From the NCBI GenBank assembly GCA_016234535.1, contig JACRBH010000116.1, positions 1 through 64,000 of the forward strand: 64,000 nucleotides of DNA, given 5' to 3'. The stretch is from Chloroflexota bacterium. Lineage in GTDB: Bacteria > Chloroflexota > Anaerolineae > Anaerolineales > Villigracilaceae. Within the stretch, counting starts at the first letter, position 1. Every line of letters begins with the position of its first letter. Below the pieces are notes generated by a model. The model did no database searches, was not told the origin of the DNA, and saw only the letters and a program-made list of their open reading frames with translations. The translations under genes were made by a program, and so were the position numbers. This document shows positions 1 to 64,000 of this stretch, in pieces.

Positions 1-1
1 T

Positions 2-565
2 GACCGCTTCTGGGGCATGTCCATGAGCGAGTTGAAAAATGTGCGCCCGGGCGATGTGCGTGACATTGGGCATAAGGTGCGTGATGTGATGGTGGAAACG
101 CCGTTTCAAGTGCCAAACGATCTGTTGATGTTGGTACGCACGGTGGCGATCCTCTCAGGCATGTGTACCGGGCTTGACCCGCATTTCAATTTATGGGAAC
201 AGCTTTCGCCCTATGCGGGCAAACTTGTGCAGGAGGAAGCCTCGTCCGCGTTTAGTTTGGATAATATCCTCAAACAGGTCGGCGAAGTTGTGCAAGCTTT
301 TATTGCTTTGCCATCGCAGGCCAGCCGCCTGCTCGCGCAAATGGAATCAAGCGGACTGGTTGTGCAGTCGCCGCAGGTGACGCGTGAAGTCCGCTCGCTG
401 GGGCGCTCTGTGGATCGCCTGACGGGCGGAGTTATATTTGCCGCGCTATTGGTCAGCGGGGTGATGTTATTTAATAGTGGGAATATCCAGCTTGGAGAAG
501 GATTGCTTGGGGCCGCGTTTGCGACGTTGCTGTGGGTGGCGTTTGGGGGCAGAGGCAGAAACTGA
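2..565 (+). CDS. AarF/UbiB (ABC1) family kinase-like protein, C-terminal part
   Basis: The frame is open from base 2, so the gene begins before the window; only the last ~187 residues are present. The fragment is mostly helical and ends with two hydrophobic stretches (about GVIFAALLVSGVMLF and LLGAAFATLLWVAFG), then a short polar tail. Membrane-anchored AarF/UbiB/ABC1 atypical kinases end this way, and the segment LVRTVAILSGMCTGLDPHFN resembles the conserved region near the end of that family. The kinase core lies outside the window, so the catalytic motifs cannot be checked. The family is linked to quinone biosynthesis and lipid homeostasis; the specific role here is unknown. A composite palindromic repeat follows directly. 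Confidence 0.72.
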   Translation, partial: DRFWGMSMSELKNVRPGDVRDIGHKVRDVMVETPFQVPNDLLMLVRTVAILSGMCTGLDPHFNLWEQLSPYAGKLVQEEASSAFSLDNILKQVGEVVQAFIALPSQASRLLAQMESSGLVVQSPQVTREVRSLGRSVDRLTGGVIFAALLVSGVMLFNSGNIQLGEGLLGAAFATLLWVAFGGRGRN

Positions 566-568
566 AAA

Positions 569-724
569 TTATGTCACACCTGCTCTTGCATGCTGGTGCA
601 AGTGTTGCGAGGAGCGCTCTTGTTTTTGCGACGACACTTGCGCCGTACGCCAGTGCGGTGAGCAATCTCCTGCGCGCATAGGAGATTGCTTCAGGCGGAC
701 GAACACCGCCTTCGCAACGATATG
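569..724. repeat. Family-1 palindromic repeat, copy A (composite)
   Basis: The ends are variants of GTTGCGAG and CTTCGCAACGA. Inside are two modules shared with other copies in the window: a hairpin of AGCAATCTCC and GGAGATTGCT (661-690), and a module resembling CACTTGCGCC...CAGTGCGGTGAGC (634-662), which is the reverse complement of the module at about 45568-45603. It occupies the gap between two convergent genes. No ORF here looks real. Confidence 0.8.
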
Positions 725-770
725 CCTCTTTTGTTTGTGGTTTTACTCAGAACCACATTGCGTAAGATGC

Positions 771-1970
771 TTATTTCTTCGCGGCAGAAAGCGCGTCTCT
801 TATTTGCTGCGCGTGCGTAGTAAGATGAGTGTTTGGTTGAAGCAGTCCCGAACCAAAGCGGTAGTAACTTCCCTTGTTCGCAAGAAAATCATCCGGCAGG
901 AATGAGGCATAGGCCAGAGTCTCTTCCACGGCGTGGCGCAGCTCACTCAACATCAGCGCAATGGACGGATTTGCCTTCACCGTTGCCTGTACCTGTGCGT
1001 TGACATTACTTCCAAACCCATCAGTGACAGGTTCGTAGCCGTCGATCAAACCAGTGACGAATATCTGGTTGAATCGCTCGCCGTGAATCAAGTGGGCAAC
1101 AACCTCCAGCGCGCTCCACTCTTTTTCATCGGGACGCGCCATGGCCTGTGCGTCGGTGTATCCTTCAAAGCATTTCTCCACTTCGGCCAGACCCGGCTCG
1201 TAAAGTTCGCGGGCCCTTTTAAAAAGCTCGGCGGTGTTGAATGGAACGTCCGCCATGGGACGTTTGCTTAACTCCATGGTGACTGTTTTCTTTTCAGCGC
1301 CGCGATGGAAAATGACCTCAACTTTGTCTCCGCCCTTTTTGCCGGCGATGGCAGTTAATAGGGTATTGAATTCCCTTGTGATGGGATGCCCGGCCATGCC
1401 AACAAGGACGTCATCTTTTTGCAAGCCAGCTTTTTCCGCGCCCATGCCTTCGAGCACGCCGTCAAGGCGCATTCCATCTCGAATCGTGACTCCCAAAGCC
1501 AGGGCCTGTTCTTCAGTGAAGTCTCCGGGAAAAATTCCCAACATGGGACGATTGGCGATTCGCAGGTCAATGCCTGTTTCGAGCACGGATTTTAAATTCT
1601 CCAGGCTCTCCACCCAATTATCGCGGAAACTCTCGGCCTTCCCTGTCCATTCGGTTCCATTTGGGACGGGGTGATCGAGCTGCACCAGCGTGCTGCCCTC
1701 TTTTTCGGTAACAGTAACAGCTACCTCGGTCGGAGCGGGATCGATGTTCGAATACCATCGAAAACGCACCCGCTTGTTTTCATCCAATTCAAGATAATGA
1801 CCGCTCGAATAAAAATCCCCGACCCACCAAAGATACATGCGGCCCCGTGGGTGCGGGTCAACTGTGGCGACGTCACACAGCCATTCGCGCAGTGACGTGG
1901 CATTGGTAAAAGCGCGGTAAACCGACTTTATCGGAGCGTGGACAAGTATTTCAGCCGAACCTGTTGACAT
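771..1970 (-). CDS. SRPBCC-PDZ-DinB three-domain fusion protein
   Basis: The 399-residue product has three recognisable parts. Residues about 1-135 resemble an AHSA1/START-like SRPBCC fold (opening ILVHAPIKSVYRAFTNA, then YLWWVGDFYSSGHYLELD). Residues about 150-235 form a PDZ domain (GVTIRDGMRLDGVLEGMGAE, then AGLQKDDVLVGMAGHPI). Residues about 250-399 form a DinB-like four-helix domain (EKEWSALEVVAHLIHGERFN and a late HLTTHAQQIRDAL, with His residues placed as in metal-binding DinB proteins). There is no signal peptide, so it is probably cytoplasmic. SD AAGGAG precedes the ATG, and a consensus promoter lies 39 nt upstream. SRPBCC domains bind hydrophobic ligands and DinB proteins are often metal-dependent thiol transferases; what the fusion does is unknown. 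Domain calls are by pattern only. Confidence 0.8.
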   Translation of the reverse strand: MSTGSAEILVHAPIKSVYRAFTNATSLREWLCDVATVDPHPRGRMYLWWVGDFYSSGHYLELDENKRVRFRWYSNIDPAPTEVAVTVTEKEGSTLVQLDHPVPNGTEWTGKAESFRDNWVESLENLKSVLETGIDLRIANRPMLGIFPGDFTEEQALALGVTIRDGMRLDGVLEGMGAEKAGLQKDDVLVGMAGHPITREFNTLLTAIAGKKGGDKVEVIFHRGAEKKTVTMELSKRPMADVPFNTAELFKRARELYEPGLAEVEKCFEGYTDAQAMARPDEKEWSALEVVAHLIHGERFNQIFVTGLIDGYEPVTDGFGSNVNAQVQATVKANPSIALMLSELRHAVEETLAYASFLPDDFLANKGSYYRFGSGLLQPNTHLTTHAQQIRDALSAAKK

Positions 1971-2008
1971 GGGATTCTCCTTTTAGACAATAATGCACAT
2001 TTATTCGG

Positions 2009-2037
2009 ATTATAGCTACTCAAAATTTGCGCGTCAA
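2009..2037 (-). promoter_or_regulatory. Sigma-70 type promoter of the SRPBCC-PDZ-DinB gene
   Basis: On the minus strand: TTGACG (2037-2032), 17-nt spacer, TATAAT (2014-2009). The start codon is 39 nt downstream and has an AAGGAG ribosome-binding site. Confidence 0.75.
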
Positions 2038-2092
2038 TGAGTAATACATTTATATTACATGCCGCGCAAATTTAAAAATGCTGATATAAATA

Positions 2093-3157
2093 ATGACGAT
2101 GAGAAAACAAATTCAAATTGTTTTTTGGGTATTTGTAGTTGTGTCTGTTCTTATAACAGTTTTTGCGATAAACGAGGTCTTTTACAGACAGGCAAAGAGG
2201 GCCGGGACAGCTCCGTATAATTCCCCAATCGAACAACCTGTAACCCCAATTGCCCTGTCTGGCCCTCTTGCAGATGGTTATGCGGAGGTCTCGGGTATGG
2301 CCTGGTTTCACGATTACCTAATCATCCTGCCGCAATATCCACATCGTATGACCAAATCGGGGGACGGCGTTATTTTCGCCCTGCGCAAAGCGGATATTTT
2401 GGCTTACCTTGACGGCAAATCCAAAACCCCGCTTGAGCCAATTGCCATTCCGTTTGTGGCATCGGACCTAAGAAAAAAGATAGGCAGCTTCGAAGGATTT
2501 GAGACAATTGGATTCTTGGGGGAGCGCGCTTTCCTGACCATTGAGATTGGCGGCGTCGATTTAATGAAGGGCCTTTTGATTTCCGCTCAAATGGCTCCCG
2601 ACATGAGTAAATTGGTTTTGGACGCGGGTAACTTTGTGGAGATCCCGCAGCCAGTGAATATCAGTAACAAGGCGGATGAAGCGCTGATCGTTCTCGATGA
2701 TCGTGTGATAACTTTTTATGAGGTAAATGGCGCTGGATTTAATTCGAAACCTGTCGCGCATGTTTTCAACTTCGATCTGCAGCCGCAGAATGACCTGCCT
2801 TTTCCCGCTCTCGAATACCGTTTAACGGATGCCGCTCTTACCAGTGACGGCAATCATTTCTGGGTGATAAACACTTTGTTCATTGGCGATTTTGACCTTG
2901 AGACGGAGTTTGATTCGTTGGCAGATACTTTCGGACGGGGCTCCACTCACTCCCGATACAATATTGTGGAACGCCTGGTGGAAATGCAATATGATCCAAA
3001 GGGCATCACCCTGACAGCTGCGCCCCCCATTCAACTTGAATTGGATTTTATTGCCGGTAATAATTGGGAGGCTCTGGCCTTGTTGGATGAACGCGGTTTC
3101 CTGCTGATGACAGATAAATTCCCTACAACGATCCTCGGTTTCGTGCCAATGCCGTAA
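2093..3157 (+). CDS. Membrane-anchored protein, possibly esterase/phytase-like beta-propeller
   Basis: The 354-residue protein has one N-terminal hydrophobic helix (residues about 8-26, IQIVFWVFVVVSVLITVFAI), then a long soluble region predicted to lie outside the membrane. Alternating beta-like segments and the late motif NNWEALALLDERGFLLMTDK resemble the closing blade of 'esterase-like activity of phytase' propellers, where a Glu in an (N)xEG/A-L motif precedes a description of known parameters. No catalytic motif is certain. ATG codons at 2093 and 2099 are both possible starts, and neither has a clear SD. It may share a transcript with the MFS gene 29 nt downstream. The function is unknown; the propeller call is tentative. 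Confidence 0.6.
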   Translation: MTMRKQIQIVFWVFVVVSVLITVFAINEVFYRQAKRAGTAPYNSPIEQPVTPIALSGPLADGYAEVSGMAWFHDYLIILPQYPHRMTKSGDGVIFALRKADILAYLDGKSKTPLEPIAIPFVASDLRKKIGSFEGFETIGFLGERAFLTIEIGGVDLMKGLLISAQMAPDMSKLVLDAGNFVEIPQPVNISNKADEALIVLDDRVITFYEVNGAGFNSKPVAHVFNFDLQPQNDLPFPALEYRLTDAALTSDGNHFWVINTLFIGDFDLETEFDSLADTFGRGSTHSRYNIVERLVEMQYDPKGITLTAAPPIQLELDFIAGNNWEALALLDERGFLLMTDKFPTTILGFVPMP

Positions 3158-3186
3158 GAGTCATTTATTCCCTCTGCTCAAATTCC

Positions 3187-4443
3187 ATGATGAATATTCC
3201 CGGCCAACAGGAAACTCAAAAACGTAATTTCCGCTATGTGCAAATTGACGCGATTGGCGTCAGTATTTCGAATGTGGCCGCGCCATTCCTTCCTGTTTTT
3301 CTCACCCGTCTTGGCGCGAGCAATTTTCAAGTAGGCCTGCTTACATCCATGCCCGGCATCACGGGGCTGATCCTTGCCATCATCGTTGGCCGCTTTTTGC
3401 AAACACGCAGTAACATCGTGCCATGGTACAGTCTCTCGCGCCTGCTTGTCATTTCATGTTACGCGCTGACCGGCCTACTGACTTTCCTGCTCTCAAAAGA
3501 ATACGCAGTCATTGCCACACTCGCCATTTGGGCATTCGCAACTCTTCCGCAAACCGCGCTGGCAGTTGCCTTCTCCGTTGTGATGAACACAGTCGCAGGA
3601 CCCGAGGGACGTTACGCGCTGCTCAGCCGTCGCTGGGCGATTTTTGGTCTGACCAGCGTGGTGATGACATTCCTCGTAACGCGCACCATTGACCTCGTTG
3701 CATTTCCGCGCAATTACGAGCTGATGTTCTTCGGATTATCCATCGGTGGATTGATCAGTTATTATTTTTCGAGTCAGATAAAACTTCCGCATCAGACTCC
3801 GCCCGTGCTTGCTCCTTCCTCATCGGTATTTGTCTCGGCCCGGAATTATTTCTCCTTAATTCGCGGCGCGCCCGCGTTCGTTTCCTTTGCCACGAAGAAA
3901 TTCGTCTACTTTTCTGCAATGACATTGAGCGCGCCAATCATGCCGTTATTCCTCGTCCGCGAAGTAAAAGCGACCGACTCGCAGATCGGTACCATCACCA
4001 TGGCGATGACTCTCGTCATGCTGGCGGGCTACTTTGTTTGGCCTCGTGCTTCCCGTAAATACGGCGGACGATTCGTCCTGCTTGCCACAACCTTCGGCAT
4101 GATCTTCTATCCCGCGCTGACAGCCGCCACTCCGCATGTCCCGCTCATTATTCTCTACGCGGGCATTGCCGGACTCTTCCAGGCTGGACTTGACCTTGTC
4201 TTCTTCGACGAGCTGATGAAAACTGTTCCGCCCGAATACGGCGCGACCTTTGTTTCGCTGGCGCAGTCCATGCAATATCTTTCCGCCATTGTCGCGCCAT
4301 TGATCGGCACCTGGCTCGCGGACTGGGTCGGTCTTGGCGGCGCGCTGTGGGTGAGCGCAGGCTTGCGGCTGTTGGGATTTATCCTGTTCCTGCGAAAAGA
4401 CATGCCAGCGGCGGTTTCAAGCGGTGTAAAATCCACCGTATAA
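3187..4443 (+). CDS. Major facilitator superfamily transporter
   Basis: The 418-residue polytopic protein has about 12 hydrophobic segments. It has the MFS layout, with an N-terminal half opening QIDAIGVSISNVAAPFLPVF and a LGASNFQVGLLTSMPGI loop typical of drug/sugar MFS members. The second half repeats the pattern (ATDSQIGTITMAMTLVML). There is no substrate-specific motif, so the cargo cannot be assigned. The start is ATG 3187 or the adjacent ATG 3190. It is close behind the propeller-like gene and could be co-transcribed. Inner-membrane location is inferred. Confidence 0.85.
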   Translation: MMNIPGQQETQKRNFRYVQIDAIGVSISNVAAPFLPVFLTRLGASNFQVGLLTSMPGITGLILAIIVGRFLQTRSNIVPWYSLSRLLVISCYALTGLLTFLLSKEYAVIATLAIWAFATLPQTALAVAFSVVMNTVAGPEGRYALLSRRWAIFGLTSVVMTFLVTRTIDLVAFPRNYELMFFGLSIGGLISYYFSSQIKLPHQTPPVLAPSSSVFVSARNYFSLIRGAPAFVSFATKKFVYFSAMTLSAPIMPLFLVREVKATDSQIGTITMAMTLVMLAGYFVWPRASRKYGGRFVLLATTFGMIFYPALTAATPHVPLIILYAGIAGLFQAGLDLVFFDELMKTVPPEYGATFVSLAQSMQYLSAIVAPLIGTWLADWVGLGGALWVSAGLRLLGFILFLRKDMPAAVSSGVKSTV

Positions 4444-4459
4444 TTTGACAGCAGAGAAG

Positions 4460-4545
4460 TAGCCACAGTGTACACGGAAACATTTGAGAAAAGGCTCTTA
4501 ACCTCTTTTTTCTGTGGTCTCTGTGGCAGAGAGGTCGAGTAACAA
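4460..4545. repeat. Imperfect inverted repeat between MFS and TIR genes
   Basis: GCCACAG (4462-4468) is mirrored by CTGTGGC (4521-4527), with further partial pairing in between. The segment is T-rich at 4507-4513. It may act as a terminator for the MFS gene or be a degenerate dispersed repeat. Confidence 0.4.
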
Positions 4546-4572
4546 AAAAAAAACGATTTAGGGAGAGTTCTT

Positions 4573-5016
4573 ATGCCAACCAAACGTAAACTTCAGGTCT
4601 TTCTTTGTCACGCCTCACAGGATAAACCTATCGTTCGCGAGCTATACAGGAAATTATCCGCCGAGCCATGGGTCGATCCGTGGCTGGACGAGGAGCGGCT
4701 GTTACCCGGACAGGATTGGGATTTGGAAATCAAGAAAGCCGTCGAATCGTCTGACGCAATCCTTGTGTGCCTTTCAAGCACCTCCGTTTCCAAAGAGGGA
4801 TATGTTCAAAAGGAATTACGAAAGGTAATTGATGTCAGCCTTGAAAAACCTGAAGGCGTGATCTATATTATTCCAATTCGCCTCGATGAATGTGACTCTC
4901 CGAGAAGTTTGCGCGATAGACAGTATATTGATTACTTCCCGCCGCGAAATAGAATCCAGGCTTACGATAAACTTTTAGCCAGCCTCAAACTGCGGAAAGA
5001 TAATTTGGGGATTTAA
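4573..5016 (+). CDS. Stand-alone TIR-domain protein
   Basis: The 147-residue product is little more than one TIR domain. It opens with the strand A motif KLQVFLCHASQDKPIVREL; WVDPWLDEERLLPGQDWDLE follows the usual box-2-like spacing, and the helix AVESSDAILVCLSSTSVSKE carries the Ser/Asp/Glu region expected of the NAD-hydrolase face (an E in KEGYVQKEL). An SD (GGGAG) precedes the ATG. Prokaryotic TIR proteins often cleave NAD+ or make cyclic ADP-ribose-like signals in anti-phage defence, and most carry a sensor domain. None is visible here, so this is either an effector working with a separate protein or a truncated longer gene. A broken paralogue lies 245 bp downstream. Confidence 0.85.
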   Translation: MPTKRKLQVFLCHASQDKPIVRELYRKLSAEPWVDPWLDEERLLPGQDWDLEIKKAVESSDAILVCLSSTSVSKEGYVQKELRKVIDVSLEKPEGVIYIIPIRLDECDSPRSLRDRQYIDYFPPRNRIQAYDKLLASLKLRKDNLGI

Positions 5017-5028
5017 AGATTGCCCGCA

Positions 5029-5153
5029 GTGCGTCGCATATCATCCCCTTGTGGGACCAGACGGGTTGGATTTTTCTGATTAAGGAGAAAAATCTTCGGG
5101 TAGACAGAATCCCATTAAGTCTGGTCCCCATACGGGGATACTATGCGACGCAC
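5029..5153. repeat. Large cruciform-forming inverted repeat between the TIR copies
   Basis: The left arm 5029-5062 (starting GTGCGTCGCATA) pairs with the right arm 5119-5153 (ending ATGCGACGCAC) at roughly 90% identity. Inside it a second pair, GATTTTTCT and AGAAAAATC, sits at about 5068-5093. It has no ORF and no similarity to the other repeat families here. It could be a MITE-like element or the footprint of a recombination event. Confidence 0.8.
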
Positions 5154-5260
5154 CCTCTTGTCGCCATCATTTCTGCCGTATAATTTGACCATCATCTCAC
5201 ATTTTTGGAAACCCTTATGACCGATACCCGCCAAAATCCGTTTTCATCCGTGAGTCCGTT

Positions 5261-5416
5261 ATGAAGTCCGTTGACAGCAAACTCCGTGTCTTCCTCTGCC
5301 ATTCCTCGCAGGACAAGCCCATCGTCTGCGAACTCTACCGGCGACTCAGCGCCGAAGGCTGGATTGATCCGTGGCTGGACGAAGAGAAACGCCTCCCTGC
5401 CAAGATTGGGGCTTGA
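5261..5416 (+). pseudogene. Truncated TIR-domain gene remnant
   Basis: ATG 5261 opens a frame encoding 51 residues. It begins MKSVDSKLRVFLCHSSQDKP and continues with IVCELYRRLS and WIDPWLDEEKRLP, a clear second copy of the N-terminal third of the TIR protein at 4573. It then reads into a stop at 5414-5416, where the intact copy has PGQDWDLE. The DNA here (CCAAGATTGGGGCTTGA) looks like the intact version with small deletions, so the reading frame has decayed. The catalytic half is missing. The AT-rich HNH gene starts 41 bp later and may have replaced the rest of this gene. Confidence 0.75.
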
Positions 5417-5457
5417 AGATACACAAGATAAATCTATTATAGGAAATCAAAGACTCT

Positions 5458-6168
5458 ATGCCTCCCGTCAAGAAGGTAAAGCCAATTTCGTTTCAAGTTG
5501 TAGAAGAGCCTAAAGCAATCCTTGCTTTACAAATTCAATCATATTTTGAGTATAAGCGTAAAACGCCGATGGTAATAACCGATGAGCAGACAAGAGTAAA
5601 TACGGAAAAAGTTAATGATTTTGAAAAAACATACCACCATTCATATCTCGATACGGTTATAGAAATTTGGAAATGGTATTCCTACATCCTTCCTGAAAAG
5701 AGAGACTATTCAATAGAGGAGATATATAAGACCTATCGTAATTGTATTTCGCGGGCTGATAATGAACCTATGAAATTAGTAAAGTATGAGGGGCAAAAGT
5801 ATATAGGTGGTTATGAATGGGTTTTTAAGGGATGTATTTATGAAGTCAAAGGATTTTATTCAGATGATGAGATAAAGTTATTAATTCTTGAGGATTTCGA
5901 TAGAGAACGAAAATGCTTTGAAAAACTAAATGTTAAATTCAATCAAACCGTAAATTCAGGTGCAACTTACGAGCGTTCAAGAATCCCAGAAAATATTCGT
6001 ATTGAAGTTTGGCGTCGTGATGGCGGAAAATGTGCAAGATGCGGTAGTCGAGAAAAATTGGAATACGATCATATTGTGCCAATTTCAAAGGGTGGAAGTA
6101 ATACGGCTCGAAATATCGAATTGCTTTGCGAGAAATGCAATCGAAGTAAAAGCAACAATGTGGTTTGA
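5458..6168 (+). CDS. HNH endonuclease-domain protein
   Basis: The 236-residue protein has an uncharacterised N-terminal ~170 residues rich in charged and aromatic residues. A C-terminal HNH domain follows (about 172-236): IRIEVWRRDGGKCARCG, then YDHIVPISKGGS, N, and ELLCEKCNRSK. The paired CxxC motifs bind a structural zinc, and DH...N...C is the beta-beta-alpha metal core, so all expected HNH residues are present. The gene is clearly more AT-rich than its neighbours and sits in the accessory island after the broken TIR copy. The next gene follows after 12 bp. HNH nucleases with unknown N-terminal domains occur in restriction and defence systems; the target here is unknown. Confidence 0.85.
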   Translation: MPPVKKVKPISFQVVEEPKAILALQIQSYFEYKRKTPMVITDEQTRVNTEKVNDFEKTYHHSYLDTVIEIWKWYSYILPEKRDYSIEEIYKTYRNCISRADNEPMKLVKYEGQKYIGGYEWVFKGCIYEVKGFYSDDEIKLLILEDFDRERKCFEKLNVKFNQTVNSGATYERSRIPENIRIEVWRRDGGKCARCGSREKLEYDHIVPISKGGSNTARNIELLCEKCNRSKSNNVV

Positions 6169-6180
6169 TGGAGAAAGAAC

Positions 6181-6720
6181 ATGTCAATTGATGCAAAAAT
6201 TGCTTTGACGGGAACAGTTATAGCGAGCTTAGGCGCAGTTATTGCTATCATAACTGCGTGGGTTGCCATAAAGCAGAGTGTAGAAGCCGTAAAGCAAAAC
6301 AAATTAAGTCAAATTGCTATTCAGGCGCAGACGTTTTTAACTATAGTAAACACTGCAAGGGAAATCCGTTTTTCGGAAGGGATGGATATTATTAGAGGGT
6401 TCAAGTATAAAAACTACAAGACCTATAGGTCAAAAGAAACAAGGCAAACCCAGTTGCATGTACGGGAGGTTGTTGATTTTCTAAATGATTTAATGCATAT
6501 GATCGAACATGGATATTTAACTGAAAAACAAGTAATGAGTATTTATTACGTATCTATCCTTGCTTGCGCTAATCACTTAGTGCCGTGGTGGACAGAGGGG
6601 TTTCGTGAAGAACATGGCAGTGAATACTATTACATTACTTTTGAAGACCTTTGTAATCAGGTTAAATCACTAGGAGAAGGTTATGCACTCAATTGGGATC
6701 AAGAGTATAAACTAGGCTGA
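6181..6720 (+). CDS. Single-TM protein, DUF4760-like, partner of the HNH gene
   Basis: The 179-residue protein has one N-terminal membrane helix (residues about 8-28, LTGTVIASLGAVIAIITAWV), a short amphipathic linker, then a helical cytoplasmic region (FLTIVNTAREIRFSEGMDII; EVVDFLNDLMHMIEHGYL; TFEDLCNQVKSLGEGYALNW). This layout resembles DUF4760-type proteins in bacterial accessory islands. GGAG lies 8 nt before the ATG, and the start is 12 bp after the HNH stop, so the two are almost certainly co-transcribed. The codon bias is AT-rich like the HNH gene. A strong terminator follows. A membrane-anchored sensor or effector role is a guess. Confidence 0.65.
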   Translation: MSIDAKIALTGTVIASLGAVIAIITAWVAIKQSVEAVKQNKLSQIAIQAQTFLTIVNTAREIRFSEGMDIIRGFKYKNYKTYRSKETRQTQLHVREVVDFLNDLMHMIEHGYLTEKQVMSIYYVSILACANHLVPWWTEGFREEHGSEYYYITFEDLCNQVKSLGEGYALNWDQEYKLG

Positions 6721-6730
6721 TTTTAGAAAA

Positions 6731-6768
6731 GGCCAGCATGACATACTTGTCATGCTGGCCTTATTGTT
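6731..6768. terminator. Bidirectional intrinsic terminator
   Basis: A perfect 13-bp stem (GGCCAGCATGACA and TGTCATGCTGGCC) with a 4-nt loop at 6731-6760. TTATTGTTT follows on the plus strand and TTTTCT on the minus strand. It serves the HNH/TM operon and the convergent metG gene. Confidence 0.9.
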
Positions 6769-6788
6769 TGTCATTCCAATTTCTAAAG

Positions 6789-8639
6789 CTACTTTCCTAA
6801 CCTCGCCCGCTCCTCTTCCGCAACACTCTCTTCCAACTTCTTAAACAGCGGACCCGGCTGATTCAACTTCTTCCCAGGCTGTAAGTCGCTTGGTTTCCAT
6901 TGCAGGCCTTCAATTCCCTTATAGCGCAGCACCGTATGTTCGCCGAGCGAGTCTTTGACCGTTTCGGTGTATTGCTCGCCGAAAAGCCGAGTCTCGTAGT
7001 TGAAGAAGCCGTGCAGTTTTTCGCAAGTGAACGGCAGGAACGGGGCGAACATCACCTTGAGCGAGTCAATGGCTTTGAGCGCGGTGTAGACTGTCTTGCC
7101 CGCTTCAGCCTTGTCCACTTTGATGGCTGACCATGGCGCATTGACATCGAGATATTGATTGACTACGGTGGCGAGTTTCATCGTCTCGCTTAATGCAGAG
7201 CGCAGGCGCACGGCTTCGAGTTCCGCGCCCACCGTGTTGAATCCATTTTCGATGGTCTTCAACAATTCAATATCCGCATCCCGTAGGGGCGCGGTCTCCG
7301 CGCCCTGTGATTGGTTTGCGCCCTCGGACGGGATGACCCCGCCCCTACCCATATCTTCCAATGATGGCACATGCCCATCCCAATTCTTATAACAAAAAGC
7401 CAGCATGCGATTCGCGAGATTACCCCACGTGGCCACCAGTTCGTTGTTGTTGCGCGCCACGAACTCGGCCCAATCCCAATCGCTGTCCTTCGCTTCGGGC
7501 ATGTTGACGGTCAGGTAATAACGCAGGGCATCGGGATCATAACGCGTCAGCGCGTCGAGTCCCCACACGCCCCAGTTGCGCGAACCGCTGATTCGTTTCC
7601 CTTCCAAATTCATGAACTGATTGGCAGGCACATCATACGGCAGGGTCAACGGGATTTGCTCTCCCGCGAAGATTTCCATGAACGCGCTGCCCGCGCCCAT
7701 TAATTCAGCGGGCCATTGCGATGTGTGGAAGAAGATGTTGTCCTTGCCGATGAAATGAAATTGCTTCGCGTTGGGATTCGTCCACCAATCGCGCCACGCA
7801 TCTTTACTACCCGACACCTGACTCCACTCAATTGGGGCGGAGAGGTAGCCGATGACTGCTTCGAACCAAACGTAAATGCGCTTGCCTGCTTCCGTCCAGC
7901 CTTCGATGGGGATGGGAATGCCCCAATCCAAATCGCGCGTGATCGAACGGGCTTTGAGTCCCTCGCTCTCGATCTTGCGCAGTGACTCACCGATGACGGT
8001 GTCGCGCATGTGCGGGGCGCGTTCCTTCAAAAAGTTTTTCACATCAGGCTCGAGCTTGGAAAGATCGAGATAGAAATGTTCGGTGTCGCGCAGTTCAAGC
8101 GCACCGTCGCCAGTCTTCGCGCGTGGATTGATCAGCTTATCAGGTTCGAGCACATTGCCGCAGTTATCGCATTGATCGGAGCGCGCACCTTCGAAGCCGC
8201 AGATATAGCATGTCCCTTCCACGTAGCGGTCGGGCAGGAACTTGTCCGCGCTGGGGGAGTACCACTGCTTGCTGAACTGCTTGAAAAGAAAACCGTTTTT
8301 CTGCAGGGCAAGGAACATGGCCTGCGAGACCTTGAAGTGATTCTCGCTGTGCGTGGTCGTGAACATATCGTAGGTGATTCCGTAGCCTTTGAACACCTCT
8401 ATAAAAGAATCGTGATATTTCTTGTAAACTTCCTCGACGGGCTTGCCTTCCTTGTCCGCCGCAATGACAACAGGCGTGCCGTGCGAATCCGTCCCCGATA
8501 CCACAAGGACTTTATTCCCTTGCAATCGGTGGTAGCGCGCGACAATGTCACCGGGCAAATGGGAACCCGTGATATTCCCAACGTGTATTTCGGCGTTTGA
8601 GTATGGCCAGGCGATGGCAATTAAAATGTTTTCGTTCAT
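6789..8639 (-). CDS. metG: Methionyl-tRNA synthetase
   Basis: This cytoplasmic class I aminoacyl-tRNA synthetase (616 residues) charges tRNA-Met. The N-terminus reads IAIAWPYSNAEIHVGNITG, giving the HIGH-type signature HVGN. A zinc knuckle follows (CYICGFEGARSDQCDNCGN), then the KMSKS-type loop KRISGS near residue 360 and an anticodon-binding helical domain. The C-terminal tRNA-binding OB domain of longer MetRS forms is absent. ATG 8639 is chosen because GGAG lies 8 nt upstream and the protein begins at the usual MNENILIAI position; a longer frame reads into repeat copy B. Upstream lie a methionine-rich leader peptide and an attenuator, so expression is probably controlled by Met-tRNA supply. 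Confidence 0.96.
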   Translation of the reverse strand: MNENILIAIAWPYSNAEIHVGNITGSHLPGDIVARYHRLQGNKVLVVSGTDSHGTPVVIAADKEGKPVEEVYKKYHDSFIEVFKGYGITYDMFTTTHSENHFKVSQAMFLALQKNGFLFKQFSKQWYSPSADKFLPDRYVEGTCYICGFEGARSDQCDNCGNVLEPDKLINPRAKTGDGALELRDTEHFYLDLSKLEPDVKNFLKERAPHMRDTVIGESLRKIESEGLKARSITRDLDWGIPIPIEGWTEAGKRIYVWFEAVIGYLSAPIEWSQVSGSKDAWRDWWTNPNAKQFHFIGKDNIFFHTSQWPAELMGAGSAFMEIFAGEQIPLTLPYDVPANQFMNLEGKRISGSRNWGVWGLDALTRYDPDALRYYLTVNMPEAKDSDWDWAEFVARNNNELVATWGNLANRMLAFCYKNWDGHVPSLEDMGRGGVIPSEGANQSQGAETAPLRDADIELLKTIENGFNTVGAELEAVRLRSALSETMKLATVVNQYLDVNAPWSAIKVDKAEAGKTVYTALKAIDSLKVMFAPFLPFTCEKLHGFFNYETRLFGEQYTETVKDSLGEHTVLRYKGIEGLQWKPSDLQPGKKLNQPGPLFKKLEESVAEEERARLGK

Positions 8640-8657
8640 TCGTTTCTCCAGTTTCAT

Positions 8658-8771
8658 ATGTCGTTGCGAGGCGGTGCTTTTCCGCCGAAGCAATCTCCTC
8701 GTTTAACATGAGATTGCTCACCTGCACTTGCGTGCGGTGCAAGTGTCGGGCTGTCGCCCTCGCAACGACAT
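8658..8771. repeat. Family-1 palindromic repeat, copy B
   Basis: It is bounded by ATGTCGTTGCGAG (8658-8670) and its mirror CTCGCAACGACAT (8759-8771). It contains the GAAGCAATCTC / GAGATTGCT hairpin and the module CACCTGCACTTGCGTGCGG. It sits exactly between the metG attenuator and the metG ribosome-binding site, so it is transcribed in the metG leader. Confidence 0.9.
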
Positions 8772-8790
8772 GGTAATTTACAAACAAAAA

Positions 8791-8812
8791 GGCTGTCCGC
8801 GAAATGGACAGC
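8791..8812 (-). terminator. Attenuator terminator in the metG leader
   Basis: On the minus strand a GGCTGTCC / GGACAGCC stem with a 6-nt loop is followed by CTTTTTGTTTG. It lies 25 nt after the stop of the Met-rich leader ORF and 150 nt before metG. It has the form of a transcription attenuator. No clear antiterminator pairing could be found by eye. Confidence 0.75.
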
Positions 8813-8836
8813 CCGTTTTCGTTCAGGTGTGAAACC

Positions 8837-8935
8837 CTAACGTGCTTTCCACTCGGCGCAGCAAAACATCTCCATTCGCATCGTACGCATGGCCATGGTC
8901 ATTGGCACCATTGGGAAAGCGGGTCTAATGTTCAT
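8837..8935 (-). CDS. Methionine-rich leader peptide of metG
   Basis: A 32-codon ORF in which 8 of 32 residues are Met. It reads MNIRPAFPMVPMTMAMRT, then MRMEMFCC, ending AEWKAR. A consensus promoter ends 7 nt before the ATG, so the transcript should begin at or next to the start codon and be translated leaderless; no SD is present. The intrinsic terminator lies 25 nt after the stop, followed by metG on the same strand. Stalling at the run of Met codons when Met-tRNA is scarce would be classical attenuation. This is inferred from the layout; the peptide was not recognised from any catalogue. Confidence 0.7.
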   Translation of the reverse strand: MNIRPAFPMVPMTMAMRTMRMEMFCCAEWKAR

Positions 8936-8942
8936 GGGCGCT

Positions 8943-8971
8943 ATTTTAGGCGAGCGGGGAGGGTTTGTCAA
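8943..8971 (-). promoter_or_regulatory. Consensus promoter of the metG leader transcript
   Basis: On the minus strand: TTGACA (8971-8966), 17-nt spacer, TAAAAT (8948-8943), then 7 nt to the leader ATG at 8935. This predicts a leaderless start. Confidence 0.8.
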
Positions 8972-9084
8972 TGGGGTGTCAAAAAAACCTCGTTATTGAG
9001 TTGCAATCTGCCACATAACTTATTGTGCTAAACTAAGGAAAATTTTCCATCCAAGTCAATTATACGGGTTGCCCGGGAGGCTCC

Positions 9085-12000
9085 ATGGACTGGATAAATA
9101 ATCATCAAATTCGCCGATACGCCGTGTGGGGATTTTTGGGCGGTTTATGTTTTGTCATTGCCGGCACATGGATGGAAATTGCGCTGGAAAAACTTCCGCG
9201 CGAGTTTTATTCTATTTTTATCGTTCAACGCTTGAGCCCGCTTTTATGGGTGATAGACACGGCTCCCCTGGTGCTTGGATTTGTGGGAGGTATGATTGGT
9301 TCGCAGAAAAGCCTGCTTGCCACTGTCAGCCAGGCCAAACACGAGTGGGAGACGGTCTTCGATTCCGTCTCTGACCCGACATTTGTTACCGATAAAGAAG
9401 GGCGGATTCTACGCTGTAACCATGCCGTTATTGACCGCCTCAACACATACTATGCCAATGTCGTTGGGAAATTATTAACCGAGGTCCTTGCCAGCGGGTC
9501 CTATGAGGAATTGGAACGCTTTCAAAACATGGACAAGGAATTTTCCTGGCTTGGCCGTTTGTATGAACCTTCAATATCGCTGGTGAAGGGGGCTGGTCTT
9601 GCCAACAATAACATCATTATTCTGCATGATGTCACCGCCCACAAACAGGCCGAGGGGGCGCTGCGGGAATCCGAGTCCCGCTTACGGGGACTATTTGCCG
9701 CGATGAGCGATATAGTAATCGTCTACGACAAAAACGGAAAATATGTCAGCATCGCGCCGACTCACCCGGATTTGTTGATCAAGCCCCCCGAAGAGTTGAT
9801 CGGCATGACTCTGCATGATGTCTTCCCAAAACAGGAAGCCGATGGATTAAGGGATGTCATACAAACTGTATTGAAAAACCGTTCCACCAAACAGATTGAA
9901 TATTCACTGCCGATCTCCGGTCAGACGATGTGGTTTGCTGGAACAGTCTCGCCCATGCAGGATGACGCGGTCGTTTGGGTGGCGCGCGATATCACCCAGC
10001 GCAAGCAGGCAGATGAAAAACTTCGCCAACTTTCGCAGGCTGTGGAGCAAAGCGCCTCCACGATTGTTATTACAGATACAGATGGCAGCATCGTCTATGC
10101 CAACCCCAAGTTTACTGATACGACCGGGTACACTCTTGATGAAGCCATTGGAAAAAATCCCCGCATCTTGAAATCAGGATATACCTCGAGTGAGGAATAT
10201 AAACACCTGTGGGATACCATTACAAGCGGCGGCGAATGGCACGGGGAACTTCATAACAAAAAAAAGAACGGCGATCTTTACTGGGAATCTGCAACCATTT
10301 CGCCGATCTTGAATGAGGCGGGTAAAGTCACGCATTTTTTGGCGGTCAAGGAGGATATTACGCGGCGTAAGAAAATAGAAGAGAAACTGGTGGTCGAGCG
10401 TAATTTATTAAATACATTGATCGACAACCTGCCGGATTATATTTTTGTGAAAGACATTAATAGCCGTCTTATGATGGATAATATCGCGCATCGCCGCCTT
10501 CTGGGAACGACCGTCCTTGAGGAGGTTGTAGGCAAGACCGATTTTGATTTCTTCCCCAGGGAACTTGCCACACAGTACATTGTTGACGAGCAGAGGATCA
10601 TACAATCGGGCGAATCAATGATTAATCGTGAAGAACCTGTTGTTGATCCGGATGGCAATCAAAGATGGCTGTTAACAACCAAGGTGCCGCTGCGGGATCA
10701 TCAGGGAATGATTACGGGAATTGTAGGTATTAATCGCGATATTACCGAACGAAAACTGGCTGAAGCAGAACTTCTTCGCGAGAAGAAATACCTGGAAGCT
10801 TTGAACATGGAAAGCCCGGTCGCCATTGTTGTGATGGACAAGGACGAGAAAGTTGTCTCGATCAACCCGGCTTTCGAGAAACTTTATGGCTATACAAGCA
10901 GTGAAGCAGTCGGAGTTTTATTGGATACCTTGATTACAACAGAAGAGACGCGCACAGAGGCCGCCCGCTTTTCACAGGAAATCATGCAGGGCGCCATTCA
11001 TGGCATTGTCAGACGCCGCCGCAAGGATGGGACTCTTGTGGATGTTGAATTGTCCGGCGTGCCCATCATTGTCTCAGGTGAAAGGTTGGGGGGGCTTGCG
11101 ATCTACCACGATATTACCGAATTGGCCCGGTCCCGCCGCGAAGCCGAAGAATCCAACCGCGCCAAGAGTGAGTTTTTGGCCAATATGAGTCACGAGATTC
11201 GCACACCGATGAATGGCGTAATGGGCATGCTCGAACTCGCATTGGATACGCAGCTTACCCACGATCAAAGGGATTATCTACAAACATCGCTTCACAGCGC
11301 AGAGGCGCTCCTGTCATTGCTGAACGATATTCTGGATTTCTCCAAAATCGAATCGGGCAAGCTCAACCTCGACGCGATCAATTTCAGCCTGCGTAATGCG
11401 GTCGAGGATGTGGCTTATACACTTGCCAAACGCGCCCATGAAAAAGGACTTGAGATCGCCTGTCTGATAGACCCCGATATCACTTCAAGTCTGCGGGGCG
11501 ATCCGGGCCGCCTAAGGCAGATTCTGGTTAACCTTGTTGGGAATGCCATTAAATTTACACATCAGGGTGAGATCATCATTCGGGCTGAGACACTCGAGCA
11601 GACCGAACATCATGCCACTGTTCACTTTTCTGTGCAGGATACAGGCATTGGCATCCCGTATGAACGCCAGGCCGCGGTGTTTGAACGGTTTACCCAGGCA
11701 GACGGCTCCACCACGCGCACATACGGCGGAACGGGGCTGGGCCTGACGATCTCTAAACAGCTTGTTGAAATTATGGGCGGTAAGATCGGCCTCCAGAGCA
11801 CACCAGGTATTGGAACCACATTTTGGTTTGATATCAGGTTTGAGAAGCAGCCTCTTGAAAAACGCGATACAGCCCCGCTCACATTGGGCCCCGTCAACCT
11901 TACTCATGCGCGTGTCCTTGTGGTGGACGATAACCAGACGAACCGCATGGTGCTCACCAAGAATGTTGAAGCGCTTGGCTCCCGCGTGGATGCGGTTTCC

Positions 12001-13242
12001 AGCGGCGCAAAAGCGCTTGAAAGCCTTCGCAATGCCCATCGTGTTGGTGACCCTTATCACATCGTTTTGCTGGACATGCAAATGCCCGGCATGGATGGAG
12101 AGCAGACTGCCCGCGCCATCAAGAGCGATCCCTCGGTGAAAGATGTAAAGATCCTAATCCTCACTTCGATGGGTCAGCGTGGAGATGCCGTCCGCCTCGA
12201 AGCGCTTGGCTGTTCCGGTTATTTGCTCAAGCCCGTAAAACAGCAAATGCTGTTCGATGCCGTCATCGCAGTGCTGGGCCGCAAGGATGACCGCCCGCCA
12301 AGTATCATCACTCGTCACGTTCTTGCAGAGCAAAGAAAAAACGACCTCCGCATTCTGCTGGCTGAAGATAATCTCATCAATCAAAAACTGGCAGTGGTCC
12401 TCCTGCAAAAAGCCGGTTACTCGGTGGACGCAGTTGAAACGGGAATCCAGGCTCTTGAAAGAGTCAAGGCCGATCACTACAACGTTATACTCATGGATGT
12501 TCAGATGCCTGACATGGATGGGTTTGAAGCCACGCATCAGATACGCTTATGGGAACAGGGCAATGGTCAGCATATCCCTATCATAGCGATGACTGCTCAT
12601 GCCATGGCTGGTGATCGCGAGCGCTGCATTGACGCAGGGATGGATGATTACGTAACCAAACCGCTCGAGCCGCGCGTGCTATTCAGCGCCATCGATCGCT
12701 GGACGCAGAAAACGGATCCTGAAAAAATAGCGCAGACGGAAAAGAAACAAGATGATCCTGCGGCCGCACAACATGATTTTTCCCCCGATTTTCGCGGAAC
12801 CTGGTTTGGAGACGACACCTCCCCCGTAACCTTTGAAACATCTGAGACTTTCGATCAGACTCACGAGAAATCTGCTCCTGTTTCCCAGGCCGACTCTTCC
12901 CCTGACAAACTGCCCGCCGACCTCGAAGCGGCCTTGTATCGCTTTGATGGAGACCGTACCTTTATGATGGAAATGTGCCGTGAGTTTAAGGATCATCTGC
13001 CTGACCGCGTGGAGGAACTAAGAACCGCACTACAGGCAGGTGAATTGGAAAAACTCGGCCGAACTGCCCATAACCTAAAAGGATTGTGTATGAATTTCAA
13101 TGCCGGCGTATTGGCTGGCCTTGCTGCGAGGCTTGAGGCTTGCGGCAAGGAAAAAAACATGGCGGATGCACCCGCCCTTGTCGGGCAAATTACAATTGAA
13201 ATCACGCGCCTGCAGGAATATCTTTCTCAACAATTAAGTTAG
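9085..13242 (+). CDS. Hybrid sensor histidine kinase with five PAS domains, two receivers and HPt
   Basis: A 1385-residue membrane sensor. TM helices lie at about 12-32 and 52-72. Five PAS-type segments follow, near 88-190, 196-306, 310-430, 435-555 and 562-680, several closing with a D-I-T-x-R/H-K PAC motif. The HisKA box FLANMSHEIRTPMNGVMG has the phospho-His at about 702. The HATPase has N, G1 and G2 boxes (LVNLVGNAIKFTHQG, VQDTGIGIPYE, GTGLGLTISKQLV). Receiver 1 carries VVDDNQTNR and LLDMQMPGMDG (Asp about 995); receiver 2 carries LAEDNLINQ and LMDVQMPDMDG (Asp about 1138). A C-terminal HPt has HNLKGLCMNF (His about 1328). This is the BarA-like His-Asp-His relay layout. GGGAGG precedes the ATG. 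The signal and the output regulator are unknown, and no response regulator gene is adjacent. Confidence 0.95.
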   Translation: MDWINNHQIRRYAVWGFLGGLCFVIAGTWMEIALEKLPREFYSIFIVQRLSPLLWVIDTAPLVLGFVGGMIGSQKSLLATVSQAKHEWETVFDSVSDPTFVTDKEGRILRCNHAVIDRLNTYYANVVGKLLTEVLASGSYEELERFQNMDKEFSWLGRLYEPSISLVKGAGLANNNIIILHDVTAHKQAEGALRESESRLRGLFAAMSDIVIVYDKNGKYVSIAPTHPDLLIKPPEELIGMTLHDVFPKQEADGLRDVIQTVLKNRSTKQIEYSLPISGQTMWFAGTVSPMQDDAVVWVARDITQRKQADEKLRQLSQAVEQSASTIVITDTDGSIVYANPKFTDTTGYTLDEAIGKNPRILKSGYTSSEEYKHLWDTITSGGEWHGELHNKKKNGDLYWESATISPILNEAGKVTHFLAVKEDITRRKKIEEKLVVERNLLNTLIDNLPDYIFVKDINSRLMMDNIAHRRLLGTTVLEEVVGKTDFDFFPRELATQYIVDEQRIIQSGESMINREEPVVDPDGNQRWLLTTKVPLRDHQGMITGIVGINRDITERKLAEAELLREKKYLEALNMESPVAIVVMDKDEKVVSINPAFEKLYGYTSSEAVGVLLDTLITTEETRTEAARFSQEIMQGAIHGIVRRRRKDGTLVDVELSGVPIIVSGERLGGLAIYHDITELARSRREAEESNRAKSEFLANMSHEIRTPMNGVMGMLELALDTQLTHDQRDYLQTSLHSAEALLSLLNDILDFSKIESGKLNLDAINFSLRNAVEDVAYTLAKRAHEKGLEIACLIDPDITSSLRGDPGRLRQILVNLVGNAIKFTHQGEIIIRAETLEQTEHHATVHFSVQDTGIGIPYERQAAVFERFTQADGSTTRTYGGTGLGLTISKQLVEIMGGKIGLQSTPGIGTTFWFDIRFEKQPLEKRDTAPLTLGPVNLTHARVLVVDDNQTNRMVLTKNVEALGSRVDAVSSGAKALESLRNAHRVGDPYHIVLLDMQMPGMDGEQTARAIKSDPSVKDVKILILTSMGQRGDAVRLEALGCSGYLLKPVKQQMLFDAVIAVLGRKDDRPPSIITRHVLAEQRKNDLRILLAEDNLINQKLAVVLLQKAGYSVDAVETGIQALERVKADHYNVILMDVQMPDMDGFEATHQIRLWEQGNGQHIPIIAMTAHAMAGDRERCIDAGMDDYVTKPLEPRVLFSAIDRWTQKTDPEKIAQTEKKQDDPAAAQHDFSPDFRGTWFGDDTSPVTFETSETFDQTHEKSAPVSQADSSPDKLPADLEAALYRFDGDRTFMMEMCREFKDHLPDRVEELRTALQAGELEKLGRTAHNLKGLCMNFNAGVLAGLAARLEACGKEKNMADAPALVGQITIEITRLQEYLSQQLS

Positions 13243-13365
13243 TTCGGCGGTTTGACAACCCCAATAACATTCCAAACAAAATTGAATTATAAAAACCAAA
13301 GAGGATCATTCTCCCCAGTAGCGAGATCGTACGAACCAGGCGATGTACATGCCGCGCCACATTGG

Positions 13366-13872
13366 TTACAGCAAATCTTTCAGCTTCGCGAATGGCGAAT
13401 CGTTTTCTTCAGGATGATGTCCGCAATCAACCTCGTTTAGGTTTTGACCGCATTCCACGCATAAGCCCTGACATTCGGGTTTGCAGATCGGGCTGATGGG
13501 CACTTCCAAAAGCGCATATTCGCGGAGCATTTCGGCCAGATCGATATGTGCATCCTCGGGCAGGATCAGCCCCGATTCTGTTTCAGAGCGTTTGTCAAAT
13601 GCGTAAAGCTCGGTGAATGACCAATCGAGTTCGTGTTCAAAATCCTGCAAACAGCGCACGCACATCAAAGTTGTTTCAGCAGAGAAGTCGGCCTGAACCA
13701 CCAGGCCTTGCGGTGTCCTGCCGATGTTGACAATGCCGTCGAAGTGGCGCAGTTCAAGGTCATCGCCGAGGATGATCTTATCGAATTCAAACGGAAAATC
13801 ATGGCTGCGCCCAATTTCTTCATGGGCAATAAAGCCGACGTTAATACGGAAGGGTTTTTTAGGGCTGGGCAT
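13366..13872 (-). CDS. DUF177 (YceD-like) protein
   Basis: The 168-residue protein has the DUF177 pattern: a CVRCLQDFEHEL motif near the middle, the acidic segment LILPEDAHIDLAEMLREYA, and a Cys-rich end ICKPECQGLCVECGQNLNE plus DCGHHPEE. In most bacteria this family lies just before rpmF (ribosomal protein L32) and is linked to 23S rRNA accumulation. Here no rpmF is recognisable in the 120 bp downstream before the convergent kinase gene. No SD is visible before the ATG. Next upstream on this strand is the polyprenyl synthase operon. Confidence 0.85.
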   Translation of the reverse strand: MPSPKKPFRINVGFIAHEEIGRSHDFPFEFDKIILGDDLELRHFDGIVNIGRTPQGLVVQADFSAETTLMCVRCLQDFEHELDWSFTELYAFDKRSETESGLILPEDAHIDLAEMLREYALLEVPISPICKPECQGLCVECGQNLNEVDCGHHPEENDSPFAKLKDLL

Positions 13873-13879
13873 GGGATTT

Positions 13880-13945
13880 AGTCAGCTAGTCGGGTAGTCT
13901 GCTGGTCGGCTAGCGGACTACCCAACTAGCAGACCAGTGAACCAA
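13880..13945. repeat. Short inverted repeat
   Basis: GGGTAGTC (13892-13899) mirrors GACTACCC (13916-13923). Flanking CTAGTC/CTGGTC words repeat in both orientations. It lies between the polyprenyl synthase stop and the DUF177 start. There is no T-run, so it is more likely a dispersed repeat than a terminator. Confidence 0.5.
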
Positions 13946-14929
13946 TTACACTTTTCTATCCACAATATACTTCGCGAGGTTTTCCAGCGCATCGCGTTCG
14001 GCGCAATCTTCCATGACTGACAATATCGCGAGCGCGCGGTCAATGTGCTGATCGGCTTCGAGCATGGCTTTCTTCGTGGCATTGCTCGCGCGGATGTTAT
14101 CCACGAGGCGCGTCATGTTTTCGTTGTTTGTCCAGCCGCCTTGCGGCAGGGACAGCACGTCTGGGTCGTCCGGATTCGCTTCAGCGTAGTAAATAGCTGG
14201 CAGGGTCACCAGACCATTCAACAGGTCCGACCCGAGCGGCTTTCCGACAGCATTTTGATCGCCGTTGAAGTCCAAAATATCATCCACAATTTGAAACGCC
14301 ATGCCGATCTGATATCCAAAATCACGCATGGATTCGTTGACCGATTCATCCACCGGGCTGACCATGGTCGCCGCGCGTGAAGTCATTTCGAACAGGGAGG
14401 CGGTCTTGGCGTAAATGCGTTTGTAATAGTTGTCGCGGTTGATGAGTCCGCGCGAGGTGAACATTTGAGTCAACTCGCCGTTGACGATGGTAGCCAGCGT
14501 TTCGGAAAATAATTTCATCAATGGCAAATGATCTGTCTCCGCCGCGAGTTTGGCGGCGCGCGCAAAAAGGAAGTCGCCGGTCAGCACTGTGGCGGGCGGT
14601 GACCAGCGCGCGTTCAAGGTTGCCATGCCGCGCCGAAGCAATGAGCCGTCGATCAGGTCATCGTGGACAAGTGTGGCGGTGTGTAATAATTCGACAGCCG
14701 CGCCGAGGGTGATGATTTTTTCAAGGGGCGCACCCAGCATGTTTCCGACGAGCAGGCTCACGGTCGGGCGGACGCGTTTGCCTCCCGCTGCGAGCAAATG
14801 CTCGAGCGCAGCGCGCAAGTCGGGATGAGATTCATCCGCCTGCGCGCGCATTCGTTCTTCGACGAGTTTTATTTCTTCTACTACAGGTGAAAGGAAAGTT
14901 ACCGCGTTCAAATCAGTCTCCCCATGCAA
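13946..14929 (-). CDS. Polyprenyl diphosphate synthase (long-chain)
   Basis: This cytoplasmic trans-prenyltransferase (327 residues) extends allylic diphosphates with isopentenyl diphosphate. The first Asp-rich motif is LVHDDLIDGSLLRRG (DDxxD-type, near residue 93), preceded by GGKRVRP. The second is FQIVDDILDFNGD near residue 210, followed by VGKPLGSDLLNG. Small residues before the first motif point to a medium or long product, for menaquinone side chains or undecaprenyl-type carriers, but chain length cannot be fixed by eye. Its start overlaps the end of tatD by 17 nt, so the two are translationally coupled. Confidence 0.92.
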   Translation of the reverse strand: MHGETDLNAVTFLSPVVEEIKLVEERMRAQADESHPDLRAALEHLLAAGGKRVRPTVSLLVGNMLGAPLEKIITLGAAVELLHTATLVHDDLIDGSLLRRGMATLNARWSPPATVLTGDFLFARAAKLAAETDHLPLMKLFSETLATIVNGELTQMFTSRGLINRDNYYKRIYAKTASLFEMTSRAATMVSPVDESVNESMRDFGYQIGMAFQIVDDILDFNGDQNAVGKPLGSDLLNGLVTLPAIYYAEANPDDPDVLSLPQGGWTNNENMTRLVDNIRASNATKKAMLEADQHIDRALAILSVMEDCAERDALENLAKYIVDRKV

Positions 14930-15734
14930 AGAGCCGCGCCGCGTTGGCGGTGGTAATGGCGGCGATCTCCGCAGGGCTTTTGGAATGGATTTCTGCTATT
15001 TTATCAGCAATATGATGAACAAAGACAGGTTCGTTCCTTTTGCCGCGATGCGGCACAGGCGCGAGGAATGGACTATCGGTCTCGATCAACAATTTGTCAA
15101 GGGGTAATTGTCTGATAATCCCGCGCTTTTCTTCCGCGTTTTTATAAGTCACCGGGCCTGTGATACCGATATAAAAATTAAGCGCCAGCGCCTTTTGCGC
15201 GGTTTCGAGATTTCCATTGAACGAATGCAGCACGCCGGGCTTTTCAGCTAACGCGCCCCGTAAACTCTTTTGCCACTCTTCCAGAATCTTTAGCAAATCT
15301 ACAGACGCTTCGCCGAACCACGCATCATTTTCCTCGCGCATGTGAATGATGACGGGCTTATTAATTTCTTTTGCGAACGCAAGCTGGCTTTTGAGAACTT
15401 CACGTTGAAAGGCGCGTTTGTCATTTTCCTTGACCCAATAATAATCAATTCCAATTTCTCCAATCGCAACCACTTTCGGATGATTGGCGAGTTCCTTCAC
15501 TTCCTGGAACGTGCTTTCGGAGAATTCCTCCAAATCAGTTGGGTGGAACCCGACAGCCGCATACACGCTGGAATATTTCTCTGCCAACCGCACCGCTTCA
15601 CTACTTGACCTGTGGTGGAGTCCCGGCACGAGAATCCGAATCAACCCTGAATCATTCGCCCGTTGAATCGCCTCCGCGCGGTCAGAGTCGAATTTGTTGT
15701 AGTCAAGGTGACAGTGGGTGTCGGTGAGATTCAT
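14913..15734 (-). CDS. tatD: TatD family metal-dependent deoxyribonuclease
   Basis: A metal-dependent hydrolase of the TIM-barrel amidohydrolase fold. The N-terminal metal site is DTHCHLDYNKF. The Glu ligand lies in VVAIGEIGIDYYW, His ligands in KPVIIHMRE and GVLHSFNGN, and the C-terminal site in LLIETDSPFLAP, so all are present. TatD proteins act as 3'-5' exonucleases or DNases in DNA repair. ATG 15734 puts the HxH motif at the usual distance from the N-terminus; the frame is open to an ATG at 15755, which lies in a repeat. It overlaps the downstream prenyl synthase start by 17 nt. Confidence 0.93.
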   Translation of the reverse strand: MNLTDTHCHLDYNKFDSDRAEAIQRANDSGLIRILVPGLHHRSSSEAVRLAEKYSSVYAAVGFHPTDLEEFSESTFQEVKELANHPKVVAIGEIGIDYYWVKENDKRAFQREVLKSQLAFAKEINKPVIIHMREENDAWFGEASVDLLKILEEWQKSLRGALAEKPGVLHSFNGNLETAQKALALNFYIGITGPVTYKNAEEKRGIIRQLPLDKLLIETDSPFLAPVPHRGKRNEPVFVHHIADKIAEIHSKSPAEIAAITTANAARLFAWGD

Positions 15735-15761
15735 GGGTGTCGAAAAAAGTGTCATTCTTTG

Positions 15762-15836
15762 AATGTGTCAAAAGTGTCGAAAGTGTCAAAGATATCACCG
15801 ATGACACTTTCGACACACCGACACTTCGACACTTTG
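15762..15836. repeat. Palindromic repeat built from GTGTCGAAA words
   Basis: AAGTGTCGAAAGTGTC on one side mirrors GACACTTTCGACAC and GACACTTCGACACTT on the other. Similar words occur in the coding tail at about 25568-25650 and in intergenic DNA at 27298-27347. It lies between the phosphomutase stop and tatD. Confidence 0.7.
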
Positions 15837-15838
15837 GG

Positions 15839-17269
15839 TTACTTGATCCCCGCGACTTTCAAACCATCTTCCAAAATCGCTTTGACCTTATCGCCGTGAC
15901 GGGTTTCGCAATATACGCGGAGAATTGGTTCCGTTCCACTAAAGCGGATCAACATCCAACCGCCGTCTTCCATTTTGAACTGGAAACCGTCCACGGTGAC
16001 AAGCTCGGTCACTTTCAAGCCGCCGAGGGTCTGGGGATTGTTATCGCGGATAATCTGCTTGCGGGCTTCGGGGTCGCCGCTAAAAGGACTGTCCACGCGG
16101 TCGTAGAAATATTCGCCGCCAACTTTGGCGAATAAATCTTTCAATAATTCAGTCGGCTTCTTGCCAGTTTTGACCATGAAATCGAGCATGTACAAGCCAG
16201 CGAGAATCCCATCGCGTTCAGGGACATTTCCGCGGAAGGCATAGCCGCCCGATTCTTCGCCGCCGACGAGCGCGTTGGTCTCGGTCATCTTTGGCGCGAC
16301 GAACTTGAATCCCACGCCTGTCTCATGGACAGGGACTCCGTACAATTCGCCAAGTTTATTAAGCATATTGGTTGTGGAGAGGGTCTTCACGATGTCGCCG
16401 CGTTCACCGCGGACTTCAAGCATGTAATAGGCCAGTAAACCGAACACGCGCAATTGATTGATGAATTTTCCGTTCTCGTCCCCAATGCCGCAGCGGTCTG
16501 CGTCGCCGTCGGTGATGAGAAGTACGTCAGCTTTGTTGTCCACTGTCGCTTTCAGGCCCACATCAATATTCGGCTGGATCGGTTCGGGACGTTTCATCTC
16601 CGGGAAGGATGGATTGCGTTCATTGTGAATTTCGATCACACGAGTTTTGCCGCCCGCCAGCAAGCGCGGGAACCAGCCTGCGCCGTTGCCCCACATGGTG
16701 TCCACCATCACGGTCAAGCCTGCGTCTTTGATGGGTTGCAGGTCAATTAATCCATCGCGGGTTAAATGTTCAATATAAGGAGTTGCCGCATCAAATTTGA
16801 TGATCTCGCCAGTAGCTTCGGCTTCCTTGTAGCTTTTGCGTTTCACGTCTTTAATGTCATCAGGAATGGATGCCTCGATCTGTAGCAGGCCTTCGGGGTC
16901 AATCGCGCCGCCCGTCTCATTGCGGACCTTGAATCCGTTGTCGGTAGGTGGGTTGTGACTGGCTGTGATGTTCACCGCGCCAGCCGCCTTCTTATCCACT
17001 ACCGCATACGCGATGACTGGTGTAGGCGTGGCCTCCTGAGTTAAGTAAACCTTCAAGCCATTTCCAGCCAGCACTTCGGCAACAGCCGCGGCAAAGTGCT
17101 CACTGCTGAATCGCTTATCGTGGCCGACGACAACGAACTGTCCCAGCCTGCCTTGTGACAGCATGTAGTTTGCAAATCCCTGCGCACAACGGCGCACACT
17201 GTCGAAGGTGTAATCTTCGGCGATCACTCCGCGCCAGCCGTCAGTCCCGAACGTAATTTTATGTCCCAT
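15839..17269 (-). CDS. Phosphoglucomutase/phosphomannomutase family protein
   Basis: An alpha-D-phosphohexomutase of 476 residues with all four family motifs. The phosphoserine loop is [14 protein letters not shown] (near residue 107). The metal loop is TDGDADRCG. The sugar-binding loop is [10 protein letters not shown]. The C-terminal phosphate-binding loop is [15 protein letters not shown]. It interconverts hexose-1- and hexose-6-phosphates (glucose, mannose or glucosamine; not distinguishable here). ATG 17269 is chosen because GGAG lies 8 nt upstream; an in-frame TTG at 17275 is too close to that SD. The hairpin-rich gap to the upstream gene suggests separate transcription. Confidence 0.93.
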
Positions 17270-17336
17270 GATCAATTCTCCAAATCAAAAATAGTTTGTT
17301 GATTATATATTAAGAACTTACCTTTCAAACTGTAAC

Positions 17337-17387
17337 GCGACATTTATGTCGCGCTACCCTACGCTCAATAATGGAGAGCGTAGGGTA
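17337..17387. repeat. Two adjacent hairpin repeats
   Basis: GCGACATTTATGTCGC (17337-17352), a word shared with the repeat at 35797-35851, is followed by a 12-bp perfect hairpin: TACCCTACGCTC (17355-17366) and GAGCGTAGGGTA (17376-17387). It lies between the helix-hairpin-helix gene and the phosphomutase and may terminate the former. Confidence 0.75.
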
Positions 17388-17400
17388 AGTTAAGAAAATA

Positions 17401-18429
17401 TTATGGTGTTGCAGTCGGCGCAATTGTCGGCGGCGCTTCGGGCGTGGGCGTGAATGTCGGGAAGGGGAGCGGTGTCGGTGTGAAAGTAGCAGGCACATCC
17501 GCCGCGCTTTCCGGCAGCCCCATCATCAACAACTGCCAGGCGATATCCACATCGTCCACGGCGATGACGGGGAAGGCGGGCAGGTTGCTCAGGGCAAAAT
17601 CCAGCCGCATGATGATCTGAGTCAACGCGTCCACTTGATATGCGGGGGCGTCGATCAATAACTCCGCCAGAATATCACGCGCGGCTTGTACATCATCGTG
17701 CGCCAATCCAAAATTACTTTGTGATAAAAACAAACGCGCCCGCGCAATCGTCTCGATCGAACGCGTCAACATGACTTCGCGTTTCAACGCGATCATCACA
17801 CTGTTGTTTTGATTTGAAATTTCCACTTCAAGCGCGGCCTGCATTTCCTCCAGTTTTGCCATGCTCGCGGTCTGCGATTCGATTGTCGCTTCGACGACTC
17901 CGATGCGGGCGTTCGTTTCGTCAAGCTGTGTTCGCAAGTCAGCCACTTCGGTTTCGAGTTGGTGGACTTGCACCGCGTTTCGCTGAATGGGCGTGATCAA
18001 ATTTTCATTAATAAAAATCATGCCAAAATAAATGGCGACACCAATTCCGCCGATGATTATTATCAGCGCGATCAAACGAAATAAGGCGCGGATGAAGGTG
18101 AGGAAGGCCTGCCCCAGCCGCGACCAGAAGGAAGGCTTCTTCTCAACAGGCGATTCTTGCGCAGGCTGACTCTTCTCAATCGGGGCAGGCGGCGCTTCTT
18201 CTGTGACCTGAATCATGGCGCTGCTTTCTGACGGTTCTACCTGCGCCTCGGCATAGGACTGCATCCGCGCCAGCAGGTTTTTTCCCACGCCATGTACGAG
18301 CAACAGATCGTCTGCTGAATCAATCGGACGTGCGGCGATGATATTCTCTGCCAGTGTGTTTGAGATGCCAGTAACTTTTTTCAGCGTTTCGTGGTCGGCG
18401 GTGTTGAGAAAATTAAGGAAGTCGCTCAT
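17401..18429 (-). CDS. Helix-hairpin-helix membrane protein with coiled coil
   Basis: A 342-residue protein of four parts. The N-terminal domain (about 1-65) has two helix-hairpin-helix-like motifs (LKKVTGISNTLAENIIAARP and LLLVHGVGKNLLARMQSYAE). A Pro/Glu-rich linker comes next. One TM helix lies at about 115-140 (LIALIIIIGGIGVAIYFGMI). A coiled coil at about 150-205 (VHQLETEVADLRTQLDETNA) leads to a helical domain and a Thr/Pro-rich tail (FTPTPLPFPTFTPTP). The HhH end should be cytoplasmic and the rest outside. GGAG precedes ATG 18429; upstream in-frame codons lack an SD. The function is unknown. It shares the HhH-plus-TM idea with the protein at 50855. Confidence 0.75.
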   Translation of the reverse strand: MSDFLNFLNTADHETLKKVTGISNTLAENIIAARPIDSADDLLLVHGVGKNLLARMQSYAEAQVEPSESSAMIQVTEEAPPAPIEKSQPAQESPVEKKPSFWSRLGQAFLTFIRALFRLIALIIIIGGIGVAIYFGMIFINENLITPIQRNAVQVHQLETEVADLRTQLDETNARIGVVEATIESQTASMAKLEEMQAALEVEISNQNNSVMIALKREVMLTRSIETIARARLFLSQSNFGLAHDDVQAARDILAELLIDAPAYQVDALTQIIMRLDFALSNLPAFPVIAVDDVDIAWQLLMMGLPESAADVPATFTPTPLPFPTFTPTPEAPPTIAPTATP

Positions 18430-18524
18430 GGTGTCTCCTGTGCTGTCATTGTACAACAAAATGTTTCAGGTGCGAATCTGCTGACGAAACAGAATCAGAT
18501 GTCAGATTAAGGATGATGCGTGAT

Positions 18525-19748
18525 TCAGTCGCTGGGAATTTCTGCGGGTTGGGAATCCCGAAACTTGAATTTAAACCATGCGATGACAATTGAATTCATA
18601 TTCGCGGCGACTGCAAACCAGAATGGCGTGCGCGGCGAAAAGCGTTCCCAAAGCTGGGCGCCGACCCACGGCATGGGCAGGGAAAGGATGCCGAGCGTGG
18701 TGCCGAAGAAACCGAAGGCCATGCCGCGTTTGGATTCCGGCACGACTTTCGAGATGAGCGATTCGTAGGCGGGCATGAGACTGCCATTGCCGAGTCCGAA
18801 GAAACACATGGCGAGGATAAAGCCTGAGTAACTGTCCGAGTTCAGTAAAGTGAATAAGCCCAAACCGTTCAGCGCAAAGCCTGTGATGATGCCAGCGCGT
18901 TCGCTGAATTTATCCACCAGCGAACCAGCCAGCGGCGCGGCGATAATGGCGGTGACGCCAATGGCTGCGTTGACAATGCCGATCTGCTGCACGTTAAGTT
19001 TGCCGATATCGGAAAGATAAATGGGGAAGAGTTGGCCGATGAGATTGTAGGATGTATCGCCGACCGCGTCAGTGACCCAGATCCAGGTGAGGACGCCGCC
19101 ACCAACAAGAAGGGCAAATATGCCAGTGAGTTGAGTTTTGAAACCGCTCAGGGTTGGTTTGGACGCGGTCTTGATCGGCGCGAAGCGTTCGTTGGTTGCC
19201 ATCCACACGCGCAGGATGGTTGCGGTGAGATAAAAGCCGAATGCCACGCGCATCATCAATTGAAAGTTGAATTGATATGCGAGAAAGCCAGCCAGCGCGG
19301 GGCCAATGACGGTGACGGTTTGATAAATTCCCGAGGTGATGCCGAAGACTCGTCCGCGTGTTTCTGCGGAGGATTGCTCCGAGATGTATGCGCCGAAACT
19401 GGCTCCAACCACAGAATTGGAAACATATTCCACGCACAGGCCGATCAGCACCCACTGCCAGGTCGGGGCGAAGGCAAAGATGAGATAACCAAAGACAGCG
19501 ATGGAACTTCCCAAGGCAATCACGCGCAGCCGTCCGATGGTATCCGAAAGCCAGCCGCCGAAGATTTGCAGAACCATCGGCACGAGCGATGCCAAAGTGA
19601 AAACCATGCCGACCTGCGCCACACTCGCGCCGAGATCGAGCATGTAAAGCGACAACATGCTGTACGCCATTTGTCCGCCGATGTTGGCGAAGATCATACC
19701 TGCAAGGAACCAGCGTAGATTAATGTTGATGATGGAGTTTTTACGCAT
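18525..19748 (-). CDS. Major facilitator superfamily transporter
   Basis: About 12 hydrophobic segments in 407 residues. The loop 2-3 motif GGWLSDTIGRLRVIALG is the classic MFS motif A (GxxxDRxGRR-like) and is repeated weakly as GSLVDKFSERAGIITG. It resembles multidrug/sugar MFS carriers; the substrate is unknown. ATG 19748 is chosen because the -10 element (19764-19759 on the minus strand) lies 10 nt upstream; the longer frame to 19781 would start in the promoter. It is divergent from the cysteine desulfurase, sharing a 16-bp palindromic double promoter. Confidence 0.88.
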   Translation of the reverse strand: MRKNSIININLRWFLAGMIFANIGGQMAYSMLSLYMLDLGASVAQVGMVFTLASLVPMVLQIFGGWLSDTIGRLRVIALGSSIAVFGYLIFAFAPTWQWVLIGLCVEYVSNSVVGASFGAYISEQSSAETRGRVFGITSGIYQTVTVIGPALAGFLAYQFNFQLMMRVAFGFYLTATILRVWMATNERFAPIKTASKPTLSGFKTQLTGIFALLVGGGVLTWIWVTDAVGDTSYNLIGQLFPIYLSDIGKLNVQQIGIVNAAIGVTAIIAAPLAGSLVDKFSERAGIITGFALNGLGLFTLLNSDSYSGFILAMCFFGLGNGSLMPAYESLISKVVPESKRGMAFGFFGTTLGILSLPMPWVGAQLWERFSPRTPFWFAVAANMNSIVIAWFKFKFRDSQPAEIPSD

Positions 19749-19758
19749 AATGAGCCTG

Positions 19759-19774
19759 ATTATACAGGTATAAT
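19759..19774. promoter_or_regulatory. Back-to-back -10 elements in a palindrome
   Basis: ATTATACAGGTATAAT is a perfect palindrome around AG. The plus strand reads TATAAT 7 nt before the cysteine desulfurase ATG; the minus strand reads TATAAT 10 nt before the MFS ATG. Both transcripts would have essentially no 5' leader. The -35 elements are weak. Confidence 0.65.
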
Positions 19775-19781
19775 CCCGCAC

Positions 19782-20936
19782 ATGATTTACCTCGATTATG
19801 CCGCCACTACACCAGTCGACCAGCGTGTTTTAGATGCGATGCTGCCTTACTTCCGCGAAAACTTTGGCAATCCATCCTCTGTGCATCGGCTGGGACAAAA
19901 GGCCGAAACCGCCGTAGAGTCAGCGCGCGAGAAGGTTGCCGCAATTTTACATTGCCGCGCGGATGAAATTATTTTTACCTCCTGCGGCTCTGAATCGGAT
20001 AACCTCGCTTTGCGCGGCGCAGCGATGGCGAAGCGGATCGCCTCCAGCCGAAAGTGGATTCTGACTTCGAAGGCAGAGCATCACGCTGTCAGCAAAACCG
20101 CAGTCCAACTCGAAAAGGAATATGGCTTTCTGCTCGAATGGCTGGACTTGGATGAACATGGCGCGGTGACAATCGAGTCGTTGAGCAAGGCAGTCTGCAA
20201 CGATACGGCGCTGGCTTCGGTGATGTACGCGAACAATGAGATTGGCACGATCAATCCGATCCCCGACCTGGCTGAAATTGCGAAGGCGAATAATATCCTC
20301 TTTCATACAGATGCTGTCCAAGCCGCCGCGTATATGGATGTCAACGTGGAAAAACTTGGCGTGGATTTAATGTCACTTGGCGGGCATAAATTTTACGGGC
20401 CGAAAGGCGTGGGCGCATTGTACGTCCGCAAGGGGACGAATCTCCTTCCGCACATGACGGGCGGCGGGCAGGAATTTGGTCTGCGGGCAGGGACGCAGAA
20501 CGTGCCGTACATCGTCGGCTTTGCCGAGGCGTTGCATCTCGCCGCAGAAGAACGCGAATCGCGCACGGGGCATGTCAAGCCGCTGCGAGACCATATCATC
20601 GGGCAAGTCCTCGAAACGATTCCCGACTCTCGATTAACAGGCCACCCTGAAAACCGCCTGCCAAATCACGCTTCATTCGTCTTCAAAGATGTGGATGGAA
20701 ATTTACTTTTGCAAATGCTTGACTCTGCTGGCTTTGCCTGCTCCTCTGGCTCGGCCTGTAAAACGGGCAACCCCGAACCGAGCGAAGTGATCACATCCCT
20801 TGGCTATTCACGCGATTGGGCGCTCGGCTCCCTGCGAATTACGCTCGGCGTTGATTCGTCGCCAGAACAGGTGGATGAGTTTTTGAAGGTCCTGCCTGCG
20901 TTGGTTGAAAAGGCCAGGGGATTGAATCGAAAATAA
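19782..20936 (+). CDS. Cysteine desulfurase (IscS/NifS family)
   Basis: A PLP-dependent enzyme of 384 residues that removes sulfur from cysteine as an enzyme-bound persulfide for Fe-S clusters or tRNA thiolation. The N-terminus MIYLDYAATTPVDQRV is typical. The PLP lysine lies in SLGGHKFYGPKGVGALY, the substrate-binding His in AEHHAVSKT, and the active Cys in ACSSGSACKTGNPEPS near residue 325. A short insertion-free loop before the Cys fits the IscS-like group. No iscU or thiI homologue is adjacent. The -10 hexamer lies 7 nt before the ATG and there is no SD, suggesting a leaderless mRNA. Confidence 0.94.
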   Translation: MIYLDYAATTPVDQRVLDAMLPYFRENFGNPSSVHRLGQKAETAVESAREKVAAILHCRADEIIFTSCGSESDNLALRGAAMAKRIASSRKWILTSKAEHHAVSKTAVQLEKEYGFLLEWLDLDEHGAVTIESLSKAVCNDTALASVMYANNEIGTINPIPDLAEIAKANNILFHTDAVQAAAYMDVNVEKLGVDLMSLGGHKFYGPKGVGALYVRKGTNLLPHMTGGGQEFGLRAGTQNVPYIVGFAEALHLAAEERESRTGHVKPLRDHIIGQVLETIPDSRLTGHPENRLPNHASFVFKDVDGNLLLQMLDSAGFACSSGSACKTGNPEPSEVITSLGYSRDWALGSLRITLGVDSSPEQVDEFLKVLPALVEKARGLNRK

Positions 20937-20947
20937 AAGCCAAAAAC

Positions 20948-21015
20948 GAGCCCGCGAATTTACGCTAATCTGCGCGAATTGTTTAAAAAGTTCGCGAGAA
21001 TTCACGCAGATTAGT
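20948..21015. repeat. Inverted repeat after the cysteine desulfurase gene
   Basis: CTAATCTGCGCGAATT (20965-20980) is mirrored by AATTCACGCAGATTAG (20999-21014) with one mismatch. There is no T-run. It is probably a dispersed palindromic element. Confidence 0.65.
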
Positions 21016-21052
21016 GGATGATATTTATATGGAAATAAAATATTTTCCACTC

Positions 21053-21082
21053 TTGACGAATTCCATTTGGCGGGAGTATAAA
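21053..21082 (+). promoter_or_regulatory. Promoter of the mgtE leader transcript
   Basis: TTGACG (21053-21058), 18-nt spacer, TATAAA (21077-21082). It predicts a start near 21090 and about 255 nt of leader before mgtE. Confidence 0.7.
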
Positions 21083-21133
21083 CTTACTGGATAACTTATG
21101 ATAATTATTCAATCTCAACCCCAAAAGGAGGTG

Positions 21134-21265
21134 ATGGCCGTGGATGCGGATGACCATTTACGTCGTTCGTTTTGTTTCGTTTTAACTTCTCCGAAATGCG
21201 AATGTCTCACATGCAAGCCAGCTGTATTCCCGCGCGTCACTTTCCTTTTTGCACGGCATGGGTAA
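21134..21265 (+). CDS. Acidic, Cys-containing leader peptide upstream of mgtE
   Basis: A 43-codon ORF with a very strong SD (AAAAGGAGGTG) directly before the ATG. It starts MAVDADDHLRRSF, with three Asp in residues 4-7 followed by Arg-Arg, and later carries a CECLTC motif (residues 22-27). It ends 30 nt before an intrinsic terminator and 80 nt before mgtE. In enterobacteria, short leaders with acidic or Pro-rich starts (MgtL and similar) make ribosomes unstable at low magnesium and so switch on transporter genes. This ORF has a comparable acidic start in front of a magnesium transporter. The functional analogy is inference. Confidence 0.6.
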   Translation: MAVDADDHLRRSFCFVLTSPKCECLTCKPAVFPRVTFLFARHG

Positions 21266-21295
21266 ATAGACAGTTGTTGCCGCGTGAGTCAGCCG

Positions 21296-21333
21296 CCACC
21301 TTCGGAGAATATCCCAAGGTGGTTTTCTTGTTT
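21296..21333 (+). terminator. Attenuator terminator in the mgtE leader
   Basis: CCACCTT (21296-21302) pairs with AAGGTGG (21316-21322), with a further GG/CC pair inside, followed by TTTTCTTGTTT. It lies between the leader ORF and the mgtE SD (AAAGGAG, 21334-21340), so reading through it is needed for mgtE transcription. Confidence 0.75.
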
Positions 21334-21345
21334 AAAGGAGTATTT

Positions 21346-22725
21346 ATGCAGAACACAATTACGACTCACGATCTTGATGCGTTGGTCGAGGCTCGCAATT
21401 TCAATGGCTGGCGCGAAGAGACCAGGAATTGGTCGGCTGGCGATCTCGCAGATTTGCTGGAGCCGTTGTCGGTTGAGAAAGAAGCGATCTTATTTCGTCT
21501 GCTTCCGCGCGAACAGGCGGCTGCGGTATTTTCCTATCTGTCTGATGAGCGGCAGGATGGACTACTCAAGGCCATGGCAAATGAGGAAGTTGCCAACATC
21601 CTGAATGCCATGTCCCCGGATGACCGCACGTCATTCCTGGAGGAACTTCCAGCCAAGGTCATTCAGCAAATGTTGAGCCTGCTTTCTCCGCAGGAACGTT
21701 TGGTGGCTTCTCAATTGCTTGGTTATGAGGAAGACAGCGTGGGGCGTTTGATGACCCCTGATTTTGTGCGCGTCCGCTCGCAGTTTACGATTGCCCAGGC
21801 TCTCGATCATATTCGCCGCTACGGGTTCGATAGCGAGACCATGAGCATGGTCTATGTAATTGACGAAACCGGCAGGCTGGTGGATGATTTGCGAATTCGT
21901 CAAATCCTGCTGGCTTCACCTGAAACCTATATTTCAGATTTGATGGATTCACGTTTTGCCTCATTGAAAGCGGCTGACAATCGCGAAGTCGCTGTGGAGG
22001 CATTCAAAGAATCAGATTTAAATGCGCTTGCTGTTACAGATAAAGAGGGCTTTTTAATTGGCATCGTAACAGTGGATGATATTCTCGACGTGGTGGAAGA
22101 GGAAGCCACTGAAGACATTCAGAAGATCGGCGGTTCTGAGGCGCTCGATGAACCGTACATGAAAATCTCTTTTCCCAAGATGATCCGCAAACGCGCCAGT
22201 TGGCTGGTCATTCTGTTCCTGAGTGAAATGCTCACGGCCACCGCGATGGGGAGATTCGAAAGTGAAATTGCAAAAGCTGTTGTGTTATCCATTTTTGTTC
22301 CATTGGTCATTTCCAGCGGGGGCAATTCCGGGTCACAGGCGTCCACGCTGATCATTCGCGCCATGGCCCTTGGTGAAGTACATTTGCGGGATTGGTGGCG
22401 GGTGATGCATAGGGAATTATTATCCGGCTTATCACTTGGCTCTATTCTTGGGTCAATCGGTTTCCTGCGCATCATGATCTGGTCATGGCTTTTTCATTCA
22501 TACGGGGAACATGCATTTTTACTGGCGTTAACTGTGGCCATCACTTTGATCGGTATTGTCTTGTGGGGTACATTGGCGGGGTCCATGCTGCCGTTGTTGT
22601 TGCGCCGCCTTGGCGTCGACCCTGCCACTTCTTCCGCGCCTTTCGTCGCCACGCTTGTGGATGTTTCGGGGTTGACCATTTATTTCACAGTCGCCGGGTT
22701 GATTCTGCGGGGTACGCTCCTTTAA
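21346..22725 (+). CDS. mgtE: Magnesium transporter MgtE
   Basis: A 459-residue inner-membrane Mg2+ channel/transporter. An N-terminal helical MgtE_N domain (about 30-130; LADLLEPLSVEKEAILFRLL, ILNAMSPDDRTSFLEELP) is followed by a CBS pair (about 135-255; VGRLMTPDFVRV, LLASPETYISDLMDS) and a TM domain of about five helices (from about 280). The TM domain contains the pore-associated stretch VPLVISSGGNSGSQASTLII. ATG 21346 is chosen because AAAGGAG precedes it; the open frame upstream runs through the attenuator. In known MgtE proteins the cytoplasmic domains close the pore when Mg2+ is bound. Here a leader peptide and terminator suggest an added layer of transcriptional control. Confidence 0.95.
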   Translation: MQNTITTHDLDALVEARNFNGWREETRNWSAGDLADLLEPLSVEKEAILFRLLPREQAAAVFSYLSDERQDGLLKAMANEEVANILNAMSPDDRTSFLEELPAKVIQQMLSLLSPQERLVASQLLGYEEDSVGRLMTPDFVRVRSQFTIAQALDHIRRYGFDSETMSMVYVIDETGRLVDDLRIRQILLASPETYISDLMDSRFASLKAADNREVAVEAFKESDLNALAVTDKEGFLIGIVTVDDILDVVEEEATEDIQKIGGSEALDEPYMKISFPKMIRKRASWLVILFLSEMLTATAMGRFESEIAKAVVLSIFVPLVISSGGNSGSQASTLIIRAMALGEVHLRDWWRVMHRELLSGLSLGSILGSIGFLRIMIWSWLFHSYGEHAFLLALTVAITLIGIVLWGTLAGSMLPLLLRRLGVDPATSSAPFVATLVDVSGLTIYFTVAGLILRGTLL

Positions 22726-22734
22726 ACCATAAAA

Positions 22735-22785
22735 TCTATCCATTGCGCACAGGTCTTGACCTTGTGGATTCTGCCAATGGATAGA
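22735..22785. repeat. Inverted repeat between mgtE and corA
   Basis: TCTATCCATTG (22735-22745) is mirrored exactly by CAATGGATAGA (22775-22785), 11-bp arms. It may terminate mgtE transcription or bind a regulator. Confidence 0.65.
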
Positions 22786-22808
22786 AGCGCATTAATTGGA
22801 TTTTAGGT

Positions 22809-22834
22809 GTCACATAAATATACATCCATGTGAC
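22809..22834. promoter_or_regulatory. Possible operator upstream of corA
   Basis: GTCACAT and ATGTGAC form a 7-bp perfect inverted repeat with a 12-nt AT-rich centre, ending 26 nt before the corA ATG. It has the shape of a dimeric repressor or activator site; the binding protein is unknown. Confidence 0.4.
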
Positions 22835-22858
22835 GCAAACTGACTCGAGGAGGCAGCC

Positions 22859-23788
22859 ATGCTGAGCATTTACAAGAACAATGAACAGGGGGTGGAGAAA
22901 ATTGAATCAATCGTTAACGGCGCATGGGTCAATGTAGTTAACCCTACGCCTGAAGAAACAAAAAAACTGGTGAATTGGGGGATGGATATGGACTATATCA
23001 ATTATTCGCTCGATCAGGATGAAATGCCGCGCATGGAACGCGACGAAGAATACACTTTCCTCCTGCTTCGCATTCCAATCTATCAACCCGAAAGCGACAT
23101 TCCCTACAGCACAGTTCCGCTTGGAATCATGATTCTCGCCAACAAGGTAATTACCGTCTGCCGCTACGAGAGCGACATCCTCAAAACACTCACGAACGGC
23201 AAGTATCGTTTGCTGAAAACAGGCAAGCGTTATCGCCTTGCGTTGTATATCTTCCTTGAAACATCAACGCGTTATTTGCATTTATTGCGTGAGATCAATC
23301 GTGCCACAGAGTTGATCGAAGACCAGCTTCAAAAATCCACGCGCAACCGCGAAGTATTGGAACTGCTCAAATACCAAAAATGTCTCACCTATTTTTCAAC
23401 CGCGCTGCGCTCCAACGAAGTGATGATGGAGCGCGTGCAAAAGACGCAGTTATTTAACTACTACGAAGAAGATAAAGACCTGCTCGAAGATGTGCTGACC
23501 GAAAACCAGCAGGCCATTCAAATGACCAGCATCGCCACGGAAATTCTTTCAGGCATGATGGACGCATTTGCTTCGATCATTTCCAACAACCTGAATGGGG
23601 TCATGAAAGTGCTGGCGGCGCTCACAATTATCATCTCCCTGCCTGGAACTGTGGGGACTTTTTTTGGCATGAATGTCCCGCTGCCGCTTTCAGAATCCAG
23701 TCCGTACGGGTTTCTGGTAATCATTGGGATTTCCATTGGCCTGGCGGCGATGGCTACTTATATTTTCTACAAACAGGATTGGTTCTAA
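22859..23788 (+). CDS. corA: CorA family magnesium transporter
   Basis: The 309-residue protein has a long cytoplasmic N-terminal domain rich in charged helices and two C-terminal TM helices. The signature GMN (TFFGMNVPLPL, near residue 265) closes the first TM helix (VLAALTIIISLPGTVGTFF). The second is FLVIIGISIGLAAMATYIFY, and the protein ends in the usual short basic tail KQDWF. CorA pentamers move Mg2+ (or Co2+/Ni2+) down the membrane potential. GAGGAGG lies just before the ATG. It follows mgtE by 133 bp and is separated from it by two inverted repeats, so it may be regulated separately. Confidence 0.94.
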   Translation: MLSIYKNNEQGVEKIESIVNGAWVNVVNPTPEETKKLVNWGMDMDYINYSLDQDEMPRMERDEEYTFLLLRIPIYQPESDIPYSTVPLGIMILANKVITVCRYESDILKTLTNGKYRLLKTGKRYRLALYIFLETSTRYLHLLREINRATELIEDQLQKSTRNREVLELLKYQKCLTYFSTALRSNEVMMERVQKTQLFNYYEEDKDLLEDVLTENQQAIQMTSIATEILSGMMDAFASIISNNLNGVMKVLAALTIIISLPGTVGTFFGMNVPLPLSESSPYGFLVIIGISIGLAAMATYIFYKQDWF

Positions 23789-23821
23789 AACTTATAAAAT
23801 AATGAGAATCGCCGGCCTTGC

Positions 23822-23850
23822 TTGCACGTTGTTTTATTTCGGTCTATACT
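23822..23850 (+). promoter_or_regulatory. Promoter of the formate dehydrogenase operon
   Basis: TTGCAC (23822-23827), 17-nt spacer, TATACT (23845-23850). It lies 18 nt before the first ATG, which has a GGAG SD. Confidence 0.7.
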
Positions 23851-23868
23851 CGGAATACTGGAGCATAA

Positions 23869-25722
23869 ATGTCTGAAATTGACCTCGTCCCTTTGCAATC
23901 AGAACTTCTCAAATTCACTCCGCTTGGCCGCTCGGGCCTGTTGCCCGCGCTTCATGCCGCGCAGCAACTCTATGGCTGGCTTCCACAAGAGGTGGCGGCT
24001 GAGGTTGCTAAATCTCTCCGCGTGCCGCTTGCCGATGTGCATGGCGTCATCGAATTCTATTCGCTTTTTTATAACGAGCAGGTCGGCAGAAGATTCATTC
24101 GAGTCTGCACTGACCAGGCCTGCGCTCTCAAAGGCGCGGACGAACTCCTGAATCATCTCTGTCATCATTATGATGTAAAACCCGGTCAGACGACCGAGGA
24201 CCTGTCTCTAACCATTGAGCGGAGTCCATGCCTTGGGCTTTGCGAGCAGGCCCCAGCCGCGCTCGTGGACGATGACGCCGAGACGAATATCTCTCCCGAT
24301 TTCCACTCCTATGATCTGGGCATTCCAAAATCATTGGTCTACGGTTCCATCCATGAACTGACAGCGAATTGCGGCGACGGTACAACCTCACTCGCAAAAT
24401 ATGGCGAATACTCTGCATACAAAAAAGCATTGACCATGACTCCCGAAGCCGTGATCGCGGAAATTAAGTCCGCAGGGCTTGTGGGCCGCGGCGGCGCGGC
24501 ATTTCCAACGGGAATTAAATGGGAAGGTGCTGCCAGAGCTCAAGCAGACCAGAAATATGTCGTGTGCAACGCGGATGAATCCGAACCCGGCACATTTAAG
24601 GACAGAATTTTATTGTTGGATGATCCTCACAAGACGATTGAAGGTATGTGCATTGCCGCGTATGCCATCGGCGCGAGCAAAGGCTATATTTACATTCGCC
24701 GCGAATATCCATATATCGTTCCCGTTTTGGAAAATGCGTTGAACGAAGCCCGCATGGACGGCTATCTGGGAAAAGACTTTGATATTGAAATCCGCGTCGG
24801 CGCTGGTGCCTACATTTGTGGCGAGGAGACCGCGCTGTTTGAATCGATCGAAGGGAAGCGCGGATTCCCGCGAGTGAAGCCGCCTTTCCCGACGACGAAT
24901 GGTTTATTCGACAAGCCAACTGTTATTAATAATGTGGAAACACTCTGCAATGTACCGCTGATTATTGCACGCGGCTCTGCGGAATATCGCAAGATCGGTA
25001 CGGAGAAATCCCCGGGTCCCAAACTCCTTTGTGTTTCAGGTGATGTCCTAAAACCCGGCGTGTATGAAATTCCATTCGGTGTGACATTGCGCGAACTGCT
25101 TAAGATGGCGGGCGGTGTCCCGGGGAAGAAATCCCTCAAAGCGGTTTTGTTTGGCGGGGCAGCGGGGGCATTTGCCACATCCGAACACTTGGATGTGAAA
25201 TTGACTTTTGAAGACCTTCGTGCTGTTGGGCTTCCCCTCGGTTCTGGTGTGGTCATGGTCTTCAATGAGACGCGTGACCTTCGTGATGTTTTGAAGCGGC
25301 TGGGAAAATTCTTCGCGCATGAATCCTGCGGCAAGTGTTACCCGTGCCAAATGGGTTCACAGCGCCAGATGGAAATTTTGGATCGTGTAGCCAGTAGGGC
25401 AGCCTTGCCCGGTGATTTCGTTCGCCTGGAAGATGTCGGCTGGACGATGACAGATGCAAGTCTGTGCGGCCTCGGTCAAACTGCGGCGAGCGCGGTCTTA
25501 TCCGCGATGAAGTTGTGGCCCGAACTATTTGTCGAAGAGTCAAAGGTCGAAGGTCAGAAGGTTTCTATAGTGTCGAAAGTGTCGAAGAAGGCAGTTGTAA
25601 AAAAGACGGTGACGAAGAAGGTGTCAAAAGCTTCGAAAGTATCAAAGGCGAAATCAAAAATAGTTAAGAAAGTTGTGAAAGCAACAAAGAAAAGCAAGAA
25701 AACGACAACCAGGAAAAAGTAA
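23869..25722 (+). CDS. NuoE-NuoF fusion, NAD(H)-linked diaphorase subunit of formate dehydrogenase
   Basis: A 617-residue fusion. Residues about 1-155 are NuoE-like thioredoxin fold with four [2Fe-2S] Cys ([12 protein letters not shown] and [11 protein letters not shown]). Residues about 185-550 are NuoF-like, with the FMN/NAD loop [16 protein letters not shown], then [25 protein letters not shown], and the [4Fe-4S] motif [12 protein letters not shown] followed by SLCGLGQTA. It would pass electrons between NAD+ and the Fe-S chain of the formate dehydrogenase. The normal family end is near residue 555. About 60 extra residues, very Lys-rich ([18 protein letters not shown]), follow and are encoded by repeat-like DNA. 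The order of neighbours (Fe-S subunit, fdhA) supports an NAD-dependent formate dehydrogenase over complex I. Confidence 0.93.
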
Positions 25723-25752
25723 ATTTGACCTTTGACCTTCGACTTTTGACCT
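25538..25752. repeat. Repeat-bounded segment that adds a Lys-rich tail to the NuoEF fusion
   Basis: The word AGTCAAAGGTCGAAGGTCAG (25538-25557) inside the gene is echoed in reverse complement by TTGACCTTTGACCTTCGACT (25725-25744), just after the stop. Between them lie many copies of TCGAAAGTGTC/AAGAAGG-like words. The bounded segment covers the last ~61 codons and the intergenic gap. Related words occur at 15762-15836 and 27298-27347. Confidence 0.65.
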
Positions 25753-25767
25753 AATAAAGGTGAACCC

Positions 25768-26454
25768 ATGACAGTCACATTCTTAATGGATGGAAGAGAA
25801 ATAACAATTGAAAACGGCAAAACTTTGCTCGAAGCCGCGCGTGAGAATGGTATCGATATTCCCACCATCTGCTTCCACGAGGCGACCACGGCCAATGCGC
25901 TTTGTCGAATCTGCGTGGTCGAGGTGGAGGGGATGCGGGTGCTCCAGCCAGCTTGTATCGTCGAAGCAGCGAACAGCATGAAGGTCCAGACGCGAAGCGA
26001 GAAGGTCATCCGCGCGCGCAGAACTATTTTGGAGATGCTCGCATCCACGATGGATCTGTCTGAAGCGCCAGAAATCCAAAAGATGATGTACGAGTACGGC
26101 GCGTCATCCAGCCGTTTTCCAGATGCCGAACGCAGAGAGTCAGCGGTTATTGATGACAACCCGATGTACGTGCGTGATTATTCGAAGTGCCTGTTGTGCT
26201 GGCGCTGTGTGCAGGTGTGCGCGGAGGATGCACAATATACCTTCGCGATCAACTTCGATGGCCGCGGATTTGAAACACAGATCGGCACTTTTTTCGATAG
26301 GACCATTCCTGAAACAAGCTGTGTGTTATGCGGACAGTGCGTTGCGGTTTGTCCCACAGGCGCATTGAAACCGAAGCGCGAATATTTGCTGGAGCAGGGG
26401 ATGAGTCCGCAGGAGATTTCTGTGTTGAATACCGGACGCAAAAAGAGAAAATAA
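25768..26454 (+). CDS. Iron-sulfur subunit (2Fe-2S plus two 4Fe-4S), NuoG N-terminus-like
   Basis: A 228-residue electron-transfer protein. The N-terminal plant-type ferredoxin domain has Cys in [20 protein letters not shown] and LQPAC. The C-terminal part has two [4Fe-4S] sets, [11 protein letters not shown] and [12 protein letters not shown]. It matches the N-terminal arm of NuoG/HydA-type or FdhA-type proteins, supplied here as a separate subunit linking the NuoEF fusion to FdhA. It starts 45 bp after the NuoEF stop with SD AAAGGTG. No transmembrane segment is present, so the complex should be soluble. Confidence 0.92.
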
Positions 26455-26455
26455 A

Positions 26456-27289
26456 ATGGCGTTTACAGCAGTGATGTTTGGATTGGTCTCGGCGGTCACC
26501 TGGGGCGCGGGCGATTTCAGCGGCGGCATGGCGGTGAAGCGCACCAATCCCTATGGCGTGGTGATCAGCGCGCACATTATGAGTTTATTTTTGATTGTTG
26601 CGCTGGCATTGATTTTCGGCGAGCGGATTCCTCCCCTGAGTGATTGGCTGTGGGGCGGCGCGGCGGGACTGTGCGGCGGCATTGGGCTGGCTCTGTTATA
26701 TCGCGCATTGGCTACGGGACAGATGAGCGTAGCTGCGCCGGTATCCGCGCTGGTCGCTGCGTCATTGCCAGTTTTGGTCAGCGCCTTTTCTGACGGATTG
26801 CCGCGCCTGATAACTCTGGCTGGCTTTATGCTTGCACTGACAGCAGTTTGGCTGATCTCTGGCGGGATTGGAATTGAGATACGCTTGAGTCATTTATATT
26901 TGCCTGTGATGGCGGGATTAACTTTTGGCGCTTTTTTTATTTTTCTTCATTATGGAAGCAGTACCTCGATCTTTTGGACATTAGCCGCAACACGTGTTGC
27001 TTCGATCTCGGGTCTGTTGGGATATTCCATCATCACTCACGAACCCTGGTTTCCAACACGGGACAGCTGGAAGTGGATCGCATTGAGCAGTGTGCTGGAT
27101 GCGGCTGGCAATACTTTTTACGCACTCTCGGCTCGTTATGGGCGTATGGATGTGGCCGCCGTGCTTGGGTCGCTTTACCCCGGCTCGACGGTTTTATTGG
27201 CATGGCTTGTTTTGAAAGAGCGCATCTCGCGCGTTCAAACCTTTGGTATTTTGATCGCGTTGGCCGCGATTGTGTTGATTACTTTATAA
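26456..27289 (+). CDS. EamA/DMT family permease
   Basis: The 277-residue protein has about ten hydrophobic helices in two EamA repeats (opening [20 protein letters not shown]; closing [18 protein letters not shown]). It belongs to the drug/metabolite transporter superfamily. It starts one base after the Fe-S subunit stop and lies before fdhA, so it is part of the formate dehydrogenase transcript. The placement could point to import of a substrate or cofactor precursor, but EamA proteins have wide specificity and the cargo cannot be read from sequence. Confidence 0.87.
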
Positions 27290-27297
27290 ATGCTTGT

Positions 27298-27347
27298 CGA
27301 AAGTCGATGGTTGAAAGTCAGACTTTTGACCTTCGACTTTCGACCCT
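27298..27347. repeat. Palindromic repeat of TCGAAAGTC words before fdhA
   Basis: GTCGAAAGTCGATGG and GAAAGTCAGACTTTTGACC are mirrored by CTTCGACTTTCGACC. It is the same word family as at 25538-25752. It separates the EamA gene from the fdhA SD. Confidence 0.65.
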
Positions 27348-27362
27348 GTTTTGGAGGTACGA

Positions 27363-29591
27363 ATGATCAAACCTGACCGAATTGTCACAACCACCTGTCC
27401 TTACTGCGGAGTCGGTTGTAATTTAGAGTTGCATGTTAAAGATGAACATATCTTCAAAGTCACCTCGCCATTTGACTCGCCCGTCAATCACGGCAACTTA
27501 TGCGTGAAGGGACGTTTTGGCTATGACTATGTCTATCATCCAAAACGGGTGACGACTCCATTAGTGAGGCGGTATTTATTGGATGGTGGAAGTGAAAAAG
27601 TAACGAGTAATGAGTTGCGAAGAAAAGACGCGCCTGAACTTGGCTACTCATCCCTTGGTTCTCATAACTCGTCGCCCGCCCCCTGGGATTGGGTCGAAAC
27701 CGATTGGGACATCGCCCTCAACATCGTTGCTGATAACCTTACGAAAATCTACAAGCGCGATGGCTCGGATGCGATGGCGGTTTACGCCTGCGCCAAAGCC
27801 ACCAACGAAGACAATTATCTTTTGCAGAAAATGTACCGCGCCATCTTCCGCACCAACAATGTGGATCACTGCACGCGATTGTGCCACGCGGGTTCAGTGG
27901 TCGCGCTTCAACAGGCGACAGGTTCTTCAGCGATGAGCAATACCGCTTCACAGGTGATTCAAAATGACGTGTTCATTGTCACAGGTTCGAACACGGGCGA
28001 AAACCATCCCATCATCGCATTGCAAATGAAGGAAGCCGTCAGAAAGTATGGCGCAAAGATGATCGTGATCGACCCGCGCCGCATTGACCTGGTTGATTTT
28101 GCCGAATTGTGGCTGCCGCTCAAGCCTGGCACAAACGTGCCTTTGTTTACTGCCATGGCTTATGTGATCGTGGAAGAGAATCTTGTCAACCACGATTTCA
28201 TTGACGACCGCACCGAAGGTTATACAGAATTCCTTGCCAGCCTTGAAGATTTCACTCCAGAGTACGCGGAAAAAATTACAGGCGTTCCAGCGGAAGATAT
28301 CCGCAAGGCCGCGCGACTGTATGCAAATGCAAACAAGGCCGCGATCTATTGGGGTATGGGAATCTCCCAGCTTTCGCATGGCACGGCCAGCGCGCTTGCA
28401 TTGATCAACCTCGCATTTCTCACGGGTCACATTGGCCGCGAGGGCACGGGATTAAATCCCCTGCGCGGACAAAACAATGTGCAGGGCGCGAGCGACATGG
28501 GTTGTATGCCCTTCCATTATCCCGGCTATATGCGCGTGGACGATGACGAGAATGCCGCCCAATGGGAAAAAACATGGAACATCGAATTGGGCGGCCTTTC
28601 ACGCAAACTTGGCCTGACCACCACTGAAATTCTCAGTCATGCCCATGAAGGCGGAATCCGCGCGCTGTATATCATGGGCGAGAACCCGATGATGTCTGAG
28701 CCGAATTTGAACGAGACGCGCAAGCACATGGAACAGCTAGAGTTCCTCGTGTCGCAGGATATTTTCATCAACGAGTCTGCGGCGTTTGCGGATGTGTTCC
28801 TGCCCGCGACTCCCTTCGCCGAAAAAGACGGGACTTTCTCGAACACCGACCGCCGCGTGCAGAGAGTCCGCGCTGCTCATGCCCCGCGTGGACAATCGCG
28901 AGTCGACTGGCAGATCGTCTGCGATTTGGCCCAGCGCATCGAATCCAAACTGGGAGTTGCTTCGGCGTACTGGAAGTATTCCAACCCTGAAGAGATCCTG
29001 CGCGAGATGGGCAATGTCAATTCAGATTATGCGGGCATCACCTATGAGCGCATTGACAAAGTTGGGCTGATCTATCCTGTGCCAGATATGAATCACCCTG
29101 GTACGCCGACTCTCTTCACCGAATCCTTCCCGCGCGGACGAGGCAAATTCCACCCCTTGGAATATATCCCTGTCATGGAGGAAGCCGATGACGAGTATCC
29201 ATTCATCCTGACCACAGGCCGCGTCTTGGAACATTGGCATGGCGGCACAATGACTCGCAACTCGGTACTCAACGAAGCCTTCCCCGAAGCCCGCGTGGAG
29301 ATGCATCCTGCCGACGCTGAGATTCACGGCATTCGAAACGGCGACGCGGTTAAAGTGCAATCAAGACGTGGCGAAGTTATTTTGCGCGCCACAGTCACAG
29401 AGAAAACATCCGTTGGCGTGGTCTTCATCCCCTTCCACTTTGTTGAAGCCGCCGCGAACTTATTGACCAATGATGCGCTCGACCCTCAGGCGAAGATACC
29501 CGAGTTCAAAGCCTGCGCGGTGCAGGTGTTCCCCGCGAGGGAAGATGAGTTGGCGAATCCTGAGACAGTTTTGAATAGAGGTAGATACTAA
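27363..29591 (+). CDS. fdhA: Formate dehydrogenase alpha subunit (molybdenum/tungsten bis-MGD, Cys type)
   Basis: A 742-residue molybdopterin oxidoreductase that oxidises formate to CO2. The N-terminal [4Fe-4S] motif is TTCPYCGVGCNLELHV...NLCVKGRFG. The active-site region reads NVDHCTRLCHAGSV, where the second Cys occupies the place of selenocysteine in E. coli FdhF, so this is a Cys enzyme. bis-MGD contacts include TGSNTGENHPI, GLNPLRGQNNVQG and late LTTGRVLEHWHGG. There is no twin-arginine signal, so it is cytoplasmic. ATG 27363 has GGAGGT 5 nt upstream; an in-frame TTG at 27351 overlaps that SD. An extra segment of ~27 codons near residue 80 (27595-27675) contains an inverted repeat. Confidence 0.95.
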   Translation: MIKPDRIVTTTCPYCGVGCNLELHVKDEHIFKVTSPFDSPVNHGNLCVKGRFGYDYVYHPKRVTTPLVRRYLLDGGSEKVTSNELRRKDAPELGYSSLGSHNSSPAPWDWVETDWDIALNIVADNLTKIYKRDGSDAMAVYACAKATNEDNYLLQKMYRAIFRTNNVDHCTRLCHAGSVVALQQATGSSAMSNTASQVIQNDVFIVTGSNTGENHPIIALQMKEAVRKYGAKMIVIDPRRIDLVDFAELWLPLKPGTNVPLFTAMAYVIVEENLVNHDFIDDRTEGYTEFLASLEDFTPEYAEKITGVPAEDIRKAARLYANANKAAIYWGMGISQLSHGTASALALINLAFLTGHIGREGTGLNPLRGQNNVQGASDMGCMPFHYPGYMRVDDDENAAQWEKTWNIELGGLSRKLGLTTTEILSHAHEGGIRALYIMGENPMMSEPNLNETRKHMEQLEFLVSQDIFINESAAFADVFLPATPFAEKDGTFSNTDRRVQRVRAAHAPRGQSRVDWQIVCDLAQRIESKLGVASAYWKYSNPEEILREMGNVNSDYAGITYERIDKVGLIYPVPDMNHPGTPTLFTESFPRGRGKFHPLEYIPVMEEADDEYPFILTTGRVLEHWHGGTMTRNSVLNEAFPEARVEMHPADAEIHGIRNGDAVKVQSRRGEVILRATVTEKTSVGVVFIPFHFVEAAANLLTNDALDPQAKIPEFKACAVQVFPAREDELANPETVLNRGRY
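27595..27675. repeat. Repeat-derived in-frame insertion in fdhA
   Basis: CGAGTAATGAG (27604-27614) is mirrored by CTCATAACTCG (27661-27671) with one mismatch. The frame stays open across it, encoding a polar stretch (SNELRRKDAPELGYSS) between the Fe-S domain and PWDWVETDWDIAL, where related enzymes are expected to have a short linker. Confidence 0.6.
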
Positions 29592-29604
29592 AAGTCATCT
29601 CAAG

Positions 29605-29679
29605 AATGTCTCCCTGAGCGAAAGCGAAGGGTCTCTGAGACAATCGTAGAGGCTCTTCGCTCCGCTCAGAGCGACATTG
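29605..29679. repeat. Palindromic repeat of the CTGAGCG-A family
   Basis: AATGTCTCCCTGAGCGAAAG is mirrored by GCTCCGCTCAGAGCGACATT, enclosing AGGGTCTCTGAGAC. A related element lies at 31058-31143. It follows the fdhA stop. Confidence 0.75.
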
Positions 29680-29686
29680 CGTAATA

Positions 29687-29730
29687 AAAGAACTCGGAGA
29701 TTTTCAAGCTCTTCGAGTTCTTTGTTTTAC
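29687..29730. terminator. Bidirectional intrinsic terminator
   Basis: A 10-bp stem AAAGAACTCG (29687-29696) and CGAGTTCTTT (29714-29723), followed by GTTTTAC. It lies between convergent fdhA and the TIR-TPR gene. Confidence 0.7.
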
Positions 29731-30965
29731 TTTGGTTTTGATCCAACGATCAATACAAACCTTGGATCATTTCTTAGCCATTGAAGATCGGGGTCATCCC
29801 ATGCCCAGTTGGGATTGAACCTTTCAAGTTGTGCGGCTTTTTCAAGATACTCAAAAGCCATATCAAAATTGTCACACACGCTTTCCAGACAAGCGCGGTT
29901 ATGCCAGTCGTCTTCCGGCATAAATTGACGCGCCTTTTCTATAAATTCTTTTGAAACACTTTTTCCGTTTTGTTTATTTATGGAAGCAATTGCAAGGTAA
30001 GGATTAAAATCTTCGGGGTTGATTTCAATTATTTTTTCCAACAAAGGCATTGTTTCTTCAATCCGATTATTCAGTCGCAACAAAATAACCAAATTATTAT
30101 AGGCGCTGGCTTCCGCTGGATTAATTTCGATGGCTTTGCGATAGGCGGCTTCGGCTTCGTCGTAGCGTTTCAGGGTATTCAATAAAACGCCCAAGTTGTA
30201 GTAGGCGCTGGCGTACGCTGGATTAATTTCGATGGCTTTGCGATAGGCGGCTTCGGCTTCGTCGTAGCGTTTCAGGGTATTCAATAAAACGCCCAAGTTA
30301 TTATATGCGGCGTTTAAATCGGGTTCGAGCTGGATGGCCTCCGTGTAATAACGAATGGCTTCATCGTAATTTTTTGCTTCCTGCTGTGCATAAGCGCGCT
30401 CAAATAATTCTTCGGCGGTTAACTGATCTGCTTCAACCTGAGCAGCTTCGTTTGCGTTATATTTTTGTTCTCCTGTAATTTGCTTTGTAATGTCGGCAAC
30501 CGGGTGCGAAACTAATTCCAATGGTTTATTTAGGAATCTTTCACCGCGAAGTTTTGTCATTGCTTCATCGAAATACTCTGCTGGAATGCCTAATCCGTTG
30601 TACCTCTTAAATGCATCCAATTTCCCTGTTAATGCCTTCAATGTTGATGGGCTTCCAAAATCAAATCCTTCCATCATTAGTGGAATGATATTGCGTTGAT
30701 TTTCGATTGCAGTTTCCATCTCTCGTCGCAGCCAATCTCCCGGCTCATTGCAGCGTTCAAGAGCGGATGGACTGAGAATTACGACAAAATGCGCGCGCGA
30801 CTTTATATTTTCGATGATAGCCTGCTCAAAATCTCCGCTTGGGATGCTCTTGTAATCAAAGAAAACATCGTACCCGTTCGCATTAAGATTTTGAAAAATC
30901 GCCAATGCAGTCCAGTAATTCGTGCGGCGGTAACTGATGAAAACTGTTTTTTCGATTCGCCCCAT
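29727..30965 (-). CDS. TIR domain-TPR repeat protein
   Basis: A 412-residue cytoplasmic protein. The N-terminal TIR domain (about 1-140) opens KTVFISYRRTNYWTALAIFQ, then GYDVFFDYKSIPSGDFEQAI and HFVVILSPSALERC, with the Glu of WLRREMETAI in the position of the catalytic Glu of NAD-cleaving TIRs. From about residue 190 there are at least six TPR-like units (AEELFERAYAQQEAKNYDEA onward). Two central TPRs are almost identical in DNA as well as protein, so they arose by recent tandem duplication. An SD (GGAG) precedes the ATG. TIR-TPR proteins act in anti-phage and signalling pathways; the trigger here is unknown. Confidence 0.88.
   Translation of the reverse strand: MGRIEKTVFISYRRTNYWTALAIFQNLNANGYDVFFDYKSIPSGDFEQAIIENIKSRAHFVVILSPSALERCNEPGDWLRREMETAIENQRNIIPLMMEGFDFGSPSTLKALTGKLDAFKRYNGLGIPAEYFDEAMTKLRGERFLNKPLELVSHPVADITKQITGEQKYNANEAAQVEADQLTAEELFERAYAQQEAKNYDEAIRYYTEAIQLEPDLNAAYNNLGVLLNTLKRYDEAEAAYRKAIEINPAYASAYYNLGVLLNTLKRYDEAEAAYRKAIEINPAEASAYNNLVILLRLNNRIEETMPLLEKIIEINPEDFNPYLAIASINKQNGKSVSKEFIEKARQFMPEDDWHNRACLESVCDNFDMAFEYLEKAAQLERFNPNWAWDDPDLQWLRNDPRFVLIVGSKPK
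30130..30305. repeat. Near-identical tandem TPR-encoding repeat
   Basis: Two ~102-nt units within the TIR-TPR gene share long identical runs (for example TTTCGATGGCTTTGCGATAG at 30123-30142 and 30225-30244). They encode LKRYDEAEAAYRKAIEINPA twice. This is recent unequal recombination or copy expansion, not CRISPR. Confidence 0.85.
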
Positions 30966-31057
30966 AATGCGGCTCCTGTTTTAGTTTCGGTGAAGGAGAT
31001 TATACCGCCCCCTCCGTCCCGCAGGGCGGGACACCTTCCCCATTTTCGGCTTTCTCG

Positions 31058-31143
31058 AAAATGTCATCCTGAGCGTAGCGACAAATGGAGTGAAAAGTCT
31101 CCCGACTTTTCACCGAAGTCGGGAGACTTCGGACTCCGTGAAG
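31058..31143. repeat. Palindromic repeat of the CTGAGCG family with nested hairpin
   Basis: GTCATCCTGAGCGTAGCGAC leads into nested mirrors: AAAAGTCTCCCGACTTTT and GAAGTCGGGAGACTTC. It fills the 185-bp gap between arcA and the TIR-TPR gene with GC-rich hairpins near 31010-31035. No ORF is supported. Confidence 0.7.
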
Positions 31144-31150
31144 CAAAATA

Positions 31151-32410
31151 CTAGATCGCATCCCTCGCCACGGGACAGGTCATGCAGTGACCACCGCCGC
31201 GGCCTTTGCCGAGTTCAAAGCCGGGGATGGTGAGCACTTCCACGCCCGAGGCGCGCATTTTTGCGATGGTATGAGTGTTGCGTTCGTAGGCAATGACCAC
31301 GCCTGGCTCGATGGCAACTGTGTTATTGGCATCGTCCCATTGTTCGCGCTCGCGTTGATATTGATCCCCGCCCGTTTCAACTACTTTTAACTTCTTCTCT
31401 TTGAGCGCATCCGCCACTGCGGAGAGGAAACTCTTCTCGCGAGTGACGTGGAAGTCACCGTGTTTTTTACCGGGGCGCAAACTGATGGCGCGGATCTGAT
31501 CCACAACCTTTGGAAATAAGGTCACTTTGTCATGGTCGAGCATGGTGAAGACCGTATCAAGATGCATGTGAGCGCGGTCTTTGGTCATCACGCAGGCGAT
31601 GACCCGCTCAGCGCTGCCGCTGGTGAAAAGCGAATCCGCGATCTGTTCGATCATACTTCCCTGCGTCCGTTCAGACATGCCGATCAGCACAGTCCCTTTG
31701 CCGATGGGGAGCACGTCACCGCCTTCCAGCGCGGAGCGTCCAAAGTTTTGCATGTTGAATTCGCCGTCGGTTTCGTTGGGATACCAATAGTGAAAGCCCG
31801 CATCCTTGAACATCGGATGATGTTTGTAAATGGCAAACATATTCAGCGACTCACGTCTGCGCGCAGGCCAGTACATTGGGTTTGCTGAGACGCCGTCAAA
31901 GATCCAGCAGGACGAGTCACGGGTAAAGAGTGTGTTCGGTAATGGCGGCAGGAGGAAGGAATTCATATCGTCCAGCGCGGCGGCGTGCAGGGAGATGCGC
32001 GAGAACTTCTTCCAGTTGAGGCCAGCCTCGGAAGCTGTCAGCCCGCCGATCAGGTGCTTCGAAAGCGAATCAGGTTCGAGGTCAAGCAGGAAGCGGCGCA
32101 CTTCATCAACAAGCGCCCAGCCGACAGTGTATTCAGTCGCCACTTGATTGATAATCAAATGCCGCGCTTCGTTGCTGGCTTTCAGAGTTTCGGCCAGCAG
32201 GTCATGCATATAGAAAACTTCCACGCCGCGCTCGCGCATAACCTGCGTGAATTGATCGTGCTCCCATTGCGCGCGCTCGACCCATAGCACATCATCGAAG
32301 AGCAGGTCATCGTGATTCGACGGAGTGAGTCGCTGCAAACTTAACTCCGGGCGATGAACGATCACTTTGCGAAGTTTTCCGACTTCCGAATACACGCCGA
32401 ATTTGTTCAT
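31151..32410 (-). CDS. arcA: Arginine deiminase
   Basis: A 419-residue guanidino-modifying enzyme that converts arginine to citrulline and ammonia. The N-terminal [20 protein letters not shown] is typical. Active-site motifs are [13 protein letters not shown] (Asp), [21 protein letters not shown] (His/Asp) and the C-terminal nucleophile loop [16 protein letters not shown] 32410 has GGAG 6 nt upstream; the longer frame runs into repeat copy C. No ornithine carbamoyltransferase or carbamate kinase is adjacent, so a full ADI pathway is not shown. It is cytoplasmic. Confidence 0.93.
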
Positions 32411-32440
32411 GGTTATCTCCTGTGCGGCTGAATATAAAAC

Positions 32441-32539
32441 GGGATTGCTCACCTGCACTGCAACACACCTGCCCTGGCGGGCGGTGCCAGGGAACGCAGT
32501 GCGGCGCAAGTGTCGGGGCGAGCGCCCTCGCGATGACAT
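32441..32539. repeat. Family-1 palindromic repeat, copy C, left-truncated with a nested insert
   Basis: It starts inside the family at ATTGCTCACCTGCACTG and ends CGCCCTCGCGATGACAT. The module CACCTGCACTG...CAGTGCGGCGCAAGTGTCG is interrupted at 32461-32496 by CAACACACCTGCCCTGGCGG and a following mirror (GGTGCCAGGG), a second palindrome nested in the first. Confidence 0.75.
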
Positions 32540-32548
32540 GACCCAATA

Positions 32549-34024
32549 TCAGCTTTCCAGCATGTGACGCGCTTCTTCGTGCATCCACTTGCGGCCATCG
32601 CGCGCCAGCATGGTGTTTGCTTCAGCGGGTCCCCAGGTGCCGGGTTTGTAAATTGCCAGCGGCGGAGCCTGATCGGTTTCCCAGGCTTGCAATATCGGGT
32701 CTATCAAGCCCCAGGCTGTTTCCACTTCATCTGCGCGTGTGAATAACGAAGCGTCGCCCTGCAGGGCGTCCAGCAAAAGGCGTTCATAAGATTCGGGAAT
32801 CGCGGTTTGCCCAAAGTATTCGGCGTAATTAAATTCCATATCCACTGAACGGGTATCTGAAACAGTATCGGGAGCCTTCGCTTCAAAACGCAGGTGAATA
32901 CCTTCGTCAGGTTGAAGATATAACACGAGCATATTGGGAGCGGTTTTGTGGCCGGGCGCCATGGGAAACATTGCCAGCGGCGGTTCCTTGAATCTGATAA
33001 TGATCTGTGAATGTTTCTCGGCCAGATTTTTGCCCGAGCGTAAATAGAACGGGACTCCCTGCCAGCGCCAGTTATTGACAAAGAGGCGCAGCGCGGCATA
33101 AGTGGGAGTGATCGACTCAGGGTTGACTTCCGCTTCCTTGAGGTAACCCTTGTATTGTGCCCGTACCGTGTGTTCGGCGACGGCTGTCCCGGTGATCGGC
33201 TGGACAGCGCTCAATACTTTTACTTTTTCATTGCGCAGGGCACTGGCCTGAAAGGACGCGGGCGGTTCCATGGCGACCAGTGTCAGCAGCTGCAATAGAT
33301 GATTCTGAACCATATCGCGCAGAACGCCGACGCTGTCGTAATATCCGGCTCGATGTTCCAGGCCGACCTTTTCAGCCACGGTAATTTGCACATGATCGAT
33401 GTAATTGCGATTCCAGAGCGGCTCGAAAATCGTATTGGCAAAACGGGTAAACAGGATATTCTGGACAGTCTCTTTGCCAAGATAGTGATCGATGCGGTAT
33501 ATCTGGTCTTCGTTCAATCCCTTGTGTACCTGTTGATTTAACTTCTGCGCCGAAGCCAGGTCTGTGCCGAAGGGCTTTTCCAATACCACACGCCGCCAGC
33601 CGCCGTTTTCATGGATCTGTCCGGTTACTCCAAGCTGTTCGATGATGTTTGGGAACAAAGTCGGCGGGATGGCCATGTAATAAAGCCGGTTGGCTGTACC
33701 CGCTTCCAGTTCAGTCAGGCGGTTTGCAAGGCTTTGAAAATCTGGCGCCTGGTCGTACTTCCCTTGCTGATAGAAAAGGTGCGGCGCAAAAGCCGACCAC
33801 TCTTCGTCTGTGAATTTAAACCCGGCGAATTGCTTTGCTCCCGCATGTAAATGATTTCTAAATTGCTCATCTGTAAAGGCAGTGCCGCCAAAACCAAGGA
33901 TGGAAAAGTTTTTTGGCAGGCGCCCCTTGCGGCACAAATTCAATAAAGAAGGGATCAGTTTGCGCTGTGTTAAATCACCCGATGCGCCAAAGATGATGAT
34001 TGAGGTAGGTATCTCAATATTCAT
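32549..34024 (-). CDS. zwf: Glucose-6-phosphate 1-dehydrogenase
   Basis: A 491-residue enzyme making 6-phosphogluconolactone and NAD(P)H, the first step of the oxidative pentose phosphate path. The dinucleotide motif is IIFGASGDLTQRKLIPSL. The active-site motif is YRIDHYLGKETVQN with its catalytic His near residue 178. The C-terminal substrate and NADP regions include WRWQGVPFYLRSGKNL. It forms a cluster with gnd (15 bp upstream) and pgl, all on the minus strand, consistent with an operon in the order pgl-gnd-zwf. Confidence 0.96.
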   Translation of the reverse strand: MNIEIPTSIIIFGASGDLTQRKLIPSLLNLCRKGRLPKNFSILGFGGTAFTDEQFRNHLHAGAKQFAGFKFTDEEWSAFAPHLFYQQGKYDQAPDFQSLANRLTELEAGTANRLYYMAIPPTLFPNIIEQLGVTGQIHENGGWRRVVLEKPFGTDLASAQKLNQQVHKGLNEDQIYRIDHYLGKETVQNILFTRFANTIFEPLWNRNYIDHVQITVAEKVGLEHRAGYYDSVGVLRDMVQNHLLQLLTLVAMEPPASFQASALRNEKVKVLSAVQPITGTAVAEHTVRAQYKGYLKEAEVNPESITPTYAALRLFVNNWRWQGVPFYLRSGKNLAEKHSQIIIRFKEPPLAMFPMAPGHKTAPNMLVLYLQPDEGIHLRFEAKAPDTVSDTRSVDMEFNYAEYFGQTAIPESYERLLLDALQGDASLFTRADEVETAWGLIDPILQAWETDQAPPLAIYKPGTWGPAEANTMLARDGRKWMHEEARHMLES

Positions 34025-34038
34025 TTTGTCCCTGCTTG

Positions 34039-34947
34039 CTATTCTGCCTTCTTGATCGCGTGCCCGCCAAATTGATTGCGCAATGCGGCAAGCATACGCG
34101 CCGAGAAGTTTTCATCATCGCGGCTGGCAAAGCGCATTTGCAGGGCAAGCGTAATGATGGGCGCGGGCACATCCAGATCAATCGATTCAAATACCGTCCA
34201 GCGGCCTTCACCTGAATCCGCCACCCAGGGTTTGATGTCTTCGAGTTTGGCGTCTTCCTTCAACGCATTGGCGGCCAGGTCCAACAGCCACGAACGCACC
34301 ACGCTGCCATGCTGCCAGACTTCCGAAATTTGAGCGAGATCCAACCCAAACTCCTCCTTGGCTTTCAAAATACTGAATCCCTCGGCAAAGGCTTGCATCA
34401 TGCCGTATTCGATTCCGTTGTGGATCATTTTTGTGAAATGTCCCGCGCCGTGAGGACCGACTCGTCCCCAGCCTTTATCTGCCGCAGGGGCAAGCGTCTC
34501 GAAAATGGGACGCATCTTTTCTGTGACCTCGAGCCTGCCACCGATCATCAGGCTGTATCCTTCGCTGATGCCCCAGATGCCCCCGCTGGTGCCGCAGTCC
34601 ACAAAGTCGATTCCCTTCGCTTCAAGCTGCGCCGCATGGCGGACAGAGTCTTTATAGTTGGAGTTCCCGCCGTCAATGATGATGTCGCCTTTTTGCAGCA
34701 AGCCTTCCAGTTTATTGATCGTATCATCTGTGGTCTGCCCTGACGGAACCATCACCCAAACGATGCGCGGCGCGTTCAACTTACTGACGGCATCCTCCAG
34801 CGAGCTTGCGCCTTCCACGCCCAAAGTGGTCGCTTCCTGTACGGTATCTTTGCTGCGCGCATAACCGACCACACGATGACCGCCGCGCACCAAGCGCGTC
34901 GCCATGTTCAACCCCATTTTGCCTAAACCGATGATTGCAAGTTCCAT
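34039..34947 (-). CDS. gnd: 6-phosphogluconate dehydrogenase, short decarboxylating type
   Basis: This 302-residue form lacks the long C-terminal extension of the ~470-residue E. coli enzyme and fits the GndA/YqeC-type short class, often NAD-linked. Motifs: GLGKMGLNMATRLVRGGHRV (Rossmann), VDCGTSGGIWG (substrate), and GRVGPHGAGHFTKMIHNGIE with the catalytic Lys-Asn pair. It oxidises 6-phosphogluconate to ribulose-5-phosphate and CO2. SD AAAGGAG lies upstream with an 11-nt gap. It is likely co-transcribed with zwf. Confidence 0.94.
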   Translation of the reverse strand: MELAIIGLGKMGLNMATRLVRGGHRVVGYARSKDTVQEATTLGVEGASSLEDAVSKLNAPRIVWVMVPSGQTTDDTINKLEGLLQKGDIIIDGGNSNYKDSVRHAAQLEAKGIDFVDCGTSGGIWGISEGYSLMIGGRLEVTEKMRPIFETLAPAADKGWGRVGPHGAGHFTKMIHNGIEYGMMQAFAEGFSILKAKEEFGLDLAQISEVWQHGSVVRSWLLDLAANALKEDAKLEDIKPWVADSGEGRWTVFESIDLDVPAPIITLALQMRFASRDDENFSARMLAALRNQFGGHAIKKAE

Positions 34948-34977
34948 TTCCTATCTGCTCCTTTGATTTTTTTCTTT

Positions 34978-35034
34978 GGATCGTGGACTTTAGTCCGCTT
35001 GTTTAATAAAGTGCGGACTTAAAGTACACGATCC
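34978..35034. repeat. Palindromic repeat of the GGACTTTAGTCCGC family
   Basis: GGATCGTGGACTTTAGTCC (34978-34996, continuing GC) mirrors GCGGACTTAAAGTACACGAT (35013-35032). Related words recur at about 49736-49796. It lies between pgl and gnd and is therefore probably transcribed. Confidence 0.8.
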
Positions 35035-35038
35035 GATT

Positions 35039-35770
35039 TCACGATTTACTTGCCGCCGCTTCATCCACCAGCCAGAGAAGTTCTCCATCTGTCGGCCGGA
35101 TCCGCTGTGCGGGCAGTAAATCCACGTTAGATATGTCGCTGAGTACCTGGGTTAAAGTTACGGCCTTGCCCAAACCCGTTACGAGGAAAATTACCCTGCG
35201 CGCGCTGTTTAATACCCTCGGCGTCAGTGAAACCCGGTTGGCGGGGCGATCCTGGTAGTTTGCGGTGACGGCAATGACAGGCTCGGCCGGGTCAATTGGC
35301 GAAGCGGGGAACAGCGAAGCGGTATGTCCGTCGTCGCCCATGCCGAGCAGCACCAGGTCAAAGCGCGGCCACTCGAGCGGTGGCGCAGAAAACTGTTTCA
35401 GCGTTCGCGCATAGTCCACTGCGGCGGAGGCAGGCTTGGTGTCGGATTGTACGCGGTGTATATTATCCGCCGGAATGTTGACATGATCCAGTAATGCCTG
35501 CCGCGCCTGAAAATAATTGCTGCCGGGGTCGTCCACGGGCACGCAGCGCTCATCGCCCCAGAAGACATGAACCCCGCTCCAATCAATCTGGCTGCGATAA
35601 GGCTCGCCTGCCAGCAATTGATAAAGATGGTTGGGCGTGCTTCCGCCTGATAACGCAGCCAAAAAACGGCCGCGCTCTGCGATGGCTTGTGAAGATGATT
35701 CGGCGAACAACTCTGCCGCGGCGTGACTCAGTTCGTGAATGTCTTTGAAAATTTTTATGTTTGGCTTCAT
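35039..35770 (-). CDS. pgl: 6-phosphogluconolactonase
   Basis: A 243-residue DevB/SOL-type lactonase that hydrolyses 6-phosphoglucono-lactone. Motifs: RFLAALSGGSTPNHLYQLLA (phosphate loop), VHVFWGDERCVPVDDPGSN, and LVLLGMGDDGHTASLFPASP with the catalytic His. It sits at the promoter-proximal end of the pgl-gnd-zwf cluster. ATG 35770 is chosen. A TACACT hexamer lies 6 nt upstream and no SD is visible, so a leaderless start is possible; the ORF extends seven codons further upstream. Confidence 0.94.
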   Translation of the reverse strand: MKPNIKIFKDIHELSHAAAELFAESSSQAIAERGRFLAALSGGSTPNHLYQLLAGEPYRSQIDWSGVHVFWGDERCVPVDDPGSNYFQARQALLDHVNIPADNIHRVQSDTKPASAAVDYARTLKQFSAPPLEWPRFDLVLLGMGDDGHTASLFPASPIDPAEPVIAVTANYQDRPANRVSLTPRVLNSARRVIFLVTGLGKAVTLTQVLSDISNVDLLPAQRIRPTDGELLWLVDEAAASKS

Positions 35771-35796
35771 GCAAAAAGTGTAACACAACATATTTC

Positions 35797-35851
35797 GTAG
35801 CGCGACATTTATGTCGCCTTGCAGGGTAAAGCGACATAAATGTCGCGCTAC
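35797..35851. repeat. Perfect 21-bp-arm inverted repeat (GCGACATTTATGTCGC family)
   Basis: Arms 35797-35817 and 35831-35851 are exact mirror images (GTAGCGCGACATTTATGTCG plus C). Each arm is itself nearly palindromic. It lies between the divergent pgl and YigZ genes. A related copy is at 17337-17352. Confidence 0.85.
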
Positions 35852-35867
35852 CGTTTACAATTGGCGT

Positions 35868-36515
35868 GTGCCCAAACCTTACCTTGTCCCACTTAATGAA
35901 ATCCGCCGTGAACATGTTGTGATGAACTCACGCTTCATTTCCACGCTTGCGCCCGCCTTTAGTATTGATGAAGCGCGTGCGTTCATGGCGCGCATCAAAC
36001 ATGAATTTGCAGACGCGTCACATAACGTGCCTGTTTATATTATCGGCGGCGGGAATACGGTCACGGAATATTTTTCAGATGATGGAGAGCCGGGCGGGAC
36101 TTCGGGCAAGCCTGCTCTGGCGGTCCTGCGGGGCAGTGGACTTGGCGATGCGGCGCTGGTCATCACGCGTTACTTTGGCGGCACATTGCTTGGTACGGGA
36201 GGTCTGGTAAAAGCGTATACCGAATCTGCGCAGTTGGTTGTCAATGCCGTCGGCCGCGGACAGCGCGTCCCTGTGCATGTGGCGATGATCGCGATGCCAT
36301 ATAACTTGTTGGAGCGCTTGCGGCTTATCGTGCCTCGTCATCGCGGCGAAGTGCTGGGCGAGGATTTCGCCGCGGATGTGACCATGACAGTCAGCCTGCC
36401 TGTTAATTCATTTGAGGCGTTCCAAAATGATCTGCGTGAGTTGTCGGCAGGGAAGATTCAGGCGGAGATCATAGAGACGAAAGAAATGGTCGTACCTGAG
36501 GCGAAATCGGTTTGA
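35868..36515 (+). CDS. YigZ/IMPACT family protein
   Basis: A 215-residue protein of the UPF0029/IMPACT family. The N-terminal UPF0029 signature is present (MNSRFISTLAPAFSIDEARA, then DDGEPGGTSGKPALAVL, ALVITRYFGGTLLGTGGLVK and AYTESAQLVV), followed by a ferredoxin-like DUF1949 domain. In eukaryotes IMPACT restrains GCN2; the role in bacteria is unclear. The GTG at 35868 is the best start (VPKPYLVPLNE), with a TACAAT hexamer 6 nt upstream that suggests a leaderless mRNA. ATG 35919 is an alternative. Confidence 0.88.
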   Translation: MPKPYLVPLNEIRREHVVMNSRFISTLAPAFSIDEARAFMARIKHEFADASHNVPVYIIGGGNTVTEYFSDDGEPGGTSGKPALAVLRGSGLGDAALVITRYFGGTLLGTGGLVKAYTESAQLVVNAVGRGQRVPVHVAMIAMPYNLLERLRLIVPRHRGEVLGEDFAADVTMTVSLPVNSFEAFQNDLRELSAGKIQAEIIETKEMVVPEAKSV

Positions 36516-36559
36516 TCCATTTTTCCGCAAACTCATCTCCGACCATTCTCATTCTGAAC

Positions 36560-36637
36560 ATGTCGCGGCGAGGAACGAAGCAGTCTCCTCGCTGAAATAG
36601 GGAGGTTGCTTCGGGAAAAGCGCCCTCGCAACGACAT
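36560..36637. repeat. Family-1 palindromic repeat, copy D (short form)
   Basis: 78 nt bounded by ATGTCGCGGCGAGG and CCCTCGCAACGACAT. It has the GAAGCAGTCTCC / GGAGGTTGCTTC inner pair and lacks the CACCTGCACTG module. Confidence 0.85.
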
Positions 36638-36745
36638 AATGAGAATTGAGAATTGTTGATTGCACCTGAAATTTATTTATGGTATTATGATTTTTGAAAC
36701 CCCAAAACGGTATTGAACTCCCATGAAAATTGAAACGAGGTTGAC

Positions 36746-37336
36746 ATGAATATTTCGTTGTTGCTCTTTGTCGCGCTCTTCCTGTTTTTGATCGTGATCC
36801 TGATTGTCTTTCTGTTTTGGAGGTACATGTCTGGTGGTAATTCATCAGCAGCGATTGCAGGCGTGGATATCACCGAGGAACCTGGCAGTACCTTGAGGAA
36901 ATGGGATTGCAGCAGCAATAATCGTCAGCTTGTTTTTTCTGGTGTTCCGGCAGGGTTGACCCCCTATAGAGTTCCTTTTAACGAAAGCGAATTACGCTCG
37001 CAAAAACTGGAGGGATTTGAAGTTTTGCTTTCCATCGCGGCGGATGTCAGGTTCCGTGACAGCGAATCAAGGGAAGTTGAAAAATTTGGCAGTACCGTCA
37101 CTGTTTGGTTGAGTTACAACGCCCAGGATCTCCTGGCTTTGCGAAAGACGAGATACAAGATCGGCGACCTTGTCCCCGTAAAGATTGTCCCCGGCCAGAC
37201 GAACTGGAAACCTTTTGCGGCTGACAAGATTAATTACTCCAACCTGAATTGCGGAGAATTTGGCGGCGTCACCATGGAAGTTGATTCCTGGGGTGATCCG
37301 CCCATCGGTTGGGGAAGCCCAAAATCGTCAACTTAG
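36746..37336 (+). CDS. Single-TM hypothetical protein
   Basis: A 196-residue protein not recognised. A strong N-terminal membrane helix (residues about 4-26, LLLFVALFLFLIVILIVFLF) is followed by a soluble domain with many beta-like stretches (RKWDCSSNNRQLVFSGV, GSTVTVWLSYNAQDLLALRK, GDLVPVKIVPG). Two Cys residues are present (CSS and NLNCGEF). The signal-anchor topology would place the domain outside. It stands alone between palindromic repeats D and E, so no context hints at its role. Confidence 0.6.
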   Translation: MNISLLLFVALFLFLIVILIVFLFWRYMSGGNSSAAIAGVDITEEPGSTLRKWDCSSNNRQLVFSGVPAGLTPYRVPFNESELRSQKLEGFEVLLSIAADVRFRDSESREVEKFGSTVTVWLSYNAQDLLALRKTRYKIGDLVPVKIVPGQTNWKPFAADKINYSNLNCGEFGGVTMEVDSWGDPPIGWGSPKSST

Positions 37337-37366
37337 TGTTCGTAAAAATATAACTTCCCGCAACCT

Positions 37367-37453
37367 CGTCATTGCGAGCCCGATAGGGCGAAGCAATCTC
37401 CTTTTTGTGAGGGAGATTGCTTCGTCGGGAAGTTCACCCTCCTCGCAATGACG
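37367..37453. repeat. Family-1 palindromic repeat, copy E
   Basis: 87 nt bounded by CGTCATTGCGAG and CTCGCAATGACG, with inner GAAGCAATCTCC / GGAGATTGCTTC hairpin. It is the cleanest short copy in the window. Confidence 0.9.
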
Positions 37454-37499
37454 GAAGTTATTAATTTATTGACCCTTAGATTTTAATGTATGCGAATCG

Positions 37500-37526
37500 T
37501 GCGCCAGATTTATTTCATCTGGCGCA
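37500..37526. terminator. Possible terminator hairpin after the kinase-ATPase-TPR gene
   Basis: A 10-bp perfect stem TGCGCCAGAT / ATCTGGCGCA with a 7-nt loop, 11 nt beyond the stop. There is no real T-run on either strand, so the call is weak. Confidence 0.45.
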
Positions 37527-37536
37527 TGATTTTACG

Positions 37537-40500
37537 TTAAAGCGCCTTGAATGCTTTTTCGATGGTTTGCAAGCCAAGATTATTGTTCAAGGCGATAAAA
37601 ATTTCCCGTCCATTTTGTAGGGCGGTTCTCGCCTCATACAAATTCCCCTGATTTTTGAGAAAGTCTGCAAAGGCAAGATATGCACGAGCAAGTTCATATT
37701 TGCAGTTTTCGTCTTTGAGCAAGGAGAATGCGCCATCGAAATACTTTTTTGCCTGCCCGAATTGCTTTCGTTTCCAGTGCAGCCCAGCTTGCAAAACTAG
37801 CTCCTGACCTGAAAGACCTGGAGAAGCCTGCGTTGAGATCAAATTGTGAAGCTTATTCAAATCTTCTTCAACCTTGTCGAGCTGTAAAAGCGCCAACCTG
37901 GCTTCTATAACATATAGACCTGCCATGCTTTCGATATTCAAAAGCTTTCTTTTGTGAGCCATTTCCCATGCTGCTTGAAGTTCCTTGATCGCCAGTTCAT
38001 ATTGTTCATCTTGCAGCAGGATGTCGCCGATATTGAAATGCCCGATCAGCGTCCCGCGCATATCATGTTTGGCTTTGCACAAGTTGAGCGCGCGCTTGTA
38101 GTTTGCGAGTGCTTTGGCAAAATGATTTTGGTAATAATAGACAATCCCCAATTCGCCGGTGACATAGGCAATTCCGGTCTGGTCGTTTATACGCTCGTAT
38201 AGTTTCAATGAATCTTCAAGGTCAGTCATGGCTTGTTCCATGTTTCCCTGACCGCGATTGATAACACCTCTGACGAGCAGGGCTTTTGCCAGCAAATCTT
38301 CCTTTTGTATAGTGGAGAGTGCTTTCATGGATTCCTGGCATATATCCATGGCTGTAACAAAATCACCATTGGCGCTATGGGATTCGGCAAGATCAATGAG
38401 CAATCGAATCCTGAGCTCTGTGTTTTCTCCCGGACCGAGAGAAATAACGGCTGTTTTTAGACAGGCAATACTTTGTGTATATTTCCTGAGCAGGAAGTGG
38501 ATGATTCCGAGAGTTTGCTGAATCGTGACCCACTCCAATTTGGAAAATTCCTTGTGATCAGAACTGGTGATTGACAAAGTCCCTTCGCATAATTCAGCGA
38601 GCAAGGTGTATTCGTTCCACGCCATGAGCTGGTCTTTCAAGCCAGTTGAGAAAAGAGCTGCATAGCTGCTGGCGGCGTCCCTGGCTTGAGCGGCGTGATG
38701 ATGCCATTCGAGGATGCTGGCATAATCGTCAATGCTTTGGCGGGCCGGAGAGATTTTTTGGCTGCGATAGAAACTCGTTGCTCGAAGGTGTGCCTGTTGC
38801 GTGAATTCAGGGTCGGGAGATTTCAAGCTGGTTTTGACTATACCTGGCAGCCAGAACTTCCCTGTATCGCTGGCTTGTAATAATCCTTCCTCGCGCAGTC
38901 GTTTGATGATGCCCGGGGTGGCTTGCGCGGTTTGACACAATCCTTCAAGGGAGATTTCCCTGTGCAGGATCGTGATGGACTGCAATGCGTTGAATTCCTG
39001 TGGCGAGAGCCGCTGTTGCAGAGATACTTTGAATCGCTCGGTGGTTTCTTCCAATCCGCCTTGCAGGTCGCCAACGGCGGAGGTGACACCCAGCGCCTGA
39101 ATGTAGTGAGCTAAATGATTCAACGTGAATGGATGTCCATCAGCGGTGCGGGCCAGTGATACAAGCATGTCTTCCGGGAATTTGTCCAGGCCGAATACCC
39201 GCAGGAAGGAGATGGAGTCTGATTCAGTCAGGCCGCGCAGAGTCAGCGGTTGCGTGCCGAACTCAAGCAGGAATTGTCCATTGTGCAGAACGGGGACGAA
39301 CGGATTGGTGACGATGATTCTGGCGTTGTGTGTGTTGCTTTTGAGTCCATCAAACAGAAGTTCAAGACCTTCGTCATTGAAGTGATTCGAGCCGCGCGAA
39401 AGAACAGTTTCCAGATTATCAAAGACCAGCCAGATGGGTGTTTCCTGATTTAAATAATCGATTAATACGTCCACTTCATAAGCAGATGCCTGACCTTCCG
39501 GTGAGTTGCGAAATGCCATCACTTCCTGACGCACTTCGCCGCCCAGACAATTTTCGAGATAACTGGAAATTCGGTCAAGCAGAACGCCGAGCGTGTTGCC
39601 GCTGCTTTGCTGTCGTTCAAAGTCATACCAAAAAGGCGGCGGCGATTCGACTGGCATGAACTCAAGCAATGCGCGTGCGAATGTGCTTTTGCCGATGCCG
39701 GGCATTCCATTGACGATCAGCAGGCGATGATCTTTTAGATACCCAACCCCTTTCGCAAGTTCCTTCTCCCGATTGGATAGGATCAGCGGACGTTCGGTTG
39801 GTTCAAGTACCGGCAGGGAGGATTTCGAGTAACCCTTCTTTTGCCATTTCTTGTCCCAACTCACCTGCGCTTGTGCGCGCTTCTCTGCCAGCTTCGGCAA
39901 TGCCTGGATTTTTGTGTTATCTGTCGGGATGGCTTCCGTGCTTCGGGCTTGATCACTTTGTAAGGATGCCAGAGTCAGCTCAACGTTAAAGGCAGATGCG
40001 GGCCGGTCTTCAGGCTTCTTGCTCATCATCTTCATCACAAGCGCATCCAGCGCAGCGGGAATATCGAGTCGAACTTCCCGTGGTGATGGGATCGGCGCGT
40101 TCATGTGCTGAAAGATCAACTGAATAAGCTCGGTTCCTTTATATGGCTGGCTGCCGGTGAGCATTTCGAACATCATCACACCGAGCGCGTATAAGTCTGA
40201 TTGAGCGCTTGCCTCACCGCTTTCGATCAGCTCCGGTGCGATGTAGGATATCGTGCCGACGATGACACCCGAGGCTGTCACACGCGGAGCGTTGGTGCTG
40301 CGCGCCAAACCAAAATCCATCAGCTTGACGATATTGTCCGGGGTCAGCATTGCGTTTTCAGGTTTCAGGTCGCGATGAATGATCCCTTTGCCGTGAGCGT
40401 GCGCCAGCGCTGCGCAGATTTGCCGCGCATATTCGATGCAGTTTTCCATGTTGGGAGCGGGAGTGGAGCGCAGTGTTTTTCCCTCCACCAATTCCATGAT

Positions 40501-40752
40501 GATGAAAGGCTTTTCCCCTTCATCAACAGCGTCATAGATCGTGACGATATTTGGGTGATTGAGACGGGCGGCGGCTCGCGCTTCGACCAGGAGGCGGGTG
40601 CGTCCCTCCGTGCCTAATCCTACGCTGGAAATGAGCTTGACCGCCACTTCGCGGTCAAGCAGCGTATCGTAGCCGCGATAAACGATCCCCATACCGCCTT
40701 TGCCAAGTTCGGCGTCTATTCTGTATCGGTTGACAAGCACCTGTCCCAACAT
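37537..40752 (-). CDS. Ser/Thr protein kinase-ATPase-TPR regulatory protein
   Basis: A 1071-residue soluble signalling protein. The N-terminal Hanks-type kinase (about 1-270) has LGKGGMGIVYRGYD (P-loop), VAVKLI (Lys), IIHRDLKPENAML (catalytic loop), LMDFGLARS and APELIESGE. A STAND/AAA-type ATPase follows, with Walker A LIVNGMPGIGKSTFARAL near 340 and Walker B-like PIWLVFDNLETV. A winged-helix-like linker leads to about eight TPRs (residues 700-1070; SLGIVYYYQNHFAKALANYK-type repeats). No TM segment is present. This kinase-STAND-TPR layout matches large bacterial sensors; the ligand and targets are unknown. Confidence 0.92.
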   Translation of the reverse strand: MLGQVLVNRYRIDAELGKGGMGIVYRGYDTLLDREVAVKLISSVGLGTEGRTRLLVEARAAARLNHPNIVTIYDAVDEGEKPFIIMELVEGKTLRSTPAPNMENCIEYARQICAALAHAHGKGIIHRDLKPENAMLTPDNIVKLMDFGLARSTNAPRVTASGVIVGTISYIAPELIESGEASAQSDLYALGVMMFEMLTGSQPYKGTELIQLIFQHMNAPIPSPREVRLDIPAALDALVMKMMSKKPEDRPASAFNVELTLASLQSDQARSTEAIPTDNTKIQALPKLAEKRAQAQVSWDKKWQKKGYSKSSLPVLEPTERPLILSNREKELAKGVGYLKDHRLLIVNGMPGIGKSTFARALLEFMPVESPPPFWYDFERQQSSGNTLGVLLDRISSYLENCLGGEVRQEVMAFRNSPEGQASAYEVDVLIDYLNQETPIWLVFDNLETVLSRGSNHFNDEGLELLFDGLKSNTHNARIIVTNPFVPVLHNGQFLLEFGTQPLTLRGLTESDSISFLRVFGLDKFPEDMLVSLARTADGHPFTLNHLAHYIQALGVTSAVGDLQGGLEETTERFKVSLQQRLSPQEFNALQSITILHREISLEGLCQTAQATPGIIKRLREEGLLQASDTGKFWLPGIVKTSLKSPDPEFTQQAHLRATSFYRSQKISPARQSIDDYASILEWHHHAAQARDAASSYAALFSTGLKDQLMAWNEYTLLAELCEGTLSITSSDHKEFSKLEWVTIQQTLGIIHFLLRKYTQSIACLKTAVISLGPGENTELRIRLLIDLAESHSANGDFVTAMDICQESMKALSTIQKEDLLAKALLVRGVINRGQGNMEQAMTDLEDSLKLYERINDQTGIAYVTGELGIVYYYQNHFAKALANYKRALNLCKAKHDMRGTLIGHFNIGDILLQDEQYELAIKELQAAWEMAHKRKLLNIESMAGLYVIEARLALLQLDKVEEDLNKLHNLISTQASPGLSGQELVLQAGLHWKRKQFGQAKKYFDGAFSLLKDENCKYELARAYLAFADFLKNQGNLYEARTALQNGREIFIALNNNLGLQTIEKAFKAL

Positions 40753-40789
40753 GAGGAGCGAATCCTTTCGAAGAGTGTTGTTTCATTAT

Positions 40790-40936
40790 ACATACAAAAA
40801 ATCAATTGGCAAATTATTGGGATGTGTTTCAAATGAGTTGAGAGAAGAACGTCCCGAAGGTTGATTGGAGAGACTTTGGGCGTTTTTCAAACCTTCGGGA
40901 CGGTGGTTTCACATACAAAAAATCAATTGGCAAATT
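40790..40936. repeat. Palindromic element flanked by 26-bp direct repeats
   Basis: Identical 26-nt direct repeats, 40790-40815 and 40911-40936 (starting ACATACAAAAAATCAATTGG), flank a palindrome: CGTCCCGAAGGTT (40850-40862) and AACCTTCGGGACG (40890-40902). The flanking duplication is unusually long for a simple target-site duplication. Confidence 0.8.
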
Positions 40937-41171
40937 GTTTGGGGCTGTAGCGGCGACTTGTGAAAATTAAAAAAATAATATCGTAACAATGTGTAGTCGG
41001 CGTTCTCAAACGCCGACGGGCACGTTAGAGAACGTGTCCTACGCAAAACATTACGGTAACAATTTATTAAAAACCATCAGTCGCTCTTGGCTTTGAATAA
41101 CGACTGAAGTCGTTACTACATTTTGAGTGGTACTGATTATAATTCGGGCGATTATCTCAAGAGGAGCGAAT
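40937..41171. other. Intergenic region upstream of guaB with repeats and a -10 element
   Basis: It holds hairpins TCGGCGTTCTCAAACGCCGA (40997-41016), CACGTTAGAGAACGTG (41021-41036) and CGACTGAAGTCG (41101-41112). A TATAAT at 41138-41143 lies 28 nt before guaB, with a weak -35. No small ORF is convincing. Confidence 0.55.
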
Positions 41172-42611
41172 ATGAAAATTTTGCCGGATACTGGTTTGAC
41201 ATATGATGATGTGCTGCTCGTGCCCCAATATTCGGATGTGGACTCGCGGCGATTGATTTCGACCAAGGGTTGGCTCACGAAGAAGATCGCTTTACAGGTG
41301 CCGATCGTTTCCGCGAACATGGATGTGGTAACAGAGAGTGAAATGGCGATCACGATGGCGCGTGAGGGCGGCATTGGAATGATCCACCGTTTTTTAACGA
41401 TTGCCGAGCAGGCGCGCCACATTGACCGGGTCAAAAAGGCCGAGTCGTATATTGTAGACAAGCCTTTTACCATGACAGAAGCGCACACGGTCGGCGACTT
41501 AAAGCGTGTTGTGGACGAAACCGGCACCGGCGGGATTTTGATCCTCGACAAGGATGAGAAACTGGTCGGCATTGTCACCACGCGTGACCTGTTGTTCGAA
41601 GAGGATGACAATAAGCCTGTTACTGCGATCATGACTAAACCAGTGAAGAGCGCATCTCCGGGGGCAACGCTGAAGGATGCGGAGAGATTGCTGCATGAGT
41701 ATCGCGTTGAGAAATTGCCCCTGGTGGATAAAAACGGGAGAGTCGCCGGGCTTGTCACACTGAAAGATATTATGAAGATCACCCAATTCCCAAAGGCCAC
41801 CAAAGACTCGCGCGGACGATTGGCTGTGGGAGCCGCTGTGGGTGTGCGTGACAAGGAGATGCATCGCGTGGAAGCAGTGCTCACTGCGGGTGCGGACTGC
41901 ATTGTTGTGGATATAGCGCACGGCGACTCTCTACTCGAGATCGAAATGATAAAGAATATCCGCAAGCATTTCCCTGAGGCGCAGATCATCGGCGGCAATG
42001 TGGCAACTGCGGATGGCACGAAACGTCTCATTGACGCAGGCGCTGACTCGGTGAAGGTTGGTGTAGGGCCTGGGTCAATTTGTATTACGCGGATTGTTGC
42101 GGGTTCGGGTGTTCCTCAATTGACCGCAGTCATTGAATGCGCGAAGGCGGCAGAGTCTGCGGGCATCCCAATCATCGCGGACGGCGGCATCCGTCAGCCG
42201 GGTGACCTTGCCAAGGCCATTGCAGCGGGCGCGCAGACCGTTATGATTGGAAGCATGTTAGCAGGCACGGATGAAAGTCCCGGCCTCATCATGACCCGTA
42301 AAGGTCATCGTTACAAGGCATCGCGTGGAATGGCTTCACGTGAGGCAAATATCAATCGAAACAAACGCGAAGGCAATGACCTGACGCAAGAGGAAATCGA
42401 AGAATATGTAGCCGAAGGCGTGGAGGCGGCCGTCCCATATCGCGGACGCGCGCGCGAAGTGCTGACTCAATTGATTGGCGGCCTGCAATCAGGCATGAGT
42501 TACAGCGGCGCACATTCAATCGAAGACTTCCAACAGAAGGCGATCTTCACCCGCATGACGGGAGCAGGCTTGAGGGAGTCTGGTCCGCACGATGTGGAAG
42601 TGCTGACGTAA
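41172..42611 (+). CDS. guaB: Inosine-5'-monophosphate dehydrogenase
   Basis: A 479-residue TIM-barrel enzyme oxidising IMP to XMP, the committed step of GMP synthesis. N-terminus [15 protein letters not shown]. Two CBS domains are inserted at about 90-205 ([38 protein letters not shown]). The NAD/active-site loop is [20 protein letters not shown] with the catalytic Cys; the GG-phosphate motif is [20 protein letters not shown]; and the mobile flap is in [23 protein letters not shown] 41172 has AGAGGAG upstream. Its stop overlaps the DUF559 start by one base. Confidence 0.97.
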
Positions 42612-43156
42612 TGAGTAACCCCATCCCCAGCCCTTCCCCGACGAGCGGGGAAGGGAGTCTCTCTCACAAAATGGGAGAAGGATTAGGGAAGAGGGCTTTT
42701 ATGAAAAACGATTTTCCTCGACTTATTATCCCGCCTGAGATTCAACGCAAGATGACAGAACTTGCGCGAGAATTCAGAAAAGCACCAACGCCAAGCGAGG
42801 CAATTCTTTGGCAGGCTCTGCGCGGCAGGAAATTGGATGGCACAAAGTTTCGCCGTCAACAACCTGTAGGATATTTTGTTGTAGATTTTTATAATTCAAC
42901 TTATCGTTTGGTGGTTGAAGTAGATGGTCCGATACATGATAATCAAGTTGATGCAGATCGCGCCAGACAGGAAATTCTTGAAGTATTAGGATTAAATGTG
43001 TTGCGGATAAAATCCGAAATCATCGAAAAGAATTTGTCTATTGCGCTTAATGATATACGTGTAAAAATAGAAGAACTTAGAATAAAGGCCAAACAGTTCC
43101 CCTCTCCCTTTATGGGAGAGGGGGTAGGGGAGAGGGAAATTGATTATGACGATTAA
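42611..43156 (+). CDS. DUF559 (Vsr-like) endonuclease-domain protein
   Basis: A 181-codon frame whose core (ATG 42701 onward) is a DUF559 domain. It reads MKNDFPRLIIPPEIQRKMTE, ARKAPTPSEAILWQ-like spacing (FRKAPTPSEAILWQALRGRK), LDGTKFRRQQPVGYFVVDFY and LVVEVDGPIHD. The last two carry the D...E-x-D/K core of a PD-(D/E)XK/Vsr-like nuclease fold. The first 30 codons are encoded by a CCCTTCCCC/GGGGAAGGG repeat and the last ~20 by a similar CCCCTCTCCC/GGGAGAGGGG repeat, so the true start may be 42701. DUF559 genes are often found scattered and mobile; the biological target is unknown. Confidence 0.85.
   Translation: MSNPIPSPSPTSGEGSLSHKMGEGLGKRAFMKNDFPRLIIPPEIQRKMTELAREFRKAPTPSEAILWQALRGRKLDGTKFRRQQPVGYFVVDFYNSTYRLVVEVDGPIHDNQVDADRARQEILEVLGLNVLRIKSEIIEKNLSIALNDIRVKIEELRIKAKQFPSPFMGEGVGEREIDYDD
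42615..42699. repeat. Repeat at the left edge of the DUF559 gene
   Basis: Hairpin CCCTTCCCCG (42631-42640) / CGGGGAAGGG (42646-42655), then a CTCTCTCACAAAATGGGAGA-type stretch. It belongs to the same word family as 43099-43140. Confidence 0.7.
43099..43140. repeat. Repeat at the right edge of the DUF559 gene
   Basis: CCCCTCTCCC (43099-43108) mirrors GGGAGAGGGG (43114-43123), followed by GTAGGGGAGAGGG. It encodes the last residues of the DUF559 frame. Confidence 0.75.
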
Positions 43157-43183
43157 CAAGTTAACCTATTTTCTGGAGGCAAC

Positions 43184-44521
43184 ATGAGCACGCAAGACAA
43201 CGCAACCTGGATCGAAAAAGATTACAAGCAGTTACACCCAACCTATCATCCGAAGTCACATGCCAATCCGTTGGTGATCGAGCGTGGCGAAGGTGTATGG
43301 CTGCATACTGCCGATGGTCGAAAAATTTTGGATGGCATGGCCGGGCTGTGGAACGTCAACGCCGGCTATGGCCGCGAGGAACTGGCGAAGGCCGCATATG
43401 ACCAGATGAAGGAACTCGCGTTCACTTCCAATTTCTCAGGCATGACGAATCTTCCGTCCATTCAACTGGCCGATAAGCTTGCGGGCTTTGCCTACGAAGG
43501 ATTGAATACTACATTCTTCACATCCGGCGGCTCCGAAGCAAATGACTCCGCATTCAAGACCGCGCGATATTTTTGGAAGCGCAAAGGTAAGCCGGGTAAA
43601 TATAAAGTGATTGCGCGCAACGGTGCATATCATGGCATCACTCTCGCGGCCACATTCGCAACCGGGCTTGAAAAATATAAAACCATGTTTGGCCCCGCAG
43701 TGGATGGATTTGTTCACATCCCCGCGCCAAATCCATATCGCTACGAAGGTGATGTCAAGCCGGGCGAGACTGTCGGCCAGGCGGCGGCACGCGCCTTGGA
43801 GGAAGCGATTCTGCGCGAAGGCCAGGATACTGTCGCAGCGTTCATCGCTGAACCTGTGATGGGCGTGGGCGGAGTGATCGTTCCGCCCGCTGACTATTTC
43901 CCTCTCGTGCGCGCGATCTGTGACAAGTATGAAGTGCTCTTCATCGCGGATGAGATCATCACCGGCTTTGGCCGGACGGGTGAGTGGTTTGCCCTTAAGC
44001 ATTGGAATGTCAAACCTGACATTTTGTGCTTCGCAAAAGCCATCACCAGCGGATACGCCCCATTGGGCGGGATGCAGATCTCAGATGCGATCCGCGAGAC
44101 AATGGAAACCGCTGCCGACACCGAGGCATGGATGACGGGCTATACATACTCAGGCCATGCAATGGCTTGCGCGGTTGGACTCAAGAACATCGAGATCATG
44201 GAACGCGAAGAGTATCCAAAGCGCGCACGTGAGATGGGCAAGCGTTTGTTTGACGGATTGAACTCCCTGAAAGAATTTCCCTTCGTCGGTGATGTGCGCG
44301 GACTTGGTCTGGTGTATGGAGTTGAGATCGTCTCGAATAAGGAAGCCAAAACCGCCGACCCCGCGACGACGACAAGGATATTCAAAGCTGCGCAGGAACA
44401 CGGCCTGCGGACTCGTCCGCTTGGAAGCACGCTCGCATTCTCGCCCCCGCTCTCCATCGCCGAAGATGAAGTGGATGAGATCATCAAACGCCTCGGCGCT
44501 GCGATGGATGGAATTAGGTAA
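43184..44521 (+). CDS. Class III PLP-dependent aminotransferase (omega-type)
   Basis: A 445-residue enzyme. Motifs: MAGLWNVNAGYGREELAKAA, TTFFTSGGSEANDSAFKTAR (phosphate loop), NGAYHGITLAA, FIADEIITGFGRTGEWFALK (Asp for PLP) and DILCFAKAITSGYAPLG (Schiff-base Lys). It resembles beta-alanine/omega-amino acid-pyruvate or putrescine aminotransferases; the exact amine donor cannot be read off. SD TGGAGG precedes the ATG. It follows the DUF559 gene by 27 bp and precedes an inverted repeat, so it is probably its own transcript or the tail of the guaB transcript. Confidence 0.9.
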   Translation: MSTQDNATWIEKDYKQLHPTYHPKSHANPLVIERGEGVWLHTADGRKILDGMAGLWNVNAGYGREELAKAAYDQMKELAFTSNFSGMTNLPSIQLADKLAGFAYEGLNTTFFTSGGSEANDSAFKTARYFWKRKGKPGKYKVIARNGAYHGITLAATFATGLEKYKTMFGPAVDGFVHIPAPNPYRYEGDVKPGETVGQAAARALEEAILREGQDTVAAFIAEPVMGVGGVIVPPADYFPLVRAICDKYEVLFIADEIITGFGRTGEWFALKHWNVKPDILCFAKAITSGYAPLGGMQISDAIRETMETAADTEAWMTGYTYSGHAMACAVGLKNIEIMEREEYPKRAREMGKRLFDGLNSLKEFPFVGDVRGLGLVYGVEIVSNKEAKTADPATTTRIFKAAQEHGLRTRPLGSTLAFSPPLSIAEDEVDEIIKRLGAAMDGIR

Positions 44522-44523
44522 AT

Positions 44524-44574
44524 GGTAATTGGAGATTAGTAAATGGTAATTCCAATTACTAATCTCCAATTACC
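44524..44574. repeat. Perfect 19-bp-arm inverted repeat before moeA
   Basis: GGTAATTGGAGATTAGTAA (44524-44542) is exactly mirrored by TTACTAATCTCCAATTACC (44556-44574). It is a hairpin without T-run, followed by CGCAAATCGTAAAT words. Confidence 0.85.
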
Positions 44575-44611
44575 GTAATCGCAAATCGTAAATCCAAAAT
44601 CGTAAATAACC

Positions 44612-46681
44612 ATGTCTGTCTACCTTCACGATATTCCCCTTTCTCAAGCGCAGGCACGTTTGCGCGAAGCCTTGCAGGAGGCCGGTCTATGGCGTGTGCT
44701 CGGCGTTGAATCGATTCTGCTCGATGAAAACGCGCTTGGACGGGTAACTGCCGAGCCGATCTGGGCGACTGTCTCTTCGCCGCATTATCACGCCTCCGCG
44801 ATGGATGGGTTTGCTGTCATCGCGGAAAGTACAAGCGGAGCACAGCCTTCATCTCCCATTCAGTTATCATTGAGTAGTGAGCAGTTGTCAGTAAGAACAC
44901 AATATGTAGACACTGGCGACCCATTACCAGGCTGGGCGAATGCTGTCATCCCGATTGAGAATGTCGAATCGCTCGATGAAGACGGACGAATATCGTCCAC
45001 TGTCCGCGGTCCATCGTCCATCCGCATTCGCGCCGCAGTTGCCCCGTGGAGTCATGTCCGCCCGTTGGGGGAGGATATTGTCGCCACACAGTTGGTCTTG
45101 CCAACGGGTCACACCCTGCGCCCCGCGGACTTGGGCGCCATTGCCGCCTCTGGTCATCAGAAAATAAAAGTAGCGCGCAGACCTAAAGTTGCGATTCTGC
45201 CAACTGGCACTGAACTCGTCCCGATTGGAAGCAAACTTAAGTCTGGAGATATTCTCGAATACAACTCACTGGTGATGGCGGCCCAAATTAAAGCGATGGG
45301 CGGCGAGCCGACGCGTTATCCCATTACAAAGGATGATTTTGATTTAATTTGCGAGCGTGTTCTGGAAGCCGCGCAGACGCACGACCTTGTTTTGCTCAAC
45401 GCAGGCTCATCCGCTGGCGCAGAAGATTTTTCTGCAACAGTAGTTGAAAAATTAGGCCAACTACTCGTTCATGGAGTTGCCGTCCGCCCGGGTCACCCGG
45501 TAATCCTTGGCGTCATTGCGAGGAGCGCTCTTGTTCTTCGCGACGAAGAAATCTCCAACGATGAGGAGATTGCTCACCTGCACTGGCGTGCGGCGCAAGT
45601 GTCGGGCGAAGAACGCCCTCGCAATGACGTAATCCCAATCGTTGGTGTCCCCGGCTATCCAGTTTCCGCTGCGCTTACAGTTGACATCTTCGTCGAGTCC
45701 GTCATCGCCAAATGGCTGGGACGAAGGCCGAATGAACTTCCGGTTGAAACAGCCACACTCACGCGCAAGATCGTTTCTCCTGCGGGTGATGATGATTTCG
45801 TGCGAGTTGCTGTGGGTAAAGTTGGAGAGAAACTTCTCGCCGCGCCTTTATCACGCGGAGCAGGTGTTATCACCTCTTTGGTGCAAGCCGATGGACTTGC
45901 TTTAATTCCAAGCGGTGTGCAGGGATATGAAGCAGGCGAGCAGGTGAAAGTTCATTTGTATCGAAGCAGAGCCGAAATTGAAAGAACGATTTTCTGTATC
46001 GGTTCGCATGATCTCACGCTTGATTTGCTTGCTCAATTTCTTGCCGAACATGATCGCCGCTTTGCTTCTGCGAACGTCGGCTCGCAAGGCGGGCTTATCG
46101 CGCTTCGACGTGGCGAGGCGCATCTTGCTGGCTCGCATCTGCTCGACCCCGCGACGGGCGAATATAATATTTCATATATTCGTCAGTATATGCCGAATAT
46201 TCCCGTTAAAGTTGTTTCGTTGGTTGGGCGTGACCAGGGGCTTTTGGTTAAGAAGGGAAACCCAAAGGGAGTCAAAGCTTTGGGAGACCTCAGCAAGCCG
46301 CAGGTCCAGTTTATGAACCGACAGCGCGGAGCAGGCACGCGCGTCCTCTTGGATTATCATCTCAATGCGATGGCAATGTCCGCTGATTCCATCTTAGGCT
46401 ATACTCAGGAAGAGTTTACGCATCTTGGGGTCGCCGCCGCAATTGCATCAGGCCGCGCAGATTGCGGGCTTGGAATTGCCGCCGCTGCACAAGCGTTGGA
46501 TTTGGATTTTGTCCCGCTCTTTCAGGAACGCTATGACCTGGTGATTCCAAAAGTTTTTGCGGATGATAAATTGCTTGCGCCTCTCTTCGACCTGATGACT
46601 GATTCAGCATTTCGAGAGGCGGTATCCCAGCTGATGGGTTATGACGTGTCCGTGATGGGCACGATAATTTTGGAGGACTGA
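44612..46681 (+). CDS. moeA: MoeA molybdopterin molybdotransferase fused to a PBP-like domain
   Basis: A 689-residue fusion. Residues about 1-440 are MoeA: SPHYHASAMDGFAVIAEST, YVDTGDPLPGWANAVIPIEN, VRPLGEDI, VAILPTGTELVPIGSKLKSG, NAGSSAGAEDFS and GVPGYPVSAALTVDIF. Residues about 460-689 are a periplasmic-binding-protein-like domain (ALRRGEAHLAGSHLLDPATG, YNISYIRQYMPNIPVKVV, NRQRGAGTRVLLDYHLN), as in archaeal and some bacterial MoeA proteins that sense or deliver oxyanions. It inserts molybdate into adenylylated molybdopterin and would supply FdhA. About 40 residues between ILGVI and VGVPGYP are encoded by a family-1 palindromic repeat; two smaller repeat-like stretches lie at 44861-44891 and 44994-45020. 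Confidence 0.93.
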   Translation: MSVYLHDIPLSQAQARLREALQEAGLWRVLGVESILLDENALGRVTAEPIWATVSSPHYHASAMDGFAVIAESTSGAQPSSPIQLSLSSEQLSVRTQYVDTGDPLPGWANAVIPIENVESLDEDGRISSTVRGPSSIRIRAAVAPWSHVRPLGEDIVATQLVLPTGHTLRPADLGAIAASGHQKIKVARRPKVAILPTGTELVPIGSKLKSGDILEYNSLVMAAQIKAMGGEPTRYPITKDDFDLICERVLEAAQTHDLVLLNAGSSAGAEDFSATVVEKLGQLLVHGVAVRPGHPVILGVIARSALVLRDEEISNDEEIAHLHWRAAQVSGEERPRNDVIPIVGVPGYPVSAALTVDIFVESVIAKWLGRRPNELPVETATLTRKIVSPAGDDDFVRVAVGKVGEKLLAAPLSRGAGVITSLVQADGLALIPSGVQGYEAGEQVKVHLYRSRAEIERTIFCIGSHDLTLDLLAQFLAEHDRRFASANVGSQGGLIALRRGEAHLAGSHLLDPATGEYNISYIRQYMPNIPVKVVSLVGRDQGLLVKKGNPKGVKALGDLSKPQVQFMNRQRGAGTRVLLDYHLNAMAMSADSILGYTQEEFTHLGVAAAIASGRADCGLGIAAAAQALDLDFVPLFQERYDLVIPKVFADDKLLAPLFDLMTDSAFREAVSQLMGYDVSVMGTIILED
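45511..45629. repeat. Family-1 palindromic repeat, copy F, inside the moeA frame
   Basis: It is bounded by CGTCATTGCGAGG (45511 on) and CCTCGCAATGACG (to 45629). It contains GAAATCTCC / GGAGATTGCT and CACCTGCACTGGCGTGCGGC. The moeA frame passes through without a stop, adding about 40 residues (including RSALVLRDEEISNDEEIAHL). TAATCC occurs on both sides (45501 and 45631). Confidence 0.9.
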
Positions 46682-46682
46682 C

Positions 46683-47051
46683 ATGGAAGACGGATTGATC
46701 ATTGACGATAATCGCAACACCGCCGACGCGCTGCAGCAAATGTTGGACTTGTTGGATCTGCCCGCGCGTGTTGCTTATGGCTCCAGCGCAGCGATCGCTG
46801 TATTGGGCAGCATTGTCCCGCGCTTCGTGTGTCTTGACATAAACATGCCCGGCGTGGACGGGACCGAAGTGCTCGCCTTTATCCGCCGCGACCCGCGCTT
46901 GCGGAAAGTTCCCGTCATCGTGATCACATCAGATGACCAGCCCGAAACCCGTCAACAAGTTATGAAGGGCGGCGCGCAAGCCATGTTGATCAAACCCGCC
47001 ACGATTGATGCGCTTGAAGAGGCGTTGAAAAAAGCTGGGATTGTAAAATAA
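46683..47051 (+). CDS. Single-domain response regulator
   Basis: A 122-residue CheY-like receiver without an output domain. Acidic pocket DGLIIDDNRN, phospho-acceptor Asp in FVCLDINMPGVDG (near residue 56), Thr/Ser in VIVITSDD, Lys in MLIKPAT. It starts one base after the moeA stop, so it is probably co-transcribed. No kinase is adjacent; the nearest is the hybrid kinase at 9085. Confidence 0.9.
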   Translation: MEDGLIIDDNRNTADALQQMLDLLDLPARVAYGSSAAIAVLGSIVPRFVCLDINMPGVDGTEVLAFIRRDPRLRKVPVIVITSDDQPETRQQVMKGGAQAMLIKPATIDALEEALKKAGIVK

Positions 47052-47063
47052 AAAGTTTAGCTT

Positions 47064-47121
47064 CCTCCCCCATTGTCGCTCTTGCTCTTCGACAATGGGG
47101 GAGGTGCCCGCGATAGCGGGC
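47064..47121. repeat. Hairpin repeats between response regulator and lipoprotein
   Basis: CCTCCCCCATTGTCG mirrors CGACAATGGGGGAGG (47064-47104), followed by GCCCGCGATAGCGGGC (47106-47121). It lies between convergent genes; a terminator role is possible. Confidence 0.7.
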
Positions 47122-47129
47122 GGAGGGGG

Positions 47130-48032
47130 TCACGGTGCAGGCCAGGGGATATCTACCGGCAGTGAATACCCATGTTTTTCAACCGTATAAAGTTGACCAT
47201 ATGAAGGTGCGGCGCAGCCCTTTTCATCCTTAACCGTGTAGCTCGTGGTGAATTGATCGGGGTAGGAAAATGTCCGCCAAATCAAATAAGTATTCTGGCA
47301 AACAAATGCTTCAATAAAATAACCGCGATCCTTGTCGGTGGTCATCACCATTTGATCCCAACTGATGGTCACTTCATCGCCATTACGTACCGCGGATACA
47401 TTGTGCGGCGGGCCGTATTGATTACTGCCAATGGATTGCAAGTCGGGGATGATCTTGTTGAGATTGCTAATGTCACCGACCACATCCACCACCGAAGGCG
47501 CGACCCAGCAGAAGTAGTCGAGCTTGTCGAATTTGATGCGAAGCCAGTTGCTGTACACCGCTCTTTCGCGCACCGTACCAGCATCGCCGACAGCCAGATC
47601 TGCGGCATGAAGATATGCAACGGCAGGTCCATAACGGCAATGCGCCTGTTTGTTGACAGTTACACTTGGAAAGGCAAATGTCGGCGTGGCTGTGATCGTT
47701 GGGGTTACTGTAATCGTAGGTGTGAATGTAACTGTTGGTGTGAGCGTGAAGGTGGGGGTGGACGTTAGGGTCGGCGTCTTTGTCCATGATGCGGCTGTAG
47801 CTGTAATGGATGTGGCTGTTAAAGTTGCCTGTTCTTCCGGCGAAGGTCCGCAGGCGGTGAGGATGAATAGCGCGATCAATAAAGTGATGAAACTATGTCG
47901 TTGCGAGGGCGATTTTGGTCTTTGCCCGAAGCAGCCTCCTCTTACATGGGGAAATTTATTAACAGGAGGTTGCTTCGCCGCCGAAAGAGCATCGGCGACT
48001 CGCAACGACATGTGTAGTGAGGGCTGTTTCAT
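47130..48032 (-). CDS. Lipoprotein with Thr/Pro linker and SH3-like domain; signal peptide split by a repeat
   Basis: The frame starts MKQPSLH, then 39 codons that are entirely a family-1 repeat, then SFITLLIALFILTACG. Without the repeat the N-terminus would be a clean lipoprotein signal with a lipobox ending TAC. The start is supported by the 4-base ATGA overlap with the upstream gene. The mature part has a Thr/Pro linker (TPTFTLTPTVTFTPTITV), a bacterial SH3-like domain (AHCRYGPAVAYLHAADLAVG) and a C-terminal region of beta strands (VSAVRNGDEVTISW) resembling Fn3. SH3-like lipoproteins usually bind cell-wall or surface ligands. With the insert, export may fail or an internal start may be used. 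Confidence 0.75.
   Translation of the reverse strand: MKQPSLHMSLRVADALSAAKQPPVNKFPHVRGGCFGQRPKSPSQRHSFITLLIALFILTACGPSPEEQATLTATSITATAASWTKTPTLTSTPTFTLTPTVTFTPTITVTPTITATPTFAFPSVTVNKQAHCRYGPAVAYLHAADLAVGDAGTVRERAVYSNWLRIKFDKLDYFCWVAPSVVDVVGDISNLNKIIPDLQSIGSNQYGPPHNVSAVRNGDEVTISWDQMVMTTDKDRGYFIEAFVCQNTYLIWRTFSYPDQFTTSYTVKDEKGCAAPSYGQLYTVEKHGYSLPVDIPWPAP
47895..48011. repeat. Family-1 palindromic repeat, copy G, inside a lipoprotein signal sequence
   Basis: 117 nt (39 codons) bounded by ATGTCGTTGCGAG and CTCGCAACGACAT (plus-strand reading), with AAGCAGCCTCCTC / GAGGTTGCTTC-like inner pair. The frame is kept. Confidence 0.9.
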
Positions 48033-49066
48033 TTGAATTCCTCCAATAAAGTGACAATGTTTTCGCCGAGCGCTTCATTGGCGTAACCGCCTTCCATGAT
48101 GATGACAGATGGAAGATTCAACGCGGCGATTCGTTTTCCGATTTCCGCAAATCCATTGCGCGTCACTTTGAATTTGCCGAGCGGATCGCCGTCGAAAGTA
48201 TCCATGCCTGCGGAGACGGCGAGATATTTTGGCGCAAATATTTTTATCATGGTCAAGGCTTCTTCCAGCGCAGACAAATAATGCGCGTCATCTGTGCCGG
48301 CGGGCAGAGGAAAATTGCGGTGAAAGCCAATTCCCGCGCCCGCGCCAGTCTCATCTGCGAAGCCGATGTAGTGTGGATATTCAAAGTCGGGGTCGCCGTG
48401 AATCGAAATGGTCAACACATCATTACGCTCGTAGAAAATATCCTGCGTGCCGTTGCCGGCGTGATAGTCAATATCAAGAACAGCAACTTTTCCTTTTGAA
48501 GAAAGCCAGTTCGCGGCGACAGATGCGTTATTGATGAAACAATATCCAGCCGCGTAATCTTTGCCTGCGTGATGTCCGGGCGGGCGACAAAGGGCAAAGG
48601 CGGGATGTTGAGTGCGGAATGCAGTGTCTGCGGCGGAGAGAGCGCAATTGGCAGAGGCAAGCGCGGCGGCGTAAGTCGCTTCCACGATGCAGGCGGATAA
48701 GTCCATCATGTAGTAACCTGCTTTGCCGAGCAATGTGCCTGGCACTCGCGGCGTGCGTCTCAATGCAAACGTTGCAGGCAGGAAGGCATGTGTCTCAGGC
48801 GAGGCGGCTGCATCAGAATCAGAATCCAGCCACTCGGTCCATGCTGATGCGAGGAAGGTGATGTAATTCTTATCGTGTACAGCGTAAATCGGGTCGAGTC
48901 CAAAATCCAATGGCTCGACAAATTCAATCCAATCCCTTTTATTGAGCGCAGATAAAATCCTGTCCATGCGGTCTGGGTTTTCAAGATAAGGCACACGCTT
49001 GCCGCCATCGAAAACCTCGAAAGGCGGATAATGTTTGCGATGCGCGTCGGAGTAAAATGTTTTCAT
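48029..49066 (-). CDS. Histone deacetylase family (acetylpolyamine amidohydrolase-like)
   Basis: A 345-residue zinc amidohydrolase. Motifs: ALCRPPGHHAGKDYAAGYCF (tandem His), VAVLDIDYHAGNGTQDIFYE (Zn Asp and His), DPDFEYPHYIGF, AVSAGMDTFDGDPLGKF (Zn Asp) and IIMEGGYANEALGENI. Bacterial members deacetylate polyamines or other small amides, not histones. The class III aminotransferase at 43184 could belong to the same polyamine breakdown, though this is not proven. A TAAAAT hexamer 9 nt before the ATG suggests a leaderless mRNA. Its stop overlaps the lipoprotein start by 4 bases. Confidence 0.92.
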   Translation of the reverse strand: MKTFYSDAHRKHYPPFEVFDGGKRVPYLENPDRMDRILSALNKRDWIEFVEPLDFGLDPIYAVHDKNYITFLASAWTEWLDSDSDAAASPETHAFLPATFALRRTPRVPGTLLGKAGYYMMDLSACIVEATYAAALASANCALSAADTAFRTQHPAFALCRPPGHHAGKDYAAGYCFINNASVAANWLSSKGKVAVLDIDYHAGNGTQDIFYERNDVLTISIHGDPDFEYPHYIGFADETGAGAGIGFHRNFPLPAGTDDAHYLSALEEALTMIKIFAPKYLAVSAGMDTFDGDPLGKFKVTRNGFAEIGKRIAALNLPSVIIMEGGYANEALGENIVTLLEEFK

Positions 49067-49111
49067 AGTAAGATAATTTTACCCGCAAGCGTCAGTGCGG
49101 ACGGAGGAACG

Positions 49112-49672
49112 ATGGAATTATTCGAAGCGATCAAAACAAGATATTCTGCAAAGATTGTCAAGGGCGATGTCGTGCCGCGTGACATGATCGAAAAGATATT
49201 GGATGCGGGCAATGCCGCGCCAAATCATTTCAAAGTAAGGCCGTGGCGATTTTTTGTGTTGACTGGAAATGCGCGCAATAAACTTGGGGATGTAATGGCC
49301 GCTTCACAACATGACCGTTTGCCTGATCTGCCGCAAGAAGGTTTGGACAAAACCCGGGCATTGCCGCTCCGCGCTCCCGTCATCATTGCCGTTGGCGTAG
49401 ATCAACCCGTTGAAACGAAAGTGATCGAGATGGAAAACTTCTCTGCGGTATCTGCCGCGTGTCAAAATATTTTATTGGCCGCTCATGCGCTGGGGCTCGG
49501 CGCGATCTGGCGCACCGGCGAGTGGGTGCGTGATGCAAAGGTAAAGGAATTTTTTGGCTTATCGGAAGATCAACTTATGGCAGGGTTTATCTATGTTGGA
49601 TATCCGGAGATTATAGGCGAACCATTGGTGAGGCCGTCAGTTGAAGATAGAACAGTTTGGATGGAAAAGTAG
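49112..49672 (+). CDS. Nitroreductase family protein
   Basis: A 186-residue FMN-dependent oxidoreductase of the YdjA/nitroreductase fold. N-terminal FMN motif IKTRYSAKIVKGD (R-x-S type), NAAPNHFKVRPWRFFVLTG, then LLAAHALGLGAIWRTGEW and GFIYVGYPEIIGEP near the end. ATG 49112 is chosen because GGAGG precedes it by 5 nt; the longer frame overlaps the divergent HDAC gene. The substrate is unknown. Confidence 0.9.
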   Translation: MELFEAIKTRYSAKIVKGDVVPRDMIEKILDAGNAAPNHFKVRPWRFFVLTGNARNKLGDVMAASQHDRLPDLPQEGLDKTRALPLRAPVIIAVGVDQPVETKVIEMENFSAVSAACQNILLAAHALGLGAIWRTGEWVRDAKVKEFFGLSEDQLMAGFIYVGYPEIIGEPLVRPSVEDRTVWMEK

Positions 49673-49675
49673 GCA

Positions 49676-49828
49676 GGTAAACAAGCACACATGTTTACTT
49701 GTTTACCTGTTTCAGTAAATCATGAATTTGCTCCGGAGCGCGGACTTCAGTCCGCTTTGCCTCTGTAAAATTGCAGACTAAAGTCCGCATTCCGCTCAAT
49801 CTGCGATTTACTTGTTTACCTGTATCCT
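49676..49828. repeat. Nested inverted repeats between nitroreductase and GDPD genes
   Basis: Outer words CAGGTAAACAAG and CTTGTTTACCTG recur at both ends. Inside, GCGCGGACTTCAGTCCGC (49738-49755) pairs with GACTAAAGTCCGCATTCCGC (49776-49795), the same family as 34978-35034. No gene is present. Confidence 0.7.
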
Positions 49829-49835
49829 TTCTTCG

Positions 49836-50717
49836 TTATCTCCCCAACAACTCAATCATCAGATCGGGTCTGTCAGTCATGATGCCGTCCACGCCCCACT
49901 CGATGAGTTTCTTCATGGTTTCGGGATCGTTGATCGTCCATACTTCGACGGCGAGTCCGCGTGAGTGTGATGCCCTGACGAACGATTCTGTCATCACAGT
50001 AATTCCGCCTGATTCTTCGGGGACTTGCAGCGAGACGAAGTCTGGCGAATAAAACCCTGCAAGAAAAACCTTGCTTAATAATACAAATACGGTCGTTTCA
50101 TTCTTTGCGCTGGATGTGGCGACTTCGGGACATTCTTTTCGGAATTCCTTCAGCTTGTCGTCATAGAAGGATGCGGTTATAACCTTGTCCTGCATGTTGT
50201 ATTGGCGGATCAGGTCGCAGAAGGGCTTTATCATCGAGGCGTTTGACTTTTTGATTTCAATGGTCATGAGCTTTTCAGGAAAGGTCTGGAAGACCTCTTC
50301 CAATGTCGTGACAGTGATGCCTTGCCCGCGGAAGGGGAAGGTTTTGCCTTCGTCGGGAGTCCAGTCGTAACCTGCGTCAAGCTGCTTGAGCTCGGCCAGT
50401 GTCACGGATTCGATCTCGCCTGTGCCGTCTGTGGTGCGGTCAACGGCTTCATCATGCATGAGGATGAGCACGCCATCTTTGGTGATGTGAATATCCATTT
50501 CGAGAACATCCACGCCGAGCTCGGCTGCTTTCTGGTAGGCGAAGAGTGTGTCGCCGGGCCAGAGACCATCTCCGCCCTGATGGGCGATAACCAGTGGATA
50601 TTTCAAACCGCTTGAATAGTAGGGATATTCAGGAGCAGGCAGCGACATAAAACGTAAAGAGAAAATAATGACAAGCAGAAATAAGGCAATGATCTTGTGC
50701 CAGGGTTTAAGCTTCAT
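49836..50717 (-). CDS. Glycerophosphodiester phosphodiesterase, membrane-anchored
   Basis: A 293-residue GDPD with one N-terminal TM/signal-anchor (residues about 8-27, KIIALFLLVIIFSLRFMSL). Catalytic motifs: IAHQGGDGLWPGDTLFAYQK (HR/HQ-GG... E/D), GVDVLEMDIHITKDGVLILM with HDEAVDRTTDGTG, and MTIEIKK. It would release glycerol-3-phosphate from lipid head groups outside the membrane. The usual HRG is HQG here, so the second position of the motif is changed; whether activity is kept is unclear. The catalytic His of HDE is present. Confidence 0.88.
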   Translation of the reverse strand: MKLKPWHKIIALFLLVIIFSLRFMSLPAPEYPYYSSGLKYPLVIAHQGGDGLWPGDTLFAYQKAAELGVDVLEMDIHITKDGVLILMHDEAVDRTTDGTGEIESVTLAELKQLDAGYDWTPDEGKTFPFRGQGITVTTLEEVFQTFPEKLMTIEIKKSNASMIKPFCDLIRQYNMQDKVITASFYDDKLKEFRKECPEVATSSAKNETTVFVLLSKVFLAGFYSPDFVSLQVPEESGGITVMTESFVRASHSRGLAVEVWTINDPETMKKLIEWGVDGIMTDRPDLMIELLGR

Positions 50718-50794
50718 GCTGTTTCTCCATTAATAAGATGCCGAATTTTACACCATTGGACCTGTTGCAGATATTTATTATTGCGTTTTTCCAT

Positions 50795-50823
50795 TTGACA
50801 GGTATTGTCTTTTCACGTATAAG
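50795..50823 (+). promoter_or_regulatory. Promoter of the small HhH protein gene
   Basis: TTGACA (50795-50800), 17-nt spacer, TATAAG (50818-50823). It lies inside a longer frame, which argues that translation starts at ATG 50855. Confidence 0.75.
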
Positions 50824-50854
50824 TGCCGCATATAATAATTTCGTGGAGGCAAAT

Positions 50855-51280
50855 ATGTTTATGTTGCATTTGTTGTCTGAAGGCAGGGAGACCCCAAATA
50901 CGAGTCTGCAGGGACTTCTGTTTGTTGGAATCGCGTTCTTTCTGCTGATGGTCGTTGTCGGATGGCTGGCAGGCAGCAGAAAACAGAATCAGCCTGAAGT
51001 TACGCATGAAGCGAAAAAAACAAAAGAAGCAGATGATTTGGTCAAGATCGAGGGGATTGGCCCCAAGGTTGCGAAAATCCTCAAGGATGCGGATATCACA
51101 ACCTTTGACGATCTCGCTCATGCGTCGGTGGCTGAGGTTAAAAAGGTGCTCGATGCAGCCGGTTTCCAGATGATGAATCCCGAAGGCTGGATTGATCAGG
51201 CGAAACTTGCGGCAAATGAAAACTGGACGGCGTTGGAAAAAATGCAGTCTGAGTTGAAAGGCGGGCGCAAATCAAAATGA
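50855..51280 (+). CDS. Single-TM helix-hairpin-helix protein
   Basis: A 141-residue protein. An N-terminal TM helix (about 18-38, LLFVGIAFFLLMVVVGWLAG) is followed by a basic linker and a C-terminal HhH pair (DDLVKIEGIGPKVAKILKDA, ITTFDDLAHASVAEVKKVLD), as in DUF4332/ComEA-like or ribosomal L17-associated HhH proteins. ATG 50855 has GTGGAGG 7 nt upstream and a consensus promoter 31 nt before it. The frame is open to 50738, but that part overlaps the promoter. DNA or RNA binding near the membrane is possible. It precedes the argG leader. Confidence 0.7.
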   Translation: MFMLHLLSEGRETPNTSLQGLLFVGIAFFLLMVVVGWLAGSRKQNQPEVTHEAKKTKEADDLVKIEGIGPKVAKILKDADITTFDDLAHASVAEVKKVLDAAGFQMMNPEGWIDQAKLAANENWTALEKMQSELKGGRKSK

Positions 51281-51331
51281 CGAATTGATGTCTGCAATTG
51301 TGAAAGGGGGTGAATTGCCCCGTAAAAATCA

Positions 51332-51359
51332 TTGACACATTTCACATTTCGAGTAGAAT
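51332..51359 (+). promoter_or_regulatory. Promoter of the argG leader transcript
   Basis: TTGACA (51332-51337), 16-nt spacer, TAGAAT (51354-51359). The leader ATG lies 10 nt downstream, predicting a 5' leader of only a few bases. Confidence 0.8.
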
Positions 51360-51369
51360 ACCGCCCAAT

Positions 51370-51477
51370 ATGTTTAGCTTTTTTGCGCTCCCGCGTACAC
51401 GTCGTCCGAAGCCCACTTCTTTGAGAAGGTTGGGAGTTTTTTGTTTTGACGGCGGAACGAACGCAACAGTGCGCTAA
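51370..51477 (+). CDS. Arginine-rich leader peptide of argG
   Basis: A 35-codon ORF starting MFSFFALPRTRRPKPTSLRR. It has six Arg codons, five of them (CGT, CGT, CGT, AGA, AGG) in a 12-codon window, and a sixth (CGC) at the end. It starts 10 nt after a consensus -10, has no SD, and is followed 24 nt later by a strong terminator, then argG. The layout is the same as that in front of metG. Ribosome stalling at Arg codons when Arg-tRNA is low would allow read-through. It is not a recognised catalogued leader; the role is inferred from codon content and position. Confidence 0.7.
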   Translation: MFSFFALPRTRRPKPTSLRRLGVFCFDGGTNATVR

Positions 51478-51500
51478 TACATAAGCACAAGTCAATCCAA

Positions 51501-51535
51501 AACAGCCATCCTTCTCGGGTGGCTGTTTTTATTTT
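51501..51535 (+). terminator. Attenuator terminator in the argG leader
   Basis: An 11-bp stem AACAGCCATCC / GGGTGGCTGTT (one G-T pair) with a 5-nt loop, then TTTATTTTATG. It lies between the leader ORF stop and argG. A second weaker hairpin with T6 lies at 51414-51443 inside the leader ORF. Confidence 0.85.
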
Positions 51536-51539
51536 ATGT

Positions 51540-51637
51540 AAACCTGACAGGTTTCACCGCAGTGCTAATTAATCAAATTACTTCTGATTCACAAAAGCTC
51601 CAATTAACCTACACCTCAATAAAACCTGTCAGGTTTT
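51540..51637. repeat. Palindromic repeat between argG attenuator and argG
   Basis: AAACCTGACAGGTTT (51540-51554) mirrors AAACCTGTCAGGTTT within 51621-51637. Each arm is itself palindromic. As at metG, the repeat sits after the attenuator and before the SD. Confidence 0.85.
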
Positions 51638-51660
51638 GAACCTAAACCAAGGAGAAACAA

Positions 51661-52932
51661 ATGAACCCGCAATCAAAACCGCAAGTAAAGAAAGTTGTCC
51701 TTGCCTATTCAGGCGGACTGGACACATCCGTGATCGTGCCGTGGTTGAAAGAGAACTATGGCTGCGAAGTCGTTTGCTTTTGTGCAGATGTGGGGCAGGG
51801 CGATGAAGACATGCGCGGACTCGAACAGAAGGCCATCAACAGTGGCGCGAGTCAATGCATTGTCCATGACATGAAGGAGGAATTTGCTGCTGAATATCTT
51901 TTTCCAATGCTGAAGGCCGGGGCGGTTTATGAACACAAGTATTTATTGGGTACATCGGTGGCCCGTCCATTAATTGCAAAACATCTCGTTGACGTAGCTC
52001 ACGAGGTTGGCGCGGACGCGATTGCGCACGGCGCAACTGGCAAGGGGAACGATCAGGTCCGTTTTGAATTAACTGTCATGGCGCTCGATCCACGGCTGAA
52101 GATCATTGCTCCGTGGCGCGAGTGGGACATCCGCTCCCGCGAAGACGCGATTGCATACGCCGCGAAACATAACATTCCCGTCACCGCCACCATCAAATCC
52201 ATTTACAGCCGCGACTCAAATCTCTGGCATCTTTCGCATGAAGGCGGCTTGCTCGAAGACCCCTGGAACGAGCCCGAAGAAGCCATGTTCCAAATGTCTA
52301 CTTCACCTGAGAACGCACCCGAAGAAGGCGCGTATGTTGAGATCGAGTTTGAAAGCGGCAACCCAATTGCAGTAAATGGTGAAAAACTTTCTCCTGCAAA
52401 AATCGTTGAAACGCTCAATGCCATCGGCGGCGCGCACGGCATTGGCCGCGTGGACCTCGTTGAGAATCGCCTCGTTGGTATGAAGTCACATGGCGTATAT
52501 GAAACTCCCGGCGGCACCATTTTGCTGTATGCGCATCGCGAACTTGAGTCGCTTGTGCTGGATCGCGAGACCATGCACTTCAAGGAAATGGTCGCGGTGA
52601 AATATGCCGAGGTCACGTACAACGGTCTGTGGTTCACGCCCCTGCGCGAGGCAATTGATGCCTTCGTCAATTCCACTCAGGGGCCTGTCACAGGTCTCGT
52701 GCGCCTCAAGCTTTATAAGGGCAACATCATCACCGCTGGCAAGAAATCTCCGTTCAGTTTGTATCGCGAAGATTTCGCCACTTTTGGCGAAGAAGATGTC
52801 TACGATCAAAGTCACGCCGAGGGTTTCATTCGCCTCTTTGGCCTCAGCCTGAAAGTCCGCGCGATGAATGGCCTGCCCGTTTCTGGCCTCGATATGCCGA
52901 AGCCTGATTATTCGAAATTCAAACGTGACTAA
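51661..52932 (+). CDS. argG: Argininosuccinate synthase
   Basis: A 423-residue enzyme that joins citrulline and aspartate using ATP. N-terminal pyrophosphatase loop [20 protein letters not shown], citrulline/Asp-binding [17 protein letters not shown] and later [26 protein letters not shown] precedes the ATG. It follows an Arg-codon leader and attenuator and opens the arginine/LysW cluster. A family-1 repeat separates it from argH. Confidence 0.97.
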
Positions 52933-53027
52933 CGTCATTGCGAGGAGGGCGTTCTTCCCAACGAAGCAATCTCATGGTTGGATTGGAGATTGCTTCGGGC
53001 AAAAACAAGAACGCCCTCGCGATGACG
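52933..53027. repeat. Family-1 palindromic repeat, copy H, between argG and argH
   Basis: 95 nt bounded by CGTCATTGCGAGGAGGGCG and CGCCCTCGCGATGACG, with GAAGCAATCTC / GAGATTGCTTC inside. It starts one base after the argG stop and ends 13 nt before the argH ATG, next to its SD AAAGGAG. Confidence 0.9.
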
Positions 53028-53040
53028 GAAAGGAGATTTT

Positions 53041-54402
53041 ATGACCCTCTGGGGCGGACGCTTTTCTACCAAACTAAACGGTCAAGCCTGGGACTTGAAC
53101 TCATCTCTGCCTGTTGACCAGCGTATGGCCATTCAGGATGTGGATGGTTCCATTGCGTGGGCGAACGCTTTGCACAAAGCAAATATTCTTTTGGATGAAG
53201 AACACGCTTCGATCTCGCTCGGGCTTGCTACTGTCAAAGGAGAATTCGCTTCGGGAGAGTTTATCTTCGCCCCTTCTGACGAAGACATTCACACCGCCGT
53301 CGAGCGCCGCTTAACTGAAATCATCGGCACCACCGCAGGCAAACTCCACACAGGAAGAAGCCGCAACGATCAAGTCGCCACTGATTTTAGATTGTGGATG
53401 TTACAAGCAATTCCCGAACTCGATTCTGCATTCCGCATTCTGCAATCTGCATTGCTCTCCCAAGCCGAACTCGCAGGTGAAATCATTATGCCTGGCTACA
53501 CTCATTTGCAACGCGCTCAACCGATTTTGCTTTCGCATTGGTGGTTGAGTCACTACTGGCCGCTCGAACGTGACCGTGAGAGACTCGCCGATCTAATAAA
53601 ACGAGTTTCGATTTTGCCTCTCGGTTCTGGCGCACTCGCTGGCACACCCGTCCCAGTGGACCGCGCCGCATTGGCAGAGTCACTTGGCTTTGCAGTGGCA
53701 TCCCCCAACAGCCTCGACTCTGTTTCAGACAGAGACTTCGCCGCCGAGTTCTTATTCTGCGCCACGATGACGGGTATTCACCTGAGCAAACTCTCGGAAC
53801 AGATCGTTTTGTATACGAGTGCCGAGTTTGGGTTCTTCGAACTCTCAGACGCATTCTCAACTGGTTCGAGTCTCATGCCGCAGAAAAAGAATCCCGATGT
53901 GTTTGAACTGACACGCGGCAAGGCGGGCACGTTGATCGGTATGTTGACAGGGTTGCTGGCAACTCTCAAAGGTTTGCCTTCAACCTACGATAAAGATTTG
54001 CAGGAAGATAAAGCGCCAGTCTTTGCGGCTGCTGATACGTTGCTGGCGATTCTGCCTGTCATTGCTGGCGCGATCAGTACGATTACTGCCAAACCTCAAC
54101 GAATGAGGAATGCAATTGACTCGTTCATGATGGCGACTGATCTGGCGGATTATCTGGTTGAAAAAGGGATTCCATTTCGAGAGACTCACGCGATAGCAGG
54201 AAAAGCTGTCCGCGAGGCTGGCGGGAAAAATGTTGGGTTGGAGGAACTGTCACTCGAAGCGTATCAGGCGCTCTGTCCAGCGTTTGAAGCGGATGTGTAT
54301 CAAGTTTTCGACCCGATGAAATCTGTCGAAAAAAGAAATGCGATTGGCGGCACGAGTCTCCAATCTGTAAAAAATCAAATACAAAAAATCAAAGGAGTAT
54401 AA
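53041..54402 (+). CDS. argH: Argininosuccinate lyase
   Basis: A 453-residue fumarase/aspartase-superfamily enzyme releasing arginine and fumarate. Motifs: TLWGGRFSTKLN, DEDIHTAVERRLTEIIG, HTGRSRNDQVATDFRLWM, MPGYTHLQRAQPILLSHWW and the signature GSSLMPQKKNPDVFEL. Helical tetramer fold. SD AAAGGAG. It is co-directional with argG, and lysW starts 3 bp after its stop. Confidence 0.97.
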   Translation: MTLWGGRFSTKLNGQAWDLNSSLPVDQRMAIQDVDGSIAWANALHKANILLDEEHASISLGLATVKGEFASGEFIFAPSDEDIHTAVERRLTEIIGTTAGKLHTGRSRNDQVATDFRLWMLQAIPELDSAFRILQSALLSQAELAGEIIMPGYTHLQRAQPILLSHWWLSHYWPLERDRERLADLIKRVSILPLGSGALAGTPVPVDRAALAESLGFAVASPNSLDSVSDRDFAAEFLFCATMTGIHLSKLSEQIVLYTSAEFGFFELSDAFSTGSSLMPQKKNPDVFELTRGKAGTLIGMLTGLLATLKGLPSTYDKDLQEDKAPVFAAADTLLAILPVIAGAISTITAKPQRMRNAIDSFMMATDLADYLVEKGIPFRETHAIAGKAVREAGGKNVGLEELSLEAYQALCPAFEADVYQVFDPMKSVEKRNAIGGTSLQSVKNQIQKIKGV

Positions 54403-54405
54403 AAA

Positions 54406-54576
54406 ATGTCTACTGTTACCTGCCCTGAATGTGAAGCCGAAATTACGTTGGAAGCTGGAACCGAAGTGGGTGAGATTATCGTGTGTTCGGATTGCGGTGT
54501 TGATCTTGAGATCACTGCGCTCGAACCCGCGACCGTGCAGCTCGCGCCCATGGAACAGGAAGATTGGGGAGAGTAG
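54406..54576 (+). CDS. lysW: Amino-group carrier protein LysW
   Basis: A 56-residue acidic carrier. A zinc-finger-like pair of Cys sets (TCPECEAEITLEAGTEVGE and VCSDCGVDLEI) is followed by an acidic C-terminus ending EDWGE, the conserved tail whose final Glu receives the amino group of glutamate or 2-aminoadipate. It protects the amino group through lysX, lysZ, lysY and lysJ and is released by lysK. SD AAAGGAG lies 7 nt before the ATG. The family is usually ~54 residues, so it is complete. Confidence 0.95.
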   Translation: MSTVTCPECEAEITLEAGTEVGEIIVCSDCGVDLEITALEPATVQLAPMEQEDWGE

Positions 54577-54579
54577 GAA

Positions 54580-54654
<75 letters not shown>

Positions 54655-54663
54655 GAGAACTTT

Positions 54664-55524
54664 ATGCAAAGACGATTGAAACTTGGCGTTTTATATTCCC
54701 GCGTGCGCGTGGAAGAAAAATGGATCTTCGCGGCGATGGAAAAACGCGGCATCGATTACGAACGGCTCGATGATCGCGCGATTTCATTTAATCTGGAAAA
54801 CCCTGAGCCGTGGCTCGCGTTTGATGCGGTGTTGGAGCGCAGTATCAGCTACACCAGCGGATTGTATGCCCTGCGTTTGCTAAATTCTTTTGGCGTGCCG
54901 ACTGTGAATACGGCAGCGGTTGCAGAAGTGTGCGGCGACAAGTTGACCACGTCCGCGATGCTGGCGAAGGCTGGCGTGCCGCAACCGCGCAATGTGGTGG
55001 CTTTCACGCCCGAAGCCGCGCTGGAAGCGATTGAAGCATTTGGTTACCCCGTTGTGCTGAAGCCTGTCGTCGGTTCGTGGGGACGGCTGCTGGCGAAGAT
55101 CAATGACCGCGATGCGGCGGAAGCCGTGCTCGAACACAAGGCGACGCTTGGCTCGGTGCAACATTCTGTTTTCTACATTCAAGAATTCATCGAGAAGCCT
55201 GGTCGCGACATCCGCGCAATTGTGATCGGCGACCGTGTGCTGACCGCCATGTATCGCAAGTCTGAGCATTGGATCACGAACACGGCGCGCGGCGGGGAAG
55301 GGGAGTTGTGTCCCATCACACCTGAGATCGAAGAAATGTGCTTGAAGGCTACTGCGGCTGTCGGTGGCGGCGTGCTGGCTGTGGACTTGATCGAACATAT
55401 CGAGCGCGGTTATCTTGTCAACGAGATCAATCACACGATGGAGTTTCATACCATGCAGCCTGTGAGCGGAATTGATATTGCGAGTGAGATCGTGGAGTAT
55501 GTGGTGAGAGTGGCGAAGTCATAA
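54664..55524 (+). CDS. lysX: LysX/ArgX: LysW-amino acid ligase (ATP-grasp)
   Basis: A 286-residue RimK-like ATP-grasp ligase that attaches the alpha-amino group of 2-aminoadipate and/or glutamate to the terminal Glu of LysW. Motifs: [56 protein letters not shown] (ATP), [19 protein letters not shown] and [19 protein letters not shown] (metal). ATG 54664 has GGAG 6 nt upstream. Whether glutamate (arginine branch) or aminoadipate (lysine branch) is preferred cannot be settled by eye; adjacent argG and argH favour glutamate. Confidence 0.93.
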
Positions 55525-55529
55525 ACGGA

Positions 55530-55615
55530 CTCTGTCACGGATTCACGGACGAAAACGGACGTTTGTCCACCTGTCTACTTGTTTACCTGTTTCCGTGTGT
55601 ACGTGTCTACTTGAA
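55530..55615. repeat. Word-repeat region between lysX and lysY
   Basis: It contains ACGGA(C/T)-type direct words (CACGGATTCACGGACG) and CTACTTGTTTACCTGTTTCC, shared with 49676-49828. No gene or terminator is seen. Confidence 0.5.
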
Positions 55616-55635
55616 ATGAAAAGGAGCAATTATTG

Positions 55636-56670
55636 ATGACTACAGTTTCTATTATCGGTGGTTCGGGGTATGGCGGTGGGGAGTTGCTGCGGCTTTTGTT
55701 GGGACATCCCAACGTGGAGATCAAGCAGGTGACGTCACGCTCGCGCGTGGGCGAGTATGTGTATCAGACACATCCCAACCTGCGAAAAAAGACGCAGTTG
55801 AAATTCAGCGACCCTTCGCAATTAGAGCCCGTGGATGTGCTATTCCTTGCCCAGCCACATGGACAGGCTCAGCACAACATCGAGCAGTATGCAAAGTTGG
55901 GAACGAAGATTATTGATCTCGCGGCGGATTTTCGTCTGCGGGATGCGGCATTCTATGAGAAATGGTATGGCGAAAAACACGTCGCGCCTGAGTGGTTGAG
56001 CAAGTTTGTGTACGGACTTCCCGAACTTCACCGCGCCGAAATCGCGGGTGCGAGTTACATCAGCGGTGTGGGATGCAATGCCACGGCGAGCAACCTTGCG
56101 CTGCTGCCGCTGGTCAAAGCGGACTTGATTGATTTGTCTGCGCCTGTAATTATCGAAATTAAAGTCGGTTCATCGGAAGGCGGAGCGGAAGGGAATTCTG
56201 GTTCGCTCCATGCCGAACGCGCGAATGTAATTCGGACGTTCTCGGCGTTTGGACATCGTCACACGGCGGAAGTGATTCAGGAAATGGGCGTGACAGACGT
56301 TTCGCTGACCATGACCGCTGTGGATATTGTCCGCGGAGTGTTGGCAACGTCTCATGCCAGGGCCAAGCCTGGTGTGGCGACAAAAGATTTGTGGAAAGCT
56401 TATCGATCGGTGGCGAATGAAAATCCCTTTGTGCGTGTGGTGAGGGAACAGCGCGGGATTTATCGAGTCCCTGAGCCGAAGATTTTGGCTGGCTCGAATT
56501 ATGCTGACCTTGGTTTTGAACTGGACGAAAGCAACGGCCATATCGTATCTATGTGCGCGATTGATAATCTCATGAAGGGTGCGTCTGGTACGGCGGTGCA
56601 GTGCATGAACTTGATGATGGGATGGGAAGAAACTCTTGGGCTTGAATTTATGGGTTTACATCCGATCTAA
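55636..56670 (+). CDS. lysY: LysY/ArgC-type LysW-acyl-phosphate reductase
   Basis: A 344-residue NADPH-dependent reductase that turns the LysW-bound acyl phosphate into the semialdehyde. N-terminus SIIGGSGYGGGELLRLLLGH (Rossmann), active Cys in ISGVGCNATASNLALLPL, and the LysY-type KVGSSEGGAEGNSGSLHAER. The GCNATA form is the LysY variant, as opposed to the PGCYPT form of free-N-acetyl ArgC. ATG 55636 follows AAGGAG by 9 nt; the in-frame TTG one codon earlier is also possible. Confidence 0.94.
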   Translation: MTTVSIIGGSGYGGGELLRLLLGHPNVEIKQVTSRSRVGEYVYQTHPNLRKKTQLKFSDPSQLEPVDVLFLAQPHGQAQHNIEQYAKLGTKIIDLAADFRLRDAAFYEKWYGEKHVAPEWLSKFVYGLPELHRAEIAGASYISGVGCNATASNLALLPLVKADLIDLSAPVIIEIKVGSSEGGAEGNSGSLHAERANVIRTFSAFGHRHTAEVIQEMGVTDVSLTMTAVDIVRGVLATSHARAKPGVATKDLWKAYRSVANENPFVRVVREQRGIYRVPEPKILAGSNYADLGFELDESNGHIVSMCAIDNLMKGASGTAVQCMNLMMGWEETLGLEFMGLHPI

Positions 56671-56728
56671 GAAAGAGGAAAGAAGAAAGAATCGATGGAA
56701 AGGTTTCTTTCCTCTTTCGTCTTTCTTC
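56671..56728. repeat. Imperfect inverted repeat between lysY and lysZ
   Basis: GAAAGAGGAAAGAAGAAAGA (56671-56690) is partly mirrored by TCTTTCCTCTTTCGTCTTTC (56706-56725). Confidence 0.6.
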
Positions 56729-56742
56729 AATATGGAGAAATT

Positions 56743-57558
56743 ATGGCTGAATCAATTGCTGTTGTAAAACTTGGCGGCACGGAAGGTGTGGATTTTTCTG
56801 CGATCTGTGCTGATGCCGTTGAATTATTGAAACAGGGCAAAAAACTTGTTTTTGTGCATGGAGGGTCTGCGGAAGCGAATGCGCTTGGTGAAGGCTTGGG
56901 GACTCCGCCGAAAATGATCACGTCGCCTTCGGGATATACGTCAAGGTACACCGACCGCAAGACGCTGGAAATCTTTTTGATGGCGGTCAATGGCAAGGTC
57001 AATTCGCTGTTGACGGAGCAATTGCAAATGATGGGCGTCAATGCGTTTGGGCTATGCGGACTCGATGGTAAATTGATGCAAGCCACACGCAAAGAGTCTG
57101 TGCAGTCCATTGAGAATGGCAAACGGAAGATTATTCGCGACGATTACACGGGGAAGATTGAAAAAGTAAATAGTGAATTGTTGTTGATGCTACTGAATGC
57201 GGGCTACATGCCAGTCATTGCGCCGGTGGCTGTCAGTGAAAAAGGGGAGGCGCTCAATGTGGATGCAGACCGCGCGGCGGCGATGGTGGCGTCTGCACTG
57301 AAGGCGGAGAATCTGCTGTTGCTCACTGCGGTACCCGGACTGATGAAGAATTTCCCAGACGAGTCAACGCTCATTCGGCAACTGCCGCAGAGTCAACTGT
57401 CGGCGGCGAGTGAAGCGGCGCAAGGTCGCATGAAGAAAAAAGTATTGGGCGCAGAAGAAGCACTCAAGGGCGGCGTGAGTCGCGTCATCATTGCCGATGG
57501 GCGAATCCAAAATCCGATCTCGAATGCGCTGGCTGGAAATGGAACGGTCATCCAGTAA
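56743..57558 (+). CDS. lysZ: LysZ/ArgB-type LysW-aminoacyl kinase
   Basis: A 271-residue amino-acid kinase-fold enzyme that phosphorylates the side-chain carboxylate of LysW-bound substrate. N-terminus AVVKLGGTEGVDFSAICAD, VFVHGGSAEANALGEGLG, YMPVIAPVAVSEKGEALN, and ADRAAAMVASALKAENLLLL with LTAVPGLMKNF. ATG 56743 has TGGAG 8 nt upstream. The GGS in place of the usual HGGG of ArgB fits the LysZ variant. It works between LysX and LysY. Confidence 0.93.
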   Translation: MAESIAVVKLGGTEGVDFSAICADAVELLKQGKKLVFVHGGSAEANALGEGLGTPPKMITSPSGYTSRYTDRKTLEIFLMAVNGKVNSLLTEQLQMMGVNAFGLCGLDGKLMQATRKESVQSIENGKRKIIRDDYTGKIEKVNSELLLMLLNAGYMPVIAPVAVSEKGEALNVDADRAAAMVASALKAENLLLLTAVPGLMKNFPDESTLIRQLPQSQLSAASEAAQGRMKKKVLGAEEALKGGVSRVIIADGRIQNPISNALAGNGTVIQ

Positions 57559-57641
57559 ATTTGTTTAGACATTATAATCGGCGAGATTTACCGGCGGCTT
57601 GATTGTGCCGCAACATTTCAACATGGAAGTTGGAAACCATA

Positions 57642-58220
57642 ATGACCGAACCTCATGAACTTTTTGTAATCTCCATTACTTCGCGCGATCGGGTGGGCAT
57701 CATCCACGAAGTAACAAAGGCGATCAGTGAATTGGGCGGGAATATTGCCGACATTCGACAGAGTGTGTTGTGCGGATATTTCAACATGATCCTGCTCGCC
57801 TCTTTCCCGCTCAGGACGACCCAGCGTTTGATCGAGAGGAAACTCGCCGAAGCAGATTCGAATAGCGAGTCTGCGATTGAAGCGGTGGTGCGAAAAGCCG
57901 ACGAGCATTCGTTGACCTCCAGCGCGTCCATGCCTGAGAATGCCTACGTCCTCACCGCAACCGGGCATGACCGAATCGGTTTCGTGGCGACGATCACTTC
58001 CTTTTGTGCGGAGAACCGCATCAACGTCATCGACCTTTCGACCACGATCTCAGATGACGCCTATGTGATGATCCTCGTTGTCGATTTGAATCACATCGCA
58101 TCCGTCAGCGACATGCGCCGCGACCTGCAAAAACTTTCGCAGGAAAACGGCATCAAGGTTGTGCTTCAACATTACGATATTTTCAGAGCGGTCAACGAAA
58201 TCAATTTGCCAATTCGATAA
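57642..58220 (+). CDS. Tandem ACT-domain protein
   Basis: A 192-residue protein with two ACT domains (FVISITSRDRVGIIHEVTKA at about 7-80 and VLTATGHDRIGFVATITSFC at about 107-180). Both carry the small-ligand turn D-R-V/I-G. There is no catalytic domain. It resembles GcvR-like or UPF0237 regulators that bind amino acids. It is followed 12 bp later by the DUF711 gene; an ACT gene paired with DUF711 is a recurrent arrangement in other bacteria. Within an arginine cluster it could sense an amino acid end product, but the ligand is unknown. Confidence 0.85.
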   Translation: MTEPHELFVISITSRDRVGIIHEVTKAISELGGNIADIRQSVLCGYFNMILLASFPLRTTQRLIERKLAEADSNSESAIEAVVRKADEHSLTSSASMPENAYVLTATGHDRIGFVATITSFCAENRINVIDLSTTISDDAYVMILVVDLNHIASVSDMRRDLQKLSQENGIKVVLQHYDIFRAVNEINLPIR

Positions 58221-58232
58221 AAGAGAGCAGCC

Positions 58233-59612
58233 ATGATCCGACCAGAAGAAATTCTTAACACCGTGGATATGATCCAGAAGGAAAACCTGGATGTGCGCGC
58301 CGTTACGATGGGAATCAGTTTGCTCGATTGTCATCGGGCAACGATAGAGTTGACGTGCGAGTCCATCAAGGCCAAGATCAAACATCACGCCGCGCATTTG
58401 GTGGAAACCTGTGAAGCCATCAGCGCCGAGTATTCCGTTCCCGTGGTGAATAAACGCATCGCAGTCACGCCCATTGCGCATGTCGGCGCAGGATTCAGCG
58501 CGGCAGACTTTGTGAAAATTGCAATCGCGCTCGATGAAGCGGCGGATGAAGTGGGCGTGGATTTTCTCGGCGGATTTTCCGCAGACGTTTCAGGCGGGAC
58601 CTCGAGCGGGGACCACGAATTGATCATTTCCATCCCCGAGGCATTGACCTGCACAAGGAAAGTCTGCGCGTCGATCAATGTTGGCACCACCCGTTCCGGC
58701 ATCAACATGGATGCGGTGGTAATGCTCGGCCAGACGGTGAAAGACCTGGCGGAGCGGAGCAGTGATCAGGGCGGATTCGCGGCGGCGAAATTTGTCATCT
58801 TCACCAACCAGCCCGGCGATAATCCGTTCATGGCTGGAGCCATACATGGACTCGGCCAGCCTGAGATTGTCATCAATGTCGGTGTGAGCGGGCCGGGGGT
58901 CATTGCCCGCGCCCTCGAGCGAAGGATCGCTCAAGATGGAAGTGAGAATTTGGGACTGCACGATCTGGCGGAGGAGATCAAGCGCACGGCTTTTCGTGTG
59001 ACGCGCAGCGGCGAGTTGATTGGGCGGCGCGTGGCAAAGGCGCTCGGTGTTCCTTTCGGAGTGGTGGACCTCTCGCTCGCGCCGACGCCGAATGTTGGTG
59101 ACAGTGTCGGTGAGATCATCCAGATTTTGGGCGTGGACGCCGTCGGCGCGCCTGGCTCGACGGCCATCGTGGCGCTGCTCAATGACGCCGTGAAAAAGGG
59201 CGGCACATTTGCCAGCCAGAGCGTGGGCGGTTTGAGCGGCGCGTTTATTCCCGTTTGCGAGGATCAGGTGCTGGCAAACGCCGTCCGCGATGAGAGCCTT
59301 GTGCTGGAGAAACTCGAAGCCATGACCAGCGTTTGTTCGGTTGGCCTCGATATGGTTGCCATTCCCGGTTCGGTGGACGCGGCGACGATCTCCGCCATCA
59401 TTGCGGATGAAATGGCGATTGGCATGATCAACAACAAGACGACCGCTGTGCGCGTGATCCCTGTCCCTGGGAAGGAAGCGGGCGAATTCGTTTCGTTTGG
59501 CGGCTTGTTTGGCGAGAGCGCGATTGCGCCGGTGCGGAGCGCAGGGAAATCATCCCGTTTTATACAATTTGCAGGGAAAATCCCCGCGCCGATTCACAGC
59601 CTGAGAAATTGA
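58233..59612 (+). CDS. DUF711 / UPF0210 (PFL family) protein
   Basis: A 459-residue protein. Typical features: MIRPEEILNTVDMIQKENLD, RTLTVGIS-like VRAVTMGISLLDC, NKRIAVTPIAHVGAGFSAAD, DFLGGFSADVSGGTSSGD, EIVINVGVSGPGVIARALER, and VCSVGLDMVAIPGSVDAATI. It is described in databases as distantly related to pyruvate formate-lyase, but it has no glycyl radical motif and its function is unknown. It is coupled to the ACT gene and sits between lysZ and lysJ. SD AGAG. Confidence 0.88.
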   Translation: MIRPEEILNTVDMIQKENLDVRAVTMGISLLDCHRATIELTCESIKAKIKHHAAHLVETCEAISAEYSVPVVNKRIAVTPIAHVGAGFSAADFVKIAIALDEAADEVGVDFLGGFSADVSGGTSSGDHELIISIPEALTCTRKVCASINVGTTRSGINMDAVVMLGQTVKDLAERSSDQGGFAAAKFVIFTNQPGDNPFMAGAIHGLGQPEIVINVGVSGPGVIARALERRIAQDGSENLGLHDLAEEIKRTAFRVTRSGELIGRRVAKALGVPFGVVDLSLAPTPNVGDSVGEIIQILGVDAVGAPGSTAIVALLNDAVKKGGTFASQSVGGLSGAFIPVCEDQVLANAVRDESLVLEKLEAMTSVCSVGLDMVAIPGSVDAATISAIIADEMAIGMINNKTTAVRVIPVPGKEAGEFVSFGGLFGESAIAPVRSAGKSSRFIQFAGKIPAPIHSLRN

Positions 59613-59651
59613 TCATATCTTTTATGGTTTTACATCGTTAGTGGAGAAGAA

Positions 59652-60857
59652 ATGAATATAGCTGAAATTGAAAATAAACATACCTCTGGTGTGTATGCCA
59701 AGCAAACATTGACCATCGTGCGTGGACAGGGCGCATCGTTGTTCGATGTGGATGGCGTGGAATATTTGGATTGCTCGTCGGGACATGGCGTTGCCAACCT
59801 CGGTCATGCCCACCCGAAAATTGCGGAGGCGCTCTACAGGCAGGCGTCTACGCTGATTACTTTGTTCGAGTCGTTCCCCAATGACCAGCGCGCCATGTTG
59901 ATGGAAAAGATTACTGCGCTCGTCCCGGGCTTGGACAGAGTCTTCTTCTGCAACTCAGGGACAGAGTCTGTGGAGGCTGCATTCAAGTTTGCTCGCATTT
60001 CCACGGGACGCAAGAATTTCATCGCGGCGATGCGAGCGTTTCATGGACGGACCTACGGCGCGCTATCTGCGACGTTCAATAAAAAATACCGCGAAGGTTT
60101 CGAGCCGCTTCTACCCGGCGTTTCGCATGTCTCGTACAACAACATTGAAGCATTGGACAAAGCTGTGAATGAAGAAACGGCTGCTGTGATTTTGGAAGTG
60201 GTGCAAGGCGAAGGCGGCGTGTATCCTGCCAGCGCTGAATATATTCAGGCTGCGCGGCGGATCTGTGATGAGCGCGGCGCGCTGCTGATCGTGGATGAAA
60301 TCCAAACGGGATTTGGCCGCACAGGCAGGATGTTTGCAATTCAACATTTTGGCGTGACGCCTGATCTATTAACTTGCGCAAAGTCACTGGCGGGCGGCGT
60401 GCCGATGGGTGCGGTGTTGATCGGTGCAAACATCAAGAACCTTGTGCCCGGTGTGCATGGCTCGACCTTTGGCGGGAATCCGCTTTCGTGCGCGGCGGCG
60501 AATGCAGCACTGGATGTCATCATCGGCGAAGACCTGCCCGGTCAGGCGGCGGCGAAGGGTGTGTATTTGATGGAGAAATTAAAGAAGATTCAATCACCCA
60601 ATATTCGTGAGGTGCGTGGAATTGGTTTGATGGTTGGCATCGAGATGAAGCAGAAGGTCGCGCCGTATATCAGGATTTTGCAGGAGAAAAAGATTATCGC
60701 CTTGAATGCGGGGATGACGGTGATTCGGTTATTGCCGCCGCTGGTCATTACCTATGAGCAGATTGATCATCTGGTGGATGTGCTATCCGAAGTGTTGGTA
60801 ACGGATTTGGAAGCGGACACCAGCACTGCGCCAAAACGCAGTGCGGCGCAAGTGTAA
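59652..60857 (+). CDS. lysJ: LysJ/ArgD-type LysW-semialdehyde aminotransferase
   Basis: A 401-residue class III PLP aminotransferase that aminates the LysW-bound semialdehyde using glutamate. Motifs: VEYLDCSSGHGVANLGHAHP, VFFCNSGTESVEAAFKFAR, AFHGRTYGALSAT, LLIVDEIQTGFGRTGRMFAI, LLTCAKSLAGGVPMGAVLIG (Lys) and VHGSTFGGNPLSCAAANAAL. GTGGAG precedes the ATG. The last ~12 residues (STAPKRSAAQV) are encoded by a partial family-1 repeat (60821-60855), so the native C-terminus has been replaced. Confidence 0.93.
   Translation: MNIAEIENKHTSGVYAKQTLTIVRGQGASLFDVDGVEYLDCSSGHGVANLGHAHPKIAEALYRQASTLITLFESFPNDQRAMLMEKITALVPGLDRVFFCNSGTESVEAAFKFARISTGRKNFIAAMRAFHGRTYGALSATFNKKYREGFEPLLPGVSHVSYNNIEALDKAVNEETAAVILEVVQGEGGVYPASAEYIQAARRICDERGALLIVDEIQTGFGRTGRMFAIQHFGVTPDLLTCAKSLAGGVPMGAVLIGANIKNLVPGVHGSTFGGNPLSCAAANAALDVIIGEDLPGQAAAKGVYLMEKLKKIQSPNIREVRGIGLMVGIEMKQKVAPYIRILQEKKIIALNAGMTVIRLLPPLVITYEQIDHLVDVLSEVLVTDLEADTSTAPKRSAAQV
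60821..60855. repeat. Family-1 fragment, copy I, at the 3' end of lysJ
   Basis: CAGCACTGCGCCAAAACGCA leads to GTGCGGCGCAAGTGT, matching the CACCTGCACTG/CAGTGCGGCGCAAGTGTCG module. It contains the hairpin CACTGCG / CGCAGTG and supplies the lysJ stop codon region. Confidence 0.7.
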
Positions 60858-60871
60858 ACGGACGAAAGCGG

Positions 60872-61927
60872 ATGAGTGAGTTTGATACGTTAGTTGGTTT
60901 GGTTTCGCAGTACAGCCCATCGGGACAGGAACGCGGCGCAGTCGAAATGCTGGTGGCGCAGATGAAGGCGTTGGGCTATGACGATGCTTTCGTTGATGAG
61001 GCTGGCAATGCTGTCGGTGTGATGGGGAAGGGGATGAAGCAGGTTGTGTTGCTGGGGCATATTGATACGGTGGCTGGGGAGATTAAGGTTGAGCAAGTTG
61101 GAAACTTGCTGTACGGCCGCGGTTCGGTGGATGCAAAAGGTCCGCTGGCGAGTTTTGTGGATGCGGTGGCAAAGGTTGGTGCGAAGGATGGCTGGCAGTT
61201 TGTGGTGATTGGGGCAGTGGAAGAGGAACGCGATTCGGAAGGCGCAAGATTTGTCGCGGAGCGATACAAACCAGATTTTGCGATTGTTGGGGAGCCCAAT
61301 CAATGGGATCGGATTGCGCTTGGTTACAAAGGCAGCGCTTGGGCAAATGTGACTGTCAAGCGCGGACAGGCGCACACGGCGAGCGGCGAAGAGACTGCGG
61401 CGGAAGCGGCTGTGGAAGTTTGGTTGAAGATCAAAGCGTATGTGGATTTATTCAATGAAGACAAACAAAAGATATTCGATAAATTGTTGCTGACCTTGCG
61501 CGGCATGGATTCGGATTCAAATGATTTTGAACAATGGGCACGATTGAAAGTGGGAGTCCGTTTGCCTGTGGAAGTTTCGCCAGAGGATTGGTATGAAATA
61601 TTAAACGAGACCCTAAGGGTTTCTGAAACCCTTAGGGTCTTAATTGAACCGGTTGGCTTCGCCATCCCTGCGTGGGGGTGTTAAAAAAACACTCAGCTTG
61701 TAAGAAGCTTCTTAAGCGGAATCAGGTCTCAGGGTGGGGAGCCGCGCTTCGTCTACAAAACAGGAACCGCTGATTTGAACATCGTCGCTCCTGTTTGGAA
61801 ATGTCCCGCCGTGGTGTATGGTCCCGGTGATTCGGCGTTGGATCACACACCCAATGAACATATCAATTTGGATGACTATCAAAAGGCCGTGTATGTATTA
61901 ACTGAGGCGCTCAAAAGATTAGTGTAA
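60872..61927 (+). pseudogene. lysK: LysK (LysW-lysine/ornithine hydrolase) with palindrome insertion and in-frame stop
   Basis: An M20-type metallohydrolase that frees the product from LysW. Zn ligands are present in VVLLGHIDTVAG, GSVDAKGPLASF, AVEEERDSEGARF and, after the break, [14 protein letters not shown] at 61682-61684 stops the frame at 270 residues. The same frame continues with [33 protein letters not shown] and ends ALKRLV at 61927, which is the usual C-terminus (total 351 codons). Family members have an acidic residue before KNT, so GAA to TAA is the likely change. A 33-nt perfect hairpin lies in frame just upstream. It may be a real pseudogene or a sequencing error. Confidence 0.85.
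61608..61640. repeat. 33-nt perfect hairpin inside lysK, frame kept
   Basis: AGACCCTAAGGGTTTC (61608-61623) and GAAACCCTTAGGGTCT (61625-61640) with a one-base loop, exactly 11 codons. It inserts LRVSETLRV between ILNE and the following EPVGF. Confidence 0.9.
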
Positions 61928-61946
61928 GTTATCAGCAAATCGTATT

Positions 61947-61952
61947 TATAAT
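61947..61952 (+). promoter_or_regulatory. -10 element of the penicillin-binding protein gene
   Basis: TATAAT 6 nt before ATG 61959. No SD is visible, which suggests a leaderless mRNA. The -35 is weak. Confidence 0.55.
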
Positions 61953-61958
61953 CACCAC

Positions 61959-64000
61959 ATGCGTAATTTGCTGAATTCCAAACCAGCCCGTTTCTTTTTG
62001 TTTGCACTCTTTCTTTTTGTTGCTTTCTGCGTCTATCTTTTCTATGATCTTCCTTCCATCAAGGCGCTTCCTGAAAATTTAAATCAACCCAGCGTGAAGA
62101 TTACCGACCGCAACGGACGGTTGTTATATGAAATACTCCCAACCGAAGGCGGACGGAATGCTCCGCTTTCAGTTGAAAATCTTCCGCAGTGTATGAAGGA
62201 TGCGACCATTGCCGTGGAGGATAAGAATTTTTATGCAAACCCTGGTGTGGATATTGGCGGAATCATCCGCGCAGTGTGGATTAATCTGCGCGGCGGAGAG
62301 ACTCTTTCAGGCGGCAGTACCATCACCCAGCAAGTGGCGCGGACTTTATTGCTCAGCGATGAAAAAACTGAACGCACTCTGCGCCGAAAATTACGCGAGA
62401 CGGTTCTGGCATGGCAATTGACTCGCGCTTATTCCAAGGATGAAATCCTCGCGCTGTATCTCAATCAAATTTATTATGGTGGCATGGCGTATGGGATAGA
62501 AGCCGCGTCACAAACTTATTTCGGCAAACCTGCTTCTGACTTGCTGATGCCTGAATGCGCATTGCTGGCTGGCTTGCCGCAAACTCCTGGAATCTATAAC
62601 CCATTTACGAATCCTGAATTGGCGTTGGAACGTCAACGCGTGGTGTTGGGGTTGATGGAGAAAAATGGATTCATCACATCCGCTCAAAGAGTGGATGCGG
62701 AGAATGCGCCGTTAAGTTACAACGCCGCGCCGTATCCCATCGAGGCTCCGCATTTTATCTGGATGGTCAAGGATCAACTGGATGAATTGTTTACGTCAGG
62801 TCAATTGAACGCGAAGAACAGTTTGGTGATTCGCACCACGCTTGATATAAACATGCAGAAGCTTTCGGAGGCAATCGTAAAGCGGCGCATCGCGCTGTTT
62901 AAGCCCCTCGAAGGCGAGACCAACCCCAACGTCAATAATGCCGCGCTGATCGTCATCCACCCGCAAAATGGCGAGATACTTTCCCTCATTGGCAGCGTCG
63001 ATTACTTCGATGCATCCATTTACGGCGCGCTCAACATGGCGACGGCGCAAAGGCAATCAGGCTCAGCATTCAAGCCGATCATCTACGCCGCCGCGCTTGA
63101 CCCAACGCGCGCAAATACCTGGACGGCGGCGACATCCATTTTGGATGTGTCTACGACTTTTGCAACGAAGGGTGGGCAGCCTTACAACCCGGTCAATTAC
63201 GATGGTAGGGAACATGGCTTTGTTTCGGTGCGCGAGGCGCTGGCTTCGTCGTTGAATGTGCCCGCTGTACTGACCCTGCAAAATGTCGGCATTGAAAATG
63301 TGATCGCGCTTGCCGACAAGCTCGGCATTCATTCGTTGGATGTGCCGCAGCAATACGATCTTTCGCTGGCGTTGGGCGGCGGCGAGATGAGCCTGCTTGA
63401 GTTATCGCGCGCATTTGCGGCGCTTGCGAATGAAGGCAGTTACACGGGCACGACAGCCATTCTTGATATTCGTGATGCGGATGGAAATCTTTTATATGCG
63501 CCCAAAAAGAATCCCGCGCTTCAAATCATTGACCCGCGCGTGGCGTGGCTCATCTCGGATATTCTCAGCGACGACCGCGCGCGCTCGACAGGTTTTGGAA
63601 TCAACAGCGTTTTGAAAATTGATCGCACTGCCGCAGTGAAAACCGGCACCACCACAAACTTCCATGATAACTGGACCATTGGGTATACGCCCGATCTTTT
63701 GGTGGGCGTGTGGGTGGGCAACAGTAATTATCAAGCCATGCACAACGTCACGGGGCTGACGGGCGCGGCTCCCATTTGGGCTGAAACCATGCGTTCCATT
63801 TTGCAGGGACGACCCGATAAAATTTTTTCTCGTCCCGCTGGCTTAACTCAAACCGAAGTGTGTGACCTCTCGGGTTTGCTTCCCACTGAGATATGTCCGC
63901 ACACAAAAACGGAATGGTTCATCGATGGCACGCAGCCCACAGCGTTCGACACTTTTTATAAACTTTCATCCACTGGCGAAATCGTTTTGGATCTTCCCAT
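61959..64000 (+). CDS. Class A penicillin-binding protein (PBP1A/1C-like), 3' end beyond window
   Basis: A bifunctional peptidoglycan glycosyltransferase/transpeptidase; at least 680 residues are read. An N-terminal TM helix (about 10-30) is followed by the GT51 domain: DATIAVEDKNFYANPGVDIG (catalytic Glu), SGGSTITQQVARTLLL, RKLRETVLAW and LALYLNQIYYGGMAYGIEAA. The transpeptidase domain carries the SxxK in RQSGSAFKPI, SxN in SSLNVPAVL, and KTGT in AVKTGTTTNFHDNW. The frame is open to base 64000. It polymerises and cross-links glycan strands outside the membrane. It starts 31 bp after lysK. Confidence 0.94.
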   Translation, partial: MRNLLNSKPARFFLFALFLFVAFCVYLFYDLPSIKALPENLNQPSVKITDRNGRLLYEILPTEGGRNAPLSVENLPQCMKDATIAVEDKNFYANPGVDIGGIIRAVWINLRGGETLSGGSTITQQVARTLLLSDEKTERTLRRKLRETVLAWQLTRAYSKDEILALYLNQIYYGGMAYGIEAASQTYFGKPASDLLMPECALLAGLPQTPGIYNPFTNPELALERQRVVLGLMEKNGFITSAQRVDAENAPLSYNAAPYPIEAPHFIWMVKDQLDELFTSGQLNAKNSLVIRTTLDINMQKLSEAIVKRRIALFKPLEGETNPNVNNAALIVIHPQNGEILSLIGSVDYFDASIYGALNMATAQRQSGSAFKPIIYAAALDPTRANTWTAATSILDVSTTFATKGGQPYNPVNYDGREHGFVSVREALASSLNVPAVLTLQNVGIENVIALADKLGIHSLDVPQQYDLSLALGGGEMSLLELSRAFAALANEGSYTGTTAILDIRDADGNLLYAPKKNPALQIIDPRVAWLISDILSDDRARSTGFGINSVLKIDRTAAVKTGTTTNFHDNWTIGYTPDLLVGVWVGNSNYQAMHNVTGLTGAAPIWAETMRSILQGRPDKIFSRPAGLTQTEVCDLSGLLPTEICPHTKTEWFIDGTQPTAFDTFYKLSSTGEIVLDLP

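Follow-up and report, generated by a model that had tools for sequence, protein, structure and literature searches.

A surface loop of a PBP-fused MoeA in Anaerolineales-type genomes appears to have been overwritten repeatedly by CGTC-tagged REP dimers or heptamer arrays

How a dispersed palindromic repeat can come to lie within the reading frame of a conserved enzyme, and whether it arrived there once or many times, is the question raised by a moeA gene of a Chloroflexota bacterium. The gene lies in the window, that is, the whole stretch of 64,000 nucleotides that was analysed, which is contig 50 of a 4.8-Mb genome estimated to be 84% complete. A preliminary description of the window had proposed that a copy of a dispersed palindrome sits in moeA without introducing a stop, that it adds about 40 residues where other MoeA proteins have only a few, and that the protein continues with intact motifs into a PBP-like domain. 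These claims are borne out. The open reading frame is continuous through the palindrome, and it is matched by the domain profiles MoeA_N, MoCF_biosynth, MoeA_C and PBP_like, with a match to the NF011068 (PRK14498) profile of 721 bits against a cut-off of 534. The repeat covers 39 whole codons (Table 1), and its two 12-bp arms, at 45511-45522 on the forward strand and 45618-45629 on the reverse strand, are exact. As RNA, the 119 nt fold at -61.3 kcal/mol, compared with -39.2 (sd 3.7) for shuffled versions (z -5.9), and none of 200 shuffles folds as well.

Table 1. Coordinates of the features discussed (positions in the window, except for the flippase gene, which is numbered within its own locus)
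Feature	Position	Strand	Remarks
moeA fused to PBP-like domain, host gene	44612..46681	+	689 codons; domain profiles
CGTC-tagged REP dimer (119 bp, inverted), in frame	45511..45629	+	codon 300 (third base) to codon 340 (first base)
Left REP monomer (tag CGTC, tail CTCC)	45511..45556	+	by eye, using the monomer layout
Right REP monomer, inverted, with extra hairpin segment at ~45573-45606	45565..45629	-	by eye
Second variable loop, heptamer-like repeat DNA	44867..44902	+	7-26 residues in 37 of 106 loci readable by pattern
Repeat-like stretch of constant length	44994..45020	+	18 residues in 63 of 67 readable loci (of 106)
Intergenic hairpin of degenerate heptamers, directly 5' of moeA	44523..44611	+	DNA type that fills the loop elsewhere
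Wzx-like flippase with REP replacing a 9-residue linker	L045 791-2206	-	second in-frame case

The dispersed nature of the palindrome is equally clear. The 11-mer GTCATTGCGAG is found 291 times in the 4.8-Mb genome, compared with a single copy of the reversed control, and dispersed relatives of the 119-bp insert are 85-88% identical to it (G003 C59, G000 C69 and G000 C65). Matches to the insert are present in all 23 genomes of the genus that were searched, this one included, compared with one of 14 genomes of other families. The family was characterised in a genome sample of 247,616 bases, made up of the window, three loci sampled earlier and 53 stretches that surround matches 1 to 100 of the 291 listed. 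This sample holds 72 inverted pairs, or 70 without moeA and one chance match; the search sought pairs only, and two of the 72 have one arm in common (L067). The palindrome is such an inverted pair. In each element the CGTC or TGTC tag is followed by ATTGC, an inner hairpin that varies between copies, then GCAAT and finally CTCC. This layout fitted 107 of 142 halves and did not fit the remaining 35, and the length of the fitted halves is 30-66 nt with a mode of 43. The tag is CGTC in 66 and TGTC in 41 of the 107, the search pattern itself having required C/T GTC at its beginning. The first two stem positions are AT in 82 and GT in 19, where the pattern demanded GC(A/G)AT opposite. Tails starting with CTCC are the commonest (55/107). 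In most of 12 folded monomers the stem consists of a 5-bp outer part (ATTGC/GCAAT), an internal loop and a variable inner hairpin. The extra hairpin segment of the right monomer in moeA is also matched by dispersed copies. Rfam, searched over the window, gave no family at its cut-off. The lengths of the genomic dimers, divided by three, leave remainders of 2, 0 and 1 in 26, 23 and 21 of 70 cases, respectively.

Several associations of the dimers with other sequences were also observed. The REP dimer at 37367-37453 lies within a larger repeat (AACTTCCCGCAACCT ... GAAGTTATTAATTTA or reverse), which is perhaps a composite element and is of a type also found around the dimers of L001, L040, L048, L059 and L072. 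A further hairpin of the ACACCTGCACT...AAGTGT type, recognised by eye, is nested in a REP or heptamer array at ~45573-45606, in L240 (the flippase of G006) and in the moeA loop of L008. At 47896-48010, a dimer of the TGTCGTTGCGAG type overlaps the start of a lipoprotein-like ORF (47130-48032), the true start of which is probably downstream of the dimer.

Few of the 72 inverted pairs sit within conserved genes. By eye, one of the 70 other dimers lies well within another conserved gene, encoding a Wzx-like flippase (Table 1). Among the 20 flippase loci read, the repeat-bearing gene itself counted, 17 have a short linker, and REP-like sequence is found at the same position in G006 (by eye; decayed) and G002 (cut by the contig end). 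Their shared flanking residues suggest that the flippase REPs of L045, G006 and G002 are of common descent. Thirteen frames continue without a stop through a pair, with 40 or more codons ahead of it and 25 or more behind. Candidates that were set aside comprise a chance match at 26760-26842 in an EamA-like transporter frame (named by eye), the open frames of L036 and L062, in which by eye the repeat precedes the likely start, and those of L042, L051, L071, L082, L085, L086 (two) and position 8659 of the window, judged by eye to be spurious. As regards mobility, six matches to Y1_Tnp were found, five of them above the cut-off; one is adjoined by a dimer, on one side only, and another Y1_Tnp locus has a lone half-like match at a greater distance. 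A RAYT flanked by repeats, as in a REPtron, was not found among the six matches. The CGTC REP dimer is probably non-autonomous.

At the protein level, the insert coincides with a loop. The AlphaFold model of MoeA-PBP, built with 29 sequences, has a mean pLDDT of 72, and residues 307-337 are modelled at a pLDDT below 50, flanked by strands 295-303 and 340-346. When aligned with the solved MoeA structure 1UZ5, the query passes from residue 303 to 342 while the chain passes from 293 to 296, and the distance from RPGHPV to GVPGYP is 47 residues here, compared with 14-15 in some homologues without repeat DNA. The insert would be read as ~39 extra surface residues, which are probably disordered, in a protein that is presumably translated. 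The loop of the PBP-fused MoeA seems nearly free of constraint, and its filling would be neutral. In the second MoeA, a paralogue without PBP, the loop has 11 residues at each of the 24 same-genus loci read, this genome included, which argues that being a MoeA loop does not in itself make a target. The presence of this second MoeA in the genome may perhaps have eased the overwriting of the loop in the fused gene.

Sixty relatives were searched, including 36 genomes of the same genus. Among 126 loci examined (30 + 16 + 80), the loop was read by pattern in 123, of which 106 are distinct, with lengths of 11 to 50 residues. Ten of these 106 are of the paralogue type, four fetched as paralogues (L135-L138) and six misread by the pattern (L192, L198, L200, L209, L217 and L218); the fused gene's own loop measures 11, 11, 18 and 11 residues in L192, L198, L200 and L209, and was not read in L217 and L218. 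In L132, L197 and L207, where the motif is absent, the loops are short and open. Eleven of the distinct loops, of 11-12 residues, were excluded from the tree, which was computed from 95 genes with the loop removed and which, as a single-gene tree made by a quick method, is weakly supported in places. On this tree all REP carriers fall within one clade of 60 genes from Anaerolineales-type genomes. Within the clade, 11 genes have a full REP dimer in the loop, four a half REP, 37 a significant 7-bp-period repeat, six a short loop and two other sequence; the 35 genes outside comprise 20 short, eight heptamer and seven other loops. The half REPs include that of L151, joined to heptamer DNA, the weaker one of L166 and that of L158, with a possible remnant in L026; a half-REP in L204 and an upstream match in L023 were judged to be chance. 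REP-free homologues do not have the segment seen here, as the preliminary description anticipated, though many have other repeat DNA in its place. The insertion does not stand alone, however: it is one state of the loop, which elsewhere is occupied by heptamer arrays or by half REPs. An assembly error, the other doubt that it raised, is improbable, since dimers are present in 11 distinct moeA loops, including that of a 4.4-Mb genome assembled as one contig (G025, L015).

The heptamer arrays have a regularity of their own. Among the 43 non-REP loops that reach a length of 66 nt, self-match at lag 7 is 0.58, compared with 0.27 for shuffled sequence (z 37), and self-match at lag 14 is 50%. Division by seven of the lengths of non-REP loops in the clade leaves a remainder of 2 in 25 of 45 (chi-square P 4e-12, relatedness ignored), the length distribution peaking at 23 and at 30 residues. 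We infer that heptamer loops grow by 21 bp, or seven codons, with the frame kept, a process that would leave the lengths at this remainder and at these peaks. Of the two further repeat-like stretches pointed out in the preliminary description, that at 44861-44891 lies in a second length-variable loop, which in L016 reads SVISYQLSVISEQ, but that at 44994-45020 is of constant length and holds no insertion. The 80 bp upstream of moeA have a lag-7 match of 0.40, compared with 0.24-0.30 at lags well away from multiples of 7 (n 57). In addition, words of the form AATC(G/A)(T/C)AAAT are found within these 80 bp in 16 of 57 clade genes.

We propose, with a probability of roughly 60%, that REP dimers or heptamer arrays have time and again replaced the content of a tolerated surface loop, with repeated acquisition as the favoured history. 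A dispersed CGTC-tagged REP dimer would have entered the loop of MoeA that connects strand 295-303 to strand 340-346. The loop would have been overwritten many times, the degenerate 7-bp-period repeat becoming its commonest filling in the clade and a REP, whole or half, coming to occupy it in a quarter of the clade genes, with retention limited to versions that are in frame and free of stops. The half-REP loops (L151 with heptamer DNA and, more weakly, L166) look like partial replacement, and a swap at a hairpin or repeat array that was already present, by break repair or template switching, would be likelier than the action of a dedicated transposase; one hairpin or array would be replaced by another. 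The distribution on the tree is consistent with repeated acquisition instead of one ancient insertion: the presence of the dimer requires 10 changes for 11 carriers, compared with a shuffled mean of 10.6, and a single origin would require 27 losses. The 11 moeA dimers share both junctions, and the length of each leaves a remainder of 2 on division by three, compared with 26 of the 70 genomic dimers. There are 11 dimers in 5.3 kb of loop, compared with three in the surrounding 316 kb; the raw ratio of ~200 is no rate, since most of the surrounding sequence is coding and the inserts themselves count towards the loop length, but if ~15% of the surroundings are assumed to be intergenic the excess would still be tens of fold, to be lowered further by any shared descent among the copies. 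The identity between inserts (0.66-0.92 over aligned columns) exceeds that at fourfold-degenerate sites (0.30-0.69) in 55 of 55 pairs. Because the inserts are more alike than these sites, the sequences suggest that the REPs either entered recently or were refreshed by conversion.

The sources of the inserts were sought in the carriers' own genomes for four of the eleven (G005, G036, G030 and G000). Outside moeA, the G005 insert finds its best match in its own genome (90% over 99 positions, 123 bits), compared with at most 78 bits in eight other genomes searched. The best match of the G000 insert is a G003 copy at 149 bits, followed by a copy of its own at 140, in a search without G030. Nine of the eleven inserts are closer to some copy of the G000 pool than to any other moeA insert, the pool, with 70 dimers on both strands, offering more choices than the moeA inserts do. 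The G036 insert is not best matched in its own genome, and among nine genomes that of G030 is matched best by the G000 moeA copy (132 bits, compared with 106 for its best own copy), which favours descent in that pair. The last two cases speak against repeated acquisition, as do the sister genes L016 and L141, each of which carries a dimer.

It is possible, though we regard it as rather doubtful, that a single ancient REP was present at the base of the clade, that its junctions were kept while it was refreshed by conversion from dispersed REPs, and that it was lost or overwritten by heptamers in most lineages. This history is retained because two of its predictions are found. The first is the exactness of the junctions: the left end of each of the 11 moeA dimers falls on the third base of one shared glycine codon, the right end falls 14 nt ahead of the loop end in all of them, and each of the four half REPs has one junction matching those of the dimers. 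The second is the G at position -1, present at all moeA dimers and shunned by the genomic copies, with ~1% of 140 ends. Eleven independent insertions at one nucleotide position would be odd, and identical junctions are what common descent predicts. The half REPs of L151, L166 and L158, with the possible remnant in L026, and the proximity of the G030 insert to the G000 moeA copy can also be read as traces of such an insertion. However, it is opposed by the 27 losses that it demands, compared with 10 changes, and by a spread of carriers equal to that of shuffled ones; the G005 insert, closest to a copy of its own genome, would need conversion as well, and nine of the eleven inserts match the G000 pool better than any other moeA insert.

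It may tentatively be suggested that the loop is a true hot spot, where fixed junctions delimit the exchange of complete hairpin or repeat arrays, a 7-bp-repeat array giving way to a REP dimer or to half of one in a process directed by hairpins or microhomology. If this were true, CGTC REPs would spread by replacing existing repeat arrays and not by transposing into random targets. It is improbable that the loop is instead a cassette passed from species to species when its conserved flanks recombine homologously: the fixed boundaries, the absence of phylogenetic signal and the conservation of the flanking motifs would suit such transfer, but identity beside the loop (75-bp bins, 8 pairs) is not raised, L004 and L016 for instance having 0.73 on the left and 0.79 on the right, values not above those elsewhere in the compared stretch. 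Selection for the insert, as an mRNA hairpin slowing translation or as a useful protein segment, would accord with the stability of the RNA fold (z -5.9) and with REP ends encoding V-I-A and N-D-V, which suit the strands at the loop edges, but is very improbable given that the loop varies widely in sequence and length (heptamer DNA in 37 of the 60 clade genes, short in six) and that the REP interior resembles the dispersed pool.

For the movement of CGTC REPs, the loop offers states at known junctions with which models of mobility can be tested, since in sister genomes the same easily aligned loop holds an unrelated heptamer array, a half REP or a whole one. The loop also documents, in nature, the tolerance of a conserved enzyme and tandem repeats with lengths in seven-codon steps, so that a single protein loop records the spread and tolerance of poorly understood repeats. 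Literature searches found no report of Chloroflexota loops of the REP or heptamer kind, subscription papers lying mostly outside their reach. Among the matches listed for the literal string ATTGCGAG, none looked related by title; the same holds for extragenic palindromic repeats in Chloroflexi or Anaerolineae, where none of the matches listed was on topic by title, a weak test. Nothing was found on palindromic or intergenic repeats of Anaerolineae or on heptanucleotide repeats of Chloroflexi, and a search for palindromic in-frame insertion in moeA gave one genome paper only.

The palindromic elements of Rickettsia, described by Ogata and colleagues, are said to be read in frame within conserved proteins. 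The moeA insert resembles them as a palindrome that is in frame in a conserved gene and absent from homologues, but differs in that clear intragenic copies are rare in the genome sample, yet one loop is occupied in many genomes. The likeness to Rickettsia elements put forward in the preliminary description holds further: according to section 6 of the CGTC-REP survey, in the portion of its text accessible to us, RPE-6 and RPE-4 of Rickettsia conorii are the CGTC-tagged REPs CGTC-1 and CGTC-4 (Di Nocera et al, 2013; PMC3733652), so that intragenic CGTC REPs are already known. The accessible text describes a superfamily, mostly dimeric and mostly intergenic, with a CGTC tag (TGTC and CCTC being permitted variants), a stem starting with A-T and some intragenic copies. 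The elements described here share the CGTC or TGTC tag, the A-T start, the occurrence of dimers and that of some copies within genes. In place of its 8-9-bp stem with a loop of 4-5 nt, and of its CCA tail, we find a broken 5-bp stem with a variable inner hairpin and a CTCC tail. The families listed there come from five phyla, Chloroflexi not included, the latter being named for GTAG. That survey found no dedicated transposase for CGTC REPs, with which the absence of a RAYT link here agrees. It also reports one same-site case, in which recB of two Xanthomonas species carries REPs at roughly one position, compared with 11 distinct dimers at one junction in the present case. For the heptamers, the accessible part of a study of Beggiatoaceae reports TAACTGA and other 7-bp direct repeats in that family, in Cyanobacteria and in some Bacteroidetes, mostly intergenic near start codons and sometimes in frame as LSVISYQ, then mostly at protein ends (PMC4679880). 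The repeats of the MoeA loops are likewise 7-bp direct repeats read in frame, as in the second MoeA loop of L016. Unlike those of Beggiatoaceae as described there, they comprise several degenerate heptamers and occupy an internal loop of a conserved enzyme, in 37 of 60 genes, in alternation with REPs. The occupation of one loop repeatedly at fixed junctions, by REPs alternating with heptamer repeats, appears to be new.
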